Positions 1-64,000 of a DNA stretch of 64,000 bases are shown here, in pieces. The stretch covers positions 306,772-370,771 of the forward strand of contig NZ_JAFKCS010000001.1 in the NCBI RefSeq assembly GCF_017255015.1, read 5' to 3'. The position numbers were made by a program, and so were the translations under genes. The notes beneath the pieces were generated by a model. It had not been told where the DNA came from, searched no databases, and was given only the letters and a program-made list of their open reading frames with translations. Within the stretch, counting starts at the first letter, position 1. The number at the start of each line of letters is the position of its first letter. This stretch comes from Bowmanella yangjiangensis (GTDB lineage Bacteria > Pseudomonadota > Gammaproteobacteria > Enterobacterales > Alteromonadaceae).

Positions 1-1
1 G

Positions 2-940
<939 letters not shown>

Positions 941-955
941 CTCATTGGTAAGTTG

Positions 956-979
956 AAAAGCCCCTGCATGGGGGCTTTT
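956..979 (+). terminator. Rho-independent terminator after frmA
   Basis: AAAAGCCCC (956-964) pairs perfectly with GGGGCTTTT (971-979) around a 6-base loop, followed by a further T. The stem is A/T-flanked on both sides, so it can also end transcription coming from the opposite-strand gene at 1016. Confidence 0.85.
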
Positions 980-1015
980 TACTGAGGTTTAGGCTAGTGT
1001 TAACGCAGATACCCT

Positions 1016-1468
1016 TTACCAGTACTCCACTATGCGACTTACCTTATCTCCCTTAAATTCAAACAGTGTAAGACGCAATTCCTGGCCGTTTTTGCCCTGG
1101 TACAAGCGCTGCACGGCAGCGGCTTGCTTGCCCGGTAGCAGACTAACCAATTGATAGCTGTCCGGATCGTCATCCTGATAGCGCCCTTGTTTAAAGAAGC
1201 TGACCGAATTGTTGTAAAGGAGTTCTCTGGAATACCGCCCCCCATAGCCTTCGTGCTGGTAGATATAGTCATCCGTGTACAAGGCAAACAGGGCATCAAT
1301 GGCCGCCAGGGAGGACAAGTTGCTGTAGGCAATACGCTGCGCATTTAGCACCTTGTGGGTCAGGTCGAGCACTTGTTGCTGTTCCGGGCTTAAGGCCGAC
1401 TGGCTGGCCGGTTCGGCTTGGGCCGCGTGGCCTAAGCACAGTGTCAGTAGTAACAGAAAATAACGCAT
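1016..1468 (-). CDS. Secreted SnoaL/NTF2-like protein
   Basis: A 150-residue protein with a clear Sec signal peptide (MRYFLLLLTLCLGHAAQA, cleavage after AQA at about residue 18). The rest has the size and pattern of the SnoaL/NTF2-like (DUF4440-type) cone fold: an N-terminal helix, a segment with DALFALYTDDYIYQHEG, and C-terminal strands ending in FKGDKVSRIVEYW. Such folds bind small hydrophobic ligands or act as simple enzymes; the substrate cannot be read from sequence. It lies downstream of another secreted SnoaL-like gene and a TPR-esterase on the same strand, probably one transcript. Confidence is good for the fold, low for function. Confidence 0.75.
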   Translation of the reverse strand: MRYFLLLLTLCLGHAAQAEPASQSALSPEQQQVLDLTHKVLNAQRIAYSNLSSLAAIDALFALYTDDYIYQHEGYGGRYSRELLYNNSVSFFKQGRYQDDDPDSYQLVSLLPGKQAAAVQRLYQGKNGQELRLTLFEFKGDKVSRIVEYW

Positions 1469-1518
1469 AGGTTGTCCTTTATTATCAATGGGGCTGTTGT
1501 GTTTGGAGCCGTCTGTTT

Positions 1519-1962
1519 CTAATCCAGGTAGCGGCGCATATGCTGGATCAAGCCGTTCTTATTGAATTCCAGCACTAAGATGGTGCGGCCTTGAAAGTGT
1601 TTAAGCTGCTCATGCTTATAGTATGTGGACGTTTCCCTGACGACGGCTACGGCGGTATGGGTGCCAAGCACCGTACTTTCCAGCTCTTCGCTGAGCGACA
1701 CCATAGCGTTGGCTTTTTCGGGAATACCCTTTCTTAAATGGGCCTTACCGGTAAAGGAGCGATTGAAAGAAACATGAGTATCTATAAGATCCTCGGCGAA
1801 AAAGCCTAAAAAATGCTCGATATCCTCCTGTGTGGCATGCCGTTGCCTGGCCTTTTCTGAGGCTGATATCAAGGCCTGAACTTGCTCTGTGGTTGGTGTG
1901 GCTTGTGCGCTAACAGCACAGCAGGTCAGAATCAGTAACATCCAGCTAAAGCATTTGTGCAT
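1519..1962 (-). CDS. Secreted SnoaL/NTF2-like protein, second copy
   Basis: The frame can be extended 14 codons further, but the ATG at 1962 is preferred: it has a good ribosome site (GGAGAG, 6 bases upstream) and starts a normal signal peptide (MHKCFSWMLLILTCCAVSAQA). The mature part, about 126 residues, has the SnoaL/NTF2-like pattern (FLGFFAEDLIDTHVSF in the first third, LVLEFNKNGLIQHMRRY at the end). It differs enough in sequence from the neighbouring 150-residue protein that this is not a recent duplication. It sits 41 bases after the TPR-esterase gene and 50 bases before the other SnoaL-like gene, which suggests a three-gene transcript. Substrate unknown. Confidence 0.75.
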   Translation of the reverse strand: MHKCFSWMLLILTCCAVSAQATPTTEQVQALISASEKARQRHATQEDIEHFLGFFAEDLIDTHVSFNRSFTGKAHLRKGIPEKANAMVSLSEELESTVLGTHTAVAVVRETSTYYKHEQLKHFQGRTILVLEFNKNGLIQHMRRYLD

Positions 1963-2003
1963 ATTCTGCTCTCCGTTTGTTGTTCGGGGCGCACTAACCG
2001 CCA

Positions 2004-3266
2004 CTATGGCCCATCAACGGCCATGCCCAGTTGCTGGGCCATTTGCTGATAATTAGCCAGTAAAGGATCGTTGTTGCTCTTCGCCAGGGAAATGGCTTTA
2101 GTCAGCAGACGCCTAGCCTGGTCCACTTGCCCGGTGGTCTGGTAAGTAGTTGCCAATGCTGCCAGTGCTTTGGCTGATTTAGGCTGCAATTGCACCCAGC
2201 GCTGACCCAGTGCCAGGGCTTCTTCGTATCGCTCGGCTTGGCGCAGCATCATGGCAGCGGCACGCAGACTATCGCTGTTACGTGGAATATCGGCATTGGG
2301 CCACACTTCGAACCCGACCAGTTTGCTCAGATAGGCGTAGTAATTGTCTATTTGCTCGAGCATGGGGCCTGCCTCGGCATTGGCACGAAACGCATTAAAG
2401 TTAAGGCCGATATCAAAATCCTGACGGGGAAAAACCAGATCCAGTGCAGAAAGTAACGCTTGTGCAGCCATAGGGTAGTGGCCGAAATTATCAACTTGCT
2501 CGGCGCGTACCTGGTAATGAGGAAATTGCGCTAGCCTGGCCGTAAGTGTTTTTAAGGTGTCGGGTTGGGTTGGCGCTTCTGATGCGTCTGTGGTGGCAGA
2601 AGCGACATACAAATAACCTTTATGCTCTGGCCGTTTGGCCAGTTGCTCAATCAGGCTGTCGATCAGACTGCTTTTGGGGTCATAGCCCATGCCAATAACA
2701 CTGGCCGCAGCAAACAGAAAGTGGCCGTCAAATAAATCCGGATTCCTGACTAAGCTATCCGCAGCAAAGGCTGCCGTGGGTGACATACCAATCAGCAGAC
2801 GGAAATTATTGCTGCGTACCTGCTTGTCTACCCGTGGCAACAATTCTTGTTCCAGATAGCCGTGGAACTGCTCGGCATCCTCTCCCCAAAATGTTTTGTC
2901 CTCGGGCGCGCCAGGTAAGCCGCTTTGACTTTTGTATAGCTGTGGCGAGATTGCTACGCCGTCATCGGTATGCACGGCGACCACAATGGATTTGGGCATG
3001 GAGGCAGTGGTGCCAAGATGACGGGTGACACCTACGACCATGTCTGCCAGGGTCCAGGCGTCCAGGGTATAAATAACCGGATAGCGGATAAAATCCGCAT
3101 CCAGATGATAGTCTTTGGGCAAGTAAATATCGGCGCGCATGGTGCGCTTCAGATGACTGGACTCGATAGTCAGGCTGATTTTGTCTTGAGGTGTGACGTC
3201 GGCGTGCGTCCAACAAGAAAAAAATGCCGCCCATAACAGGGCGAACAAAGGCGGGAACTTACACAT
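2004..3266 (-). CDS. Secreted alpha/beta-hydrolase (putative esterase, Fes/IroE-like) with C-terminal TPR region
   Basis: 420 residues with a signal peptide (about residues 1-22, ending THA). Residues ~30-285 match the putative-esterase family of alpha/beta-hydrolases: strand region RYPVIYTLDAW, a nucleophile elbow GMSPTAA in place of the usual GHSMGG, and a late histidine in NFGHYPMA. Residues ~330-410 contain TPR-like helices (EEALALGQRWVQLQPKSAKALAALATTYQTTG). The family hydrolyses ester bonds of siderophores, sugars or other small molecules; the substrate is unknown. A TPR tail is common in members from Alteromonadales-type bacteria. It is first in the minus-strand group with the two SnoaL-like genes and is divergent from the ToxR-like regulator at 3490, its likely controller. 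Confidence 0.82.
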   Translation of the reverse strand: MCKFPPLFALLWAAFFSCWTHADVTPQDKISLTIESSHLKRTMRADIYLPKDYHLDADFIRYPVIYTLDAWTLADMVVGVTRHLGTTASMPKSIVVAVHTDDGVAISPQLYKSQSGLPGAPEDKTFWGEDAEQFHGYLEQELLPRVDKQVRSNNFRLLIGMSPTAAFAADSLVRNPDLFDGHFLFAAASVIGMGYDPKSSLIDSLIEQLAKRPEHKGYLYVASATTDASEAPTQPDTLKTLTARLAQFPHYQVRAEQVDNFGHYPMAAQALLSALDLVFPRQDFDIGLNFNAFRANAEAGPMLEQIDNYYAYLSKLVGFEVWPNADIPRNSDSLRAAAMMLRQAERYEEALALGQRWVQLQPKSAKALAALATTYQTTGQVDQARRLLTKAISLAKSNNDPLLANYQQMAQQLGMAVDGP

Positions 3267-3327
3267 TTTTCGTGATCCTTAATCGGGGTAATTGACCCTG
3301 TCCAAGCTAAAACAAGACCGAACAGCT

Positions 3328-3341
3328 GGCATGTGCATGCC
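3328..3341. promoter_or_regulatory. Perfect 14-bp palindrome in divergent promoter region
   Basis: GGCATGTGCATGCC is a perfect dyad (GGCATG-TG-CATGCC) lying between the divergent esterase and ToxR-like regulator genes, 53 bases upstream of the plus-strand -35 hexamer. It could be an operator for either gene. No binding protein can be named from sequence. Confidence 0.4.
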
Positions 3342-3393
3342 TTGATTTATCCCTGATTTTTCGCTGATGGTCTTATTATTCAATAGGTTAGGT

Positions 3394-3422
3394 TTGTCAC
3401 GATTTGTGTTTCCGGATATTAA
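3394..3422 (+). promoter_or_regulatory. Sigma-70-type promoter of the ToxR-like regulator
   Basis: TTGTCA at 3394-3399 (5 of 6 to consensus) and TATTAA at 3417-3422 (4 of 6) are separated by exactly 17 bases and lie 67 bases before the start codon at 3490. No strong ribosome site precedes that ATG. Confidence 0.5.
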
Positions 3423-3489
3423 TCTGCGGCACTGATATGGTCTGTCTGTGTTACTATTCTTGCGTGCCGGACAACAACAATAACCCTAT

Positions 3490-5520
3490 ATGAGTAAACA
3501 ATTCCGCCTGGGGCAGGCGCAAATTGATCTGACCCGCAATCAGATTATCCTGGCCGGGGTAGTGCAAACCATGCAGCCCAAAGCGATGGCGGTATTGGCC
3601 GAATTGGTTAGGGCGCAGGGGCGAGTGGTGTCTATGGATGAGCTCCTGCAAAGGGTGTGGCCAGATACTATTGTTACCCCCAATACCTTGCAGCGCTGTA
3701 TTGCCCAGCTTCGTAAGGCCCTTGGCGATGACAGCCGCGAGCAAAATATCATTAAAACCCACGCCAAGCAGGGCTATAGCCTGGAAATGGCTGCGGAGTT
3801 TGCCGTGCCCATGCCACCCGCAAGCCTTGCAGTTAAACGCAGTGGATTATCTATCCCTTACCTGGTGGTTGCCGGGTTAGTGCTGCTTACCTTGATGGTG
3901 GCCGGTTTTTATCTGAAGCACGAGGGCCAGCATAGTTATGGCCACATGCATTATCTGACCACGACAACAGGCAAGGAGAGTTTTGCCAGCTATTCGCCGG
4001 ATGGCCGTTTTGTGGTGTTTCATCGTTTTGAAGGGCAGTGCGAAAACCATCTTTGGAGTAAGGACTTGCACAGCCAGCAGGAAACACGCTTGACCAAAGA
4101 GGCGGGCTATTTTCAGCAGCATAGCTTTGCACCAGGGGGCGATAGGCTGGCATTTGTCGGCAAAAGCTTGTGCGGCAAAGCTGATGTACCGGAATGCTGG
4201 GAGCTGAAAACCCTGGATGTGGCAGCAGCCCTAACGACTGCCCAGGACGCGCAAACCCGTATGAGCTGCGATGAGGGCAGATTATATGGGCCACAATGGA
4301 TGAATAACGGCAATATCGCCCTGCTTAAGAAGCCGCATCAGGGGCAATGGCAGCTTATCAGCTACCATGTACGAGACAACCTTGAGCAAGAGTTGTTTGC
4401 TCCTGAAGGGCTGCGACTTTACAACCTGGCATACTCTGCAGGGCTGGATAAACTAGCGCTGCTGGGTAAAACCCATGAGGGTAAGGACCAACTTACCTTG
4501 TTAAGCAGTGACGGCGAGGTAACCTCCAGCGCGGTGCTGCAATGGCCGATGGCTCTCTCTCAATTCGATTTGCTGGAGCTGAGCTTTCACCCCAGCCAGC
4601 CCAAACTACTGGTATATAACACCCACCATCAGTTTGAAGTGGACTTCAGTGGCCGGGTGACCCCAATTAGCCTGGCGACCGCCAAAGCAATCTATTCTCT
4701 GGTATACGCGCCACATCAGGACAAGCTGTTGGCAGCTTATGGTATGCAGGACTGGCATTTTTATCTGCATAGTTTGGACAGCGACGGTCAAACACCACGC
4801 TCTTTGCCGGAAAAATGGGAGTCTACCTTTGCCGATAAGGAAGCCCGTTTTCAGCCTCAGGGAGAATTAATCGCCTATGTATCCAATCGCTCTGGTCAGG
4901 AACAGGTCTGGTTGATGGATGGACAGCGTACCTGGCAATTGAGCCAGTTCACCCATGGCCCAATAGCCGGACTTAGCTGGTCACCATCTGGTCAGCAACT
5001 GCTGGTGAATCATATTGACCGTTTGCTGTTGCTAGATCTGCAGGGGCAACAGCAAGAACTGATTACGCCTTTCGCTGCTATCCAGTTGTTTCAGTGGACC
5101 GAGCAGGGCGAGATCCTGTTTTCCAGCCAACGTGAGTGGCAACAACAGATGATTGCCTGGCACCCCGAAACCAATCAGTGGCGCCAATGGCAAGTTGCAC
5201 CCAGTTCCTGGGCTGCGCTGGATAGCCAAGGGCAGTTGTTAAGCCTGGATAACGGCGGCAAACTTTGGCTGCATCAGAATGGAGAGTCGCCAATATTGCT
5301 GCTTAGCGATATTAAAAAGCGTTTTGCCTGGCGCCGTGGTCAGTTGTTGGCCGTAGATAATCAGAATCGACTTATTCACTATGACACCGCACAGCAACAA
5401 CTGTTGAGCCAGCACAGTCTGGCTACTCCAAGCCTTTATATCGACGACTATGACGGTCGGTCCGTGCTGGTGGCAGAGATCACTGATATGCAACAGGACA
5501 TTGTGGAACTGAGCCGTTAA
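3490..5520 (+). CDS. Membrane-anchored ToxR/CadC-type winged-helix regulator with beta-propeller sensor
   Basis: 676 residues. Residues 1-100 form an OmpR/PhoB-type winged helix (VSMDELLQRVWPDTIVTPNTLQRCIAQLRKALGD is the wing and recognition-helix region). One membrane segment follows at residues ~121-142 (LVVAGLVLLTLMVAGF). The remaining ~530 residues are predicted periplasmic and contain TolB/PD40-like blades (YSPDGRFVVFHR, FAPGGDRLAFVGK, WSPSGQQLLVNH). The layout is that of one-component membrane regulators such as CadC, which bind DNA in the cytoplasm and sense in the periplasm. It is divergently transcribed from the esterase/SnoaL group, so control of that group is the natural inference. 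The sensed signal is unknown. Confidence 0.87.
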   Translation: MSKQFRLGQAQIDLTRNQIILAGVVQTMQPKAMAVLAELVRAQGRVVSMDELLQRVWPDTIVTPNTLQRCIAQLRKALGDDSREQNIIKTHAKQGYSLEMAAEFAVPMPPASLAVKRSGLSIPYLVVAGLVLLTLMVAGFYLKHEGQHSYGHMHYLTTTTGKESFASYSPDGRFVVFHRFEGQCENHLWSKDLHSQQETRLTKEAGYFQQHSFAPGGDRLAFVGKSLCGKADVPECWELKTLDVAAALTTAQDAQTRMSCDEGRLYGPQWMNNGNIALLKKPHQGQWQLISYHVRDNLEQELFAPEGLRLYNLAYSAGLDKLALLGKTHEGKDQLTLLSSDGEVTSSAVLQWPMALSQFDLLELSFHPSQPKLLVYNTHHQFEVDFSGRVTPISLATAKAIYSLVYAPHQDKLLAAYGMQDWHFYLHSLDSDGQTPRSLPEKWESTFADKEARFQPQGELIAYVSNRSGQEQVWLMDGQRTWQLSQFTHGPIAGLSWSPSGQQLLVNHIDRLLLLDLQGQQQELITPFAAIQLFQWTEQGEILFSSQREWQQQMIAWHPETNQWRQWQVAPSSWAALDSQGQLLSLDNGGKLWLHQNGESPILLLSDIKKRFAWRRGQLLAVDNQNRLIHYDTAQQQLLSQHSLATPSLYIDDYDGRSVLVAEITDMQQDIVELSR

Positions 5521-5525
5521 TAATT

Positions 5526-5543
5526 TAGCGGGTAGCCCCGCTA
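5526..5543 (+). terminator. Weak hairpin after the ToxR-like regulator
   Basis: TAGCGGG (5526-5532) and CCCGCTA (5537-5543) form a perfect 7-bp stem with a 4-base loop. The T-rich run (TTTTATTTTTTTA) starts only about 8 bases later, so termination efficiency is uncertain. Confidence 0.5.
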
Positions 5544-5602
5544 GCGGCATGTTTTATTTTTTTATGAGCCTGAGGACCATAAGCCCCAAAGGTTAGGGTA
5601 GG

Positions 5603-5671
5603 ACACAAACAGGTTGCACACAGTGCCGTCCTTTTTGGGGGGACTGAGTGAGTGCAGGAACCTGTTTGTGT
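5603..5671. repeat. 69-base structured inverted repeat between convergent genes
   Basis: ACACAAACAGGTT (5603-5615) and AACCTGTTTGTGT (5659-5671) are perfect 13-bp inverted repeats. Nested within them are GCAC/GTGC (5616-5619 with 5652-5655) and GTCC/GGAC (5628-5631 with 5641-5644), closing a T5G4 loop. The whole can fold as one long interrupted hairpin on either strand. It may be a bidirectional terminator, a small mobile palindromic repeat or a structured RNA; no second copy was noticed in this window. Confidence 0.55.
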
Positions 5672-5688
5672 AAATACTCGGTATCAGC

Positions 5689-6990
5689 TTAGTTTTGATG
5701 TTTCAGCCGGTACATTAGCAGGGCGGCGCGTTTTGCCTGCTTGGGCAACGAGTCCAGTTGGCCGGTTTCCTCGACGGTATGGCCGGCGGTACCGCTCATT
5801 CCCAGGCCGTCAATGGCCATATCCACAAAGGCCGCGGTAAAGGATACATCCGCTGCCCCGGCGTTTAGTGGGTTAACCGCCTCAACCTTACCCTGGCCGA
5901 GGTCTTCACTGGCCTGGCTGTACAGGCTGAGTAATTTGCGGTTGCCGTCACTGGGGCCCATTGGTGGATAGCCGTCGCCAAACTCAATATTCCCGCTGGT
6001 TTGCGGCAGGCTTCTGGCTACTATGGCACGCATTTTTTCCTGCACCCGTTGTAGCTGCTCCAAAGACACTGCTCGAATATCACCGGTAACAATGGCGCTT
6101 TCTGCCACCACATTGTTTTTACCAAAGGTGCTGCCGCTGTTGCTGATGGGATCATGATTAACTGTGGTGCCACCCATAATGCGGCCGGGGTTAAAGGTTA
6201 GCAGGTCTTCACTACGCAACTCTTCATAAAAGCTGTTCAGAATACGGGCTGCCTCATAAATGGCACCGGCGCCCACTCTGTCCTGAAAGATCTGTGAGGA
6301 ATGGGACGGCACACCTTTGATTTCTAGGCTCCAGTCTACCGAGCCGCGTCTGGAAACATTGGCAGTTTTCGGGTTACCGTCGCCGTTTTCAAACCCCAGG
6401 GAAATATCCGCCCATGCAGCGGCGTCCACCAAGGCTTTTTTGGATAAAGACAGCGGCTTGCCGCTTAACTCTTCATCGCCGGTCATTATTACCATCACAT
6501 TCATATCAGCCAGTTCACCGGCTTCGTGCAATGCCTTAAGGGCTTGCAGAATAATGATATTGCCGCCTTTCATATCGGCAATGCCGGGGCCCTTGGCGGT
6601 CTGCTCGTCGATACGCTCAAAGCGCTGAAATGGGCTGTCCGGTTCAAATACCGTATCCAGATGGCCAATCAACAAAAGCTTAGGCCCTTTGCCACCATGA
6701 ATTTCTGCTATCAGATGCCCGGCACGGTTAAATGCTTCACCACTGTCAAAGCGAGCCTGCATGCCCAGCTTCTCAAATTCCGGGATCAGCACCTCGGCCA
6801 CCTGCTTAACCCCGGCAAAGTTCATGGTGCCGCTATTGATATTCACCACCTGCTCAAGCAGGGCCAGAGCCTGCGGGTTACTTTGGTCAATGTGACTGAC
6901 GAGTTTGCTTTCGCTGGTGGTTAAATCTGCCTGTGCGGCTTGGCTTAGCAGTGCGCTGAGGGTCAGGGCGATAAGGGAATATGGCTTCAT
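5689..6990 (-). CDS. Exported M20-family zinc peptidase (glutamate carboxypeptidase-like)
   Basis: The open frame runs on for 93 more codons, but the ATG at 6990 starts a proper signal peptide (MKPYSLIALTLSALLSQAAQA), giving 433 residues. M20 metal ligands and catalytic residues are visible: GHLDTVF (His, Asp), GPGIADMKGG (bridging Asp), TGDEELSG (catalytic Glu and ligand Glu), and the last His in GTAGHTVEE. The dimerisation or lid domain contains GVPSHSSQIF. Closest in pattern to carboxypeptidase G2-type enzymes, which remove C-terminal glutamate or related residues from peptides or folate-like compounds. Periplasmic, probably part of peptide scavenging. Convergent with the ToxR-like gene and divergent from the DUF3010 gene. 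Confidence 0.88.
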   Translation of the reverse strand: MKPYSLIALTLSALLSQAAQADLTTSESKLVSHIDQSNPQALALLEQVVNINSGTMNFAGVKQVAEVLIPEFEKLGMQARFDSGEAFNRAGHLIAEIHGGKGPKLLLIGHLDTVFEPDSPFQRFERIDEQTAKGPGIADMKGGNIIILQALKALHEAGELADMNVMVIMTGDEELSGKPLSLSKKALVDAAAWADISLGFENGDGNPKTANVSRRGSVDWSLEIKGVPSHSSQIFQDRVGAGAIYEAARILNSFYEELRSEDLLTFNPGRIMGGTTVNHDPISNSGSTFGKNNVVAESAIVTGDIRAVSLEQLQRVQEKMRAIVARSLPQTSGNIEFGDGYPPMGPSDGNRKLLSLYSQASEDLGQGKVEAVNPLNAGAADVSFTAAFVDMAIDGLGMSGTAGHTVEETGQLDSLPKQAKRAALLMYRLKHQN

Positions 6991-7211
6991 TGTGCTTACT
7001 TGTGGCAAAGGAGTGTGGCTACTATGGCAAATTACGAAGGTTGGTGCGAGCACAGGTGAGTGGGAATTGGTGCCTGGCGCGGTTAAACCGCCAAAATTCG
7101 CGATACAAATTTTCTCACTATGGTGCGCCGGCAAGAAAACTTGAAAAGCGATTCCCGGCAGGCAGGCTTTTAACGTTATAATTGCGCTTTTGTAATTGAC
7201 GGGGATAGATA

Positions 7212-7637
7212 ATGAAAGTCTGTGGTATTGAATTAAAGAGCAACGAGGCGAATTTATGTCTGTTGTCATTAACCAACGGGCTGTTCCATATTCCCGATTG
7301 CCGGGCCCGCCGTTTGACCTTAAGTGATAATAGCGCCGAGGGCCTGCGCCAGTTCCAGAGTACCCTGGCCAAGCTGTTAGAGGATTACAAGATAGACAAG
7401 GTGATTATTCGCCAGCGCCCCATGAAAGGTAAGTTTGCCGGTGGCGCCATTGGTTTTAAGCTGGAAGCGGCCATTGAGCTGATTGACGGTGTAGAGACTA
7501 TTGTGTACGGCAGTACCGAGATGAAAGAGTCACTCAAACATAATCCGGTATCGGTGGACTTTGCCGAAACCGGCCTGAAGCAATTCCAGGAAAGTGCCTT
7601 TACCACGGCTTACGCTTGGCTGATGCAAAACGCCTGA
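7212..7637 (+). CDS. DUF3010 family protein
   Basis: 141 residues without signal peptide or membrane segment. The start MKVCGIELKSNEANLCLL and the conserved middle (IIRQRPMKGKFAGGAIGFKLEAAIEL) match the DUF3010 family, widespread in marine gammaproteobacteria and of unknown function. A ribonuclease-H-like fold has been suggested for proteins of this type by their beta-strand order, but nothing in this sequence proves it. The gene stands alone between a divergent peptidase and a catalase-like gene. The ATG at 7212 has GGGGATAGATA upstream, an acceptable ribosome site. Confidence 0.8.
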   Translation: MKVCGIELKSNEANLCLLSLTNGLFHIPDCRARRLTLSDNSAEGLRQFQSTLAKLLEDYKIDKVIIRQRPMKGKFAGGAIGFKLEAAIELIDGVETIVYGSTEMKESLKHNPVSVDFAETGLKQFQESAFTTAYAWLMQNA

Positions 7638-7765
7638 TTTCTCTGGTGAGAGATGTTGCCGGAGCTATTATTCGCCGGCAACTGCCTATATTTTACTGAA
7701 GTACGGAAAGTTCCTGCCCCCATGCACGGTCTAAACAAGCTGACAGAATGATACTGGAAGCAGCA

Positions 7766-8743
7766 ATGACATTGACCAAGCATTTTTTATTACCCGGTTC
7801 CTTAATACTGCTGAGCTTTTCAGGCCTGGCGGGTGCGCAAGTGCAAGCAGTTGATTTTATTCAATTGTTTGAAAAGATGAGCGGCAAACAACCCGGTTTA
7901 CGCAAAGCGCACGCCCGCGGTGTATGTGCCGCAGGGGTGTTTGAGCCAGCAGACAGTGGCCCCTTTGTATCGGCGCCTTTACTAAGTCAGGGCAGCTTAC
8001 CTGTTAGCTTGCGGTTTTCTGTTGGTGGCGGAAATCCGGCTGCCGATGAGCGTGCGCCCGGAACCCGCGGTATGGGCATGCAGATAAGCTTAGCGGATGG
8101 TAGTAAACACACCTTTACTGGCAATAACTTCCCGGTATTCGCGGGTAAAGATCCGCAGACTTTCTTTGGCTTTCTCTCCACCTTGCTACCAGACGAGCAA
8201 GGCCAGCGCGATCCTAAGCGCATGGCGGACTATGTGGCCATGCATCCCAGTGTTCAGGGCCACTACGCCTGGTTGAAGAGTGCCAAAACACCGGCCTCTT
8301 ACGCCAATACCGAATTTTTTGGGCTGCACACCTTCTTTTTTCAGCCTAAGGACGAGTCTCAGATCAAGTTTCGCTGGCAGTTAATACCCGAGGCGGGTGT
8401 TAAAACGCTGGAAGCTGAAGAGGCCAAGGCGAAGCCTGCGGATTTTCTGGCCGCCAAGCTGGCTGAGCAAATTGCCACAGGTGAGGTGAGCTATTCTTTG
8501 GTGGCAAGCCTCGGCGAGCCGACAGACAGTAATATCGACCCGTCAAGCCCCTGGCCGGCAGACAGGCCGCAGGTTCTGCTTGGCAAGGTTCGTTTAAACA
8601 GTGCCGGGGGCGATAGCTGTACGGCAATCAATTTTGATCCCAATCAGCTGTCTCGTGGTTTTACGCCAAGTGACGACCCCGTACTAAAAATGCGCTCACC
8701 CGCTTATGCAATCTCTTTCGGTAAACGCCTGAGCGGACAGTAA
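7766..8743 (+). CDS. Periplasmic catalase-related peroxidase (SrpA family)
   Basis: An in-frame ATG exists at 7748, but 7766 has a GGAAG ribosome site 6 bases upstream and begins a signal peptide (cleavage near LAGAQ), giving 325 residues. The protein is a mini-catalase: the distal heme histidine region reads RKAHARGVCAAGVF, the active-site Asn region is in FTGNNFPVFAG, and the proximal Arg/Tyr pair is in RSPAY near the C-terminus (Arg and Tyr four residues apart as in catalases). Such SrpA-type proteins use peroxide to oxidise organic substrates and usually have little true catalase activity. Located in the periplasm. A bidirectional terminator separates it from the convergent S46 peptidase. 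Confidence 0.88.
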   Translation: MTLTKHFLLPGSLILLSFSGLAGAQVQAVDFIQLFEKMSGKQPGLRKAHARGVCAAGVFEPADSGPFVSAPLLSQGSLPVSLRFSVGGGNPAADERAPGTRGMGMQISLADGSKHTFTGNNFPVFAGKDPQTFFGFLSTLLPDEQGQRDPKRMADYVAMHPSVQGHYAWLKSAKTPASYANTEFFGLHTFFFQPKDESQIKFRWQLIPEAGVKTLEAEEAKAKPADFLAAKLAEQIATGEVSYSLVASLGEPTDSNIDPSSPWPADRPQVLLGKVRLNSAGGDSCTAINFDPNQLSRGFTPSDDPVLKMRSPAYAISFGKRLSGQ

Positions 8744-8752
8744 CAAGCATGA

Positions 8753-8778
8753 AAAAGGGGAGCCGATGCTCCCCTTTT
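8753..8778. terminator. Bidirectional terminator between catalase and S46 peptidase genes
   Basis: AAAAGGGGAGC (8753-8763) and GCTCCCCTTTT (8768-8778) form a perfect 11-bp stem with the loop CGAT. Poly-A before and poly-T after the GC core let it work on both strands, as expected between convergent genes. Confidence 0.92.
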
Positions 8779-8781
8779 AGG

Positions 8782-10935
8782 TTATTTAACGCCCATTTCC
8801 TTTAACAGGTTATCGGCGCCGTCCAGTTCCATCTGCCACAGCATAAAGCGGTGGTCTACCTGGATTGAGCGGGTATTGGCCGGGTTGAAATCCCAGTCAG
8901 AAATAATCGAGTCCAGTGTGCCGTCAAAGGCCAGACCAACCAGTTCGGCCTTACTGTTTAATACCGCTGAGCCTGAGTTACCGCCGGTAATATCCAGGGT
9001 AGCCAGGAAGTTCACAGGTACAGAGTTTAGGCTATCAACTTTGTAATCACCGTACTGCTTGGCCTTGATGGCATCCAACTGCTTCTGAGGGGCATTGAAC
9101 TCACCTTCGCCGGTGGCTTTTTGCGTGATGCCACGTAAGGTAGTGAAGGGTGCCCAGGCATTGCCGTCTTCGGTGCCGTGAGCGCGGCCTTTTACGTTAC
9201 CAAATGTCACGCGCAGGGTGCTGTTGGCATCTGGGTACACTGCCTTGCCCTGGTCGTGCATAAAGGCAATTTTGGCGCGCATGTAGCTGGCATAAGCTTG
9301 CTGAATCTTGCCGCCCAGTTCTTCTTCATCGGCTTCGCGTTTCAGGTCACCTTTGTATAGTGCTACCGCCGCTTTAACAAAGAAGTCGTCTGACTTGGCA
9401 AATTGCTCTGGGCTGCTTTCCAGCAGCGCCTGACGGGTTTCCAGTGAGGTCAGTTGGGTGTTGCTGTACCAACTGTCAATCAGTGCGACAAGCTCCGCAT
9501 CGCTCATTTTGTCTTTGATACCCGTGGCTTTATCAAAAGCCGCATTACGCTGCTTTTTAGGCTGAGCGGCGTATTTTTTCAGATCGTGCAGATCCAAAGC
9601 CTTCTCTACACCCACATCAAAGCTGCGCTCCATGGCAGACACGAAAGATTTGAACTTCGGCAGGTCACGTTCCTGGAAGCCGGCTTTGCGCTCAGCGTCA
9701 GGCTTAGTGCTTTCCTCGGCTAAGCGGTACAAGGCGCGAGCCGTGCCCAGCAGGCGAGGTGCAGCAGCGTCCAGCAGGTGGTCTTTGCGGTCCTGAGCCT
9801 GACGTTGACCCAGCAGCTTTTCGATAGCGGCTAAATCTTTAGCATAGGCTTTCTTGTTGTCACGGCTGCTATTTACCCAGGCTGTCAGCTCAGCATGTTC
9901 GGCTTTTTTGCGTTCAAGAAAATCGCTTTCGGCGAAGCTGTCCAGCATGCCCTGGCGGTTTTTCATGTAGTTGTTCAAGCCAGCAACTCGACTGGCATAT
10001 TTCAGCTCAGCATCTTTGTTGTTGGCGGTTTCACGGGCGATGATATCCAACGCGTCGCGGTAGTCCTGCACAACAGTGGGGTAGCTCCACTCGAAGGTTT
10101 CTGCCACTTCACTGGGCAAACGGTGGCGGTTAGTACGGCCTGGGTAACCCAGGGCCATGACGAAGTCACCTTCTTTCACGCCTTGTTTGGCAATGGTCAG
10201 ATGGAAGTCTGGTGTGTAAGGTACGTTGTCTTTACTGAAATCGGCAGACTTACCTTCCGGGCTTACATAAGCTCGGTAGAAGCTGTAATCACCAGTATGA
10301 CGGGGCCACATCCAGTTGTCGGTGTCACCACCAAACTTACCTACGCCAGAAGGCGGCGCATGTACCAGGCGTACGTCTTTGATCTCAAGCTGCTTGATCA
10401 TGTAGTACTCAAGACTGCCGTAGAAAGCAGCCACAGTACAACGGTGACCTTCGTCTTTCTCACACTCGGCAACCAGCGCTTTTTGGTTAGCTTCGATGGC
10501 ATCGACACGCTTCTTACCGCTCAGTTTGGCAGTTTTGGCATCAATGACTTTATCCGTCACTTCTTCCACCGCTTTGGTAACAAAAATGCGGCTGCCTGGA
10601 CGGGCTGGCAATTCAGCGTCCAGGGTGTCGGCTAAAAAGCCGTTGGTCAGAATGTCATTCTCAGGTGTGGCATTGTGAGCAATGCTGCCATACACGCAAT
10701 GATGGTTGGTGGCCACCAATCCCTGGGGAGAAACAAAAGAGGCTGAACACCCACCCAGACTAACAATGGCACCCATAGGAAACTCGGTCAGTTTAGTCAG
10801 GGTTGCTGGGTCAAGGGCCAGGCCTGCGGCTTTTAACTGGGGGGCTATTTCTGGCAACTGCTTAGGCATCCACATGCCTTCATTGGCAAATACGGTGCTA
10901 CTGGCCAGAGCCAGGACCAAAAGGGACTTTTTCAT
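8782..10935 (-). CDS. S46 family dipeptidyl-peptidase (DPP7-like)
   Basis: The frame extends further upstream, but the ATG at 10935 starts a signal peptide (MKKSLLVLALASSTVFA), giving 717 residues, the normal size for the family. The chymotrypsin-fold triad elements are present: His in VATNHHC (~79), Asp in the GDTDNWMWPRHTGDYSFYR region, and Ser ~654 in GGNSGSA. The residue after FD in VGLAFDG (about 672) is glycine, as in DPP7, which prefers hydrophobic P1 residues, rather than the arginine of DPP11, which prefers acidic ones; this specificity call is inference from known family members. It releases dipeptides from oligopeptides in the periplasm and fits with the other exported peptidases here. 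Confidence 0.92.
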   Translation of the reverse strand: MKKSLLVLALASSTVFANEGMWMPKQLPEIAPQLKAAGLALDPATLTKLTEFPMGAIVSLGGCSASFVSPQGLVATNHHCVYGSIAHNATPENDILTNGFLADTLDAELPARPGSRIFVTKAVEEVTDKVIDAKTAKLSGKKRVDAIEANQKALVAECEKDEGHRCTVAAFYGSLEYYMIKQLEIKDVRLVHAPPSGVGKFGGDTDNWMWPRHTGDYSFYRAYVSPEGKSADFSKDNVPYTPDFHLTIAKQGVKEGDFVMALGYPGRTNRHRLPSEVAETFEWSYPTVVQDYRDALDIIARETANNKDAELKYASRVAGLNNYMKNRQGMLDSFAESDFLERKKAEHAELTAWVNSSRDNKKAYAKDLAAIEKLLGQRQAQDRKDHLLDAAAPRLLGTARALYRLAEESTKPDAERKAGFQERDLPKFKSFVSAMERSFDVGVEKALDLHDLKKYAAQPKKQRNAAFDKATGIKDKMSDAELVALIDSWYSNTQLTSLETRQALLESSPEQFAKSDDFFVKAAVALYKGDLKREADEEELGGKIQQAYASYMRAKIAFMHDQGKAVYPDANSTLRVTFGNVKGRAHGTEDGNAWAPFTTLRGITQKATGEGEFNAPQKQLDAIKAKQYGDYKVDSLNSVPVNFLATLDITGGNSGSAVLNSKAELVGLAFDGTLDSIISDWDFNPANTRSIQVDHRFMLWQMELDGADNLLKEMGVK

Positions 10936-11140
10936 TGTGATTATTCTCGTTATGGGACTTGATACAAAGTAACGGATAGTCTTAGTCGGCGCTAGGTATG
11001 TCAAGAGCATAGGTGCGTAAGTGCGGTGTATTTGCGCCAATCAGGTGGAAAGCTTGAGTGACAGCCTGTTGCTTTTGTCAATGCTGCCTTAATCAGCACT
11101 TATCTATACTTACGACTAAGCGATATACAGAGCAGGTAAT

Positions 11141-11803
11141 ATGACCAAGGAACGCATTCAAATCATCGCTGATGACAGGGAGCAGCAATGCGATATTCCG
11201 TCAATTCTGGCAAGTTGCGCCGAGGTGGAGCTGTTGCTTAAACGTCTGCAGTGTGGCGACTACTCAGTGGATGGCTGGTTATTAATAGAAAGAAAAACGG
11301 TCAGCGATTTATTGTTATCTATTGTGGATGGCAGGCTATTCCGCCAGGCATACAAACTAAGCCAGTCTGCGATGGCTGCATTGTTGATTGTCGAGGGCCA
11401 CTTTAAAGAAAAAGAAAATCCAGCCCTGGATCGACGGGCTGTGTTGGGGGCGTTGGCCAGTCTAACCTTAACATTTGGAATTCCGCTACTGCGTACACAA
11501 ACCCGCCAGGAAACTGTCCAACTTATGCTTTATGCTGCCAAGCAACACCAGTTTATTCAGCACGGCATTGTCAGTCGTGGCGGTTATCATCCCCGCAGCC
11601 TGCATAAAAGACAGCTATACGTGCTGCAGGGGTTTCCTGGTATTGGCCCTGCGCTCGCTAAAAATTTGCTGCAGACTTTTGGCAGCCTGTCCGCTGTATT
11701 TGATGCCAGTGAAGCAGAATTGAACAAGGTCAGAGGCATGGGGGTAACCAAAGCCGCGGGGTTCAGTCAGCTTTTGAACAGCCAATATATAAAGAGCCAA
11801 TAG
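11141..11803 (+). CDS. Small ERCC4-domain nuclease with helix-hairpin-helix tail (XPF/MUS81-type)
   Basis: 220 residues, cytoplasmic. Residues ~5-130 are an ERCC4 nuclease domain with the signature acids visible: IIADDRE near residue 10, GDYSVDG near 44, and IERKTVSDLL near 53 (the ERKxxxD core). Residues ~165-215 hold tandem HhH motifs (GFPGIGPALAKNLLQTFGS and VRGMGVTKAAGF). This nuclease-plus-HhH layout without a helicase is that of short archaeal XPF proteins and of some bacterial homologues. The family cuts branched or flap DNA and usually works as a dimer. Upstream, the promoter region is shared with the divergent S46 gene; the next gene is acpH, 47 bases downstream. Its role in bacteria is not well established. 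Confidence 0.85.
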   Translation: MTKERIQIIADDREQQCDIPSILASCAEVELLLKRLQCGDYSVDGWLLIERKTVSDLLLSIVDGRLFRQAYKLSQSAMAALLIVEGHFKEKENPALDRRAVLGALASLTLTFGIPLLRTQTRQETVQLMLYAAKQHQFIQHGIVSRGGYHPRSLHKRQLYVLQGFPGIGPALAKNLLQTFGSLSAVFDASEAELNKVRGMGVTKAAGFSQLLNSQYIKSQ

Positions 11804-11850
11804 GCATCTTAAAATAGACGCCGGGTAGCCATCCGCTTACACTTGGCAGT

Positions 11851-12447
11851 ATGAATTACCTTGCGCATTTATTTCTGGCCCAACCGACCGCTGATTCACA
11901 GATGGGCAACCTGCTCGGGGATTTTTGCCGGGGTGTGGATATCTCACAGTTTTCGTCGCCGGTATTGGCGGGGCTGGCTAATCACCGAAAGGTGGACCGA
12001 TTTACCGATAGCCATCCCGAAGTCAGAGCCTGTAAAGCTTTGTTCAGTGCCAGACGCAGGCGTTTTGCGGGCATTGCCCTGGATGTGCTGTTTGATCATT
12101 TTCTGATCCGGCATTGGTCGCGCTATTCCAGCCAGCCATTCGACGTATTTTGTCAGGCCAGTTACCAGCGCCTGGCAGAGCGTTTAGAGCATATGCCGCT
12201 GCGTATGCAACGGGTGGTGGGCAGCATGATCGAACAACACTGGCTGGCCCATTATACCAGCCTGGCAGGCGTGGGGCAGGCTCTGGACCGGATTGCCGGG
12301 CGTATCCGTTTTGCCAACGAATTTGTCGGCAGTGTGGAAGAGATTGAGCGATATTACCCGGCGTTTGAAGCCGGTTTTACGGCTTTTTTTCCAGAATTGC
12401 TCAGGCATACTGCACAACCGCCATTAGACATCAGACAACCACAGTAA
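11851..12447 (+). CDS. acpH: Acyl-carrier-protein phosphodiesterase
   Basis: 198 residues matching AcpH, which hydrolyses the phosphopantetheine arm from holo-ACP. The diagnostic N-terminal run MNYLAHLFLAQPTADSQMGN is followed by LLGDFCRG and HRKVDRFTDSHPEV, which carry the histidine/aspartate metal ligands of this HD-like fold. FDHFLIRHWSRY near residue 80 is also typical. Length is normal. The start is fixed by the conserved N-terminus, although the ribosome site is weak (GGCAGT). Convergent with the diguanylate cyclase gene; the 148 bases between them hold no obvious hairpin terminator. Confidence 0.9.
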   Translation: MNYLAHLFLAQPTADSQMGNLLGDFCRGVDISQFSSPVLAGLANHRKVDRFTDSHPEVRACKALFSARRRRFAGIALDVLFDHFLIRHWSRYSSQPFDVFCQASYQRLAERLEHMPLRMQRVVGSMIEQHWLAHYTSLAGVGQALDRIAGRIRFANEFVGSVEEIERYYPAFEAGFTAFFPELLRHTAQPPLDIRQPQ

Positions 12448-12595
12448 TCAGGAATACTCGGTCGTAATCTTTGTGACCCTGCGGCTATTTTTACCCGCGT
12501 GCTTTGCACTGAATATGGCCCCGGCCAAAATAACCTGCTTGCGCCGCGCCAATAACATCAGGCAACCCGTTGTTCAGCACTGCTTTTTCGGATGA

Positions 12596-14443
12596 TTAAT
12601 TTGTGCCTTGCGCGAAAGCTTCGGCAAAACAATCCTGGTTGCGGCCCCCGGCTTTGGCCTGATAAAGCGCTTTGTCAGCCTGCTTGAGCATCTCTTCAAG
12701 CTCTTTCATGTTTTCCTGCAGTTTGACTGCGCCTGCGCTGAATTGCAGCGGGTACTCGGGTGCAAGTGTCAGGCGCACGTTAGCGGCGGCACTGCGAAGG
12801 CGCCCGAGCACTGCGGTAATGCCATGATGGTCAATATTTTGCAGCACCAGCAGAAACTCTTCGCCGCCCCAACGACCGAACACATCGCCTGGGCGTAAAA
12901 CTGTCTCTGCAACACGGGCAAATTGCTGCAGTGCTTCGTCGCCAGCATCATGGCCGAATTGGTCATTTAATGATTTAAATCGGTCAAGATCGAGCAAAAC
13001 AATATACAAAGGTTGCTTACGAGCCCGCGCATGCGCAAATGCTTCCTGTGCACGAACTGTCGTATAACGGCGGTTTGCAACCCCTGTTAGCGGATCGGTA
13101 AATGCCATGCGGCGGTATAGGCGACGATGTTTTACCAAGGTGATCACAATGACACAGAGCAGAACCAGCACGATAAGACCAGCACTGAGCAACAATAGGT
13201 GACGCTGCTCCCTTTCCTCAGATTCCAGGGTTTTGAGCTCTAAGCTGCGGGCTAATTGGTCAACGCGAAAACGGGATTGCATCAGGCGGTTGGTACGTGC
13301 ACGTGCACTGCTTTCATGTCCGCGTAATTCACGAAGCGCAGAGTTGAGATCGGTAATGGCTTCCTCCTTGTTCCCTAGCGCAGCATTGATCTGCCCTCTG
13401 ACATAATAAAAGCGATAACCATGAAAACCAAAGGCCCCATCCGGCCAATTTTCAGGCAAAGGGACGAGCAGATTCATGGCCTCTTGTGGGCGGCTATCCA
13501 AAAACAAGGCCTCGGCGTAGTTAATTATTGTGCTGTACTCGGTGACGTGGCCGATACCCTTAAGTTGTTCTAGACTGTTGCTACAGCGTTTTAGCGCATC
13601 TTGTACACGCCCTAATTGCCCCAGTACGTTGCACAATCCTGCCTCTGCGTAAGCTACGGCTAAAGGGTTGGCGGCCTTCTGCCCTTCAGTCATGGATCTG
13701 AGAAACTGTTGTGAGGCTTTATGCAACGAGTCCGTATCTTGTTCCGCTGCCCAGGACAAGCCATCCATAAACAATTCGTTGGCAGCCATGTCATGCATGT
13801 CCTCTGACTTGAAGTAATTTAGTGCTTCTTCACTTAATTTCCTTGCATAACTGCTATCTGTTCTAAGCGCCACCTGACCTAACACTGATGCGGCCTCAGC
13901 GCGCATCCACGCAAGTTCTTCGCTATCAGCATGGTGGTATGCATCAGAAGCCAGTGCAAATGATTCCCCATTCAGGTATGTGTGGTCGGCCATCACTGAG
14001 GCAAGACGGATTTTCAGGCATAACGTTGCTGGCAGCTTTGGCGGCATTTGCTTTACCTGATCCTCAAGCTGATAAATCGTATCGAGTGTAGCCTGTGACA
14101 GACCCGCGCCGTATAAGCTTGCAACCTGCAAATGAAGCAAAGCCGGATGCCTCTTGGGGAGCGCCTTCGCTTTATCAATGGCGAGTGGCAATTCGTTTTT
14201 TTCCCTACCGAGCATGCGTTTCGCTTGTGCCCGGGCGGCTTCTAGCCAGGCACGACGTTCGACTGTCAGATGATTATCAGGGTTTAATGCTAACTCTATT
14301 GACTGCAGAGCCTGGTGCGGTTGACGGCCTATGTATTTGGCAAGCGCCTCTATTTCAGCGTCGCCGCTACCCAGGCAACTTGTCAATACCGGAGAAGCTA
14401 CAGACGACAAGGCACAAACTAGCAAAATTCTTATCAACAACAT
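12596..14443 (-). CDS. Diguanylate cyclase with periplasmic TPR-like sensor
   Basis: The frame could start 102 codons earlier, but the ATG at 14443 has GGAGG upstream and starts a signal sequence (MLLIRILLVCALSSVASPVLTS), giving 615 residues. Residues ~25-400 are helical repeats of TPR type and probably face the periplasm. A membrane segment follows at ~416-438 (GLIVLVLLCVIVITLV), then the GGDEF domain from ~445. The active-site motif is intact as GGEEF (526-530), and the product-inhibition site RPGD lies five residues before it. It should therefore make c-di-GMP and be feedback-inhibited. What the TPR part senses is unknown; a peptide or partner protein is likely. Confidence 0.88.
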   Translation of the reverse strand: MLLIRILLVCALSSVASPVLTSCLGSGDAEIEALAKYIGRQPHQALQSIELALNPDNHLTVERRAWLEAARAQAKRMLGREKNELPLAIDKAKALPKRHPALLHLQVASLYGAGLSQATLDTIYQLEDQVKQMPPKLPATLCLKIRLASVMADHTYLNGESFALASDAYHHADSEELAWMRAEAASVLGQVALRTDSSYARKLSEEALNYFKSEDMHDMAANELFMDGLSWAAEQDTDSLHKASQQFLRSMTEGQKAANPLAVAYAEAGLCNVLGQLGRVQDALKRCSNSLEQLKGIGHVTEYSTIINYAEALFLDSRPQEAMNLLVPLPENWPDGAFGFHGYRFYYVRGQINAALGNKEEAITDLNSALRELRGHESSARARTNRLMQSRFRVDQLARSLELKTLESEEREQRHLLLLSAGLIVLVLLCVIVITLVKHRRLYRRMAFTDPLTGVANRRYTTVRAQEAFAHARARKQPLYIVLLDLDRFKSLNDQFGHDAGDEALQQFARVAETVLRPGDVFGRWGGEEFLLVLQNIDHHGITAVLGRLRSAAANVRLTLAPEYPLQFSAGAVKLQENMKELEEMLKQADKALYQAKAGGRNQDCFAEAFAQGTN

Positions 14444-14717
14444 CGTCCTACATCCTCCAGCTCTTCTGTACCCGCTGTAATTAATTTTTATCAGAAAGAG
14501 TGCGGATAATTCTAGTGTCGTTCTAACGAGTTGAATTTGGCCACCTGATGAAGTTTGCACTGCATGGCCTTGTCGAATTATTCCAGGCATTAATAAGTGG
14601 CTGCTATCCTGATGTTCGCATGCCCCAGGAATTAAACGCCCAACAGTCAGTAAGTTATTCAGTTTTGGGCCATTCAGGGTAAAATCTGCTGCTACCCGAC
14701 AACAGTGAGCCCAGTCA

Positions 14718-15071
14718 ATGAATAAAACCACCACCAAACTGGAAAACAATCTGATTAAGGCCCTGACAATCGCGTGCGAGGAATTTAAGCGCTGGGATAT
14801 CGGCTTTGACTGGTTGACTCATACGGTCAGCCATAACCGTTTTCCTGACAGTCTGGTGGTGAGCTGCGTGTTCTTGACCCAGGCGCAGATGCAGCAAGTC
14901 TTAAACGACAGTCTGGACGCCAGAATGCGTAAGGAAATTCAGACCCGGCTGCTCAAAGCCGGTATCCGCCCTAAGGATATCCGCCGCAACGTACGTATGG
15001 ACAACGAACAAGACTGCGCTGCGCAGGACGGCGGCAACTGGGAAGCCAGGCTGCAACGATTTCGTGGTTGA
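14718..15071 (+). CDS. Conserved hypothetical cytoplasmic protein, 117 aa
   Basis: A 117-residue soluble protein, not confidently assigned to a family. It begins with a helix (TKLENNLIKALTIACEEFKRW), has a central stretch (FDWLTHTVSHNRFPDSLVVSCVFLTQ) that looks like two strands, and ends in basic helices (RMRKEIQTRLLKAGIRPKDIRRNVRM). The acid/base-rich composition and codon use match neighbouring real genes, and the frame is the only long one in the interval. It has no strong ribosome site. It is divergent from the diguanylate cyclase and followed by a small inverted repeat at 15082. Possibly a nucleic-acid-binding protein, on charge alone; this is a guess. Confidence 0.6.
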   Translation: MNKTTTKLENNLIKALTIACEEFKRWDIGFDWLTHTVSHNRFPDSLVVSCVFLTQAQMQQVLNDSLDARMRKEIQTRLLKAGIRPKDIRRNVRMDNEQDCAAQDGGNWEARLQRFRG

Positions 15072-15081
15072 CATCATGATT

Positions 15082-15106
15082 CTGAGGCCTATCATTAGCG
15101 CCTCAG
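15082..15106 (+). terminator. Inverted repeat after the 117-aa gene
   Basis: CTGAGGC (15082-15088) and GCCTCAG (15100-15106) form a perfect 7-bp stem with an 11-base loop. No U-run follows, so it may be a weak or Rho-assisted terminator, or only mRNA 3' end structure. Confidence 0.35.
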
Positions 15107-15222
15107 GTGACAGAGACGCCTGTCCGCAGAAGATGAATTCACTCTGATCAAATACAAGTACCAGTTCAATTTGAACTAAGTTGGCTTTGCGGAATGCCAT
15201 AAAAACTTAGGAGAATTGAATT

Positions 15223-16623
15223 GTGACTAGCAATCGCGATGTCGGCACGACATCCACCTCTTCACTACTTTCGTCCCCTGCCGTGTTATCTGTGTTTATA
15301 AAACTCAGTGTGCCGATGGCCGTGGGGATGTTGCTAAATGGCATACACACTTTAGTGGACGCCATGTTTATCGCGCGTTTTATCGGCTCTGAAGCCTTTG
15401 CTGCTGTATCGGCTGTGTTTCCTTTGCAGATTGCTCTGGTGTCTCTGGCGGCGTTATTCAGCAATGGCGCATCTGTGTTGTTAAGCCGAAGCCTTGGGGC
15501 AGGGCGCTCGCAGGATAGTCAGCAGATCATTGGTACGGCGAGCAGTCTGGCACTCGGATTTGCCTTACTGGTGGCCTTGCTCACCCTGCTAGGGGGCCCT
15601 TGGCTACTGGGGGTGATGGAGCTAGAAGGCAATCTGTATCAGCACGCCTGGACGTATCTGACGATAAGCGGGCTGGGCACTATTGCACTATTTAGCTTGT
15701 CCCTGCTGGCGGATATTCATCGCGGTGTTGGAAACAGCAATGTGCTGTTTGTGACCATTTTGCTCGGGGCTGTTATCAATATTGTTTTGGACGCGCTGTT
15801 TATCATAGGTTTGAACTGGGGCGTTGCCGGTGCCGCCTTTGCTACTTTGCTTTCACAGGGCTTGGCCTGGCTTTATGCGCTGTCTGCGCTTGGGAGTAAG
15901 CCTTCCTTACGTGCGGCATTAAAACCCAATTGGCAGAGCAATTGGGCCAGGCATATTTTGCTGCAGGGTTTGCCCGTGACACTGATGTATTTGGGCGGCG
16001 CCCTAGTGATGCTGACCTGTACTATTCAAATTGCCAGATTGGCCAGTGTGCAGGGTGAAGATCTGTTAGCCGCTTACGGTATTCTGGGCCGAATCAGTAT
16101 TTTTATTACTTTGCCGTTGATTGCCATGACTAACAGCTGCCAAACCATGACGGCCTATCATGCAGGTGCCAGGAACATGAGATTGGCTGGTCGTAGCGTT
16201 AAATTGACCCTGATATGCACCACCGGTTACTTAAGTTTGATGGCGTTAATATTGGCTCTTGCCATGCCAGTAATTGCTGGCGTATTCAGTCATAACCCGA
16301 TGCAGGTAAATATGGCCAGTGATATTGCACATCTGCTTTATATGGCACTGCCGTTAGCGGGAATCAGCGCTGTGGCCATTGCGACCATGCAAGCCTTGGG
16401 TAAGCCTCTTTTGGCATTGCTTGTGTCCATGGCCAAAACCTATCTGTTTATGATTCCTATGCTGGTGGTGTTGGCTAGTTGGATGGGATTGGATTTAATA
16501 TGGTACGCCTTTCCGGGGGCAGAACTGATGTCAGTGGCCTTGGTGACTTGTCTGGTTGTACTTAATCGCCGCAGTTTATGGCCCGCGACAACAATGGAGG
16601 TGAATTATGCAACTGGCCGTTAA
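15223..16623 (+). CDS. MATE family multidrug/cation antiporter
   Basis: 466 residues with about 12 hydrophobic segments and no signal peptide, the expected size and topology for a MATE exporter. The N-terminal conserved region (LSVPMAVGMLLNGIHTLVDAMFIARFIGSEA) and its internal repeat near residue 245 (GLPVTLMYLGGALVMLT) are recognisable. MATE proteins expel drugs or metabolites in exchange for Na+ or H+; the substrate cannot be predicted. The start is GTG, with AGGAG ten bases upstream. The 3' end overlaps the next gene by 17 bases, so the two are translationally linked. Confidence 0.9.
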   Translation: MTSNRDVGTTSTSSLLSSPAVLSVFIKLSVPMAVGMLLNGIHTLVDAMFIARFIGSEAFAAVSAVFPLQIALVSLAALFSNGASVLLSRSLGAGRSQDSQQIIGTASSLALGFALLVALLTLLGGPWLLGVMELEGNLYQHAWTYLTISGLGTIALFSLSLLADIHRGVGNSNVLFVTILLGAVINIVLDALFIIGLNWGVAGAAFATLLSQGLAWLYALSALGSKPSLRAALKPNWQSNWARHILLQGLPVTLMYLGGALVMLTCTIQIARLASVQGEDLLAAYGILGRISIFITLPLIAMTNSCQTMTAYHAGARNMRLAGRSVKLTLICTTGYLSLMALILALAMPVIAGVFSHNPMQVNMASDIAHLLYMALPLAGISAVAIATMQALGKPLLALLVSMAKTYLFMIPMLVVLASWMGLDLIWYAFPGAELMSVALVTCLVVLNRRSLWPATTMEVNYATGR

Positions 16624-17113
16624 TGAACTGAAAGTACGGGCGAAAAAACTGCTTAAACAGTTACGAGAAGGGCAGACACCTGATTGGTTAAGTCGGTCAA
16701 AGCATGTGCAAAACGAACCCTGGCAGCTCAAGCACTGTCAGGGGCTGTTGGCTCGCCGCTTAGGCTTTAAGGACTGGCACCACGCCCGACAAGTATTGAG
16801 TGGCACACAGTTGTCTGAGGCGGGCGACGACTTTGGCAGCTTCTGGTATGAAAATGCCTGCGGTAGCTTGGTTAACCTATGGTTTGCGCATTATCAAGAA
16901 GCCGCCGAGGCGTTGGCAAGTCATCCGACGTTTTGTCTGTATCCCTACAAAAACCAGTTTGTGGTTGCCGCGCCGCTCTATGCTGAAATTATTGGCTTGC
17001 CGGCGGTGGACAGCCCTGAGTGGCAGAAGTTGTCACAAAATCTGCTGCAGGGGTATGGTAGTGAAGCCTGGGACAAACTGGCTTTGGTCAGGCTTGAGCG
17101 GAAGCTGGCGTAG
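16607..17113 (+). CDS. Hypothetical protein overlapping the MATE gene (N-terminus resembles glyoxalase-related domain)
   Basis: 168 residues, soluble. Its ATG lies inside the 3' end of the MATE gene, preceded by GGAGGTGAATT, a strong ribosome site that supports this start. The N-terminal ~65 residues (AKKLLKQLREG, then ARRLGFKDWHHARQVL) resemble the small helical glyoxalase-related domain, in which a K/R-rich helix and a GFxDWHxA motif are typical. The match is by eye and uncertain. The C-terminal part (FWYENACGSLVNLWFAHYQEAAE, then YPYKNQFVVAAPLYAEIIGL) was not recognised. Overlap with the exporter suggests coexpression, not a proven common function. Confidence 0.65.
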   Translation: MQLAVNELKVRAKKLLKQLREGQTPDWLSRSKHVQNEPWQLKHCQGLLARRLGFKDWHHARQVLSGTQLSEAGDDFGSFWYENACGSLVNLWFAHYQEAAEALASHPTFCLYPYKNQFVVAAPLYAEIIGLPAVDSPEWQKLSQNLLQGYGSEAWDKLALVRLERKLA

Positions 17114-17135
17114 GTAGCACCCCTCTTTGTCGTTA

Positions 17136-17161
17136 GGGGCGCAAGCTTGGGTTTGTGCCCC
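17136..17161 (+). terminator. Hairpin downstream of the MATE operon
   Basis: GGGGCGCAA (17136-17144) pairs with TTGTGCCCC (17153-17161) with one wobble pair and an 8-base loop. The following bases (GTTACTGTTATG) are only moderately U-rich. Confidence 0.5.
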
Positions 17162-17310
17162 GTTACTGTTATGCAAGCAGTTGAATACATGGCTAATTAG
17201 TAAAAATTTAGTGTTTAGCTTGCCCCGATTAAGGGCCTTTTAGCATTTCCCCACTTTTATTCAACGTACCATTCGCTGTGCAGATTCACTTTGGTTTTTT
17301 TACATAACGG

Positions 17311-18057
17311 ATGAGTAATATGCTTATTAAAAATGGGATACGGGCAAGCCTGCTGGCCCTTGGCTGGTTTGCCAGTTTGCCTGTCCAGGCGGGATTAATT
17401 GACCGTGGTAACGGCATGCTATATGACGATGTGCTGGATGTGACCTGGCTCCAGGATGCCAACTATGCCAAAACCAGCGGCTATTCTGACAGCGGCAGAA
17501 TGGGCTGGCATCAGGCAAGTGAATGGGCGGACCAACTGGTTTACGGTGGTTTTGATGACTGGCGTCTTGCCACTGTGGATACCACGGATGCTAACTGCAG
17601 TTTTTCGTTGGTGGACCATGGGCAAACGCTTAAGCACGGGTACGGTTGCTCGGGCTCGAACAATGAGTTGGGCTATATGTTCTATGAGAACCTGGGCCTG
17701 CATGGCGGCCTTACCGGGCAAGGGCTGAATGATCCTCTATGGCACAGAACGCCATGGCAAAGTGTGATAAACAATACGTTCGTTGACGCGTTGACAGGGG
17801 TAACCTTGTCAATTAGCAACCTGTTTAGCATGGTGTATTGGTCTTCCACTGAGTTTGCCAGTAACCCAGGTAGTGTCTGGTGGCTGGATACCAGTGTTGG
17901 ACGGCAGTATTTCTCTGGTAAGTCAGGATCAGGTTATGCCTGGGCGGTGCGTGACGGCGATGTGGCTAATGTAACGCCACCCAATGACATTCCTGAACCG
18001 GCTTCTTTGGCATTGCTGGGATTGGGGATGCTTGGTTGGTTAAGACGCAAATCTTAG
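17311..18057 (+). CDS. PEP-CTERM sorted surface protein with DUF1566-like domain
   Basis: 248 residues: signal peptide (~1-28, ending VQA), an extracellular domain, and a C-terminal sorting signal. The middle has the features of DUF1566/Lcl-type C-lectin-like domains (DVTWLQDANYA, WADQLVYGGFDDWRLATVD, YWSSTEF, YAWAVRDGDV). The tail IPEPASLALLGLGMLGWLRRKS is a textbook PEP-CTERM signal: Pro-Glu-Pro, hydrophobic helix, arginine cluster. Such proteins are processed by an exosortase at the inner membrane and released to the surface or exopolysaccharide; no exosortase gene is in this window. An alternative ATG three codons later (17320) would use the GGATGAG just upstream as its ribosome site. Confidence 0.9.
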   Translation: MSNMLIKNGIRASLLALGWFASLPVQAGLIDRGNGMLYDDVLDVTWLQDANYAKTSGYSDSGRMGWHQASEWADQLVYGGFDDWRLATVDTTDANCSFSLVDHGQTLKHGYGCSGSNNELGYMFYENLGLHGGLTGQGLNDPLWHRTPWQSVINNTFVDALTGVTLSISNLFSMVYWSSTEFASNPGSVWWLDTSVGRQYFSGKSGSGYAWAVRDGDVANVTPPNDIPEPASLALLGLGMLGWLRRKS

Positions 18058-18096
18058 TTGACCCGAACTGTTAAAAATGTCTGCTCAGCAATAGCC

Positions 18097-18128
18097 GATC
18101 AGAGCACCGCCAAGGCGGCGCTTTGATC
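18097..18128. terminator. Bidirectional terminator-like hairpin
   Basis: GATCAGAGCACCGCC (18097-18111) and GGCGGCGCTTTGATC (18114-18128) form a 15-bp stem with two mismatches around AA. It lies between the convergent PEP-CTERM and YCII genes, where a shared terminator is expected. Confidence 0.75.
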
Positions 18129-18139
18129 CTTTATGCGGC

Positions 18140-18523
18140 CTAAGATGATTGACGTGCGGCGATCAAGCGCTCAATCTGCTCGTCTGCCGGGCGAATCTCA
18201 AACGGCCCGACTCCCACACCAGGGTGTGCAGACATAAGCTCTATGGCCTGTTGCATATCCCGCGCCTCCAGCAGCAAGATGCCTCCAAGTACTTCTTTGG
18301 TTTCAGAGAAGGGACCATCGGTAATCTTCAGTTTGCCGTTGTTTTTACGCAGAGTTACCGCCTGCCCCGCACTGGCAAGAGCTTCGCCACCAACAAAGTG
18401 ACCACCACGACGCAGTACATCGTCATAGGCAAAACACTTTTCCATTAACTGCATGGCCTCTTCGTCGCTGATGTCCTGCCACATAGATTCATCCAGATAA
18501 CCTAAACAAATAAATTTCAACAT
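18140..18523 (-). CDS. YCII-related (DGPF domain) protein
   Basis: 127 residues matching the YCII/DGPF family of small dimeric alpha+beta proteins. The family's namesake stretch is present as [15 protein letters not shown], followed by a helix (DMQQAIELM) and the conserved end [13 protein letters not shown]. Function is poorly known; some relatives are dehydrochlorinases or are encoded beside ECF sigma factors. Here an ECF sigma gene lies about 1.6 kb away on the same strand, with three genes between, so a shared regulon is possible but not shown. A good ribosome site (AAGGAG) precedes the ATG. Confidence 0.87.
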
Positions 18524-18614
18524 TGTCTCCTTTTGGTTTGTTTCAGCTACTGGTCGAATCGGCAGATAGCAAGATCGACATTTTTATAAAGACCTTACGG
18601 ATTTTTATCCTGGC

Positions 18615-19004
18615 TTACTCACCGCCCAAGAGTTTCCTGAGCTTTTCCTCTGCTAGCTCGGCTGGGCTTTTCTCTACGCAGGGTTTTTCCCCAGACTCTG
18701 TTGGTGGTGGTTCGGGGCTGTCACCGAACAGTGCCGCTAATCTGGCTTTGGCAATAGCGCTTTTATCCTGATAGCCACCTTGATAGGCATTGGACGCAAA
18801 GCTGTAATAGTCGCAGAAGTTGGCTTTCTCTTTGTCACTGGGGGGCTCGGCCCGCTGCTCGTTACAATAGCGTCCATCAAAGTGCTTACATTGTTTGCAA
18901 ACATGCACATCGGCGCCGCACGCATCGCAGGTTTCTCGACGTGACACAGGAAGAAGCAGTCCCTCTAAACCCTGTCCACATTGCCAGCATTGTTGTTCAG
19001 CCAT
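18615..19004 (-). CDS. Cysteine-rich (zinc-ribbon-like) small protein
   Basis: The open frame extends 43 codons upstream, but the ATG at 19004 follows a GGGGGAA ribosome site and starts the conserved part, giving 129 residues. Eleven cysteines include three CxxC pairs (CWQC, CDAC, CKQC) and later single Cys residues in RYCNEQR and FCDYY, consistent with zinc binding. The C-terminal half is charged, with low-complexity proline/glutamate (DSPEPPPTESGE) and an amphipathic tail (ELAEEKLRKLLGG). Proteins with this pattern occur in marine gammaproteobacteria without known function. It is divergent from the DJ-1/PfpI gene. Metal binding is inference from cysteine spacing. Confidence 0.7.
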   Translation of the reverse strand: MAEQQCWQCGQGLEGLLLPVSRRETCDACGADVHVCKQCKHFDGRYCNEQRAEPPSDKEKANFCDYYSFASNAYQGGYQDKSAIAKARLAALFGDSPEPPPTESGEKPCVEKSPAELAEEKLRKLLGGE

Positions 19005-19131
19005 ACATTCCCCCTTATTAAACGCGATTTCAGCATAGCCTGAATCAACCCACTGGCAAAGCTGGCAACAACGACTCGCTGGATAAGATGAACAAGCATA
19101 TGCTGTACAAAATAAATGAGAGGGAACCGAC

Positions 19132-19740
19132 ATGAAAATAGCGGTAGTGCTGTTTGATGGTTTTGAATTGTTGGATGTCTTCGGCCCACTCGAGATGTTT
19201 GGTCAATTACCAGATTGGAAGATTGTTATGGTGGCAGATAAGCCCGGTCCGGTGGCATCCACGCAGGGGCCTTGTGCCTGGGCTGAGGAGAGCCTGGAAA
19301 CCTTTGTGTGTTGTGACGTGTTGATGGTGCCCGGAGGTAAGGGGACGCGGACATTGATTGACAACCCGGACTTTATTCGCTGGCTGAAGCGCGCTGCTTT
19401 AGGAACTGAGTATCTGATATCAGTGTGCACCGGCAGCGCCCTATTGGCTAAAGCTGGATTATTGGACAGCAAGCAGGCTACCAGTAACAGATTGGCCTTC
19501 GACTGGGTAACGACACAAGGGCCGAAAACACTCTGGCAATCTGATCAGCGATGGGTGCAGGATGACAAAGTTTTCACTTCTGCCGGTGTATCCGCTGGTA
19601 TGGATATGTCATTGGCCTTTATTGCCCATCTCTACGGGCAGGAAAAAGCGCAAAAAATTGCCGATTATTGTGAATATCATTGGCTCGCCGATCCTACTGA
19701 GATTGACTGTCAGTCACCCAGCCCGGGCTCGTCTGACTGA
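19132..19740 (+). CDS. DJ-1/PfpI family protein (isonitrile-hydratase-like)
   Basis: 202 residues, cytoplasmic class I glutamine-amidotransferase-like fold. The nucleophile cysteine sits in ISVCTGSALLAKAGLLD, followed by ATSNRLAFDWV, a combination seen in isonitrile hydratase-type members. MKIAVVLFDGFELLDVFGPLEMF at the start carries the conserved acidic residue next to the cysteine. Substrate specificity in this family is hard to call, and thiol stress or small-aldehyde detoxification is equally possible. The start has GAGGGAACCGAC upstream. It is divergent from the cysteine-rich gene and convergent with the DoxX-like gene. Confidence 0.85.
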   Translation: MKIAVVLFDGFELLDVFGPLEMFGQLPDWKIVMVADKPGPVASTQGPCAWAEESLETFVCCDVLMVPGGKGTRTLIDNPDFIRWLKRAALGTEYLISVCTGSALLAKAGLLDSKQATSNRLAFDWVTTQGPKTLWQSDQRWVQDDKVFTSAGVSAGMDMSLAFIAHLYGQEKAQKIADYCEYHWLADPTEIDCQSPSPGSSD

Positions 19741-19757
19741 ACCCGGGCAGTATCGGC

Positions 19758-20126
19758 TTATTTAAGCGGGGCCAGAACTAGTCGTCCGTAGCTGATAAAT
19801 ACACACAGCACCGCCACGGTTAGCCAATAATACAGGGGACCGGCGTTAGCTTCACCCGATTGCCAATGCAGCAGGCTGAACAGCAACATGCTTGCTGCAA
19901 TCACCAGCGCAGCTAGCGGGGCAAGTATAGCGCCGGGTTTATATAACAGCGGCACAATCAAGCCCAGGCAGCATAACAGTTCAATTACACCCAAGCCGAG
20001 CCAGGCTGCATTGGGAATGGCGGCCAAAGACTGCATGCTCTGAGCGGGGTTACTGAATTTCCACAGCGCACCTATGGCGGTGTGTATGGCTATCAATATC
20101 TGCAAGGTCCACAACAGAATATTCAT
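19758..20126 (-). CDS. DoxX-like small membrane protein
   Basis: 122 residues with four hydrophobic segments (ILLWTLQILIAIHTAIGALW; AWLGLGVIELLCCLGLIVPLLY; ILAPLAALVIAASMLLFSLL; YYWLTVAVLCVFISYG), matching the DoxX/DoxD-like superfamily of inner-membrane proteins. The first codons overlap the stop of the ECF sigma gene by four bases (ATGA type), so it is cotranscribed and translationally coupled. SnoaL-fused ECF sigma factors usually sit beside one target gene encoding a small redox or membrane protein, so this gene is the best candidate target. Enzymatic role unknown. Confidence 0.83.
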   Translation of the reverse strand: MNILLWTLQILIAIHTAIGALWKFSNPAQSMQSLAAIPNAAWLGLGVIELLCCLGLIVPLLYKPGAILAPLAALVIAASMLLFSLLHWQSGEANAGPLYYWLTVAVLCVFISYGRLVLAPLK

Positions 20127-21040
20127 GCTTGTATTCCTTGCGCCGCCTCTGCCGACTCTTGTTCAATCGGGCGGATATCCATACTTTCTAAACGCGCTCT
20201 GTCCATTATCACATCGATGTGAGTGATCTTGCCGTCTGTTATACCAAAGCAGAACGCCACCATGGTTGTGCCATTTGCCCCCCAGGTCGCCCCTGGCATG
20301 CCGTCCACCAGGCTAAGCATGGCGCCCAGAGCTCGGCCTTTAAGGGTATTAGCCACCTTAGTTGCCCCCGACATTTCAGCTTCAAATTGCGGTGCGCCTT
20401 TAGCCTGATTGGCCTTAGTGATTTTCAGAGCGGTGGCATCCGCACGCAGAATGGCATCCGGGTGAAGTAAGCTCAGCAGCGCCTGAAAGTCACCTTGTCT
20501 GGATGCTTGCAGAAAAGCCGCAACCAGATGCTGTTGGTGTGTATCATCCTGTCTGCTTGAGCTGGCGCCCTGAACCTGGCGGCGGGCGCGGCTGGCCAGT
20601 TGTCTGGTGGCGGCCTCAGAGCGTTCGATAATAGGCGCAATGTCGGCAAAGCTGAGATCAAACAGGTCATGCAGGACAAAAGCGATACGCTCCGGCGGTG
20701 ACAGGGTGTCCAGTATCAGCAGCAGGGCCGGTCCCAATGAGTAAGCGATTAACAGCTCGGTTTCCGGCCCCTGCTGGTTGTCGATGTGCAAGTCCAGCAC
20801 CACATCGTCTGCTGCTGGTTTACGCGCCCGTAACTGGTCCAGGCAGATGCGTGATACAACAGTTATTAACCATCCTTGCAAATTGTTGATCTGTTCGGCA
20901 TCACTGCGATTAAGTCTGAGCCAGGCTTCCTGCACGGCGTCTTCGGCTTCATTGCTTGAGCCCAGCATCCGATAGGCCAGCGATTGTAGGTGTTGGCGAT
21001 GGCTGTTGAAATGCTCTGCCAACCCGTCCTGTTTGTTCAT
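20123..21040 (-). CDS. ECF sigma factor with fused C-terminal SnoaL-like domain (SigJ/ECF41 type)
   Basis: The ATG at 21040 is used rather than one 23 codons earlier, giving 305 residues with the conserved start. Region 2 is visible as LAYRMLGSSNEAEDAVQEAWLRL, and region 4 as LSPPERIAFVLHDLFDLSFADIAPIIERSEAATRQLASRA. Residues ~180-300 form a SnoaL/NTF2-like domain (LVDGMPGATWGANG, then FGITDGKITHIDVIMDRARL), which in ECF41-type factors contacts the core sigma and tunes activity instead of an anti-sigma factor. I did not see the WLPEP linker motif of canonical ECF41 members, so a related group is possible. Directly upstream is a TGTCACA-N16-CGTC promoter, pointing to autoregulation. Confidence 0.9.
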   Translation of the reverse strand: MNKQDGLAEHFNSHRQHLQSLAYRMLGSSNEAEDAVQEAWLRLNRSDAEQINNLQGWLITVVSRICLDQLRARKPAADDVVLDLHIDNQQGPETELLIAYSLGPALLLILDTLSPPERIAFVLHDLFDLSFADIAPIIERSEAATRQLASRARRQVQGASSSRQDDTHQQHLVAAFLQASRQGDFQALLSLLHPDAILRADATALKITKANQAKGAPQFEAEMSGATKVANTLKGRALGAMLSLVDGMPGATWGANGTTMVAFCFGITDGKITHIDVIMDRARLESMDIRPIEQESAEAAQGIQA

Positions 21041-21097
21041 GGTATGTCCCGTATTGTTTAAGTGTTGATTCACAGCCCCAAAGGACTCAATCAAGAT

Positions 21098-21124
21098 GAC
21101 GAAAAACACTATATCAATGTGACA
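21098..21124 (-). promoter_or_regulatory. ECF41-type promoter of the SnoaL-fused sigma gene
   Basis: On the minus strand TGTCACA (21124-21118) and CGTC (21101-21098) are separated by exactly 16 bases. This is the target promoter reported for ECF41 sigma factors. It lies 57 bases before the sigma start codon, so the factor probably drives its own operon with the DoxX-like gene. Confidence 0.75.
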
Positions 21125-21229
21125 AAAATAGCGGTTTAATTTTTAATTTGTTGAAAATAAAGAAGATAAATTGAATGCCCGTAGGTAGGGATTAGGTCAC
21201 AACAAGTCTGGCTGAAGAGGTGCAAGCGA

Positions 21230-21985
21230 TTACACCAGCACTATTTGTAACTCGCGTTTACGCATGGCTTGCAGAACCGTTGGATCGGCGCTTTTATCGG
21301 TGATCAATACATCCAGTTCGCGGATACCTGCAACCTGGTGATTGGCAATAAGACCAAGACGGTCTGGCCCGCCCATTACCACGGTTCTATCTGACTGTTC
21401 CACCGAAATACGCATGACCTCGGCTTCTTCCATATATTTCGCGGTAAATCCGCGTTCCGGGTGCAGTGCACAGGCACCGGTAAAGTAGATATCAAAACGC
21501 ATTTTTCGCAGCATATTACAGGTTACGGCGCCAACGCTGCGCAGTGCCGGTTTAAAAAAGCTACCGCCAACCACAATGACATCGGCTTTGTCATGATGCA
21601 TCAACTCGCAGGCGATAAGCGGGCAGGCCGTGACAACCGTCAGACGCATATCCCTGGGTAGAGATTTGGCCAGATACAAACAGGTTTCACCTGAGTCGAG
21701 CAATATGGTTTGTCCAGCCTGCAAATAGCTAAGGGCTGCAGTGGCACGTTTTTGTTTATCCGGGTGTTTTAACTCCAGCCGGTCGGCGTAATCCGGCACA
21801 TCCAGTTGCAATGGCAGGGCGCCGCCATGCACCCGGCGTAGCAGTTGCAATTCGCCGAGGCGATTGAGATCCCGTCGTACTGTGTCTTCAGATACGCCCA
21901 GTTGCAGGGCTAAATCGGCGGCATAAACACGGCCCTTGTCATTCAGTTCTTTAAGGATCAGGGATTGACGTTCGGCCAGCAGCAT
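21230..21985 (-). CDS. DeoR/GlpR-family transcriptional repressor
   Basis: 251 residues. Residues 1-60 are the DeoR helix-turn-helix (ERQSLILKELNDKGRVYA, then VSEDTVRRDLNRLGELQLL and the RRVHGGA wing). The rest is the DeoRC ISOCOT-fold effector domain, with DSGETCLYLA and VVGGSFF binding-site loops. These regulators normally repress carbohydrate genes and are released by a phosphorylated sugar. The gene is divergent from a HAD sugar-phosphatase-like gene and a SemiSWEET gene, which makes a sugar phosphate the likely ligand and that operon the likely target. The true sugar cannot be read from sequence. Confidence 0.9.
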   Translation of the reverse strand: MLLAERQSLILKELNDKGRVYAADLALQLGVSEDTVRRDLNRLGELQLLRRVHGGALPLQLDVPDYADRLELKHPDKQKRATAALSYLQAGQTILLDSGETCLYLAKSLPRDMRLTVVTACPLIACELMHHDKADVIVVGGSFFKPALRSVGAVTCNMLRKMRFDIYFTGACALHPERGFTAKYMEEAEVMRISVEQSDRTVVMGGPDRLGLIANHQVAGIRELDVLITDKSADPTVLQAMRKRELQIVLV

Positions 21986-22078
21986 GAATTTTCCTGTTTT
22001 TGCGTGTTCTTGCCGATTTTACTTGATAACCCGGCATCGGCAAGGGTATATTTTGCCTGTTGTTGCATGAATTTGCTT

Positions 22079-22108
22079 TTTTATGCCTGATTTCAGGCGG
22101 TTTTATGC
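22079..22108. promoter_or_regulatory. Candidate DeoR-family operator
   Basis: Between the divergent DeoR and HAD genes, TTTTATGC occurs twice in direct orientation (22079-22086 and 22101-22108, 22 bases apart). A perfect 14-bp palindrome GCCTGATTTCAGGC (22085-22098) lies between and partly overlaps the first copy. The position, 22-50 bases before the HAD start, fits a repressor site; assignment to this DeoR protein is inference. Confidence 0.5.
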
Positions 22109-22129
22109 ATTTCCCGGTAAGGAGTGTAA

Positions 22130-22792
22130 ATGGTTTCTTGTGCTTTTGACCTCGACGCTTATCAAGCGGTGATCTTTGATATGGACGGCACCTTACTGGA
22201 CTCTGCCGACGCAATTCGTCAGGTGTGCAGCCGTTGGTGTGCTATTCATCAGTTGGATGTGGAGCAGGTTCTGGCGATGTGCCACGGCTCCAGAATCCGT
22301 GACTTCCTGCCCGAGTTGGCCCCGCATCTGGATGCAGATTTGGAGGAAGCCTGGCTGAATGCCGAGGAAGCAGAAGAAACAAACGGCATTGTGCCCATAG
22401 AAGGTGCCCATGCCATGCTCAGATTGTTAGAACTGCGCGGTACCAATTGGGGGATTGCGACCTCCAGTGCCGGACCAGTTGCCCGAATGCGCCTTGGCAC
22501 TTTGGGTTTTCCTATCCCACAGGTGTTAATCACCGCCGAATATGTGAAGCGCGGTAAACCCGATCCTGAGCATTTCGAGCTGGCTGCCAAGCATCTTAAT
22601 GCCGAACCTGATCGTTGCCTGGCCTTTGAAGATTCAGCCAACGGCGTCGCCGCGGCATTAGCTGCTGGCTGTGATGTGGTGGTGGTCGGGGAAGCAGGAC
22701 AGTATCTGTACCCGCAACATCAGCGTATTGTCGGCAGAATTAGTGACTATCAGTCCATATTGGCGGTCATTGAACAAACCGGAGTTCGCTGA
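22130..22792 (+). CDS. HAD-IA hydrolase, sugar phosphatase-like
   Basis: 220 residues with all four HAD motifs: nucleophile VIFDMDGTLLDS, motif II IATSSAGP, motif III lysine in KRGKPDPEHFELAA, and acidic motif IV FEDSANGVAAA. The cap between residues ~35 and 90 is the small helical C1 type of phosphoglucomutase/sugar-phosphatase members, closest in layout to YfbT/YniC-type enzymes that dephosphorylate hexose or 2-deoxyhexose phosphates. The start has AAGGAG eight bases upstream. The stop overlaps the ATG of the SemiSWEET gene (TGATG), so the two are coupled. The divergent DeoR regulator supports a role in sugar metabolism. Confidence 0.87.
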   Translation: MVSCAFDLDAYQAVIFDMDGTLLDSADAIRQVCSRWCAIHQLDVEQVLAMCHGSRIRDFLPELAPHLDADLEEAWLNAEEAEETNGIVPIEGAHAMLRLLELRGTNWGIATSSAGPVARMRLGTLGFPIPQVLITAEYVKRGKPDPEHFELAAKHLNAEPDRCLAFEDSANGVAAALAAGCDVVVVGEAGQYLYPQHQRIVGRISDYQSILAVIEQTGVR

Positions 22793-23067
22793 TGGAGAGC
22801 GTATCCAGGTTACAGATGCAAGAAAAGTACTGGGATATAGCCGGTATTATCATTGGTTTGATGGGCTGTCTGGCCCAGCTCACTCAGGTTGTGAGTGAGT
22901 GGCAGCGCAGTGAGCCTGTCACTATGTCACTGGCCTTTGTTATCGGCTATTGGTTGGTGTTTGCCTTCTGGTTGGCCTATGGCCTGTTTTTTAAACGACC
23001 TGCCATTATTGTCACCAACAGTATTGCGCTGTTACTGCAAAGCGCGCTGTTAATCGCGCAGTTTTAA
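22792..23067 (+). CDS. SemiSWEET-type sugar transporter
   Basis: 91 residues with three hydrophobic helices (IAGIIIGLMGCLAQLTQVV; FVIGYWLVFAFWLAYGLFF; IIVTNSIALLLQSALLIAQF), the size and topology of one SWEET triple-helix bundle. Diagnostic points are TMSLAFVIGYW after helix 1, WLAYGL in helix 2 and an asparagine in helix 3 (TNSIALLL), which lines the sugar pocket in known SemiSWEETs. These form homodimers and move mono- or disaccharides by facilitated diffusion. The start codon overlaps the phosphatase stop. An earlier frame label could be a generic small membrane protein, but motif order makes SemiSWEET more likely. Confidence 0.8.
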   Translation: MESVSRLQMQEKYWDIAGIIIGLMGCLAQLTQVVSEWQRSEPVTMSLAFVIGYWLVFAFWLAYGLFFKRPAIIVTNSIALLLQSALLIAQF

Positions 23068-23073
23068 CTTCGT

Positions 23074-23114
23074 ACCGGGTAGGTGCGTTGGCCCTCTCTC
23101 GCACCTAGTCCGGT
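23074..23114. terminator. Long hairpin downstream of the SemiSWEET gene
   Basis: ACCGGGTAGGTGCG (23074-23087) pairs with CGCACCTAGTCCGGT (23100-23114) with one bulge and one mismatch around a 12-base loop. There is no immediate U-run. It lies in the 154-bp gap between convergent genes and may act as an intrinsic barrier or be a palindromic repeat. Confidence 0.5.
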
Positions 23115-23146
23115 AACGCCTTCGCTCATTCCTTTTTTGGGCTTCT

Positions 23147-23168
23147 GTTTCAGTAAGGGGCCTGAAAC
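23147..23168. repeat. Second hairpin in the same convergent gap
   Basis: GTTTCAG (23147-23153) and CTGAAAC (23162-23168) form a perfect 7-bp stem with an 8-base loop. The remaining gap up to 23221 holds no open frame of note. Confidence 0.4.
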
Positions 23169-23221
23169 CGGAATGTCCTAACCCGGTTGATGTTAGTGCT
23201 TTAACAGGTCGGGCATGGGGC

Positions 23222-24220
23222 TTAGTGCAATAAACGTTTTAACGCCCTGCTAATCTGCTTTTTACTGGCTTTATCGGTGGTTAACCCTTGTGCACGCTGA
23301 TAAATCTGCCGGGCGAGAGCCGGCTGGGCCATGGCTTCTGCCAGTTCGCCCTGTAGCAGAAGACTTTGCACATAGTCTTCGTCATAAACCTTATCTTCAT
23401 TGAGTAAGCGGCTGATGGCTGCCATGCCCTGAGCCTTCTCGCCATAGCCCTGCAGACTTAGATGAGCACTCCACTGACAGGCATCCCGCCATTTGGGCAG
23501 CAAAGTCACATCGTACGGCGTGAGCATGCAGCTTTGGTAAAAACTCTGCTGTGCTGGCGCTTTTTGATCATAGGTAAGCTGCAACTGGGCGGCACGCTCC
23601 ATCAAACGCAGGTTATCAGCAAATTCAGTTTTGACTTGTATGATAAGTTGCTCGCCGGTACGGCTGTCCTGGGTGTTTTGGGCAAAATCCATGGCGGCAA
23701 CCAGATGATATTGCTGATCAAGGGAGGCCAGTTGCACAACCAATTGCCGGGCGGCTTCTTCATCCCATCCCCATAAATTCTCCCAGGCCAAGGCTTTGGC
23801 CGCTTCCAGCATGTATTTTGGCGTATTAGGCGCCAGTTCATTGGCGCGCAGCATATGCTGCACATGTAAGTCGATATAGCCCAGCTTATTGATAAAACTG
23901 CTGTTTTCCTTTACTTCATACCAGAGCCTGCCCGCCTGGTAGTGGGCTTCGGCACTGTCTGAGTAGCGTTTGGTCAGTGCATGTAGCTGCTCCTGCTGAT
24001 TGTCGTCCTGGCGGGCAACGGCCAGCGCCGCCTGCCATATATCCTGCTGCAGTGGGGACAGACCCGGTGTTTTCAGCAGGTGTGCCAGTTTCTGGTAATC
24101 GCGCTGGTAATAGGCCGTTTTAACCCCGCTGAGTAGGTCTGTGTCGACCACTTCTGCCATGGTCACCTGGCTGCCAAGACAGCTTAGGGCGAACAGGATA
24201 GATATCTGATTTTTACTCAT
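23222..24220 (-). CDS. Exported TPR-like helical repeat protein
   Basis: 332 residues with a signal peptide (~1-22, ending TMA). The mature part is all helical with TPR-like spacing (AEAHYQAGRLWYEVKE; HMLRANELAPNTPKYMLEAAKALAWEN). Its central block aligns by eye with the protein encoded at 31339 (for example ANELAPNTPKYML versus AGQLAPDNPRYMT, and the following SLDQQYHLVAAMDFAQN versus GLDKKWGYIARINLAQN), so the two are distant paralogues. It overlaps the ABC-permease/peptidase gene by four bases and is the last gene of that operon. Probably a periplasmic partner of the exporter; this is inference from context. Confidence 0.75.
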   Translation of the reverse strand: MSKNQISILFALSCLGSQVTMAEVVDTDLLSGVKTAYYQRDYQKLAHLLKTPGLSPLQQDIWQAALAVARQDDNQQEQLHALTKRYSDSAEAHYQAGRLWYEVKENSSFINKLGYIDLHVQHMLRANELAPNTPKYMLEAAKALAWENLWGWDEEAARQLVVQLASLDQQYHLVAAMDFAQNTQDSRTGEQLIIQVKTEFADNLRLMERAAQLQLTYDQKAPAQQSFYQSCMLTPYDVTLLPKWRDACQWSAHLSLQGYGEKAQGMAAISRLLNEDKVYDEDYVQSLLLQGELAEAMAQPALARQIYQRAQGLTTDKASKKQISRALKRLLH

Positions 24221-27200
24221 TGCACAGTGTCTCCAACCATAGGGTTAAGTTCATCCAGCCATTGGGTGACAGCCACCGGCTGGGTAAATAGCCGCTCAAT
24301 CAGCTCGCGCTGCCCTGGCGCTTCACGCAGTAAGGCCTGAACAAAGTCCAGCGAACTGGCGGGCCCTGCCGGGTAGCCGTGATCGCGGCCTAAGGTTTTT
24401 AGTGCTTTGAGGATTGGCGCATCGCCCACTTCCTGGCGTAGCCTGGCAAAGACCAGGGTAGCGCGGGAATATTGGTCATAGTTCTGCTCGGCGCTGATAA
24501 GGCTGACCGGCGCTTCCCGCCGGCGGCTGTCGGCGGCCAGAAAACGTTCCCGCTCGTAGGCAACCAGGGCCTGCATGGCCGCCTGACTTTGATGTTGTTC
24601 CAGCATCACCAGCTCCACATATTTAGCCAACGACTCCACCATAAAGGCGCTGTCTTGTTCGATACCGTTGCCTAACCAGTGACCAAACCATTGATGAGCG
24701 GTTTCATGCACCGTTCGGCGGTAAGCCTGGCTGAAATCTTGCGAGTCGGTCTGCAGGGCGCGAAATCCTACCCGGCTGCCAATCAGCAGTAACTGTGGCA
24801 GGGCATAGCCGGTCGGCCCCATATCTGGCTTTTCCACTAAAGTCAGTGTGCCGCCGTTATAAGGGGCAATATGCTCAGATAAAAAGGCAACTGTGTCGGT
24901 CATGGCATCCAGCGTCAGTGGAACATTGGTTTGATGCTGGGGTAAATGGGCTACCTGCAGTAAGGTGTCGCCAATTTGACGGCTGGAAAGCATTAACGGC
25001 GCCGCGATAAATCCCTGCAGATTGCGCACTGGCCTCAGGGTTTTAAACAACCGGTATTGCCTGCCATCCTGCTGCCAGCTTTTGACCAGCTCGCCCTGGG
25101 TAAAACTTTGATAGCCCAGTGGTGTGGAGAGGCGGGTTTCCATCTGGCTCCATTGATAGCTGTCGAACTGCTTGTCTCTGCCGCTAAGCCTGGCTTCGAT
25201 ACTTTGCTTTTGTGGTGTCGGCAAGCCCTGCTGACGGCGCAGATCTTGGTTACTGATCTGCCGAATGCTTTGGTAGCCGATGGAGGGAAAGTAGGGAATA
25301 GCACGTAAGTAATTGAAGTCCTTAGTCAGGATTTTATTGGGTGATATGCTGCTGTAGCCGTTTTGCGCCAACTTCAGAGTAAAGTGCAAGGTTAAACTTT
25401 GCCCAGGTTGCAGGGCTTCACTGAGTTTATAGATACGCTGTCCCTGTCTGGCATCATAGTCCACAGTTAGTTCGACTTCGGCTGGATGCGTCGAGTTCTC
25501 CCCTTGCATCAAGCTGATATGGCTAAGGGGGCTTCGCCAGTCTTCCCCAACCAGGATTTGATTAATGGCCTGCTGGTGGTGATTTTTCAGCGTATATTGT
25601 CCGTTAATCTGCACCTCACGCTCGTGTGGATAAAAGTCCACTTGGGTGGTGACCTTGCTTATTTGTGGCATGGGCAGACTGGCAAAGTGCTGATACTGGC
25701 GTTCATAGTCAGCCAGCAAGGCCGTGCGCTGTTTGGGTGTCAGGTAGTGGCCGTTTAGCTTAAGACCGCTTTGGATAGTTAAAAACTGTTTGGCCAGCAA
25801 GGCAAGTAACAGGACCGCACTGAGTAAAACGGCTTTGTTGAACTGAAAACGCGGCTTGTTGTGTCCAGCCACCTGACTTGCCAGCAGCAAAAGCACGCCA
25901 CTGACCAGTAACCAAAAGCAGGTAAATGCCCAAAATCCTTGAATGGTTGCCTGGTAACCCAAGTAGGCATCGGCAGGTTGTAAGGGGGTGGCAAAGGCTC
26001 TGAATAGCGGATGATGCAGCCCCATTAACGCCGCCAGGGGGGTAAAGTGCAGCAGCACCAGCAGTAAAGACAGCAGCAACGCCAGCCAGCGTTTGCTTGT
26101 GCCAGCGTGAATGGCGAGGAAAACCAACCCTGCAGCGGCGAGTTGTAAACCGGCGTAACAGATCATCTGCAGATAGTCAGTCCACTGCACGGGGCTCTGC
26201 TTTAGCCACTGACTGAGTGCGGCGGCCAGCACGGTCAGTAGTAAAAACACCAGTAACAGGGCGCACAAGCTAATCACCCTGGCGGCGAGCCTGATGCTTG
26301 GCACAATAGGCAGCGCATCGATAATGCCGTCAATGCGGCATTGTCTGTCATGCTGATGCAAGGCGTCGCTGAAATACAGCATCAGCGCACTACCAAATAG
26401 GGGGAGCATGTCCCACATTACCCGGTTAATGGCATCCAAGCTCAGCCCCTGTAAAACGGCTCGTTGCTCGGCATAATCCAAAGAGGGGTAAACCTCACCG
26501 ACGACAATCAAGCACCAGATCAGGCCCGCCAACCAAATTACAGGCTTGCTGAGGACCTGCTGGATACCCAGCCGGGTGAGGCGTAACAGTTGTGTGGCTG
26601 GCTTCGGCGCGACAACAAAGAAATGCAGCAAAGACTTTGGTGCAGGGCTTGATTTCGCTGAGCCAGAAACATGTTTTGTCGGCACCAAAGCCGGTTTGTT
26701 GTTGCTCGGTGGCCGGATGGCCAGGCGAATGGCCAGTCCTGCTATTGCGCTGGCAAGCATCAGGATGAGCAGCCGATTGGTGATAATGATAAATTCATTC
26801 GGTTGTCTTTCCAGCAGCGCGGTCATGCCAAACCAATCAAAGTAGGACATGGCGCTGTGCAGCCAAGGGATGGGCAGCGTTGACGCGGCCATTAAGGGGG
26901 AAGCGCTGGCAACCGCTAGTATGCTATACAGCACGAACCAAAGCAGCGCCGCAAGGTAGACCAGTACCGTCGAGGTACTTAAGTTGCGCAGCAACCAGAA
27001 TACCGCCACAAACAATAAGATGGCAGGCATTCCCACGACTAACTGCCAGGTTTGCAAGCTAATTGCGATATCGAGCTGACGGCCGATATCTGGAATGGTT
27101 TCGGCCTGGGTATTGAGGCCAATCTGTACACCCAGGGCGGCCAATGCACCCAATATCAGTAGCTGCAGTATCAGGCCACTGACCTGAACCGCCTGTTGTT

Positions 27201-27468
27201 TAACCTGCGACAGGGACGTGGCGGCTGCAAGTTCTGTCATATTGTGGTTCATGGCCCGATAAAGGGAGAATACGGCAAGTAGCCCGCTGGCCCAGGGCAG
27301 CGCCATCATACTCAGTACGCCGATAAGATTGAGCTGATGGGCGTTGCTAAATAAGTCTGCTTGCTGGCTATAGCCTCGCCCAACAAAGATACCAAGTAAC
27401 GGAGCCAGGAGCATTAAGATACGCAGCAGCGGCTGGCGCAGGCAAAGGCTGAGTTCGTTCACCAGCAT
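24217..27468 (-). CDS. ABC-2 permease fused to M1-type (gluzincin) aminopeptidase domain
   Basis: 1083 residues. The first ~540 residues hold two sets of about six membrane helices of the ABC-2 permease type, separated by a soluble linker near 255-290. Residues ~560-1075 resemble M1 aminopeptidases: a beta-rich N-terminal part (LTVDYDARQGQRIYKLSEALQPGQSL) and a catalytic part with HETAHQWFGH at ~921-930 and a possible third ligand Glu at ~945. The spacing from HExxH to that Glu is 19 rather than the usual 18, and I see no clear GxMEN exopeptidase motif, so activity may be altered. It overlaps the ATPase gene by one base. Probably exports or processes a peptide at the membrane. Confidence 0.9.
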   Translation of the reverse strand: MLVNELSLCLRQPLLRILMLLAPLLGIFVGRGYSQQADLFSNAHQLNLIGVLSMMALPWASGLLAVFSLYRAMNHNMTELAAATSLSQVKQQAVQVSGLILQLLILGALAALGVQIGLNTQAETIPDIGRQLDIAISLQTWQLVVGMPAILLFVAVFWLLRNLSTSTVLVYLAALLWFVLYSILAVASASPLMAASTLPIPWLHSAMSYFDWFGMTALLERQPNEFIIITNRLLILMLASAIAGLAIRLAIRPPSNNKPALVPTKHVSGSAKSSPAPKSLLHFFVVAPKPATQLLRLTRLGIQQVLSKPVIWLAGLIWCLIVVGEVYPSLDYAEQRAVLQGLSLDAINRVMWDMLPLFGSALMLYFSDALHQHDRQCRIDGIIDALPIVPSIRLAARVISLCALLLVFLLLTVLAAALSQWLKQSPVQWTDYLQMICYAGLQLAAAGLVFLAIHAGTSKRWLALLLSLLLVLLHFTPLAALMGLHHPLFRAFATPLQPADAYLGYQATIQGFWAFTCFWLLVSGVLLLLASQVAGHNKPRFQFNKAVLLSAVLLLALLAKQFLTIQSGLKLNGHYLTPKQRTALLADYERQYQHFASLPMPQISKVTTQVDFYPHEREVQINGQYTLKNHHQQAINQILVGEDWRSPLSHISLMQGENSTHPAEVELTVDYDARQGQRIYKLSEALQPGQSLTLHFTLKLAQNGYSSISPNKILTKDFNYLRAIPYFPSIGYQSIRQISNQDLRRQQGLPTPQKQSIEARLSGRDKQFDSYQWSQMETRLSTPLGYQSFTQGELVKSWQQDGRQYRLFKTLRPVRNLQGFIAAPLMLSSRQIGDTLLQVAHLPQHQTNVPLTLDAMTDTVAFLSEHIAPYNGGTLTLVEKPDMGPTGYALPQLLLIGSRVGFRALQTDSQDFSQAYRRTVHETAHQWFGHWLGNGIEQDSAFMVESLAKYVELVMLEQHQSQAAMQALVAYERERFLAADSRRREAPVSLISAEQNYDQYSRATLVFARLRQEVGDAPILKALKTLGRDHGYPAGPASSLDFVQALLREAPGQRELIERLFTQPVAVTQWLDELNPMVGDTVQ

Positions 27469-28343
27469 TATGCAGCCTCCAAAGGCAGACCATGCAGATG
27501 CATGAAATAACAGTCCTGCAGACTTGCTGTCACTGGCTCAAACTGCTCTGCCGGACAATGATGACACAGCACTCTGGCCACCGGATTACCTAAATGCAGG
27601 CTTTGGCTGAGCAAATGACTGTTGCCCGGAAGATGGCCGGGCTCATGCAGGGGACCTTGCCAGATTTTGCCCTGCAAGGGGTGAAACAGGTTGTGGGTCT
27701 CACCGCAGGCGACGATAGTGCCGTTAAGTAAAATGGCCGTTTTGCTGCATAAGTGTTCAATGTCTTCCACTATATGGGTGGAGAGGAGTACCAGCCGGGA
27801 CTGGGCAATGTCATGCAATAGTTGGTGCAGACGCAGGCGCTCAGCAGGATCCAGACCTGAGGTGGGTTCATCAAAAATCAGCACTTGTGGGTCACCTAAC
27901 AGGGCCTGGGCAACGCCAAAACGTTGCAGCATGCCACCGGAAAAATGACTGGGTTGTCTGTGCGCGTGTTCGGTTAGATTGGTCAGCGCCAGAACCAACT
28001 CAATTTGCTGGCGGCGGGTTTGCTTGTTTGAGAGTCCTTTCAATACTGCCAGATGTTCCAGCAGGGCTAAGCAGGAAATATGCGGATACACACCAAAATG
28101 CTGAGGCAGATAGCCCAGCTTGCTGCGTAAAAGCTGCGGGGACTGCAATATGTTCTGGCCATTAAGTTCGATGCAACCGCTATCCGGTGTCTGTAAGGTC
28201 GCAATAGTGCGCATCAGGCTGGATTTTCCGGCCCCATTGGGGCCAAGCAGGCCCATCATGCCAGTGCCCAATTGGAGGGAAACGTCGTCCAGGGCTTTGG
28301 TACCGTCAGGATAAGTTTTATTAATGTGCGCAAGTGTCAGCAT
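27468..28343 (-). CDS. ABC transporter ATP-binding protein (partner of the permease/M1 fusion)
   Basis: 291 residues with Walker A GPNGAGKSS, signature FSGGMLQRF, Walker B VLIFDEPTSGLDP and the switch histidine in LLSTHIVED. The signature has M in place of the more usual Q, a variation common in DrrA/NatA-like ATPases. The last ~80 residues form a short extra domain. It is first in the operon with the permease-M1 fusion and the TPR protein and is divergent from the LytS-like kinase. It powers the associated permease; the substrate is unknown. Confidence 0.92.
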   Translation of the reverse strand: MLTLAHINKTYPDGTKALDDVSLQLGTGMMGLLGPNGAGKSSLMRTIATLQTPDSGCIELNGQNILQSPQLLRSKLGYLPQHFGVYPHISCLALLEHLAVLKGLSNKQTRRQQIELVLALTNLTEHAHRQPSHFSGGMLQRFGVAQALLGDPQVLIFDEPTSGLDPAERLRLHQLLHDIAQSRLVLLSTHIVEDIEHLCSKTAILLNGTIVACGETHNLFHPLQGKIWQGPLHEPGHLPGNSHLLSQSLHLGNPVARVLCHHCPAEQFEPVTASLQDCYFMHLHGLPLEAA

Positions 28344-28406
28344 AGGTTTGGCTCCCAGGTTTTTACAGGCAGGTTAAGGAGCGCGGGGCTGGCTATAAAG
28401 GTATTG

Positions 28407-28489
28407 ATGACAAACCAGCGGATTTTTATGACATCCTTGATTTATCGGGGTAAATTGCCGTTTATCAGTAAAATTGGCCGGTTTGTCAT
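28407..28489. promoter_or_regulatory. Inverted repeat in the ABC / LytS divergent region
   Basis: ATGACAAACC (28407-28416) and GGTTTGTCAT (28480-28489) are perfect 10-bp inverted repeats, 63 bases apart, in the 214-bp gap between the ABC operon and the two-component operon. They flank the likely promoter zone and are candidate sites for the LytTR regulator encoded alongside; the binding assignment is inference. Confidence 0.4.
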
Positions 28490-28557
28490 GATTTAACTGA
28501 CAGGCTTCGCTGCTTTGCCAACTATAGGTACTTTGTTACCGCCGAATAGTTCTTATT

Positions 28558-30075
28558 ATGTCGAACGCTTTTCTTTCTCTGCTTCGCTCAGCTTTTTGGC
28601 CGCCAGTTTTGCCAGTGGTGGTGGCCGTTTTAATCGAAACACTTATCCGTATACATGGCTATGCAGCGGAAAATTACGACGACTATATTCAGCTGCGCGG
28701 CGGGGCAGGATTGTATCTGCAAACCTTACTGCAACTGATCTTGGAAAGCGCACCGCTGATAGCAGCCCAGTGCTGGGTGCTGCTACGCCCCGGGCCGCGA
28801 GGTATATTAGTCTGGGTCATGGGGTATGTGCTGTATCCGGCTATCAGTCTGATGCTGCAGACCAGCCAACCCGCATTCTCGACGCTGTTGTTTAGTGTAC
28901 AGTTTTGGATTCTGGCAACGGGGTTGTCACTGCTGTATTGGGGGCAGCGGGCCTACCAACTTGCTCAAGGTGTGCAAAGTGGGGCGTCCTGGTGGCGTTA
29001 TATATTGTCGTTGGATGCCGCTTTAGTGCTATGCCTGGTGAGCTGGGTGATATTGATGAGCGGCATGTTCGTTTATACCCCTGACCCTATGCATAATCAG
29101 CCTCTGGAGCCCAGGCTAGATCCAGTCCAGATGCTCAGGCAATGGCCGCTGACCTTATATTATGCCTGGCAGTTTTCGGTGCTGGCCGCCGTGGTCTTTG
29201 CCTACTATTGGGTGAATCGCTATATCTTGATCCGCAGGGTATTAGCGACCCAGGGCGTGTATCTTTTCTTACTGTGTAGCGCCGCCTGGCTGCTATTGTC
29301 TTACCCTCTGTTCGGCACAATGGTGTTGCAAATGCCGCTCAATATTGCTGAACAGAGCTTACTGCCTTCGGAAAATCATCTCCCTTTTGACAGCATGAAC
29401 TTGCTGGTCGCCGTTCTCATCTGGGCCTTTAGCACGCCGCTGATTCTGGCTTTTGAACGGCAACAAAATGCAAGGCAACTGGCCGAGCTTAGCCAGGAAC
29501 AAACCCAGGCGGAGCTGAAAATGTTGCAACAGCAGGTTAATCCACACTTTCTGTTCAATACACTTAACAGCTTATATGCCCTGTGTCTGACGCAATCGGC
29601 TCAGGCCGCCCCTATGCTTTTAAAATTGGCAGACTTACTGCGTTATGTCGTATACCAGGGGCAGAATACCAAGGTGGCGCTGGCGGATGAGGTGGCTTAT
29701 TTGCAGAACTATCTTGAGTTACAGGAGTTAAGGGTTGGCAAGCGCTGTCTTGTCAAAACTGATATCCAGCTAGCGGATGGGGATTGGCCAATTGCCCCAT
29801 TGCTGCTGATTATGCTGGTAGAAAATGCCTTTAAACATAGTGTCGAGGTCAGCCAGGATAGTTGCGATATTGAACTCACCCTGAAAATGGACGGCGACCG
29901 GCTGGTTTTCGTTTGTAGTAATAGTTTGCCGAAGGATTACCAGCCCAATCAGAACGGTGGAATTGGCCTTATTAACCTAAAGCGGCGCCTACAACTGGGA
30001 TACCCAGGGGAATATAGTTTGCATAGCGCAGCGCAGGGTCAACGATGGGGCGCCAGGTTGGAGATTAGGTTATGA
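28558..30075 (+). CDS. LytS-type membrane sensor histidine kinase
   Basis: 505 residues. Residues ~1-300 contain about eight membrane helices, with no known extracellular sensor domain. The kinase part is of the His_kinase (PF06580) class: phospho-acceptor region QQVNPHFLFNTLNSLYAL near 320-337, N box MLVENAFKHS, and G box GGIGLINLKRRL. It overlaps the response-regulator gene by four bases. Divergent orientation from the ABC/M1 operon suggests it senses the exported compound or envelope stress and controls that exporter. No good ribosome site precedes the ATG at 28558, so the exact start is uncertain. Confidence 0.9.
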   Translation: MSNAFLSLLRSAFWPPVLPVVVAVLIETLIRIHGYAAENYDDYIQLRGGAGLYLQTLLQLILESAPLIAAQCWVLLRPGPRGILVWVMGYVLYPAISLMLQTSQPAFSTLLFSVQFWILATGLSLLYWGQRAYQLAQGVQSGASWWRYILSLDAALVLCLVSWVILMSGMFVYTPDPMHNQPLEPRLDPVQMLRQWPLTLYYAWQFSVLAAVVFAYYWVNRYILIRRVLATQGVYLFLLCSAAWLLLSYPLFGTMVLQMPLNIAEQSLLPSENHLPFDSMNLLVAVLIWAFSTPLILAFERQQNARQLAELSQEQTQAELKMLQQQVNPHFLFNTLNSLYALCLTQSAQAAPMLLKLADLLRYVVYQGQNTKVALADEVAYLQNYLELQELRVGKRCLVKTDIQLADGDWPIAPLLLIMLVENAFKHSVEVSQDSCDIELTLKMDGDRLVFVCSNSLPKDYQPNQNGGIGLINLKRRLQLGYPGEYSLHSAAQGQRWGARLEIRL

Positions 30076-30761
30076 AAACCCTGCTAATTGACGATGAACC
30101 CTTAGCCCATGAAGTATTGTTGCATCATAGTCGCGAGCATGCCGATGTTGAGATTGTTGGCCAATGCTTTAATGCCGCCGAGGCATTGGCGTTTTTGGCC
30201 AACCAGCAAGTCGACCTGATTTTTCTGGATATCAATATGCCGGTGCTATCGGGGTTGGAGATGCTGAAAGTGCTCGCCAATCGCCCGCAGGTGGTGCTCT
30301 GTACCGCATATCAGGAACATGCTTTGGCAGGCTTTGAGTTGGATGTGACTGACTATCTGCTCAAACCTGTCAGTGCCGAACGTTTTGCCTTGGCACTAGA
30401 TAAAGTGCGCCGCCGGGCGAATGAGGAAGGACAGAGTACTCAAACCACTGTGGCCAGCCATATAGTGATTAGGGTGGACAGGGAAGATCGCAAGATTGAA
30501 CTGGAAAAAGTGCAATGCTTCGAAGCCTATGGCAACTACGTAAAAGTATGGCTGGATGATAACTGCTGGTTGACTGCTGCGACCCTCAAGTATTTTGTGG
30601 AATCTTTACCTGAGGATAAGTTTGTACAGGTGCATAAATCTGTTTTGGTGAATAAAGCTATGGTGGTGGCCAAAGACAATGAGGGCCTGACTTTGCAAAG
30701 TGGTAAACGAGTAAAAATTGGCAAGGCCTTCAGGCAAAACTGTCTGGCAATGCTGACCTGA
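30072..30761 (+). CDS. LytTR-family response regulator
   Basis: 229 residues. The receiver domain spans ~1-115, with the acidic pocket in IDDEPLAHE and phospho-acceptor Asp in LIFLDINMPVLSG, followed by the switch Thr and Tyr region CTAYQEHA and the lysine in YLLKPVS. Residues ~130-228 are a LytTR DNA-binding domain (FEAYGNYVKVWLDD, KFVQVHKSVLVNK). LytTR proteins bind imperfect direct repeats upstream of their targets. It is coupled with the LytS-like kinase and likely controls the divergent ABC operon and the two genes that follow it. Confidence 0.93.
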   Translation: MKTLLIDDEPLAHEVLLHHSREHADVEIVGQCFNAAEALAFLANQQVDLIFLDINMPVLSGLEMLKVLANRPQVVLCTAYQEHALAGFELDVTDYLLKPVSAERFALALDKVRRRANEEGQSTQTTVASHIVIRVDREDRKIELEKVQCFEAYGNYVKVWLDDNCWLTAATLKYFVESLPEDKFVQVHKSVLVNKAMVVAKDNEGLTLQSGKRVKIGKAFRQNCLAMLT

Positions 30762-30797
30762 AGATGGTTTGGGATATTTTGTTTTGGAGATTGGAAA

Positions 30798-31262
30798 ATG
30801 CGTCATTTTATTGGTTGTGTTTGTTTATTGAGTACATTTATGGCGGTTGCCATGGATAAACAGCCATTAGCGGAACAAGGGCCGGTTGCGCCGGTCAATG
30901 CCTTATTTGATGCCATGCGGGCACACGAAGCTGACAATATCAGAGCGCAATTTAGTCAGGGCGCGCAGTTACAGCGGGTAAAAACGGATGGCCAAGTGGT
31001 GTTGTCTGATATTGATAAGTTCGCTGACAGTATCGCCGCCCATAAGGCGTATTTGGATGAGCAGTTATTATCGGTGACGGTTCAGCAGTCGGGCAATCTT
31101 GCCAGCGTATGGACGCCCTTTGCCTTTTATGTGGATAACCAACTAAGTCATTGTGGAGTCAATCATTTTGTGGTGGTAAATACGGCGGGAGGATGGCGAA
31201 TTCAGCACCTGATTGATGTAACCCATGACGGAGATTGTCAGGCCTTTATTGCAGAGCATTGA
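30798..31262 (+). CDS. Secreted SnoaL/NTF2-like protein in the LytTR operon
   Basis: 154 residues with a signal peptide (~1-18). The mature part has the NTF2/SnoaL pattern (VNALFDAMRAHEADNIRAQFSQGAQL at the start, NHFVVVNTAGGWRIQHLIDVTH at the end), typical of DUF4440-like proteins. It lies 36 bases after the response-regulator stop and 76 bases before the TPR gene, so it is likely part of the same transcript. GGAGATTGGAAA precedes the ATG. Ligand unknown. Two other secreted proteins of this fold occur at 1-2 kb in this window. Confidence 0.72.
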   Translation: MRHFIGCVCLLSTFMAVAMDKQPLAEQGPVAPVNALFDAMRAHEADNIRAQFSQGAQLQRVKTDGQVVLSDIDKFADSIAAHKAYLDEQLLSVTVQQSGNLASVWTPFAFYVDNQLSHCGVNHFVVVNTAGGWRIQHLIDVTHDGDCQAFIAEH

Positions 31263-31338
31263 TATTTAAAGGCGACATGATGCCTGGTGACTTCAGACCA
31301 AACAACATTCATTGAAAATGAACCATCGGAGTAGATTG

Positions 31339-32373
31339 ATGCGCATAAGGACGCGATGTGTTTCGTCGTTATGGCTGTTATTGGTTGCCTCATATTGCAA
31401 TCTGGCAACTACCGAGACATCACTAAGTCTTACAGACAAAATTTCCATGGCCACTGAGGCGTTAGCGCAAGGGGATAGCAGCTTAGCCGGTCAACTTATT
31501 CAAACTGAGACAGCCGAGCCAAACTATGCCTTGTTGCAACTGGAAATCCTCTATTGGTTGGAACAACGCGAATCTGACCAAGCGATAGACAAGCTCCGCG
31601 CATTTGAGCAGTTGTATCCGTTACGGGCGGATACCTTTGCGTTTTCCTCAGAGGTGTGGCGCTCCATAGGTCATCAGGTCAACATTTTTGCCAAATCGGG
31701 TTACTACAAAAAAGCGGTGGCAGCCAAAATAAAGGCTGGGCAACTGGCCCCGGATAATCCGCGCTACATGACTTTGGCAGCCTCTGCACTGGGGCAGGCA
31801 GACAACTACGGTGGCGACATGGCAGCACAAAAGCCACTGACCGAGCGGATAGTCGGGCTGGATAAAAAATGGGGTTACATTGCGCGTATTAATTTGGCGC
31901 AAAATAATGATGAATATACGCAGGGCAGAGTCTTGGCTGCACAAGCGGCTGCAGAGTTTGGTCAGGACTTTGATATATTGGAGAGAGTCGGTCAATTTCA
32001 TTGGACTCTGGGCGAATACAACGAGGCGCAGTACCATTTTCTGCAAGCTTGTAAAAATCGTCCCAATGATGAGTGGCATCTGCAAATCAAATGGCAGAAT
32101 GCCTGTTATTTGGTCGGCGAATTTGCAAAAGAGCAACAAATTGGGCTTGAAAATGCTGTAGAAGCTTTGACCATCTTGTTGAGTGTGTATACTTTGCCAA
32201 CGGAGAGTAACTTCGCGAGCGCCGATTTACTTTTGACCCTTGCCAGTGCGGAACAGGCATCCCCGGCAATAGACATGTTGTCCCGTATTCTGAATGAGTC
32301 TGCAGACAAAAAACTCAGGAGAAAGGCTGAGAAAGTTCTGCAACGCTTAAAAAAGCAAACTCAAGCCAGTTAG
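31339..32373 (+). CDS. TPR-like helical repeat protein, paralogue of the one at 23222
   Basis: Earlier in-frame starts exist (TTG 31312, ATG 31318), but the ATG at 31339 has GGAG eight bases upstream and begins a signal-like segment (LLLVASYCNLATT), giving 344 residues. The mature part is all helical, with TPR-type spacing and a basic C-terminus (RRKAEKVLQRLKKQ). The central part aligns by eye with the protein at 23222. It closes the kinase/regulator/SnoaL operon. Having two related TPR proteins at both edges of the same module suggests that each works with the ABC-M1 exporter or its substrate; this is inference. Confidence 0.72.
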   Translation: MRIRTRCVSSLWLLLVASYCNLATTETSLSLTDKISMATEALAQGDSSLAGQLIQTETAEPNYALLQLEILYWLEQRESDQAIDKLRAFEQLYPLRADTFAFSSEVWRSIGHQVNIFAKSGYYKKAVAAKIKAGQLAPDNPRYMTLAASALGQADNYGGDMAAQKPLTERIVGLDKKWGYIARINLAQNNDEYTQGRVLAAQAAAEFGQDFDILERVGQFHWTLGEYNEAQYHFLQACKNRPNDEWHLQIKWQNACYLVGEFAKEQQIGLENAVEALTILLSVYTLPTESNFASADLLLTLASAEQASPAIDMLSRILNESADKKLRRKAEKVLQRLKKQTQAS

Positions 32374-32391
32374 CGCCACCAATACAAATAC

Positions 32392-33291
32392 TTAATGTCC
32401 TAGCGCTTCCGCCAGGAAATCAAATACCAGGCGTAAACGGGCGCTGGTATGTAACTCACGGTGAATTACCAGCCATAATTCGATTTCAAAAGCAGCCATA
32501 TCCGGGAGTGCCCTTTCCACATCGGGATCGCTGTCACCTACATCCTCTGTCATAAAACCCAGTCCAGCACCCTGCTTGACCAGTTGCCACTGCACTAAAT
32601 GGTTGGCAACCACCAAAGGGAAGTTATCCGCTGCTAAGCTAAATCCAAGCTTATGCAGCTCATCACGCATCACGTTGTTGTGTTCAAAAGCCAGGAAATC
32701 AGCATCGTTAAGATCGTCCGGGCAGGTACGTTTAGTGAAACCTTGCAAATAGCGTTTGGCACCATACAGATGGGCGCGAATATTGGTCAGCTTACGGGCA
32801 ATTAGATCCTGTTGGGTGGGGCGATAGGCACGAATAGCGATATCTGCCTCTCGGCGCAACAAGTCGCTGCTCTCATTGGTGGCAATCAGCTCGACAATGA
32901 TGCCCGGCGCATGTTGGCGTAATTTGCTGAGTATTGGAGGCAACATGTAAGCGGCGGTTGTTTCGGCAGCACTAATGCTGACCTTACCCGTCACACTTTG
33001 GGCATGGCCACCGGCCGCAACAGATAAGCGGGCCGCCGCGTCATCCATGGCCTGTACATGCTCAAGCAGCGCATGCCCACTTGGGGTCAACAATAATCCG
33101 CGTGCCGTGCGCTCAAATAAGGTGGTACCAAGCTGTTTTTCCAGCGCACTGATCTGACGACCCAGAGTGGGCTGGGTCATTGCCAGTAACCTGGCTGCGG
33201 AAGAAAAGGAACCTTGTTGCGCCGTCACCAAAAAGACTTTGGCGTGATTCCAGTCAAAAGGTTGAGGTTGTTGAGCCATGCATTTTTGCAT
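32392..33291 (-). CDS. LysR-family transcriptional regulator
   Basis: 299 residues. The N-terminal winged helix is clear (FLVTAQQGSFSSAARLLAMTQPTLGRQISALEKQLGTTLFER). The C-terminal effector domain starts near residue 95 (GKVSISAAETTAAYMLPPIL), in the style of the LysR subgroup that includes LrhA-like and putative redox regulators. An alternative ATG four codons later (33279) is equally possible; neither has a strong ribosome site. It is divergent from the methyltransferase/ABC operon with 81 bases between, which is the usual arrangement for a LysR target, but no site was identified. Confidence 0.9.
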   Translation of the reverse strand: MQKCMAQQPQPFDWNHAKVFLVTAQQGSFSSAARLLAMTQPTLGRQISALEKQLGTTLFERTARGLLLTPSGHALLEHVQAMDDAAARLSVAAGGHAQSVTGKVSISAAETTAAYMLPPILSKLRQHAPGIIVELIATNESSDLLRREADIAIRAYRPTQQDLIARKLTNIRAHLYGAKRYLQGFTKRTCPDDLNDADFLAFEHNNVMRDELHKLGFSLAADNFPLVVANHLVQWQLVKQGAGLGFMTEDVGDSDPDVERALPDMAAFEIELWLVIHRELHTSARLRLVFDFLAEALGH

Positions 33292-33372
33292 ATCTGTAGT
33301 GAATTTTTCGCCATTCTAACCCTTTATTTGCATAACTTATGATGGGTTTTTGTAAACAAGTACGAGGGAACT

Positions 33373-33996
33373 ATGCAGGAGAGCGTCAGATTCTGGGACA
33401 AGGTCGCACAGAAATATGCCAAAAGTGCGATTTCTGATATGCCGTCTTATGAGCACAAGTTGGAGGTTAGCCGCCGCTACTTTACGCCCGATAGCCATTT
33501 ACTGGAACTGGGGTGTGGCACTGGCTCCACAGCACTTTTGCATGCGCCTTATGTGGCACACATTCTGGCCACAGATATCTCTGCCAATATGCTCAATATC
33601 GCCAGACAGAAAGCCGCCGAGCAGCAAATAAGCAACGTTAGCTTTATGCAGGGTCGCAGTGATCAGCTTAACCCCAAAGTACCAATGGATGCGGTTCTGG
33701 CACTTAACCTATTGCATCTGGTAGATGACCGGGCTGCAGTGATCCGTGATGCCTACCGTTGGCTGAAGCCAGGCGGGGTGTTTATTAGCAGTACCGCCTG
33801 CATCGGCGATAGCAAATGGCGATTTGCCAAGTTTATTGTGCCACTGGGGCGTTTGTTGGGACTGATGCCGCCGGTCTATGTATTCACGCAGGCTGAGTTT
33901 GAGCAAAGTCTTAAAAAGGCAGGCTTCGAGATTGATTATGTGTGGCGCTCGGAAAAATTTCCCAGCGTTTTTATAGTGGCTAAAAAGCCGGCATAA
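33373..33996 (+). CDS. Class I SAM-dependent methyltransferase
   Basis: 207 residues. The SAM-binding motif I is LLELGCGTGSTAL, followed by an acidic residue in ATDISANML (motif II) and post-motif LNLLHLVDD, which is the Methyltransf_11/25 pattern. The substrate is unknown; the fold is shared by small-molecule and lipid methyltransferases. The C-terminal region (KFIVPLGRLLGLMPPVYVF) carries a hydrophobic patch. It starts with AGGGAACT upstream. It lies 48 bases before an ABC ATPase gene on the same strand, so it may modify a compound that the ABC system exports, but that is only context. Confidence 0.85.
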   Translation: MQESVRFWDKVAQKYAKSAISDMPSYEHKLEVSRRYFTPDSHLLELGCGTGSTALLHAPYVAHILATDISANMLNIARQKAAEQQISNVSFMQGRSDQLNPKVPMDAVLALNLLHLVDDRAAVIRDAYRWLKPGGVFISSTACIGDSKWRFAKFIVPLGRLLGLMPPVYVFTQAEFEQSLKKAGFEIDYVWRSEKFPSVFIVAKKPA

Positions 33997-34044
33997 CTGT
34001 TACTTTGTTAACCACTTAATTCAGTTCGATGTTCAGGGAGTCAG

Positions 34045-34959
34045 ATGTCAGCCTTTATCCAGGTTAACAACCTGCGTAAGTCCTTTAAAAAATTGGAAGC
34101 CGTGCAAGGTATCAGTTTTTCTGTGCCTAAGGGTATATGCTTCGGCCTGCTAGGGCCGAATGGCGCGGGCAAAACCACCACCATTGAAATGATGGAGGGT
34201 ATTGTAGATTTTGATGGTGGCGAGATTCTATACGATGGCGAGCCGCTTAATCGTGCCATGAATCAGCGCATCGGCATTCAGTTTCAGCACACCGCTTTGC
34301 AGGATTACCTCAGTGGCCGTGAGTGTCTGAGTATGTTTGCCAGCTTTTACAGTCATGCCTTGGATGTTCAGCATTTAATCGAGCTCTGTCAGCTGGAAGA
34401 TTTTGCTGAGCAGGACCATCGCAAACTATCCGGTGGTCAGAAGCAACGTTTATTGCTGGCTATCGCGCTGGTCAACGATCCGCAGATTCTGTTCTTGGAT
34501 GAACCCACGACGGGTTTAGATCCGCATGCCAGACGTAACTTTTGGGATCTCATTAACCGTATCAAGGCCCTGGGTAAAACCATTGTACTGACCACGCACT
34601 ATATGGATGAAGCCGAGTACTTGTGTGATGACATTGCGATTATGGACAAAGGCCGGATTATTGCCCGCGGTGCGCCACGCGATTTGCTTGCCGAACATTT
34701 TAAAGGTGTGCTGATTCGTCTGCGCCAGCAGCATTTACCTGAAGCGGTTATGGCAACCTGTCATCCTCGTCAGGATGGGGCCTACTGGTTTATCAACACC
34801 GATAAGGTGGAACAAACACTGAAATTACTGGTTGAGGAGCAAGTGGAGCTGGACGGTTTGCATGTTAAATCTGCCAACCTAGATGATTTGTTCTTAAAAC
34901 TCACGGGTCATGGCTTGCAAGGCGCACCAGAGCAATTGGAGATGGCCGATGTTAAGTAG
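34045..34959 (+). CDS. ABC-2 transporter ATP-binding protein
   Basis: 304 residues with Walker A GPNGAGKTT, signature LSGGQKQRL, Walker B ILFLDEPTTGLDP and the H-loop in LTTHYMDEAE. The ~80-residue extension after the ATPase core (RLRQQHLPEAVMATCHP onward) is typical of DrrA-type drug and lipid exporters. It overlaps the permease gene by 11 bases and forms a two-gene ABC-2 exporter with it. The substrate is not predictable. Confidence 0.92.
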   Translation: MSAFIQVNNLRKSFKKLEAVQGISFSVPKGICFGLLGPNGAGKTTTIEMMEGIVDFDGGEILYDGEPLNRAMNQRIGIQFQHTALQDYLSGRECLSMFASFYSHALDVQHLIELCQLEDFAEQDHRKLSGGQKQRLLLAIALVNDPQILFLDEPTTGLDPHARRNFWDLINRIKALGKTIVLTTHYMDEAEYLCDDIAIMDKGRIIARGAPRDLLAEHFKGVLIRLRQQHLPEAVMATCHPRQDGAYWFINTDKVEQTLKLLVEEQVELDGLHVKSANLDDLFLKLTGHGLQGAPEQLEMADVK

Positions 34960-35950
34960 GTTTTGGGCGGTGTTTAAGTCCCGTAATCTGGAGTTTTTCC
35001 GCGACCGCTCGTCGCTGGGCTGGAACCTGGCCTTTCCTTTGTTGCTGGTGGTGGGCTTTGCCTTTATTTTCAGCGGTGATGGCCGCGCAGCATATAAAAT
35101 TGGTCTGGTGGGAGAGGGAGGCGACAACAGTTTTTTTCACCTGAAACATGTGGAATATGTGGCGTATGACGATCTGGCACTGGCGCAGCAAAAACTGCAG
35201 CAGCATCAGCTGGACTTACTGGTGGAACCGGCCAGCCAGACCTATTGGGTTAATAGCAGTTCGCCGCAGGGCTATTTTGCCAGTGAGCTTTTGACCGGCA
35301 AGTTACCTGATTATCAACGTCAGGAACTGGATGGCCGGGAAATCCGTTACCTGGATTGGGTACTACCGGGTATTCTGGGCATGAATATGATGTTTTCCAG
35401 CCTGTTTGGCGTCGGTTATGTGATTGTTCGTTATCGCAAGAGCTCGGTACTTAAACGCCTTAAGGCTACGCCGTTGCGGGCAGTGGAATTCCTGGCAGCA
35501 CAGATCTTGTCCCGGTTGTTTATTGTGCTGAGTATCACCAGCTTTGTGTTTATTGCTTGCAACAGCCTGTTTGATTTTTACATGCTGGGTAGCTATCTGG
35601 ATTTATTCTTGGTCACTGCATTGGGGGCCGCATCTATGATTGCGCTGGGTTTACTGATGGCCAGCCGCAGTCAGAGTGAAGAGCTGACCGGAGGGCTGCT
35701 GAATCTGATTAGCTGGCCGATGATGCTGCTGTCAGGGGTGTGGTTTTCCCTGGAAGGTGCCCCGCAAGCCATTGTGCAGGTTGCACAGCTATTACCTCTT
35801 ACCCATTTGCTTGAGGCTGCCAGAGCCATTATGAACGACGGTGCCGGGCTGGCAGAGATTCAATACCACTTATGGACATTATTGTTGATGACCTTGGTGT
35901 TTATGGGATTAGGCGCCTTGTTGTTCCGCTGGCAGGGCGAAGGCCGCTAG
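34949..35950 (+). CDS. ABC-2 type permease
   Basis: The frame is open from 34910, but the ATG at 34949, inside the end of the ATPase gene, starts the first conserved segment (MLSRFWAVFKSRNLEFFRDRSSLGWN), giving 333 residues. Six membrane helices are visible: one N-terminal, then a large extracytoplasmic part (~50-150), then five C-terminal ones. RKSSVLKRLKATPLRAVEFLAAQIL matches the ABC-2 membrane domain (DrrB/NodJ family). It works with the preceding ATPase. A 126-bp gap to the next operon follows. Confidence 0.9.
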   Translation: MLSRFWAVFKSRNLEFFRDRSSLGWNLAFPLLLVVGFAFIFSGDGRAAYKIGLVGEGGDNSFFHLKHVEYVAYDDLALAQQKLQQHQLDLLVEPASQTYWVNSSSPQGYFASELLTGKLPDYQRQELDGREIRYLDWVLPGILGMNMMFSSLFGVGYVIVRYRKSSVLKRLKATPLRAVEFLAAQILSRLFIVLSITSFVFIACNSLFDFYMLGSYLDLFLVTALGAASMIALGLLMASRSQSEELTGGLLNLISWPMMLLSGVWFSLEGAPQAIVQVAQLLPLTHLLEAARAIMNDGAGLAEIQYHLWTLLLMTLVFMGLGALLFRWQGEGR

Positions 35951-36076
35951 GCTGATTTTATTTGTGGCTGGATAAATACGCTCTAGTTGTTGTTTCAGAA
36001 CAAGTTTTTACAGGATAGCTTTATAAATTTTAAGCAAAAGGCCGTATGATGCAGGGACTATCTGTGGAGGATTGTT

Positions 36077-36814
36077 GTGAGCGACAGCGCTTTGCAAAAC
36101 CTGGATTTATCCCTGCCTGCTTTTGCTATGCAAGGGCTGACCAAAGTATTTGGTAGCGGCCCCAGTCGGGTAGAAGCACTGCGTGGTGTTGATCTGACCA
36201 TTCCTGCCGCCGAGCTGGTGGTCCTACTTGGCCCTTCCGGTAGTGGCAAATCTACCTTATTGAATATTCTGGGGGGCCTGGATAGTGCAACGTCCGGTTC
36301 CCTGTCTTATTTCAATCTGGACCTGGCCGCCATGGATGAAAGACAGCTTACCCAGTACCGCCGTCAGCACATTGGTTTTGTCTTTCAGTTTTACAACTTG
36401 ATGCCCAGTCTCACGGCACTAGAGAATGTGCAATTAGTGACCGAGATTGCCGAGAGTCCGATGGATGCAGCAGAGGCGCTGGCCATGGTGGGGCTGGAAA
36501 ATCGTCAGCATCACTTCCCGGCGCAGTTGTCTGGCGGTGAGCAACAAAGGGTCGCTATCGCCCGCGCTATTGCTAAAAGGCCCAGGGTGTTGTTTTGCGA
36601 TGAACCTACCGGCGCCCTGGACAGTAAAACCGGCCGTACCGTATTGAATGTGTTGCAGGAGGTGAACCGTGAGCTTGGAACCACGATTCTGATTGTGACG
36701 CATGCCGCCAGTACAGCGGCAATGGCGCATCGGGTGATACATTTTGCCGACGGGCGGATCAGCAAAGAGGTCGAGAACGATCAGGTGCTGTCCGCTGCCG
36801 ACATTGACTGGTAA
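36077..36814 (+). CDS. MacB/LolD-type ABC ATPase
   Basis: 245 residues with Walker [10 protein letters not shown], signature LSGGEQQRV, Walker [14 protein letters not shown] and H-loop IVTHAA. The segment [18 protein letters not shown] is the hallmark of MacB/LolD-type ATPases. The start is GTG, with GGAGG six bases upstream. It is followed directly by the FtsX-type permease and an HlyD-type adaptor, a three-part cell-envelope exporter. No outer-membrane TolC-type gene is present here. Confidence 0.92.
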
Positions 36815-36820
36815 TTGTTG

Positions 36821-39187
36821 ATGCTGGCATCGCTTGATCAAAAACTACTACGAGATTTATGGCGTGTCAGAGGTCAGGGACTGGCGATTGCGGTAGTCAT
36901 GGCATTTGGCGTGATGCTGATGGTGATGATGGATGGCCTGATCAACTCCCTCAGTGAAACCAAGCGTAGTTATTACGAACGTTATCGGCTGGCTCAGGTG
37001 TTCGCACCGGTCAAACGTGCCCCCAAGCATCTGCTGCAACAAATTTCTGATTGGCCGGATGTCACCGCAGTGGAAGGCCGAATAAACGGCGGCGCACTGA
37101 TTAACCTGCCGGATGAAACTATTCCTATCCGCGCCCAGGCCGTGTCGCTACCGGATTACCGAGCACCCAGACTCAATGATGTTTATCTGGCCGAAGGACG
37201 GCGACTGGACCCCACCCACAAAAATGAAATTTTGCTATTGCAAGGTTTTGCCAATGCCCGAGGGATTAAACCCGGTGACCATTTGACCGCAACACTGAAC
37301 GGCACCAGGCGTAGTTTCCATGTGGTGGGACTGGCGCAGGCCCCTGAGTTTCTCTATACCCCGGCGCCAGGGGAAATAGTCCCGGATGACAAACGTTTTG
37401 CGGTGTTCTGGATGAGTGAGGATGCACTGGCCGCAGCACTGGATATGGATGGAGCCTTTAATGAAGTTTTGCTGACATTGCCGCTGGGGGCCAACAGCGC
37501 GCATATCCTCCATCAACTTGACCAGTTGCTGATGTCCTATGGTGCGCTGGGCGCTTATACCCTGGATGATCATCTTTCTAACCGCTTTATCAGTGAAGAA
37601 ATACAGCAACTGGCAAATTCAAACCAGGTTGTTCCCCCCGTGTTTATGGGGGTGGCGGCGTTTTTACTTTATATAGTCATATCGCGCATGGTGCAGTCTG
37701 AGCGCGAGCAGATAGGCCTGCTTAAAGCCTTCGGTTACACCGGCTGGGAAATTAGCCTGCATTACTTGAAGTTTGTGCTGCTGATTGCCATTTTGGGCGC
37801 ACTATTGGGCTGCGTTTTAGGGGTGTTGGGGGGGCGCGGTTTAAGCGGGGTCTATCAGCTTTATTATAAATTTCCCTTTTTGCTGTTCAGGCTGGACCCG
37901 GCCACGGTTATAAGCTCTTTGCTGGTGTCGATCATGGTGGCTTGTACCGGCGCTGCGTGGGTAGTGCAGCGGGTGTTTGCTTTGACTCCGGCACAGGCTA
38001 TGCGCCCACCAACGCCCACGGATTTCAGCACCAGCCTGCGCTTTGGGCAAGGGTTGCTGGCCAAATTTGACCAGCCCACCCGTATGGTGCTGCGTACTCT
38101 TAATCGCCATCCGTTGAAAACCTTGATGTCGATAAGTGGCATCGCCTTGGGGATGGCCCTGTCGGCCGGTATGCTTAACGTGTTGAGTGCCTTTGACCGC
38201 ACCCTGGCATTTAGCTTTGAGCAAGTCGATCGCAGTGATCTCAATGTTAGTTTTGTTGAGCCGTTAGGCCCGGACAGTCTGTATTACCTGGCGCGTTTAC
38301 CCGGTGTACTGGCGGTGGAAGGTGTGCGCGATGTACCAGCGATTTTTCATTTTGGCCGCGAGCGTTATCGGGGCGCCGTTACTGCACTGACGCCAGCACC
38401 ACAATTGTTCCGGGCGCTGGATAAACATAGCCAGCCGATTGCATTGCCGCAGCAGGGCATAGTGTTATCCAAAGCCCTGGCGGGTCAGTTAAAGGTGCAA
38501 ACCGGGGATACGCTACTCGTGGATATTCGTCAGGGACGTCGGCCTAAATTACCAATACAAGTGGCGGCTATTGCTGAAACTATGACCGGCGCGCCTGCCT
38601 ATATGGACCTCAACGCCCTTAACCGCTTGATGTTTGAGCCCGGCCGGGTGAGTGGCGCCCATTTACGAATTGATATGCACTATGCGCAAGACTTATATGC
38701 CAAGCTCAAAGATATGCCGGCCATTGCCAGTGTAAACCTGAAAAATCAAAGCCGCCAGGCAATGGAAAAAATGATGGATGAAGGGGCTGGCGCAACCCGC
38801 TATGTGATGATGATTATTGCTGCCGTTATTACCTTTGGCATTGTGTATAACAGCGCCAGAATCGCCTTTGCCGAACGGGCTCGTGACCTGGCCAGTTTGC
38901 GGGTAATGGGGCTGACCAAAAGCGAAGCGGCCTTTGTACTGCTGGGCGAACTGGGCATTATTACGTTGCTGGCTATTCCATTGGGCTGTGCTTTTGGCTA
39001 TGGCTTATCCGCCTTGATCTCGGCAGGCTTCAGTAATGATTTGTATCAGGTGCCTGTGACTGTGGTGCCTACCGCTTATGGCAGTGCTGCCATTGCCGTA
39101 CTGCTGGCAGCGCTGGGATCCGGTTTTCTGATCAAGCGCGATTTGGACCGACTTGATTTGGTTGGGGCTTTAAAAACACGTGAATAA
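36821..39187 (+). CDS. FtsX/MacB-like ABC permease with two permease domains
   Basis: 788 residues. The ATG at 36821 is used; two TTG codons just upstream are also possible. It contains two FtsX-type permease units with a membrane helix near the N-terminus, then about three near 270-380, another near 430-450 and three more near 665-780, and two large extracytoplasmic parts. Repeated conserved pieces are EREQIGLLKAFGYTG and ARDLASLRVMGLTKSE. This double-unit type is used for lipoprotein or mechanotransmission export. It is 6 bases after the ATPase and 15 bases before the adaptor gene. Confidence 0.9.
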   Translation: MLASLDQKLLRDLWRVRGQGLAIAVVMAFGVMLMVMMDGLINSLSETKRSYYERYRLAQVFAPVKRAPKHLLQQISDWPDVTAVEGRINGGALINLPDETIPIRAQAVSLPDYRAPRLNDVYLAEGRRLDPTHKNEILLLQGFANARGIKPGDHLTATLNGTRRSFHVVGLAQAPEFLYTPAPGEIVPDDKRFAVFWMSEDALAAALDMDGAFNEVLLTLPLGANSAHILHQLDQLLMSYGALGAYTLDDHLSNRFISEEIQQLANSNQVVPPVFMGVAAFLLYIVISRMVQSEREQIGLLKAFGYTGWEISLHYLKFVLLIAILGALLGCVLGVLGGRGLSGVYQLYYKFPFLLFRLDPATVISSLLVSIMVACTGAAWVVQRVFALTPAQAMRPPTPTDFSTSLRFGQGLLAKFDQPTRMVLRTLNRHPLKTLMSISGIALGMALSAGMLNVLSAFDRTLAFSFEQVDRSDLNVSFVEPLGPDSLYYLARLPGVLAVEGVRDVPAIFHFGRERYRGAVTALTPAPQLFRALDKHSQPIALPQQGIVLSKALAGQLKVQTGDTLLVDIRQGRRPKLPIQVAAIAETMTGAPAYMDLNALNRLMFEPGRVSGAHLRIDMHYAQDLYAKLKDMPAIASVNLKNQSRQAMEKMMDEGAGATRYVMMIIAAVITFGIVYNSARIAFAERARDLASLRVMGLTKSEAAFVLLGELGIITLLAIPLGCAFGYGLSALISAGFSNDLYQVPVTVVPTAYGSAAIAVLLAALGSGFLIKRDLDRLDLVGALKTRE

Positions 39188-39202
39188 ACAGCGAGTATCA
39201 GG

Positions 39203-40435
39203 ATGACAACGAAGAGAGGATCACGCTACTGGTTAAGTTGGGCGGCGTTGCTTGTGGTGGCCTTATTGCTGGCGACGGCTTTCTGGCCACAAGCCGTGCC
39301 AGTGGATATGGGCAAAGTCAGTCGGGAAGCCCTGCGCATCACCATAAACGAAGAAGGGCGCACCCGGGTACACGACGCGTATGCGGTATCGGCGCCGGTA
39401 GCTGGGCGTTTGCTGCGGGTTGAAGCTGAGCCGGGCGATAAGGTGGAAGCCGACAAAACCGTTATCGCCCATATTCTGCCATTGGACCCGGCATTATTGG
39501 ATATTCGCACCCTAGAACAAGCTCGAGCGGCGGTGGATGCTGCCAATGCCGCGCTACGCATGAGTAAAGCGGATTTAAATAAGGCCTTCGCCGACGAACA
39601 GCTGGCGCGCAGCGAACAGTTGCGTTTGCAAGAGTTGTTGGCCAGCGGCGGGGTGAGCCAATCAGCTTATGATGTTGGCGTGCGGCAGTTGCGGGCGGCC
39701 TCCGCATCGCTGGATACCGCCAAAGCCGCGGTGTCACTTCGGGAGGCGGAGTTGGCTAATGCCAGGGCCAGATTAGTAGGGTTTGATGGTGGCCAGTCTG
39801 GTACCGCTGTCCCCTTAGCGGAACACGCCTCACCTTTTGCTATTAAGGCGCCTATTGATGGACAAGTGCTGCAACTACTGCAAAAGAGCGAAACCATCCT
39901 CAGCGCAGGTACGCCTATTATGGAAATCGGCGATATAGGCAACGATTTGGAAGTTATTGTTGAGCTGCTGTCCACTGATGCGGTAAAAGTCGAGCCGGGT
40001 AATCAGGTGATTATCGATAGCTGGGGCGGGCCTCAGCAGCTTGAAGGCGAAGTGGTGCGGGTTGAGCCTTGGGGTTATACCAAGTACTCGGCTTTGGGCG
40101 TTGAAGAGCAGCGGGTATTGGCGCTGATTCGTTTTACCGGGCCGTCAGAGCCAAGACAAAAGCTCGGTCATGGTTATCGGGTTGAGGTGAAAATTGTGCT
40201 CTGGCAGCAACAGGATGCGTTGTCATTGCCATCCAGTGCATTGTTCCGCCAAGGCGAGCAATGGATGGTATTTAAGGTAGTTAAAGACAAAGCCCGTTTA
40301 GTGCCGGTCACTGTAGGTTATAACAACGGCACCCGTGCACAGTTGATTAGTGGCTTAAACCAGGATGATATGGTGATACTTTACCCAGGGCCTGAGCTGG
40401 TAGATGGTATGAAGGTTCAACCCCGGGTTAATTAG
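39203..40435 (+). CDS. HlyD/RND-type periplasmic adaptor (membrane fusion protein)
   Basis: 410 residues with an N-terminal membrane anchor (~12-28), a lipoyl or biotinyl-like half (VSAPVAGRLLRVEAEPGDKV), a long coiled-coil hairpin (~85-190), the second lipoyl half (IKAPIDGQVLQLLQKSETI) and a beta-barrel domain (VEPWGYTKYSALGVEEQRV). The adaptor bridges the MacB-like permease to an outer-membrane channel. It ends the three-gene operon that starts at 36077 and is followed by a strong terminator. The cargo is unknown. Confidence 0.9.
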   Translation: MTTKRGSRYWLSWAALLVVALLLATAFWPQAVPVDMGKVSREALRITINEEGRTRVHDAYAVSAPVAGRLLRVEAEPGDKVEADKTVIAHILPLDPALLDIRTLEQARAAVDAANAALRMSKADLNKAFADEQLARSEQLRLQELLASGGVSQSAYDVGVRQLRAASASLDTAKAAVSLREAELANARARLVGFDGGQSGTAVPLAEHASPFAIKAPIDGQVLQLLQKSETILSAGTPIMEIGDIGNDLEVIVELLSTDAVKVEPGNQVIIDSWGGPQQLEGEVVRVEPWGYTKYSALGVEEQRVLALIRFTGPSEPRQKLGHGYRVEVKIVLWQQQDALSLPSSALFRQGEQWMVFKVVKDKARLVPVTVGYNNGTRAQLISGLNQDDMVILYPGPELVDGMKVQPRVN

Positions 40436-40473
40436 TGCAGCAGTCTTCCCGGGGATCGGTTTATTCGTTCTAA

Positions 40474-40498
40474 AAAAAGCCCCGTTAAGGGGCTTTTT
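40474..40498. terminator. Rho-independent terminator after the ABC/FtsX/adaptor operon
   Basis: AAAAAGCCCC (40474-40483) and GGGGCTTTTT (40489-40498) form a perfect 10-bp stem with a GTTAA loop. It is bidirectional in form and also serves the convergent PEP-CTERM gene. Confidence 0.92.
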
Positions 40499-40514
40499 GT
40501 AAATCTACGTGGAA

Positions 40515-41108
40515 TTAAGCGGATTTTCTTCTGCGCATTAAGCCAAGACCAGCTAAGCCTAAAGCCAGTAATGCCAAAGGTGCTGGCTCTGGTACAGGCG
40601 TTGATGTGTTGTGATTTAACGCCAGGTTATCTACCAGGAAATTGTTGCCAAAGCCCAAACGCAGTTCATCGATCAGGCCGCTTTGCGCGCCAAAATATTT
40701 ATAGCTGCCGTTTAAACTGGTATTGATTGACCAGGCCAGAACGCCATCTTTGTAGCCCTGTAGTGTGCCAAACAATGAGTCAGTACCACCTGAATTCTTG
40801 CTAGTACCCCATTTCTTAGCCCATAAACCATCAAAGGTGAAATAAGCACCGCTTTCTTCAGTGATGATGCCGATACCATGATAGTTATTGAGAAGCGCGA
40901 AATCATTGCTGTAGGCGCCATGGTTCCAGTTAGAACTCTCAACATCAATCCAGTTTAAGGTCGAGGAGAATACGAAACCATTATATACAGGCATACCGCC
41001 GACACTATTTTGTTTGCTACCGCCGGGTATATCATCAAAAGTCAATAAAGCTGCATTAGCCTGACTGGTAAGCATGAGTAGAGTGAGCAAAAACATGATC
41101 TTTTTCAT
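40515..41108 (-). CDS. PEP-CTERM sorted surface protein
   Basis: 197 residues: signal peptide (~1-19, ending ANA), a beta-rich extracellular domain beginning LLTFDDIPGG, as in many PEP-CTERM proteins with a concanavalin-like sandwich, and a C-terminal sorting signal VPEPAPLALLALGLAGLGLMRRRKS. The middle (FGNNFLVDNLALN) is the usual end of such a domain. It has no catalytic motif. It lies next to two exported proteins on the same strand, but 252 bases separate it from them. Processing needs an exosortase encoded elsewhere. Confidence 0.9.
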   Translation of the reverse strand: MKKIMFLLTLLMLTSQANAALLTFDDIPGGSKQNSVGGMPVYNGFVFSSTLNWIDVESSNWNHGAYSNDFALLNNYHGIGIITEESGAYFTFDGLWAKKWGTSKNSGGTDSLFGTLQGYKDGVLAWSINTSLNGSYKYFGAQSGLIDELRLGFGNNFLVDNLALNHNTSTPVPEPAPLALLALGLAGLGLMRRRKSA

Positions 41109-41360
41109 CGTTACATCCTAAAACGGTTAATCATATGCATGGCAGCTTAAGCAAAGAGCAAGCCATACTTTTATTCTCAATAAATACAGTTGGTTATATG
41201 TATTTTTTGCATCGCCGTTTAGTTTTGCTGTAAAGAAAATAGACACATTATCAGCGACCTGAGCAGCTTTATACGCAGTTCTTAATGGGATCAGGTCAGA
41301 TCTTCATACGCACTGATCACAGGGAATCAGCCCACGCTTTTTTTGTGAATTACGACGGGA

Positions 41361-41822
41361 TTAGCCGGCCGGGCGAGTGATACGAACCGAATTGAATACT
41401 TGCTTGGCCAGCTTGTGGTCTACCTCGCCGCTAAATGTCAGCATCATGGATAACGCCATGTCGGCATTCATCACCTCAATATGTTCTACCTTACCTATAT
41501 ATAGGGCGAGCTGACCTGGGCTGGTGATAAGCTCTGCGTCAAAGCCGTCAATTACCAAAGCTTGTCGTTTGGCATCAGGCAACGCAGAAAAATTATCTGA
41601 ATATATGCCGTAATCGTAAGACAGCTGGACATTTTCACCCTGCATAATGCCGGCCGTGGAATCTACCATACGAAGCTGTTTGGGCTGCCAGTCAGCCGGG
41701 TGGGAAAAGCAAAAATGCTGTGCAGGACAGGTTTGTAGCCAAGTGTCAGCCATAGTGGTTTGAATGATAACGAAGCCTGCGATAAGCAGACTTCGTATTA
41801 GAAGATTAGTGATCTTAAGCAC
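41361..41822 (-). CDS. Small secreted protein coupled to the matrixin-like protease
   Basis: 153 residues, not recognised. A signal segment covers ~1-24 (LLIAGFVIIQTTMA). Two cysteines near the mature N-terminus (LQTCPAQHFCFSHPADWQPKQL) could pair. The overall pattern (a PxxW motif, then FDAELITS and a C-terminal SVRITRPAG) resembles the small beta-rich PsbP-like fold, but this is weak. The start overlaps the end of the metalloprotease gene by 8 bases, so both are translated from one message. It may be a protease partner, inhibitor or substrate; all are guesses. Confidence 0.65.
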   Translation of the reverse strand: MLKITNLLIRSLLIAGFVIIQTTMADTWLQTCPAQHFCFSHPADWQPKQLRMVDSTAGIMQGENVQLSYDYGIYSDNFSALPDAKRQALVIDGFDAELITSPGQLALYIGKVEHIEVMNADMALSMMLTFSGEVDHKLAKQVFNSVRITRPAG

Positions 41823-42498
41823 GGCGACGTAAAGTAGGGAACATCATAAGACCAATCAGCATCAGCAATAGTGGTGGAACAACAGGCACTTCTGCGGCAG
41901 CTACAATCAGCACTGGGATAATCTCAATAAAGAGTCTGCCCGCGGTGTCTGTTTGAATTAGTCCGCTCGCCAGAATGGTAGCTACTTCAGCCGCACTCAA
42001 ATCTGTGCCACCATTAATAAAGGGATCCATAAGATTGGTCGCGCCACTACTATGGCCCAAGCCCAGATTGTGGCCTAGTTCATGAGCCAATAACTCCGCA
42101 TTAAAACCGCTGTCTGCAAAGACTGACTCAACAACAAAATCGTTTCCTGGGGTTTCACCGCAGCCAACGTAACCGGGATTAATATTGCCACACCAAGTCA
42201 GGTCATCCAAAAACCAGAAGTTTACGACATTAGCGGCACCATAATGGGCACCGGTTAGGGTTGCCCATTTGCCGGCCGTGTCCATATTCAACAAGCTCGC
42301 ATCGACATGCTGAACCGATGGTCCAATACGAATATCAACAGGTGTGTTGCCAAAACTGGCTTGAGAGAAGATAGCGTCCATACCAGTCTCATCAATAGTG
42401 ATGTATGCCGCGTTTGCAAATCCACTTATGCAAACCAACAACAGGCATAAACCTTGCCGCGTTAGCGACTTGAGTGAGTGAATCTTGGTATTAAACAT
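41815..42498 (-). CDS. Exported matrixin-like zinc metalloprotease with C-terminal anchor
   Basis: 227 residues: signal peptide (~1-30), a metalloprotease domain, and a hydrophobic C-terminal tail. The zinc motif HELGHNLGLGH (HExxHxxGxxH) is the metzincin signature, followed by a methionine in TNLMDP that can serve as Met-turn. The final part (VPVVPPLLLMLIGLMMFPTLRRRA) has the tripartite shape of a sorting signal (Pro-rich, hydrophobic, arginines) but lacks the strict PEP motif. It overlaps the downstream secreted protein gene. Probably surface or periplasmic proteolysis; the substrate is unknown. Confidence 0.85.
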   Translation of the reverse strand: MFNTKIHSLKSLTRQGLCLLLVCISGFANAAYITIDETGMDAIFSQASFGNTPVDIRIGPSVQHVDASLLNMDTAGKWATLTGAHYGAANVVNFWFLDDLTWCGNINPGYVGCGETPGNDFVVESVFADSGFNAELLAHELGHNLGLGHSSGATNLMDPFINGGTDLSAAEVATILASGLIQTDTAGRLFIEIIPVLIVAAAEVPVVPPLLLMLIGLMMFPTLRRRA

Positions 42499-42777
42499 TG
42501 TTTGCCCTTATATGGTGTTTAGTGAAACCTGGGCCCTTGGTGCTTTTAAGTACTTCAACTACTCACTGGGGTGCCGACGAATTTACGAGCATAAAATAAG
42601 CCATAAATTTTTTATCTATATATCAAATGGTTAAATTTAAATCTGAAACATAGATGTGTCGAAGTGTAAAAAAATACGACAGATCGTTGAGCGCTTTCTG
42701 ATAACTCATTCCGCTTTTCTTAGCACTATGCTGCCTGTTTTGCTTGTGCTAAAGGTGAGCCCGAGCGTATCTGCTAC

Positions 42778-44127
42778 CTAAAAAGTCAGTGTAAAGCAGG
42801 CACCACCATCTGGTTTATTCGTTGCTTTTACCTGACCGCCGTGGGCAATCATAACCTGACGAGTTAAGGCCAGACCCACGCCTGAGCCATCACGCTTGGT
42901 GGTAAAAAACGGTACAAAAATTTTGTCCAGCTGTGCCTCGCTAATACCGGGACCATTGTCTGTAACATCCAGTACCACATGACCTCGCCGATTGGCCGCC
43001 GCGTTCAACCAAACCTGACCATTGTTTTGCTCTTGCAGCGCCTGTTCGGCATTCTTCAACAGATTGAGCAGCACCTGCTCCAGCATATGTGGGTCGGCGT
43101 TGACTTTTAGACCTTCTGGTTCAACCTGCACATGCAGGGTCAATCCTTTTTCCGGCCAGTCCTGACAAGCCATCTGTGTTAACTGTGCGAATAGCGCGGC
43201 AATCTCCAGAGGTTGACGATTAGGTGAGGGCAGGCGGGTTAATCGTCGGTAACTGCTGACAAATTGCATCAGGCTATCACTACGTCTGGCGACTGTGGCA
43301 ATGGAGTCGCGGATATCACCCAGCTCATGTTTAATAGAGGGGTCTAATACTTTATTGGACAAGTCCTCACTCAACTCTGCTGCCGTGGCTGCCAGCGACG
43401 CCACGGGCGTAATGCTGTTCATAATTTCATGGGTCAGTACGCGCACCAGTTCCTGCCATGCCTGCAGTTGTGCCGCATCCAACTCGCTGCCGATATCCAA
43501 TACACTCAGCAGTTTTTCCCGCTGACCGGCCAAGATAATTTCTGTGGCAAACACCAATAATTGCTGTGGCATCCCGTCAGCATCGAAGCTACAAAGCTGG
43601 CGTTGCCCAGGTTGCAGCTTTTGCCACTGTTCTGCCAGTTCCAAACCAAAGGGGGTTAAGTCGTCAAGTTTACAGACCTGAGCTGAACCAAACAGGCGTC
43701 GGGCGCTGTTGTTCCATTGGCTTAAACGCCCATCGCTGTGCAGGCTGAGCAGAGGTATGGGGGTATGTTCCACCATAGCCTTAAAATGCCGTAATTGTTG
43801 TTCTTGATGCTCGCGCTCTTGCAAAAATCGTTGCATCAACTCGGTAAAAGCCTCGCCAAGCTGTTCAAAGCCGCTGCCAAATCGCTGATAGTCGAAGCGC
43901 TGGGTAAATTCACTGTAACGCACTGCGTCTAAAAAGCGTTTTAACTCAGCATTGGTTTTACCCACGAATTTGACGGTTTCCCAAACGCCAAATATGAGGA
44001 GTAACAGCAATAATATTTGGGTGGCGTGATAACCGGATGCTACGAGAAGCCAGGCGTTGCTTAATGCCAGCAGCACAATCAACGTGATACGAGCGCTTAG
44101 AAGCAGAGAAAAGCGGTTAAAGACCAT
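42778..44127 (-). CDS. NtrY-like membrane sensor histidine kinase
   Basis: 449 residues. Two membrane helices at ~10-50, a PAS-like region (~105-205, MVEHTPIPLLSLHSDGRLSQWNNSARRLFG), the HisKA region with His in VRVLTHEIMNSITPVASL, N box LLNLLKNAEQAL, G1 VTDNGPGIS and G2 SGVGLALTRQVMIAHGG. This is the pattern of NtrY-type kinases that pair with NtrC-type regulators. It overlaps the regulator gene upstream of it by 11 bases. With the regulator it probably controls the divergent efflux operon at 45.7-50.2 kb. Confidence 0.92.
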   Translation of the reverse strand: MVFNRFSLLLSARITLIVLLALSNAWLLVASGYHATQILLLLLLIFGVWETVKFVGKTNAELKRFLDAVRYSEFTQRFDYQRFGSGFEQLGEAFTELMQRFLQEREHQEQQLRHFKAMVEHTPIPLLSLHSDGRLSQWNNSARRLFGSAQVCKLDDLTPFGLELAEQWQKLQPGQRQLCSFDADGMPQQLLVFATEIILAGQREKLLSVLDIGSELDAAQLQAWQELVRVLTHEIMNSITPVASLAATAAELSEDLSNKVLDPSIKHELGDIRDSIATVARRSDSLMQFVSSYRRLTRLPSPNRQPLEIAALFAQLTQMACQDWPEKGLTLHVQVEPEGLKVNADPHMLEQVLLNLLKNAEQALQEQNNGQVWLNAAANRRGHVVLDVTDNGPGISEAQLDKIFVPFFTTKRDGSGVGLALTRQVMIAHGGQVKATNKPDGGACFTLTF

Positions 44128-45493
44128 GTTTTTCCATTCTCCTGTACAGCGCAGCGCGGGTCAAACCCAGTGCCTTGGCGGCATGACTGATATTGTAGCG
44201 ATGGGTCTTTAGTGCTCCTTCAACTGCCTGGCGCTCAAGCTCCTCAAGATTGAAGGTTTGCATGTTAGATTGCACTGTTGGCACCATGGCTCTATTACTT
44301 AGCTGAAAATCTGTGGCGTCGAGTGTCTGATGTTCCGACAAGATCACAGCTCGCTCCAGCGCATGACGAAGTTCACGGATGTTGCCGGGCCAATGGTAGG
44401 CCTGTAATTGTGCCATTGCTTCCTGGCTGAGCTGTTTTGCGGGCTTTTGGTACTTACGGCAATAATGCTTCAGATAGTATTCGGCAATCGCGGCAATGTC
44501 TTCCTGGCGTTCACGCAAAGCCGGCAAGTGAATTTCGACGGTATTTAAGCGAAATAACAGATCCTGACGGAAACGTTGTTCATCATGTAATTGTTCGAGG
44601 GGCAGGTTGGTGGCGGCAATGACTCTGACATCAAAGGACTTTGCCTGGTTACTGCCTAGGGGCGTGACTTGACGTTGGGCCAGGACGGTTAGCAACTTGG
44701 CTTGTAAATGCAACGGCAGATTGCCTATCTCGTCCAAAAATAAGGTGCCGCCATCAGCAGCCAGTAAACGCCCTGTCCTGTCCTCATTGGCACCGGTAAA
44801 CGCGCCTTTACGATGTCCGAACAGCTCGCTTTCAAACAAGCTCTCTGCCACGGCGCCCAAGTCGACCGACATAAACACTTTATGGTGTCTGGGGCTTTGC
44901 CCATGAATGGCCCGGGCTATGAGTTCTTTTCCTGTGCCATTTTCACCCAGAATCAATACGTTAGCGTCAGTTGGCGCACTGCGTTCAAGCAGATTCAGGG
45001 CCTGACGCATTGCGCCTGACCCGGCGATAATGGGCTGGCTTGATTGACTGGTTACTTCAGCAAGCAGGTTGTTGGCGGTGCGTAACTCGCTGGCTTCTGT
45101 GCGCGAGTGAGACAGCTTGACTGCCGAGGACACCGTGGCCAGCACTTTATTGTTGTGCCAGGGTTTAGCCACAAAATCCGTGGCACCGCGTTTCATCGCC
45201 TCAACGGCCACTTCCATATCCCCATGTGCGGTGATCATGATCACCACGGCTTGGGGGTCGATGGCCAGAATTTTTTCCAGCCAGCGATAGCCTTGTTCGC
45301 CGCTACTTTCACCGGGGCCGAAATTCATATCCAGCAAAATGGCATCGTAACGACTTTCAGCCAGTAGTGCAGGGATCTGTTCTGGTCTGTTACAAATGTC
45401 GATCTTGCTGAAATGACGTTTTAACAGCATTTTGCCTGCCACCAGAATGTCCTGATCGTCATCCACAATCAGTATGCGTCCGTCCTGCAGCAT
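44117..45493 (-). CDS. NtrC-family sigma-54-dependent response regulator
   Basis: 458 residues. Receiver domain ~1-125 with Asp in [11 protein letters not shown], then a AAA+ domain (~150-380) with Walker A GENGTGKE, the sigma-54 contact loop GAFTGA, Walker [12 protein letters not shown] and the second region [19 protein letters not shown] Fis-type helix-turn-helix closes the protein ([19 protein letters not shown]). It activates sigma-54 promoters from enhancer sites. A candidate sigma-54 promoter and paired enhancer-like sites lie in the gap just upstream of its start, in front of the efflux operon. Confidence 0.94.
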
Positions 45494-45514
45494 GTTCGTT
45501 TCCCAATACCCAAA

Positions 45515-45553
45515 CTGTTCAATAGCGTACAGCGAGTGTTCATATTCGTACAG
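45515..45553. promoter_or_regulatory. Paired enhancer-like sites for the NtrC-type regulator
   Basis: CTGTTCAATAGCGTACAG (45515-45532) and GTGTTCATATTCGTACAG (45536-45553) share TGTTCA-N4-CGTACAG; each has partial dyad symmetry (CTGTnC...GnACAG in the first). Their starts are 21 bases apart, two helical turns, so both sit on the same face of the DNA. They lie 63-101 bases upstream of the candidate sigma-54 promoter. Confidence 0.65.
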
Positions 45554-45615
45554 TTTTGTGTCTTTAAACTAGATGTTAATTCATTAAGTAATTGAAAATT
45601 AACTTTTTTTAAAGT

Positions 45616-45631
45616 TGGAACGGGATTTGTT
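45616..45631 (+). promoter_or_regulatory. Candidate sigma-54 (-24/-12) promoter of the efflux operon
   Basis: TGGAACGGGATTTGTT compares with TGGCAC-N5-TTGCT: the -24 GG and the spacing are right, and the -12 GC is GT. Transcription would start near 45643, before both possible starts of the adaptor gene. Confidence 0.6.
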
Positions 45632-45677
45632 TATATCCAGCCAGTCACTATCACAATATCAATACAAGCAGACGACA

Positions 45678-46985
45678 ATGCAAAAACTCAGTGCAATACA
45701 AAATGCCGCCAAACCATCTGGAGCTGACTCGGTCTCAGGGGCTGCAATGGATCGCAAAATCAATAAAGCACGCAATCCGTGGACAGGTCGGTTGGGAGTT
45801 GGTGCGGCCATCATTGGGATTGCTGTTGTGGCCTATCTAATCCCTGGCTTTTCGGGCAAAGCCCTGAGTGTGAATGGGGAGCGTATTCTGGTTTCTTCCG
45901 TGTCCCGTGGCACCTTTGAGGACTTTATTCCGGTTCGTGCCCGTGTAACGCCGGCCAAAACTCTGTATCTGGATGCGATCGAGGGCGGACGAGTTGAACG
46001 CATTTTGGTGGAAGATGGGGCTATGTTGGAAGCCGGGCAACTGATTGTTGAATTGTCTAATGCCAGCTTGCAGTTAAGCGTATTGGGTAACGAAGCCAGG
46101 GTGGCCGAACAGCTCAATAACATTCGCTCCATCGAACTGAGCTTGGAACAGAATCGTTTGCAACATAAGCGCGATATTGTCGATATTGAATACCAAATCA
46201 AATTGCTGAAACGCAAGCTGCAGCGAGAGGCGCAACTGCTTAATACCCAGGCCATTAGCCAGTCCCAGCATGATGACACCAGGGACACTCTGCATTGGTA
46301 TGAACAACGTTTGCTACTAACCAGGGAAAGTCAGCAGTCAGACGCCAGTATGCAGGAAGAGCAATTGGCCTTCTTGAAAGCATCGGGTGCCCGTTTGGAG
46401 CACAACCTTGAGCTGTCAAGGCAAAACCTGGCCAACATGAATGTGCGCGCGCCGGTGGCCGGCAAACTCTCTGGCTTTGATGTGGAAGTGGGGCAGAGCA
46501 TTGGCCGCGGTGAGCGCCTGGGGCAAATTGATACCCCTGACGACTACAAACTGACCGCCCAGATTGATGAGTTCTACCTTAGCCGGATTGCCATGGGTCA
46601 AACCGCACAGGTGGATGGCTATCAGCTACAGATCAGCAAAATTTATCCACAGGTCAGCAATGGTCAGTTTGAGGTGGATTTGACCTTTATCGGCGAGCAG
46701 CCAGCGACTATTCGCCGCGGGCAGACCATGCAACTTAAATTGACCCTGGGGGATGCCAGTCAGGCGCTGCTGATTCCCAACGGCGCGTTTTATCAGGATA
46801 CCGGGGGCAATTGGATTTTTGTGCTGAGCGCTGATGGGGCAAAGGCCGAACGACGCGACGTACGTATGGGGCGACGCAATAACAACGTCATCGAAGTGCT
46901 GGACGGGCTGAACGAAGGAGAGCGGGTGGTAACCAGTTCTTACAGCCAATACCAGGATATCCAGCAACTGAATATTAATAACTAA
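45678..46985 (+). CDS. HlyD-type periplasmic adaptor of the second FtsX-type efflux system
   Basis: 435 residues from ATG 45678; an ATG at 45747 (412 residues, MDRKINKARNPWTG) is also possible, and neither has a strong ribosome site. It has one membrane helix (GVGAAIIGIAVVAYLIPGF), a lipoyl-type half (IEGGRVERILVEDGAML), a long coiled coil (~140-240 of the mature part), the second lipoyl half (VRAPVAGKLSGFDVEVG) and a beta-barrel domain. It is an adaptor for a MacB-like permease, encoded two genes later. The promoter region contains the sigma-54 element at 45616, so it is likely controlled by the adjacent two-component system. Confidence 0.9.
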   Translation: MQKLSAIQNAAKPSGADSVSGAAMDRKINKARNPWTGRLGVGAAIIGIAVVAYLIPGFSGKALSVNGERILVSSVSRGTFEDFIPVRARVTPAKTLYLDAIEGGRVERILVEDGAMLEAGQLIVELSNASLQLSVLGNEARVAEQLNNIRSIELSLEQNRLQHKRDIVDIEYQIKLLKRKLQREAQLLNTQAISQSQHDDTRDTLHWYEQRLLLTRESQQSDASMQEEQLAFLKASGARLEHNLELSRQNLANMNVRAPVAGKLSGFDVEVGQSIGRGERLGQIDTPDDYKLTAQIDEFYLSRIAMGQTAQVDGYQLQISKIYPQVSNGQFEVDLTFIGEQPATIRRGQTMQLKLTLGDASQALLIPNGAFYQDTGGNWIFVLSADGAKAERRDVRMGRRNNNVIEVLDGLNEGERVVTSSYSQYQDIQQLNINN

Positions 46986-46994
46986 GGAATCACC

Positions 46995-47675
46995 ATGTTG
47001 AAACTAACCAATCTTAGCCGTCATTACCTATCCGATGACGTTGAAACCCTGGCGCTGAATAAGGTCAACATTGAGATCGCCGTCGGTGAGTTTGTCGCCA
47101 TCATGGGCCCCAGTGGCTGTGGTAAATCTACCTTGTTGAACATTATTGGCATGCTGGATAACCCGAGCAGCGGTGAATACTGGTTCAACGGCGAGAATGT
47201 GGCGGGCTATAAAGAAGCGCAACTGGCAGCTATACGTAAGCACCATATAGGCTTCATTTTCCAGAATTTTAATCTGATTGATGAGCTTAGTGTTCGCGAC
47301 AATATTGAGTTGGCGCTGCTTTATCATGATGTACCAGCGTCTGAACGCCGCCGCCGAGTCGCAGAGGTAATGGATAAGGTGGGTATTGCACATCGCGCCA
47401 ATCATTTACCCAGCCAGTTATCCGGTGGCCAACAACAACGGGTAGCTGTCGCCAGGGCGGTGGTAGGAGGACAGTCCATGATTCTGGCGGATGAACCGAC
47501 CGGGAATTTGGACAGTGCCCACGGTCAGGAAGTCATGGCCATGCTGCAGGGTTTGAATGAAGAAGGCACCACTATTGTTATGGTAACCCACAGCCCGGCA
47601 CATGCAGATTATGCGCGCCGCACTATTAACTTGTTTGATGGTCATGTGGTGACCGAAGACGTCAAAGCGGCCTGA
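46995..47675 (+). CDS. MacB/LolD-type ABC ATPase
   Basis: 226 residues with Walker A GPSGCGKST, signature LSGGQQQRV, Walker B MILADEPTGNLDS and H-loop VTHSPAHA. FIFQNFNLIDELSVRDNI is the MacB/LolD-type segment. It follows the adaptor gene by 9 bases and precedes the permease by 16 bases, in one operon. It powers the FtsX-type permease and is distinct in sequence from the ATPase at 36077. Confidence 0.93.
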   Translation: MLKLTNLSRHYLSDDVETLALNKVNIEIAVGEFVAIMGPSGCGKSTLLNIIGMLDNPSSGEYWFNGENVAGYKEAQLAAIRKHHIGFIFQNFNLIDELSVRDNIELALLYHDVPASERRRRVAEVMDKVGIAHRANHLPSQLSGGQQQRVAVARAVVGGQSMILADEPTGNLDSAHGQEVMAMLQGLNEEGTTIVMVTHSPAHADYARRTINLFDGHVVTEDVKAA

Positions 47676-47691
47676 GGCACAGGAGAAGCCA

Positions 47692-50205
47692 ATGTTTGCT
47701 AATTATTTTCTGACCGCTTGGCGCAATCTGTTAAAAAACAGGGCGTTCTCGGCAATTAATATCATAGGGCTGGCCGTAGGCCTGGCCAGTTGTATCCTGA
47801 TCATGCTGTACGTTAAGTCGGAAAGCGGCTACGACCAATGGATACCAGATAATGAACGGATAGTGCGTTTGCATACAGCCTATGAGTCCCCTGGCCGGGC
47901 CCCCTTTCTGACCGTGCGCAGCGCTGGCCGGATGATGCCAGCCGTGCGGGATTACCTTAGTGCGGAAATTGAAGACGGCATGCGTTTGGTGGTTTGGGAT
48001 ACAACAGTCCAACAAAATGGCGAAGCCTTTTCTGAGCAGGTGGCTTTTGCTGACAGTAGCTTCTTCAATGTGCTGAATTTACCCTTTGCCAATGGCAGTG
48101 CACAAAGCAGTTTTAATAAACCTAATGATTTACTCATTAGTCGGGAAATGGCGCAGAAGTACTTCGGGAGTACCGATGCTATTGGTAAAACTCTGACGGT
48201 GTGCTGTTTACGGGGGCAGACGGTTGAGCTGACCGTGAGCGGTGTACTCGAAGATCTGCCGGATAACACACATTTGGCGCTGGATATGTTGGTGTATATG
48301 GACACCGAGGTGTTTGGTCAGTTTCCAGGGGTATTGGATACCTGGACCAGCGTCAACGTCTATACCTACTTCAAACTGCGCCCAGGCGTTTCCCTTGAAC
48401 AGGCTCAGCTGCGCTTGACCTGGTGGGTAGATAATGAAAGTCCTTTCTTGGAATTTGCCAAACAAAACAGCGGTATGCTGCCCGATGGCACGAAGATATC
48501 CGACACTATGAAGCATAAGCTGATGAGGTTGCCAGATCTGCATCTGGATGCCCACAATGATGCTGGCAATATGGGCGACTTAACCCCCATGGGTAACCGT
48601 AAACTGGTTGCCACATTCAGCTTGGTCGCCGTGCTCATTCTGGTCATCGCCTGTATTAATTTTATGAATCTGGCCACCGCCAGGGCTGGACAGCGAGCCA
48701 AAGAAGTTGCCATGCGCAAAGTGTTGGGTGCCAGTAGGGCGCAGGTAGCTGTACAGTTTTTACTGGAAGCTATTGGCCTGGTGATGATTTCACTGCTGTT
48801 CGCTCTGGTCGCAGTAGAATTGGTATTGCCCTGGTACAACCAATTGCTTGGCAAGGTATTCGAATTTCGCCTCTTCAGCGAACCAAGTCTCCTGTTTACT
48901 TTACTCGGATTGGGTCTGCTGGTGGGGCTGATTGCCGGCAGTTATCCGGCGCTGGTGTTGTCTGGCTATTTGCCAGGACAAATCCTCAAAGCCAGCAAAA
49001 GTAACGAGAGTAGCGCCTCGGTGAAATTACGCCATGTGCTGGTGGTGTTTCAATTTGCTGTGTCGGTAACGCTGCTTGTATGCACTGCGGTGGTGTACCT
49101 GCAAACTCAACATGCCAATAACCTGGATTTGGGCTATAGCACGGAGCGCAAGCTGGTTGTGGGTATCCGTGCCGCCAGAGATAACCTGGATAGTCTTAAA
49201 CAACAGTGGCAGGCCATTCCAGGCGTGCAATCTGTAGTGTATTCCTCTGAGGCCCCGACTCAGGATAACGAAAACAACAACTTTGTGACCTTGCTGGGCA
49301 GTAATCAGGGCGACAAACCTGTTGAAGAGTTGCTCAATTATCACAATATGGACTACGGCTTTTTTCAAGCCTATCAGGTTCAGCCTCTGGCTGGCCGTTT
49401 GTTTGATAAGGCTTATGGCTCTGACACCCTAACACCAGCCGAGCAAAATCAGATTTCTCAGGCTGCCGCCATTCTTAACGAAGGCGCAGTGCGTCGACTG
49501 GGCTTCAATAGCCCGCAGGAAGCCATAGGCAGGACCCTGCAAATCAGTGCAAGTGGTGACGGCCTGAATCATCTGACGGTAGTGGGCGTCATTCCTGATA
49601 TCTATTTTCGTTCGGTTAAATTCGCCATTCGCCCCAGCTTATACATGTTAAACCCACAGCGCTTTAACGTGGCTACTATTACCTATAACCAGGGACAGGC
49701 AAGCCAGGTGACAGCTGAGATTGAGCGAGTATGGAAGCAGGCGGTACCGATGCAGCCTATTGATATGCAGTATCTGTCTGACATGCTGGCTGCACAGTAT
49801 CAAAGTGAAAATGTGCAGATGCAGTTGTTTAGCGTATTTTCGCTGTTAGCTGTGTTGGTGGCCTGCCTTGGCCTATACGGATTGGCTGCCTTTACGGCCG
49901 AGCGTAAAACCCGGGAAATCGGTATACGTAAGGTAATGGGGGCCAGCGTTAAGCAGATCATGTTGTTACTTATTTGGCAATTTTCACGGCCGATTATGCT
50001 TGCCAACCTGGTAGCCTGGCCGCTGTCTATTTGGTTGATGCTCAATTGGTTGCAGGTTTTTGTGAATCGTATCGACACCTGGTGGTTGTTGCCAATTTGC
50101 CTGATGGCTACCCTGGTGTCAGTCTGTATTGCGTGGCTGACGGTGGGGGGAAATGCCGCCAAGGTTGCCAAAGCCAACCCTATCAAAGCCCTGCGCCATG
50201 AATAG
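47692..50205 (+). CDS. MacB-type FtsX ABC permease (double unit)
   Basis: 837 residues with two MacB_PCD/FtsX units. Each begins with a membrane helix (AWRNLLKNRAFSAINIIGLAVG at the start, VKLRHVLVVFQFAVSVTLLV near 445) and has a large periplasmic domain, ending with three membrane helices. The FtsX hallmark is repeated: RAKEVAMRKVLGASRAQV and KTREIGIRKVMGASVKQI. This long type is common for peptide or envelope-stress export in marine gammaproteobacteria. It is the last gene of the operon and is followed by a strong terminator. Confidence 0.92.
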   Translation: MFANYFLTAWRNLLKNRAFSAINIIGLAVGLASCILIMLYVKSESGYDQWIPDNERIVRLHTAYESPGRAPFLTVRSAGRMMPAVRDYLSAEIEDGMRLVVWDTTVQQNGEAFSEQVAFADSSFFNVLNLPFANGSAQSSFNKPNDLLISREMAQKYFGSTDAIGKTLTVCCLRGQTVELTVSGVLEDLPDNTHLALDMLVYMDTEVFGQFPGVLDTWTSVNVYTYFKLRPGVSLEQAQLRLTWWVDNESPFLEFAKQNSGMLPDGTKISDTMKHKLMRLPDLHLDAHNDAGNMGDLTPMGNRKLVATFSLVAVLILVIACINFMNLATARAGQRAKEVAMRKVLGASRAQVAVQFLLEAIGLVMISLLFALVAVELVLPWYNQLLGKVFEFRLFSEPSLLFTLLGLGLLVGLIAGSYPALVLSGYLPGQILKASKSNESSASVKLRHVLVVFQFAVSVTLLVCTAVVYLQTQHANNLDLGYSTERKLVVGIRAARDNLDSLKQQWQAIPGVQSVVYSSEAPTQDNENNNFVTLLGSNQGDKPVEELLNYHNMDYGFFQAYQVQPLAGRLFDKAYGSDTLTPAEQNQISQAAAILNEGAVRRLGFNSPQEAIGRTLQISASGDGLNHLTVVGVIPDIYFRSVKFAIRPSLYMLNPQRFNVATITYNQGQASQVTAEIERVWKQAVPMQPIDMQYLSDMLAAQYQSENVQMQLFSVFSLLAVLVACLGLYGLAAFTAERKTREIGIRKVMGASVKQIMLLLIWQFSRPIMLANLVAWPLSIWLMLNWLQVFVNRIDTWWLLPICLMATLVSVCIAWLTVGGNAAKVAKANPIKALRHE

Positions 50206-50243
50206 GGGCAAGCTTCAGGCATTTGTTTGATAACCGAGATTTC

Positions 50244-50269
50244 AAGGGGCGCTGTAGCGCCCCTTTTTT
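50244..50269 (+). terminator. Rho-independent terminator after the efflux operon
   Basis: AAGGGGCGCT (50244-50253) and AGCGCCCCTT (50256-50265) form a 10-bp perfect inverted repeat; with a 6-base loop the core stem is GGGGCG/CGCCCC. Four more T follow. Confidence 0.92.
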
Positions 50270-50423
50270 ACACCTGACTCAGCTTTGATCTGCTTTTCTG
50301 CCCATATTCATTCCATCGCTTAAAGACCATCAACAGGGTGTTGAGGATAAGTGGCCGTGTTATTTGATAAAAATGGATTTAGGATAGGTGTTTGGTTGTG
50401 AAAAAATAAAAACAGGTCAACAC

Positions 50424-51707
50424 GTGCAACTCTCTAAACGACGTTTCTTACAGCTCAGTGCCGGTGTACTGGGTAGCTTACCTTTTGCCTCTTTAGCCTC
50501 AGCGAATGCCTCTTCCAGTAGGGATAACGCCCTAGCCGATCTTACCAACGATGTGCAGCCCATCAGCGCCCAGGAGCGTTTGCTTAGAATAGATAAAGCC
50601 AGAAGCTTAATGCGAGCCAATAATATGGCCGCTATGGTATTGGAGCCAGGTCCGGCCATGGATTACTTCACGGGTATTCAATGGTGGCGCAGTGAGCGGC
50701 TCACAGCCGTGGTGATCCCGGCTGACGGCGACATTGCTGTGATTTGCCCCTTCTTTGAAGAACCCAGTATTCGCGAGTCCTTGGAAGTTGGTGATGATGT
50801 CAGAGTCTGGCTGGAGCATGAAAGTCCCTTTGCGTTAGTGGCGCAGGTGCTTAAAGACAGAGGTATTAGCAAAGGCCAAATCGGCTTTGAAGAGTCGGTG
50901 CGCTACTTTGTATTGGATGGTGTAATGAGCCAGCTTGGCAATTTTACCCATACCAGTGCCGACCCGGTTACCCGTGGTTGTCGCATGTACAAAACGCCTC
51001 ATGAGCTGGCATTGATGCACAAGGCCAATGAAATCACCCTGACCGCGTACGCCTATGTGTGGAAAAACCTGCAACTGGGCATGACGCAACAGGATGTTAA
51101 GGCATTAATGCAAGGTGCGCAGGCTAAATTGGGCGGTAGCGGTATTTGGAATATGGCCTTGTTTGATCAGGCCAGCGCTTACCCCCATGGCACTAAACAG
51201 CAGCATGTCCTGAAAGAAGGTTCGGTGGTGCTGATGGATTGCGGTTGTGCGGTTGAAGGCTATCAATCGGATATCAGTCGCACCTTTGTGTTTGGTGAGC
51301 CATCGGCCAAAGTGCGTAAGATCTGGAATACCGTGCGTGAAGGGCAGAATGTGGCATTTGCTGCTGCTCAGCTTGGTAAAGCTGCGGGTACGGTGGACGA
51401 TGCGGTAAGGGCCTATTACACCAAGCAGGGCCTGGGGCCTGACTATAAACTGCCTGGCTTGTCGCACCGCACCGGGCATGGCATCGGCATGCAGGGCCAT
51501 GAGCCGGTCAATTTTGTTCGTGGTGAAACCGCGCTGCTAAAACCCGGAATGTGTTTTTCTAACGAACCGGGCATTTATCTGCCGGGTGAGTTCGGTGTGC
51601 GTCTGGAAGACTGTATTTATATGACCGAAAACGGCCCGCGTTGGTTTACTGAACCTGCAGAGTCGCTGGAGTCGCCTATTGGTAAGTTGGCAACACCTGT
51701 GACTTAA
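50424..51707 (+). CDS. Tat-exported M24 family peptidase (Xaa-Pro aminopeptidase-like)
   Basis: The GTG at 50424 is preferred over one at 50388 because it sits after AGGT and starts a twin-arginine signal (SKRRFLQLSAGVLG), giving 427 residues. Residues ~185-420 are a pita-bread M24 domain with metal ligands in LMDCGCAVEGYQSDISRTF (two Asp), HRTGHGIGMQGHEP (His), FSNEPGIYLPGEF (Glu) and RLEDCIYM (Glu). The N-terminal part is a creatinase-type domain. The Tat signal implies folding and metal loading before export to the periplasm. The next gene, an M28 peptidase, starts 33 bases later, so both probably work in peptide breakdown. Confidence 0.9.
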   Translation: MQLSKRRFLQLSAGVLGSLPFASLASANASSSRDNALADLTNDVQPISAQERLLRIDKARSLMRANNMAAMVLEPGPAMDYFTGIQWWRSERLTAVVIPADGDIAVICPFFEEPSIRESLEVGDDVRVWLEHESPFALVAQVLKDRGISKGQIGFEESVRYFVLDGVMSQLGNFTHTSADPVTRGCRMYKTPHELALMHKANEITLTAYAYVWKNLQLGMTQQDVKALMQGAQAKLGGSGIWNMALFDQASAYPHGTKQQHVLKEGSVVLMDCGCAVEGYQSDISRTFVFGEPSAKVRKIWNTVREGQNVAFAAAQLGKAAGTVDDAVRAYYTKQGLGPDYKLPGLSHRTGHGIGMQGHEPVNFVRGETALLKPGMCFSNEPGIYLPGEFGVRLEDCIYMTENGPRWFTEPAESLESPIGKLATPVT

Positions 51708-51740
51708 AATAAAACAACAACACGCAACAACGAGGTGAAC

Positions 51741-53102
51741 ATGCAAAAATCCATAGTGACCCTGGCATGCCTGCTCGGCATGCCAGCTCTGGCCGCCGAC
51801 AAGCTCGGTGATGAGCAGGCGCTGTATGACATTGCCGGCCAGGTATCGGCCGCCCGTATTGAACAGGATGTTCGCAAGTTGGTGAGTTTTGGTACCCGCC
51901 ATACCTTATCTGACACTCAGTCGGACAGCCGCGGCATCGGCGCCGCCAGGCGCTGGATTAAGGCTGAGTTTGATAGGATTTCTGCCCAATGTGGGGGCTG
52001 TCTTGAGGTGTATTATCAGTCGCAAACCATTCAGGGCGAAAAGCGCATTCCTGAGCCTGTTGAAGTAGTGAGTGTCATCGCCATACAAAAAGGTCAGACT
52101 GACCCAAGCCGTTATGTGGTGATGTCCGGCGATATCGACTCGCGAGTTTCCGATGTAATGGATGCGGTATCGGACGCACCGGGGGCCAACGACAACGCTT
52201 CTGGCCTGGCCGGGGTACTCGAAGCGGCCCGCGTGCTCAGTCAATACCAATTCCATGGCTCTGTGGTGTATGCAGCACTGGCGGGGGAAGAGCAGGGGCT
52301 GTTCGGCGGCAAGATTATGGCCGAACAGGCGCTTAAAGACGGCTGGCGGGTTAAAGCTGTGCTTAATAACGATATGATAGGCAATATTGCCGGTATCAAT
52401 GGGGTAATAAACAACACCAGTGCCCGTTTGTTTTCTGAAGGCACCTGGGTAGTGGAAACCCCGCAAGAGGCGAACAAACGCCGTTTTACCGGTGGCGAAG
52501 TAGATTCACCCTCTCGCAATCTGGCCCGTTATATCGACAAGATTGCCGATACCTATATTCCCAATCTGGATACCATGATGGTCTATCGTCTGGACCGATT
52601 TGGCCGCGGTGGCCATCATCGTCCCTTCAATGATGCCGGTTTTCCTGCTATCCGTATAATGGAAACCAACGAGCATTATGATCGTCAGCATCAGGATTTA
52701 CGCAGCGAAAACGGCACTGTGTATGGCGATACCCTGGATGGCGTGAATTTTCCATATGCGGCCAAGCTAACGGCCCTAAATGCAGTAAGCTTAGCCAGTA
52801 TGGCCTGGGCTCCCAGTCCGCCAGCTAAGGTAGAAATCAAAGGGGCAGTGCAGCCTTCAACTACCCTAAGCTGGGCACCCGCCGCCAATGCTGAACGAGA
52901 CCTGGTGAAAGGCTACAAGATTTACTGGCGTTATACCGACCAGCCGCAGTGGCAGTTCAGCCGTTATGTTGGCAAGGTCAATAGCTTTACCCTGGAAAAT
53001 GTGGTGATTGACAATTATTTCTTCGGCGTGGCCAGCGTGGGGCAAAATGGCCTGGAAAGCCCGGTGGTATTTCCCGGTGTAGCCGGCGCTTTTGGCGAGT
53101 AA
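51741..53102 (+). CDS. Exported M28 family zinc peptidase with C-terminal Fn3-like domain
   Basis: The ATG at 51741 has GAGGTGAAC upstream, giving 453 residues with a signal peptide (~1-18, ending ALAA). M28 ligands are visible: Asp in GANDNASGLAGVLE, Glu-Glu in LAGEEQGLFGG, Asp in LNNDMIGN, and His in GGHHRPFNDAG. Residues ~355-450 look like a fibronectin type III-like domain (TLSWAPAANAERDLVKGYKIYW, then FGVASVGQNGLESPVV). It should act as an aminopeptidase or carboxypeptidase in the periplasm or outside. It follows the M24 peptidase closely. Confidence 0.9.
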   Translation: MQKSIVTLACLLGMPALAADKLGDEQALYDIAGQVSAARIEQDVRKLVSFGTRHTLSDTQSDSRGIGAARRWIKAEFDRISAQCGGCLEVYYQSQTIQGEKRIPEPVEVVSVIAIQKGQTDPSRYVVMSGDIDSRVSDVMDAVSDAPGANDNASGLAGVLEAARVLSQYQFHGSVVYAALAGEEQGLFGGKIMAEQALKDGWRVKAVLNNDMIGNIAGINGVINNTSARLFSEGTWVVETPQEANKRRFTGGEVDSPSRNLARYIDKIADTYIPNLDTMMVYRLDRFGRGGHHRPFNDAGFPAIRIMETNEHYDRQHQDLRSENGTVYGDTLDGVNFPYAAKLTALNAVSLASMAWAPSPPAKVEIKGAVQPSTTLSWAPAANAERDLVKGYKIYWRYTDQPQWQFSRYVGKVNSFTLENVVIDNYFFGVASVGQNGLESPVVFPGVAGAFGE

Positions 53103-53362
53103 TGATTTAGTGGCGATCAGTTAGCTGTTTAACTTTGATAGCCGCTAACCGATTGCCGGGATGAGATGTCCAGCTTCCTTATCGTTTCCTTTCCAAATCG
53201 CAGGTATCTGTTGGGAAGGGAAAATCCATAGGTTCAGCGTATTATTCAGTAGGCTGAGCGGTAAAACCCTGCTAGTCTGAATGGTGTACTTGCAGCCTTT
53301 CGTGAAGTCAGCCGTAGCCGAAAGTCTTTTGCCTCTGAGTCATAAGCTGTTTCACTGTTTCG

Positions 53363-55312
53363 ATGAATATACAACAAAACTTAGCCATTCGGCTGTTACG
53401 GGTTCTACGCTACAACAAAGCCCGACATGAGCGCGCTCTGGCATTATTGCCCGAAAACAAGCGTCCGATATTCCATGTGTTGCCCTTTCTTTTGCATGTT
53501 AATCATCCTGCTTTGCCTGGTTTTGTTGCCGATGATGATGTTGCTTTTGGTCTGACTAACTATTCCCTGCGTGAGTCCGTGGTCAATTCACTTAAGAGTG
53601 TGTTCCCACAGCAGCTATCGTTATTTGATGATTTTCGCCAGCTTTGGCCAAAACAGCGACTGATTGACTCCTTAGTATTGATGGGCAGCGTTGGCACTAT
53701 TGCGCAGTCGGATGACTCGGACTTTGATTACTGGGTGTGTATTGACCCACAAGTGGTAAAACCTAACGCGCGTAAGCTATTGCAACAAAAACTGCAACTG
53801 GTTGAACAATGGGCTGCTCAACATGACATGGAAGTGCATTTCTTTTTATCGGATATCGACAAAATAAGACGCAACGACTTCGGAGAAGCGGATGGCGAAA
53901 GCTCTGGCTCGGCACAAGCGGTGTTCTTAAAAGCTGAGTTTTATACCACCAATCTGGTGGTGGCCGGTAAGCTACCTTTTTGGTGGTTGATGCCCGATAA
54001 GGTTAATGACAAGCAGTATCAGGAGTTGATGAACAGTCTAAAGCCTGGCGAACCACCTGATCCCAAACTCTTTATGGACTTTGGCAATTTACAGGAGATG
54101 GACTCTCGAGAGTTGTTCGGTGCTGCTATTTGGCAGATAGTCAAAGGCATGGATTCGCCGTTTAAGTCGGTGCTGAAGATGGCCAAGCTAGAAGTGTTTT
54201 TGGAGAATATTCAGCACAAGCAGCCATTGTGTAACCTACTTAAAAAGTACGTACATACCGGTGCTAACCCTTTGGCACATCAGGAATATGTTGATCCTTA
54301 TGCGCTGATGTTTGACGAACTCATTGCCCATTACCAGCAGCAGGATAACCAGCAGGTTGTGCAACTTTTACAGTTAAGTCTGTATTTAAAGTGCGGTTGT
54401 ACGCTCAGCCAGGAAACGGGCGATAAACACCATAGTTTTAAGCGCGAGATGATTAGTCGATATGTTTGGGAGTGGGGGTGGAGTGCAGATAAGCTGCGTA
54501 AGATTGATAATATTGCCAGTTGGAATTTTAGTGAGAAGTCCCTGCTTAGTCGCCAGGTGCATGCCTTTTTAATCAACTGTTATCGTCGTATGTCCAGCCG
54601 TATTGCCGGACAGAAACAAACCGTTAGTCAGGAAGATATGACGGTTATCGGGCGAAAACTGGATACTTTCTACTCCAAAAAAACGGATAAAGTCGAATAT
54701 CTACGCAGCGTGTTCGACGACGAGCTGTATTGTCGTACTGTGAGTATTAAAGCCGACCCCGATACCATGCTTAAGCGCAATTGGTCTATGTATGCCGGGG
54801 ATCAGATTTCGGCTAAGGCCAGCACACTGCGTAATGAACACCTCAAGTCCAGCGATAACCCTATTGATCTGGTCGTCTGGGCGGTTTGGAACAGGATTAT
54901 GGATAGTAAGACCCGCATCCAACTGGACTACCATACCGAACCGGTTACAGAAGAGGATTTGTATAAGCTGGTCAGTAAGGCTGAAGAGCTATTTCCTCCA
55001 CTACGGGTCTCCGAATTGCCTCGTCAGGCATTGTTGTCACCGGCTAAAGTAACCAGCTGTCTGGTGGTGCTGAATTTTGAAAGTCGCCGTTTAAAGCCGG
55101 AAGTGGATACGGTCAGGGTGATATACAGCAATAGTTGGGGAGAATTGTACTCGCAGTCTGGGATGCAGGCACTGGAGCCTTTGCGTAGGGAGTTGGGCAA
55201 TGATGGATTGGCCAGATTGGCGCATTTACTGGTGCCGGATGGTTCCCATAAGCAGCGCCTGTACGACAATTTTGTGATGCGTACCGGTCTGGAATTTCGT
55301 CATATTGTTTAG
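53363..55312 (+). CDS. Short class I adenylate cyclase-like protein
   Basis: 649 residues. The nucleotidyltransferase core of class I (enterobacterial CyaA-type) cyclases is visible: MGSVGTIAQSDDSDFDYWVC at residues ~107-126, with Ser109 and Asp120/Asp122 as the GS...DxD metal-binding set. Alignment by eye with E. coli CyaA (848 aa) runs through FGAAIWQIVKGMDSPFKSVLK and RYVWEWGWSADKLRKIDN to YSNSWGELYSQSGMQALEPL, but then stops: the C-terminal ~150-200 residues linked to glucose/EIIA control are absent. The gene is not near hemC, the usual place of cyaA. Probably makes cAMP with different regulation, or is an enzymatically inactive homologue. Confidence 0.85.
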   Translation: MNIQQNLAIRLLRVLRYNKARHERALALLPENKRPIFHVLPFLLHVNHPALPGFVADDDVAFGLTNYSLRESVVNSLKSVFPQQLSLFDDFRQLWPKQRLIDSLVLMGSVGTIAQSDDSDFDYWVCIDPQVVKPNARKLLQQKLQLVEQWAAQHDMEVHFFLSDIDKIRRNDFGEADGESSGSAQAVFLKAEFYTTNLVVAGKLPFWWLMPDKVNDKQYQELMNSLKPGEPPDPKLFMDFGNLQEMDSRELFGAAIWQIVKGMDSPFKSVLKMAKLEVFLENIQHKQPLCNLLKKYVHTGANPLAHQEYVDPYALMFDELIAHYQQQDNQQVVQLLQLSLYLKCGCTLSQETGDKHHSFKREMISRYVWEWGWSADKLRKIDNIASWNFSEKSLLSRQVHAFLINCYRRMSSRIAGQKQTVSQEDMTVIGRKLDTFYSKKTDKVEYLRSVFDDELYCRTVSIKADPDTMLKRNWSMYAGDQISAKASTLRNEHLKSSDNPIDLVVWAVWNRIMDSKTRIQLDYHTEPVTEEDLYKLVSKAEELFPPLRVSELPRQALLSPAKVTSCLVVLNFESRRLKPEVDTVRVIYSNSWGELYSQSGMQALEPLRRELGNDGLARLAHLLVPDGSHKQRLYDNFVMRTGLEFRHIV

Positions 55313-55403
55313 CCGTGCCTATCTCGCTTTGTGGCGTGATATTTGGTACTGGAAAGGCCGCACGGCTACCGCTACCATGAGCGTTTTCAGCTAAGGGAAC
55401 GCC

Positions 55404-56144
55404 ATGATTATCCAACAGCAAACCCAGGACCTGCCCGCACCAACCGGGCTGATGCGTACTACCCTATACCGACCCCAGCAAGCAGGTCGTTTCCCCGCCG
55501 TGATCTTTTATTCTGAGATTTTCCAGCAAACCGCACCTATTGCCCGCACTGCTGCCCTGTTAGCCGGTCATGGCTTTGTGGTGCTGGTGCCAGAAGTATT
55601 TCATGAGCTAAATCCCATAGGCACTGTGCTGGCTTACGATGATGCTGGAAAAGACAAAGGGAATCAGGATAAGTGGACAAAGCCGCTAGAGGCGCACGAT
55701 AGCGACACTCAAGTGTTAGTAGATTTTGTCCGGCAGCAAGCCTACTGCAATGGCAATGTTGGTGCTATGGGTGTTTGCATTGGTGGGCACCTTGCTTACC
55801 GGGCGGCACTTAACCCAGATATTAAGGCGGCATTTTGCCTGTATGCGACCGATATTCACAGCGACACTTTGCCCGCGAAGCCAGGCAATCAGTCGTTTGA
55901 GCGTATGACGGATATCCAGGGTGAAATTCACTTTATCTGGGGCCGGCAGGATCCGCATGTGCCGGCTGATGGACGCTTGAAGATTTATCAGGCGCTACTG
56001 ACTAGCGGTATCAATTATCAATGGACGGAAGTGAATGCTCAGCATGCTTTTATGCGTGATGAGGGGGAACGTTATGATCCGGCCCTGGCGATGATTATGT
56101 ATCAACAAGCGGTTGCGCTGTTTCAACGGGTACTCTGGCAATAG
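55404..56144 (+). CDS. Dienelactone hydrolase family protein
   Basis: 246 residues, alpha/beta-hydrolase of the DLH family. The nucleophile is cysteine in GAMGVCIGGHLAYRAA; the catalytic Asp lies in FIWGRQDPHVPADG and the His in NAQHAFMRDEG, in the expected order. The start segment (TGLMRTTLYRPQQAGRFPAVIFYSEIF) is also typical. DLH enzymes hydrolyse dienelactones in the breakdown of chlorinated aromatics, but the family includes many general esterases, and no aromatic-degradation gene is nearby. AAGGGAACGCC precedes the ATG. It stands alone, 91 bases after the cyclase-like gene. Confidence 0.88.
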   Translation: MIIQQQTQDLPAPTGLMRTTLYRPQQAGRFPAVIFYSEIFQQTAPIARTAALLAGHGFVVLVPEVFHELNPIGTVLAYDDAGKDKGNQDKWTKPLEAHDSDTQVLVDFVRQQAYCNGNVGAMGVCIGGHLAYRAALNPDIKAAFCLYATDIHSDTLPAKPGNQSFERMTDIQGEIHFIWGRQDPHVPADGRLKIYQALLTSGINYQWTEVNAQHAFMRDEGERYDPALAMIMYQQAVALFQRVLWQ

Positions 56145-56674
56145 TCATTCACTGGCCCGGCGCCCGCGAGGGCCAGTGATAGTCTCATTTATATGGATTT
56201 CTTGACTCTCTGCCTTTCTGTGTTAAACAAATAGTTACCTTCAGCCCGCGGAATTCAGGGGAGCACCTAAGGACCGCGGGCATTAACTTGGTAGTACAAA
56301 GCCCACGACTTCTCATCATCAGCCTTTGATGAACACCTGTTTTATGGGGCTTGTGCAAGGGCAAACAGCATCTGTGCACCCCGCCTTTGATAAGATAAAT
56401 AAAACGTCTGTCGACGACGCAGCCTTATCGTCACCATCTTAACGCCAGTTTGCCTGAATTCATTGGCAGTAAAGGGATTATCTGCATATTGCCATTGGCC
56501 GTTGAAGCATAGCCTCAGCAGCAGACAGGGGGAAATTAAAGTTGGATGTGCCCCCGGTTTGACTGGCGGATAAAATATCTATGGGGGAAGTTTAGGTAAT
56601 TAACCTGGCAACCTATGACTTGTCCTGATTTCTCGTCTAAGCTGGAACAACCATCAGTTTTAGGCAGTAACAGA
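56145..56674. other. Gene-free 530-bp interval with hairpins and direct repeats
   Basis: No credible coding frame is seen between the dienelactone hydrolase and chemoreceptor genes. It contains the hairpin at 56149-56179, a second 8-bp inverted repeat (GCCCGCGG 56244-56251, CCGCGGGC 56274-56281) and a direct repeat GCCTTTGAT (56322-56330 and 56383-56391). It precedes the chemoreceptor/Tsx-like operon, so it may hold a long leader, promoter or regulatory RNA. I could not match a known riboswitch. Confidence 0.5.
56149..56179. terminator. Hairpin after the dienelactone hydrolase gene
   Basis: TCACTGGCCC (56149-56158) and GGGCCAGTGA (56170-56179) are perfect 10-bp inverted repeats with an 11-base loop, 4 bases after the stop. 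A U-run is weak, but the position and stem support termination. Confidence 0.6.
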
Positions 56675-58618
56675 ATGATAAACCTAGATAATTTAAGGCT
56701 GAAAACCCTACTGGCCGGCGCCATGGTATTGGCATTGTTTCTAACCATATTGATTAGCTCATTTATCAATATTCGGCAGTTCTCGGGGATGTTTTATGAA
56801 GTCACTGAAAATGAGCATCTGCCTAATGTCACTGAACGCGCCCGAGCCCAGATAAAAGCAGAGCTGCAAGCGCCCATCGCATTTTCTCAAGGCATTGCGC
56901 AAAACGACTACATACAGCAATGGATCTTAAATGGTGAGGATCCTGCGAAGCTCCCGGATTTGCTTAATTATACGCAGCGTTTTATTCGCGACTATGGCGC
57001 CGCCTCGGTCTTTTGGGTTTCCAAACCCAGTAACAACTACTACAACCAGGATGGACTGTTCAAACAGGTGTCGGAGCAAGTCGCCCGCGACTCATGGTTT
57101 TTTGACTTTGTCAGAGGCAGCCAGGATATCGCATTGAGCATGGACATTGATGAAGTCACAAATAGCCTGACGGTGTTCGTGAATGTGCTTGCCAAGAGCA
57201 AGGATGGGCAAGTGTTGGGTGTAGCGGGGTTGGGTTACGATGTGTCTGCCATTATCCGCATGGTGCAGGAACACAAGGTTGGTGAAAATGGCTATATGTT
57301 TTTACTGGATGGCGACGGCAATGTGGCGGCACATCGTGAAAATGCCATGCTCAACAAATCCCTGGCACAATTGTCTGCTTACACTGATGTAGCAGGAAAA
57401 ATTACAGCAAGCTCAGGCGACTTTACTTTATTTGACGGCCAGATTGCCGATGAATCCGTATATATTGCCACCTCTGATCTTAAAGACGTAGGCTGGAAAC
57501 TGGTTACCGTTCTGCCTAAGGCTGAAATCAGCGATAAGGTAAATGCGGTGGTGCAGCTGTCGGTTATTACCGCAGTGGTGCTGGCGGTGATTTTTATCCT
57601 GTTGTCTTTGTATATCGCCAATCGGGTCAGCGGGGCTATCAGTCAGGTTGGAGACAAGCTGCTGAGTATGTCTGCATCAGGCGGGGACCTAACCCAACGC
57701 CTGGATGCCAGTACTGACAATGAACTGGGCTACCTTGCCAAGGGGTTTAACGCCATATTGGCAAAGTTTTCCGATCTTGTCAGAGAGATTAAAGAGGCCG
57801 AATCGGCAATCAATAGCGGCGTTGGCAATCTGAAAAACACCTCGCTGCAATCGGTGGAGTATTCCGAGGATCAGCGTCGACAGACAGAAATGGTTGCTAC
57901 TGCCATTACCGAAATGGGGCAAACCATCGGCGAGGTATCTTCTGTTGCACACAAGACTGCGGCGGATACCAGCACGGCGGTTAAGGATACGCACGATACC
58001 AACGAAGTTATGCTGAGCCTTGCTGCGACCATGAACGAGTTGGCCGGGGCAATGAAACAAAGTGAAGCCTCAATAACGGAATTGGCGGGCCAGGCTGAAG
58101 CCATCAACTCGGTGGTGGATGTGATTAGCAGTATTTCTGAGCAAACCAATTTATTAGCCCTGAATGCCGCTATTGAGGCCGCCCGAGCTGGTGAACAAGG
58201 GCGTGGCTTTGCTGTAGTTGCAGATGAGGTACGTACTCTGGCCAGTCGCACACAGGATTCCACTAAAGAAATCCGTGCCCAGATTGAGCAACTGCAAAGC
58301 GCGGCTTCAGCCAGTTTGACTACTATAAAAAGTGGCGCGCAAAGTAGTTTGGAGCTGGCCGATAGTGCACAGTCGGCTTCTTCAGCGTTGACCGCTATTC
58401 GCCATCGCTTTGACAGTATCAGTGACGGCAACCATCAGGTCGCTGCCGCAACAGAGGAGCAAACGTCGGTAGTGGACCATATCAATGAGTCGGCACAAAC
58501 TATTGCTACCATGGCTAACAATATTCACTCGAGCGCAGAAAGCCAGTTGCAGGAGATTGACAGGTTGACAGCACGTGCTCAGCATATGCGCCAAATCGTT
58601 AGTCAGTTTAAGGTGTAA
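56675..58618 (+). CDS. Methyl-accepting chemotaxis protein (Cache-type sensor)
   Basis: The frame is open from 56615; ATG 56675 starts the usual N-terminus ([22 protein letters not shown]), giving 647 residues. Layout: membrane helix ~10-32, a periplasmic double-Cache-like sensor (~35-295), a second helix ~300-325, HAMP region (~326-385), and a cytoplasmic signalling domain with the invariant hairpin tip [20 protein letters not shown]. Ligands of Cache domains are small organic compounds such as amino acids, purines or carboxylates. Its stop overlaps the next gene, an outer-membrane Tsx-like channel, by one base, which hints at nucleosides or related compounds as ligand. Confidence 0.9.
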
Positions 58619-59316
58619 TGACAATGAAAAAACTTATGTATCTAGGCTTATTAGCCCTGCCTACGCAAGCTGATGTGTTATGGTCGGATTTTAGTCTCTC
58701 TTACCTAAATGGCAGTCATTACGAAGTAGGGGATACAGACCGAGAGGTCGCTACCTTTGAATATGTGACTGGCACAAGCTGGGGCGGTATGTTTATGTTT
58801 ATTGACCGCCTTCACTCTGATAATGGCGATAAAGAAACCTACGGCGAGTTTTCACCCAAGTTCACCTTGCTTGAATTTGACCAGTCAAGCTGGGTTAAGA
58901 GCATATCGGCAGCTGCCACCATCGAGATTGGTGAAGATTTTACCCATTATTTATACGGGGTTGGGGCGGGTTTTAAACCTGTGGGATTCAATTATCTGAA
59001 TGTCGATCTGTATCGTCGCAATAACGACAGCGGGAAGGATAACTGGCAAACCACCATTACCTGGGCGGTGCCTTTTGAAGTGGCCTCAAGTGAATGGTTG
59101 TTTGACGGTTTTCTGGATTGGAGCTCCGCGATTGGTGAGCAGGGCACAGCGGCCAGCATGAATTGGACATCTCAGCTCAAGTGGAATTTGGCGCCATATG
59201 TGGGGCTGAAATCACCACTGTATATTGGGATGGAGTATGTTTTTTGGAACAACAAATACGGCATTCAAGGGGTTGATGAACGCAATGCCAATTTGCTGCT
59301 GAAGTGGCACTTCTAA
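58618..59316 (+). CDS. Tsx/OmpK-like outer-membrane nucleoside channel
   Basis: 232 residues (or 230 from ATG 58624, which directly starts the signal peptide MKKLMYLGLLALPTQA). The mature protein begins ADVLWSDFSLSYLNGSHYE and ends in KWHF; the terminal phenylalanine is the outer-membrane barrel assembly signal. Alternating strand residues (WGGMFMFIDRL, FSPKFTLLEF) and GAGFKPVGFNYLNVDLYRR match the Nucleoside_tran (Tsx/OmpK) family of 12-strand channels. It should let nucleosides across the outer membrane. The start codon overlaps the chemoreceptor stop (TAATG). A strong terminator follows 12 bases after the stop. Confidence 0.87.
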   Translation: MTMKKLMYLGLLALPTQADVLWSDFSLSYLNGSHYEVGDTDREVATFEYVTGTSWGGMFMFIDRLHSDNGDKETYGEFSPKFTLLEFDQSSWVKSISAAATIEIGEDFTHYLYGVGAGFKPVGFNYLNVDLYRRNNDSGKDNWQTTITWAVPFEVASSEWLFDGFLDWSSAIGEQGTAASMNWTSQLKWNLAPYVGLKSPLYIGMEYVFWNNKYGIQGVDERNANLLLKWHF

Positions 59317-59327
59317 ATATCTCTAAA

Positions 59328-59349
59328 AGTGGGAGCTTAGGCTCCCACT
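59328..59349. terminator. Hairpin between the Tsx-like gene and the convergent membrane-protein gene
   Basis: AGTGGGAGC (59328-59336) and GCTCCCACT (59341-59349) form a perfect 9-bp stem with a TTAG loop. A TAAA precedes and CTCTCGTT follows, so it is better for the minus-strand gene, but it may serve both. Confidence 0.75.
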
Positions 59350-59356
59350 CTCGTTG

Positions 59357-59914
59357 CTAAGGCATACTTTTCATAAAGCGGTGGAATTTTTCCTGGCCTT
59401 TAACCAGCCATCTTGGGGCGGTATCGCCAATGCCGACCAATTTTAATTTCGGGTGATGTGCGACTACTGCGCCAACCAACGGTTCCTGTTCGGGATCAAG
59501 ATCGACAAACAGCAGATGCTTACCCGCTTTGAGCAAACGTCTGAATCGGCGAAAGCGACGATTCGGCACCTGAATACCGATAAGTCCACCTTCCCAGGTG
59601 CAAAAACCTAAAACAACAACGGCCAAAAACACAAAGGGCAACCAGCCCGCGGCGGTGCTCGCCCAACCCAGCCAGTACGCCAGTCCCAATATGAGTGCCG
59701 CGCCTAGCGTACCTATTAAGGCACCCGTTTCTGTGGCATGCACCACATCTTGTTTAAATACCGATTCGATGGCATTGAGGTGGTGCTGTTCTACCTCTGC
59801 ATCTTTATCACTAAGTACATGAAAATGAGGTTTACTGACGCCAAGAGCAAGCATCTCATGCTCTACCACTGACAAGTCACGCAAGTCGTCACTTAAATAG
59901 TAGTGTCTTAACAT
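59357..59914 (-). CDS. Hypothetical two-helix membrane protein
   Basis: 185 residues, family not named with confidence. An N-terminal soluble part (MLRHYYLSDDLRDLSVVEHEMLALGVSKPHFHVLS) resembles a small ferredoxin-like domain with histidines. Then come two membrane helices (ALIGTLGAALILGLAYWLGWA, WLPFVFLAVVVLGFCTW) and a basic soluble tail with RRFRRFRRLLKAGKHLLFVDLD. Similar proteins are common in marine gammaproteobacteria without a clear function. The start is supported by AAAGGAGTGGGAG before the ATG. Confidence 0.7.
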   Translation of the reverse strand: MLRHYYLSDDLRDLSVVEHEMLALGVSKPHFHVLSDKDAEVEQHHLNAIESVFKQDVVHATETGALIGTLGAALILGLAYWLGWASTAAGWLPFVFLAVVVLGFCTWEGGLIGIQVPNRRFRRFRRLLKAGKHLLFVDLDPEQEPLVGAVVAHHPKLKLVGIGDTAPRWLVKGQEKFHRFMKSMP

Positions 59915-60139
59915 CTCCCACTCCTTTTCTGTTGTAACTAACTCTTATTGCAATACAGCTCGGCCAATCCGCGCTAGTTATGCAGTAAGCTAGTTATTGA
60001 AAGTATAGTCTGTGGTGGGAAAGGCGCATTTACATGCGACCAATGGTGGGTTGAACAATATTCGCACCGCCACTAACATCTCGACGCGCTAATGGTCTAG
60101 CCCGTCGCAAGCCACTCTAAACCGTGGATTTTGTAAGGG

Positions 60140-60169
60140 TATAATTATTGGATTTCCTGATAGATCAGG
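60140..60169 (+). promoter_or_regulatory. -10 box with overlapping palindrome before the PAS-GGDEF-EAL gene
   Basis: A perfect TATAAT lies at 60140-60145 with no good -35 hexamer (an activator may be needed). Eleven bases downstream is the perfect 14-bp palindrome CCTGATAGATCAGG (60156-60169), which would cover about +5 to +18 of the transcript and sits next to the start codon. It is a candidate operator. Confidence 0.5.
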
Positions 60170-60176
60170 TCGGGAA

Positions 60177-62255
60177 TTGACGGAAATAGCAATTGGAGGG
60201 CACTTGTCCAACCCGGAACTACAGTTTGAAGCTATTCAGCAGGCCATAATGGATGCTGCGGTAGATGCCATTATCATCATTAATGATAAAGGGTTGATCA
60301 GCTATTTTTCGTCGTCTGCCGAGCGCTTGTTTGGTTATGACAGGGTTGAGGTATTGGGGCAGAACGTCAAAGTTCTGATGCCTGCCAAAGATGCACATGC
60401 CCATGACGGATATTTAGAGAATTACACCCGCAGCGGTCGAGCTAAGGTTATCGGTATTGGTCGCGATGTGCTTGGTCGTCGCAAAGATGGGAGTATCTTT
60501 CCTATGCATTTGAGCGTTGGAGAGGCTCAGACGGCGGAAGGACGTTTGTTTGTTGGCATTTGCCATGACCTCAGCGAATTCAAAGGCCTTTTGGAACAGC
60601 TGAGCTCCGCCGAAAGACGCTACAAAGACATCATCCAATATCAGCGGGAATTTATTTGTCGCTTGAGCAGCAGTTTGCGCCTTAGCTTCGTCAATAATGC
60701 CTTTTGTGAACAGCTAGGCTACCAAGAATCCGAAGTGCTGGGGATTTCTCTGATGGAGTTCATCCATGAGGATGACCGCCAAAAGGTGGAGTCGATTCTC
60801 AACCGATTGCGTGCTGAACAGGATGAAGCCAGCTTGAGTCTTTCTTGTGCCGTGCTGGACCAACAAGGCAGTACACATTTTATCGACTGGACCTTTAGAA
60901 CCCTGCCAGCCAGTTCCGAGTTTCACTACGAGATTCAAGCAATTGGTAACAATATTACCGAGCAGGTGAAGGCCAAGCAGCACGCCAAGTTCTTGGCCGA
61001 ATACGATAGTTTGACCGGCTTTTTCAACAAGGATGGTCTTAACCGGGCTTTTGCGCGCACTTTAGGTAACGCTGAGCATTACGCAGTATTTTTCACCGAC
61101 TGCTATCGCTTTCGTCTAATTAATGAAAAGTATGGCCAGGATGTAGGCGACCTGATGCTGATTGAGGCGGCGCAGCGTATTAAATCATGCATGCCTGCTG
61201 ACAGTTTGATATGCCGCCCTGGCGCCGACGATTTTCTTCTGGTTGTACCTCTGGAGGATAAAGCTCAAGCCTTGCAGCTGGCTGAAACCCTGTTGCAGAG
61301 CATTATCGAACCTTACGTCCTGGCGGGAGAAAAACTGGTGTTGTCGGCTGTGGTAGGCATCAGCTTTTACGGAGATGGGGCAACAGATCTGCCAGTGTTG
61401 GTTCGCCAGGCCGAGTCCGCCATGTTTGAGGCCAAGGCCAGCCATCATCCCGTGCGGGTTTATCATCAGGATATCCATCAGCAACTCACCATGCGTTTGG
61501 AGATTGAGCAAGGTATACGCAGAGCCTTGGACTTAAATCTGTTCGAAGTGGTTCTGCAGGCCAAATATAATCTGGCGGACATGAGTCTGGACGGCTATGA
61601 AGCCTTGATTCGCTGGCATGATCCGGAGCTCGGTACCGTCAGTCCTCAGGTGTTTGTGGCGATTGCCGAAAAAGTCAATTTGGGTATCGAACTTGACCTT
61701 TGGGTGTTGTCCAATGTGCTACAGCAGATTTCCACTTGGCGGAACGCCGGTTTTAAGGTCAAGCCTATTGCGGTGAATATTACCGCCGCGCATTTCTCTT
61801 TGCCGGGATTGTTCAGTCAGGTCGAACGAATGACAGCCGAGCTGAATTTGCCCATGAATTGTATTGAGCTTGAGATTACCGAAGGGGTAGCGATGGGAAA
61901 TTCTCAGGTTATCATGGACAACTTGCAACTGTTCAAACGACACGGCGTCAACATCGCCATCGATGACTTTGGTACAGGCTATTCTTCATTGGGGTATCTC
62001 AAAGACTTGCCGGTACAGTTGTTAAAGATAGACAGAGTGTTTATCAAAGATATTGAACATCCGAAGAACTATGGTCTGGTAAATGCCATGATCGCTATGG
62101 CCGACGCGGTAGGTATGCGAGTATTGGCTGAAGGCATAGAGACAGAGCGTCAGCGTGATATCTTGTTGAAGATGGGGTGCGATTTAGGGCAGGGTTACTT
62201 GTTTGCCAAGCCAGTAAGCTATGCAGAGATTGAAGCTACTCTCCTCTCAGCTTAA
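60177..62255 (+). CDS. FixL-like PAS / PAS / degenerate GGDEF / EAL protein
   Basis: 692 residues from TTG 60177; TTG 60204, just after GGAGGG, is an alternative, and ATG 60249 would cut the first PAS helix. PAS1 (~15-130) closely resembles the FixL heme-PAS: AHDGYLENY has His at 76, and GIGRDVLGRRKDG has Arg at 96, the same 20-residue spacing as FixL His200 and Arg220. PAS2 is ~140-265. The GGDEF site is GADDF, probably inactive as a cyclase. The EAL domain (~430-690) keeps YEALIRW, ELEITEGV, IDDFGTGYSSLGYL and LAEGIE, so c-di-GMP hydrolysis is likely. It overlaps the convergent HDOD gene by four bases. Confidence 0.9.
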   Translation: MTEIAIGGHLSNPELQFEAIQQAIMDAAVDAIIIINDKGLISYFSSSAERLFGYDRVEVLGQNVKVLMPAKDAHAHDGYLENYTRSGRAKVIGIGRDVLGRRKDGSIFPMHLSVGEAQTAEGRLFVGICHDLSEFKGLLEQLSSAERRYKDIIQYQREFICRLSSSLRLSFVNNAFCEQLGYQESEVLGISLMEFIHEDDRQKVESILNRLRAEQDEASLSLSCAVLDQQGSTHFIDWTFRTLPASSEFHYEIQAIGNNITEQVKAKQHAKFLAEYDSLTGFFNKDGLNRAFARTLGNAEHYAVFFTDCYRFRLINEKYGQDVGDLMLIEAAQRIKSCMPADSLICRPGADDFLLVVPLEDKAQALQLAETLLQSIIEPYVLAGEKLVLSAVVGISFYGDGATDLPVLVRQAESAMFEAKASHHPVRVYHQDIHQQLTMRLEIEQGIRRALDLNLFEVVLQAKYNLADMSLDGYEALIRWHDPELGTVSPQVFVAIAEKVNLGIELDLWVLSNVLQQISTWRNAGFKVKPIAVNITAAHFSLPGLFSQVERMTAELNLPMNCIELEITEGVAMGNSQVIMDNLQLFKRHGVNIAIDDFGTGYSSLGYLKDLPVQLLKIDRVFIKDIEHPKNYGLVNAMIAMADAVGMRVLAEGIETERQRDILLKMGCDLGQGYLFAKPVSYAEIEATLLSA

Positions 62256-63097
62256 GGGCTGGCAAACAATTCAGGATTCATAATAATCAATATTTTGTAA
62301 GACTCGACTTTGCTGCTAAGGATGACATTTTCCAGCTCTGTTTCACCGAGCCTGAGGCTGTCGATAATCTCTGCATTGATCAAGTGATCGGTACATTTTT
62401 CATTTGGCAGAGCACATTGTAAGGCCAGCCGTACAGCAAGATAAACGATGGCAATATCGGTTTGCTTGAGCGCCAATGCTTCATTGTGCTGATTAGCGAT
62501 AGGGGTAAAGAGGTTCGACGGCAGATTCCACAGCATGAGAATCTGAGCGCTGCATTCCGCATAGGTAAAGCCCAACAGTTGCTTTTGTTTATCCCAAGGT
62601 CGTATCTTTTGTTCAAACTGCTCACATTGAGAAGCCAGCTCAGGGGAACGATTGGCCACTGCCAGTTCACCAAAGTTATGCAATAAGCCAAGTAAAAAGA
62701 AACGCTCGGTATCTTTTTGCCCGGTTTCAAGGGCCAGATGTTTCGCGATTAACCCTGCGTACACGCTTTGCTGCCAAAAGCGCTCCAGATCAATAGCATT
62801 GTTTTCAAAATGCTTGAAGGCGCTACGCGCAGTTTCGGTCATGACCAGGCTATACAGAGCTTTGGCTCCTATGGCGCTGACAGCACGGCTGATGGTACTG
62901 ATCTCTGTATTAAAGTTGTACAGCGCACTGTTTGCCAGCTTGAGCAATTTGCTGCTTAGTGAAGGGTCCAAAGAAACGACATTGGCAATATCGGCTGCAG
63001 TTGAACTGGGATCTTCCAGTAATTCCTTAATACGCGTACAGGCGTCCGGCAAGGCAAATGAGTCGGTCACGGCCATAGCGTAATCAGTGGCTTGCAT
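62252..63097 (-). CDS. HDOD domain protein
   Basis: 281 residues. The HDOD pattern is clear across ~10-220: LLEDPSSTAADIANVVSLDPSLSSKLLKLANSALYN, then ISTISRAVSAIGAKALYSLV and LLGLLHNFGELA in place of the HD hydrolase motif. HDOD domains are HD-like but catalytically silent and act in signalling, often beside c-di-GMP proteins. The tail beyond ~225 has no domain I recognise. Its 3' end overlaps the EAL-protein gene by four bases on the opposite strand. No strong ribosome site is visible. Confidence 0.87.
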   Translation of the reverse strand: MQATDYAMAVTDSFALPDACTRIKELLEDPSSTAADIANVVSLDPSLSSKLLKLANSALYNFNTEISTISRAVSAIGAKALYSLVMTETARSAFKHFENNAIDLERFWQQSVYAGLIAKHLALETGQKDTERFFLLGLLHNFGELAVANRSPELASQCEQFEQKIRPWDKQKQLLGFTYAECSAQILMLWNLPSNLFTPIANQHNEALALKQTDIAIVYLAVRLALQCALPNEKCTDHLINAEIIDSLRLGETELENVILSSKVESYKILIIMNPELFASP

Positions 63098-63267
63098 AAG
63101 TTAATTAGTCCTTTTTAGTCTTCTGATCTCAGGATAGTCGAAAGGTCGAAACTTTAACCACCTAACAACAGTATTTCCCTGGCTAATTATCTCATTGTGC
63201 AACATATCTTGCTTGCCAGATGTTCATGCCACGGTATGATTTGACATATCCTTACTAAAGGGAAGTC

Positions 63268-64000
63268 ATGTTGTTGGACTTGTTACGTCACTACTTTACC
63301 TACCCTCAGGACAATTTGCTGATGTTCGGCAATTACGATTCCTGGCTAGTACTACTGTCCATTCTGGTTTCTATTTTTTCCTCCTCCATGGCTATGCAAC
63401 TGGCTGGCCAAGCACGGCAAACAACACAGCGAAGCGCTTTACTCTTATTCGCAGGCAGTGTGGCATTGGGAGCCGGTGTGTGGTCTATGCATTTCATCGG
63501 CATGTTGGCCTTTCAATTATGCACAGAAGTAAATTACGCTACTAATCTGACCTTGCTATCCATGCTGCCAAGTATGGGAGCATCCTGGGTAGCCTTGTCA
63601 TTGATCAGCCGTAAGCAGGTTAGCCTGCTGCAGCTCACATTAGGTGCGGTACTAATGGGGGCTGGCATAGGCACTATGCACTATGTTGGCATGGCGGCCA
63701 TGCAAATGGCGCCAGCACTGAAATACGACCCCTGGTTGTTCGGGCTATCTATCTTTGTGGCGGTGGCCCTGGCTTGGTTATCGTTGTGGGTACGCTTTGG
63801 TATCAGACGTTTTACGGCGGCTCAGCTTTCACCCACCGCATTGAATCTGTTCAGTGGTACCGTGATGGGGCTGGCTATCAGCGGTATGCACTATACCGGT
63901 ATGGCGGCGGCACGTTTTGTGCCACCGGAGGGGATGCAACTTAGCGAGCAGATTAACCATTCTGAAGTGATGGCGCTCGGTATCGCGATTACCACTATTT
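63268..64000 (+). CDS. MHYT-domain membrane sensor protein (3' end outside window)
   Basis: The frame from ATG 63268 (GGAAG seven bases upstream) stays open to the right edge, 244 codons. Three MHYT repeats are visible, each at a membrane helix: WSMHFIGM (~73), GTMHYVGM (~134) and SGMHYTGM (~203). Seven helices are expected in total. MHYT domains are thought to bind copper and to sense diatomic gases or redox state, and in proteobacteria they usually carry a C-terminal GGDEF-EAL output; that part would lie beyond the window. The neighbouring HDOD and PAS-GGDEF-EAL genes fit this. Confidence 0.88.
   Translation, partial: MLLDLLRHYFTYPQDNLLMFGNYDSWLVLLSILVSIFSSSMAMQLAGQARQTTQRSALLLFAGSVALGAGVWSMHFIGMLAFQLCTEVNYATNLTLLSMLPSMGASWVALSLISRKQVSLLQLTLGAVLMGAGIGTMHYVGMAAMQMAPALKYDPWLFGLSIFVAVALAWLSLWVRFGIRRFTAAQLSPTALNLFSGTVMGLAISGMHYTGMAAARFVPPEGMQLSEQINHSEVMALGIAITTI

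Follow-up and report, generated by a model that had tools for sequence, protein, structure and literature searches.

The window, by which the whole analysed stretch of 64,000 nucleotides from Bowmanella yangjiangensis is meant, carries at positions 23222-32373 seven intact open reading frames arranged as two divergent operons (Table 1). According to Pfam matches, the gene for a PF06580 kinase adjoins that for a receiver-LytTR regulator. Within the 214-bp spacer at 28344-28557 are located two opposed LytTR-type sites, which were absent from an earlier sequence-only reading of this DNA.

Table 1. Genes and sequence elements of the locus, with positions as counted in the window.
Feature	Coordinates	Strand	Remarks
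TPR1	23222..24220	-	Probably a TPR superhelix in the periplasm; N-terminus resembles a signal peptide; closes the ABC operon
Permease::M1 fusion	24217..27468	-	1083 aa; 6+6 TM module, 13th TM at ~545-571, M1 fold at ~585-1078
M1 zinc site HETAH-19-E	24634..24708	-	Fusion residues 921-945; coordinates confirmed by translation
ABC ATPase	27468..28343	-	Walker A, signature and Walker B all intact; PF00005 99.6 bits
LytTR-type site B	28408..28436	-	Candidate; 2 mismatches; faces the ATPase operon; -35-like TTTATA at 28394-28399
LytTR-type site A	28457..28486	+	Candidate; GCCGTTTAT-12 bp-CCGGTTTGT; faces LytS; -35-like CTGACA at 28497-28502, 10 bp downstream
LytS-type histidine kinase	28558..30075	+	PF06580 92.8 bits; ~7 TM by hydropathy
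Response regulator with LytTR DNA-binding domain	30072..30761	+	PF00072 and PF04397 both above cut-off
SnoaL-like protein	30798..31262	+	Secreted, lineage-specific; SnoaL_3 PF13474 23.6 bits (cut-off 22)
TPR2	31312..32373	+	TPR1 homologue; last gene of the LytS operon

The earlier reading treated these seven genes as a single symmetric unit. Neighbourhood mining upheld joint conservation of the two operons for a core of four genes, LytTR-LytS / ATPase-permease::M1, but not for the TPR and SnoaL genes, of which the former is variable and the latter found in the genus of the window only. Hence, the seven-gene set was rejected as a conserved entity, although LytTR-type sites facing both operons suggest that the locus is regulated as one. 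Among 131 distinct loci, the LytS+LytTR pair adjoins the fusion in 65, and the gene order is divergent in all 65 of them. The pair is present in 42 of 47 loci of class I, to which the window belongs, and in 8 of 9 loci of class Ib; the class I loci lacking it are five, namely L038, L044, L046, L208 and L261, with L046 beginning at a contig end. No adjacent pair accompanies 49 of 55 class II fusions, and hence the transporter is presumably able to function without it. On a tree of fusions limited to proteins of at least 900 aa, a limit below which L046 falls, the label for presence of the pair changes 8 times as compared to 41.6 in shuffles (minimum 34, n = 200). Fusions of this kind occur in several phyla. 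Relatives were found in 17 records of a plasmid collection with an identity below 60%, while viral contigs gave no match in a search that detects close relatives only. An assignment as a defence system was rejected, since PADLOC matched the ATPase alone through generic ATPase models.

A TPR gene is found within five genes of the fusion in 14 of the 131 loci, and it is the sole gene recurring in unrelated contexts when the neighbours are clustered over LytS-bearing loci, using ORFs of at least 90 aa, so that short precursor genes could escape. Judged from this distribution, the TPR gene is a genuine yet variable accessory of the four-gene core. TPR matches of at least 140 bits occur in 17 of 196 genomes, all 17 of which contain a class I or Ib fusion, and in L038 the TPR gene most similar to TPR2 lies directly downstream of the permease. 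The proposal that the two TPR proteins at the outer edges of the locus are distant relatives was confirmed by BLASTP (27% over 312 aa, E 8e-24). Pfam TPR matches are below the cut-off in TPR2 and none was obtained for TPR1, whose AF2 model, based on an alignment of 3 sequences, is an all-helical solenoid (pLDDT 87.7) with TPR superhelices as its best structural matches in Foldseek. A distant TPR protein encoded elsewhere in the genome of the window adjoins a NarL-type pair, not LytTR. Of the loci scanned with a SnoaL profile built here, just three gave a match, namely the window, L036 and L037, all of the same genus.

The repeats in the spacer are composed of KTTYRTCA half-sites in direct orientation with a 21-bp period, facing both operons. 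This pattern was drawn from these spacers and then tested by its period, against shuffles and on genes unused in its drawing. Half-site pairs at exactly 21 bp are present in 24 of 36 spacers as compared to 0.9 in shuffles (maximum 4), a test that is partly circular in the motif, given the origin of the pattern, and not in the period. LytTR sites are described in PMC6193735 as direct repeats 12 bp apart located mostly 10 bp upstream of the -35 element, and this published offset is reproduced at the LytS-facing sites (n = 34), where the -35-like match reaches 3.76 of 6 at the 10-bp offset versus at most 2.06 elsewhere. The signal is weak at the ATPase-facing sites (n = 14), with 2.79 versus up to 2.5 at other offsets. 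When sites were sought up to 200 bp upstream on the same strand with up to 2 mismatches, four of five TPR genes away from the fusion had one, the unlinked TPR gene of L203 being without, versus 8 of 1184 other genes; this comparison is not circular. For ATPase genes, examined up to 200 bp upstream on either strand with up to 1 mismatch, a site was found in 29 of 45 beside LytS versus 2 of 47 of the fusions without LytS, which is a circular comparison because of the source of the pattern. Site A is the sole match without mismatch in the genome of the window for both patterns used. In the family as a whole, a perfect N13 site is present in 160 of 196 genomes and a reversed control pattern also matches many, and hence the short pattern alone is unspecific there; a regulon extending beyond TPR genes was dropped for the same reason. 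A scan with a LytTR consensus, as opposed to the pattern drawn here, gave mostly unremarkable p values. At the level of sequence, self-regulation of the module through LytTR-type sites is well supported, and LytTR would be the protein binding to these repeats; their conservation bears indirectly on the effect of the regulator on the ABC operon that the earlier reading expected.

The AF2 model of the fusion (pLDDT 89.1, pTM 0.88) comprises 13 TM helices and a periplasmic M1 fold, and 13 TM helices are likewise obtained from hydropathy and charge (K+R 22 inside versus 12 outside), with TM8 being weak. The M1 domain is predicted to be placed in the periplasm, behind the 13th helix. Peptidase_M1 matches at residues 911-1048 with 35.6 bits (cut-off 27.7), and the M1 fold, which combines an N-terminal beta domain with a thermolysin-like catalytic domain, is superimposable on 1z1w over 401 residues (Z 28.5, 3.1 Å), the structural matches listed for the fusion all being filled by this half. 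As to the permease, no ABC2_membrane match was obtained by Pfam in the window fusion, and FtsX (PF02687) was without match up to E 1; no MacB model matched either. ABC2 matches at E ≤0.01 are present in all six scanned fusions with an intact M1 site, exceeding the cut-off only in L095 (both halves) and L198 (PF13346).

In the active site, H921, E922, H925, E945 and Y1000 are invariant across 52 aligned fusions, in a set biased by the retrieval of 51 rows with two peptide patterns (HExxH and E945), neither of which includes Tyr1000. Canonical M1 peptidases have 18 residues between HExxH and Glu, as does the PepN-like L001, which also has a GAMEN motif. The earlier count of 19 residues between HETAH (921-925) and Glu945 was right, but the spacing is not unusual, since among 108 fusions examined by a regular expression it is 19 in 99 and 20 in one, with 8 unparsed. 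As the family norm, it was rejected as a mark of lost activity. The absence of GxMEN from the window fusion was confirmed, with GYALPQ at 887-892, and at this position class II fusions have mostly FAQ(S/A) and then a variable stretch. The Glu of GxMEN in M1 aminopeptidases grips the free amino terminus. Its loss here, and the loss of catalytic residues in four fusions examined, three of which retain the regulator pair, speak for the non-standard role that had been suggested for the M1 part. Multiple independent catalytic losses are not claimed, since the dead-site fusions L048, L049 and L245 group together in the tree and the motif of L046 resembles that of L245.

We give about even chances to the module being a self-regulated, peptide-responsive ABC exporter of Gram-negative bacteria, Bce-like with other parts. 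In such an exporter, the ATPase would power a tandem ABC-2-type permease, and the periplasmic C-terminal M1-fold domain behind the 13th helix would capture a peptide and probably cleave it in most members. LytS would then phosphorylate LytTR upon reading the state of the transporter, and LytTR, bound to the direct repeats facing both operons, would raise the expression of the kinase, regulator, transporter and TPR, with the TPR solenoid acting in the periplasm as a partner of either the M1 domain or its substrate. We infer in this scheme the peptide nature of the substrate, export as the direction of transport, the reading of transporter state by the kinase and the place of the TPR solenoid. 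A more far-reaching version, which we hold only tentatively and at rather less than even chances, is that the peptidase fold, whether active or dead, constitutes a receptor together with TPR, that a sensor-less LytS reads transporter movement, and that the system is an equivalent of Bce modules found widely in Gram-negative bacteria.

Kinases of class Ib and several of the Bacteroidota group have 259-275 aa, two TM helices with loops of 2-12 residues and no sensor domain, the kinase domain of L053 beginning at residue 67. In the class of the window, most kinases have 5-8 predicted TM helices, and hydropathy gives no evident extracytoplasmic domain in the window LytS; a LytS of this type with its ~7 TM helices could bind a ligand directly. 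The related BtsS and YpdA kinases bind a small ligand by their multi-TM part. Such helices, together with a regulator whose highest-scoring NCBIfam model is BtsR (133.4 bits, far under its cut-off of 246), would fit LytS being an autonomous sensor of a small ligand, with the exporter merely its target and M1 degrading periplasmic peptides. We regard this as unlikely, since the kinases of ~260-275 aa have scant room for a ligand module, yet occur in the same divergent order with the same type of regulator.

Export-coupled processing, in which the pump would secrete a cell-made peptide that the tethered M1 trims on emergence, appears improbable: the peptidase domain is fixed at the exit side of the predicted exporter and the catalytic residues are invariant in the aligned rows, retrieved with bias as they were, but no recurrent precursor or maturation gene is found among the clustered neighbours (ORFs of at least 90 aa) and some fusions have dead sites. 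Slightly more improbable still is a LolCDE/MacB-like mechanotransmission without transport, with ATP moving M1 and TPR so that a peptide or lipopeptide is pulled out of the membrane or off a target, since the permease halves of relatives match ABC2-type models, if mostly below the cut-off, and the window protein matches neither FtsX nor MacB, despite the large periplasmic domain joined to the permease, the probable periplasmic TPR partner and the apparent dispensability of catalysis in a few members.

The proposed peptide-responsive exporter resembles Bce modules (BceRS-BceAB) in the two-component system encoded beside an ABC transporter whose extracytoplasmic domain is large and in the likely regulator sites beside the transporter operon, and in many members, namely those with the 259-275-aa kinases as against the ~7 TM helices of the window LytS, also in a kinase that lacks a sensor domain. 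It differs in its C-terminal M1 domain behind TM13, a permease without FtsX match, a PF06580 kinase, a LytTR regulator and Gram-negative hosts. With M1 metallopeptidases (PepN, ERAP, LTA4H and the D. radiodurans M1) it shares the M1 fold (Z ~27-28.5), HExxH, Glu and Tyr, but has 19 rather than 18 residues between HExxH and Glu, no GxMEN Glu and a fused permease. As described in PMC6193735, LytTR systems with linked ABC transporters also have direct repeats spaced by 12 bp and mostly 10 bp upstream of -35, autoregulation and, in some, ABC genes, but employ a membrane inhibitor protein in place of the histidine kinase and receiver domain present here. Public records of an 'M1 family aminopeptidase' beside an ABC ATPase represent the same protein family, and their annotation covers the peptidase only, by which the transporter is hidden. 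No account of the function of the fusion or the whole system was found in a partial coverage of the literature, including the available parts of PMC10314905 and PMC6193735.

The idea lends itself to direct tests by way of the repeats preceding the operons and of naturally occurring fusions with dead sites. If it is true, peptide sensing by ABC transporters would have arisen in Gram-negative bacteria from entirely different parts, with a peptidase fold turned into a receptor domain.

All seven open reading frames lie at exactly the positions proposed by the sequence-only reading, in two divergent groups separated by a 214-bp spacer, and from the gene spacing each strand's genes probably form a single operon. 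The genome assembly comprises 5.40 Mb in 922 contigs. Nearby, two further ABC systems appear ordinary, and a sigma-70-like protein carries a weak, sub-cut-off C-terminal SnoaL-like match, reminiscent of ECF sigma factors to which a SnoaL domain is fused.

Positions of the seven-gene locus, its neighbours and related loci
Feature	Record	Position	Strand	Content
Predicted operon 1	window	within 23222-32373	-	ATPase, permease::M1 fusion, TPR1
Predicted operon 2	window	within 23222-32373	+	LytS, LytTR, SnoaL, TPR2
Sigma-70-like protein	window	20123-21109	-	
Two ABC systems	window	34045-39187		ATPase + ABC-2 permease; ATPase + FtsX/MacB-type permease
Distant TPR homologue	L209, window's genome	7011-10621		
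Related public record	L276, NZ_CP007144.1	83-6833		
Related public record	L275, NZ_CP091443.1	2248-8706		

The conservation set was drawn from the window and loci L036-L134, L195-L208 and L244-L274; removal of the short copies L017-L033, of L062, of every locus lacking a fusion of 600 aa and of those with identical C-termini left 131 distinct fusion loci. With classes assigned by motif rules devised here, and contig-truncated loci scored as lacking the pair, LytS and LytTR genes lie beside the fusion in 42/47 class I (the window's own), 8/9 class Ib, 6/55 class II and 9/20 other loci, and in all 65 loci with the pair they occupy the strand opposite to the fusion (lowest scores 190.8 bits for LytS and 210.0 bits for LytTR). 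Named hosts of the pair include Rheinheimera, Pseudoalteromonas, Alteromonas, Paraglaciecola and Thalassotalea, as well as Chitinophaga, Pedobacter, Larkinella, Hymenobacter and a Balneolaceae genome. On a fusion tree of 126 rows, each of at least 900 aa, presence of the pair changes 8 times, as against 41.6 in shuffles (minimum 34, n = 200). On a Hymenobacter swuensis plasmid, outside the 131 loci, kinase, LytTR, ATPase and fusion are all codirectional. Two class I loci, L044 and L268, are apparently in decay, with the fusion split or shortened and no ATPase found beside it.

LytTR very probably controls both operons, as judged computationally from candidate sites. Among 36 divergent spacers (41 before removal of five duplicates or near-duplicates), 24 hold a pair of KTTYRTCA half-sites, with at most one mismatch in total, at exactly 21 bp; no other period between 12 and 35 occurs in more than 5 loci, and shuffled spacers yield a mean of 0.9 such pairs (maximum 4, n = 200). 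In 65 spacers, the 34 LytS-facing sites (at most one mismatch) have a TTGACA-like hexamer at a single offset, 10 bp past the 9-bp repeat (3.76/6 matches versus 0.88-2.06 elsewhere), and the 14 ATPase-facing sites have a weak maximum at the same offset (2.79, next 2.5). PMC6193735 describes LytTR repeats that are mostly 12 bp apart and strongly favour a position 10 bp upstream of the -35 element, a geometry that the present spacers share. Among five same-genus genomes, perfect matches to the longer site pattern number one each in G000, G001 and G002, all within the LytS/ATPase spacer, which in G000 and G002 also holds an opposite-facing site with two mismatches; G003 and G004, both without a class I locus, have no perfect match. 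Perfect matches to the shorter N13 pattern occur in 160/196 family genomes, so that alone it is not specific. With L046 and L062 excluded and near-duplicate loci retained, 4/7 TPR genes flagged as unlinked have a site (at most two mismatches) on their own strand in the 200 bp upstream, versus 8/1184 unrelated genes. When L045, the latter half of a gene that is split, and L209, a homologue both distant and weak, are set aside, the count is 4/5, with no site within 200 bp at L203; two of the four come from one genus (g21) and are thus not fully independent.

The window fusion was modelled by AlphaFold2 from 52 homologues (pLDDT 89.1, pTM 0.88), and the model has 6+6 TM helices with a basic, low-confidence linker between the two sets, a 13th helix and an M1 fold (structural match Z 28.5 across 401 residues). 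Charge counts (K+R 22 inside versus 12 outside) agree with a predicted cytoplasmic N-terminus and periplasmic M1 domain, an orientation that depends on weakly hydrophobic helix 8 (mean 1.13). No ABC2 Pfam match was found in the window fusion; a relative, L095, has PF12679 and PF12730 above cut-offs across its two halves.

By regular expression, HExxH-19-E occurs in 99/108 fusions (spacing 20 in one, 8 unparsed), so the spacing previously thought unusual is a family trait. L001, a PepN-like protein of the same genome, has a spacing of 18 and GAMEN; the fusion lacks a clear GxMEN, as first noticed, its glutamate being replaced. The M1 catalytic residues do not vary across the 52-row fusion alignment, which is biased in that 51 rows were retrieved by a pair of peptide patterns, covering HExxH and Glu945 respectively. 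Among fusions read for motifs, four have lost the site, to differing degrees: L046 (YETAK) and L245 (NETAH), both with Tyr replaced by His, and L048 and L049, without any motif. The last three form one clade (support 0.97) and retain LytS, LytTR and ATPase; L046 begins at a contig end, hiding its neighbours on that side.

When neighbours of LytS-bearing loci were clustered, only TPR recurred in contexts that were clearly unrelated (12 loci); the remaining clusters, each of 3-6 loci, seem to reflect either synteny shared by close relatives or common families. Across 196 family genomes, TPR matches of at least 140 bits number 22 and come from 17 genomes; 17 of the matches belong to a fusion cluster and 5 do not. 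Each of these 17 genomes has a class I or Ib fusion, class I being present in all five whose TPR gene is unlinked. The distant homologue in L209 is divergent to a NarL-type two-component pair (HisKA_3/GerE), so the TPR family may also pair with other regulators. SnoaL profile matches are confined, among the loci scanned, to the window, L036, which lacks TPR2, and L037, where the gene lies past a GGDEF gene.

By crude hydropathy, window-class kinases mostly have 5-8 hydrophobic helices (3 in L056/L201), most with no evident extracytoplasmic domain, and class Ib and several Bacteroidota-group kinases have 259-275 aa and two helices with a 2-12-residue joint; the L053 protein enters its kinase domain at residue 67. 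Since a short two-helix kinase has little room for a ligand, sensing via the transporter is favoured. The Bce two-component system has no sensing domain of its own and has been proposed to monitor transporter cycling (PMC10314905). The present system may work like a Bce module, although its permease and kinase families both differ and it is therefore not a Bce member. Taken jointly, a peptide substrate, transporter-read sensing and a TPR role could hold or fail with about equal probability; anatomy, conservation and regulatory link are computationally solid. No description of this system was found in the searched literature, and in the public records L275 and L276 the fusion is labelled simply 'M1 family aminopeptidase', which masks its permease. 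The system is widespread and testable.
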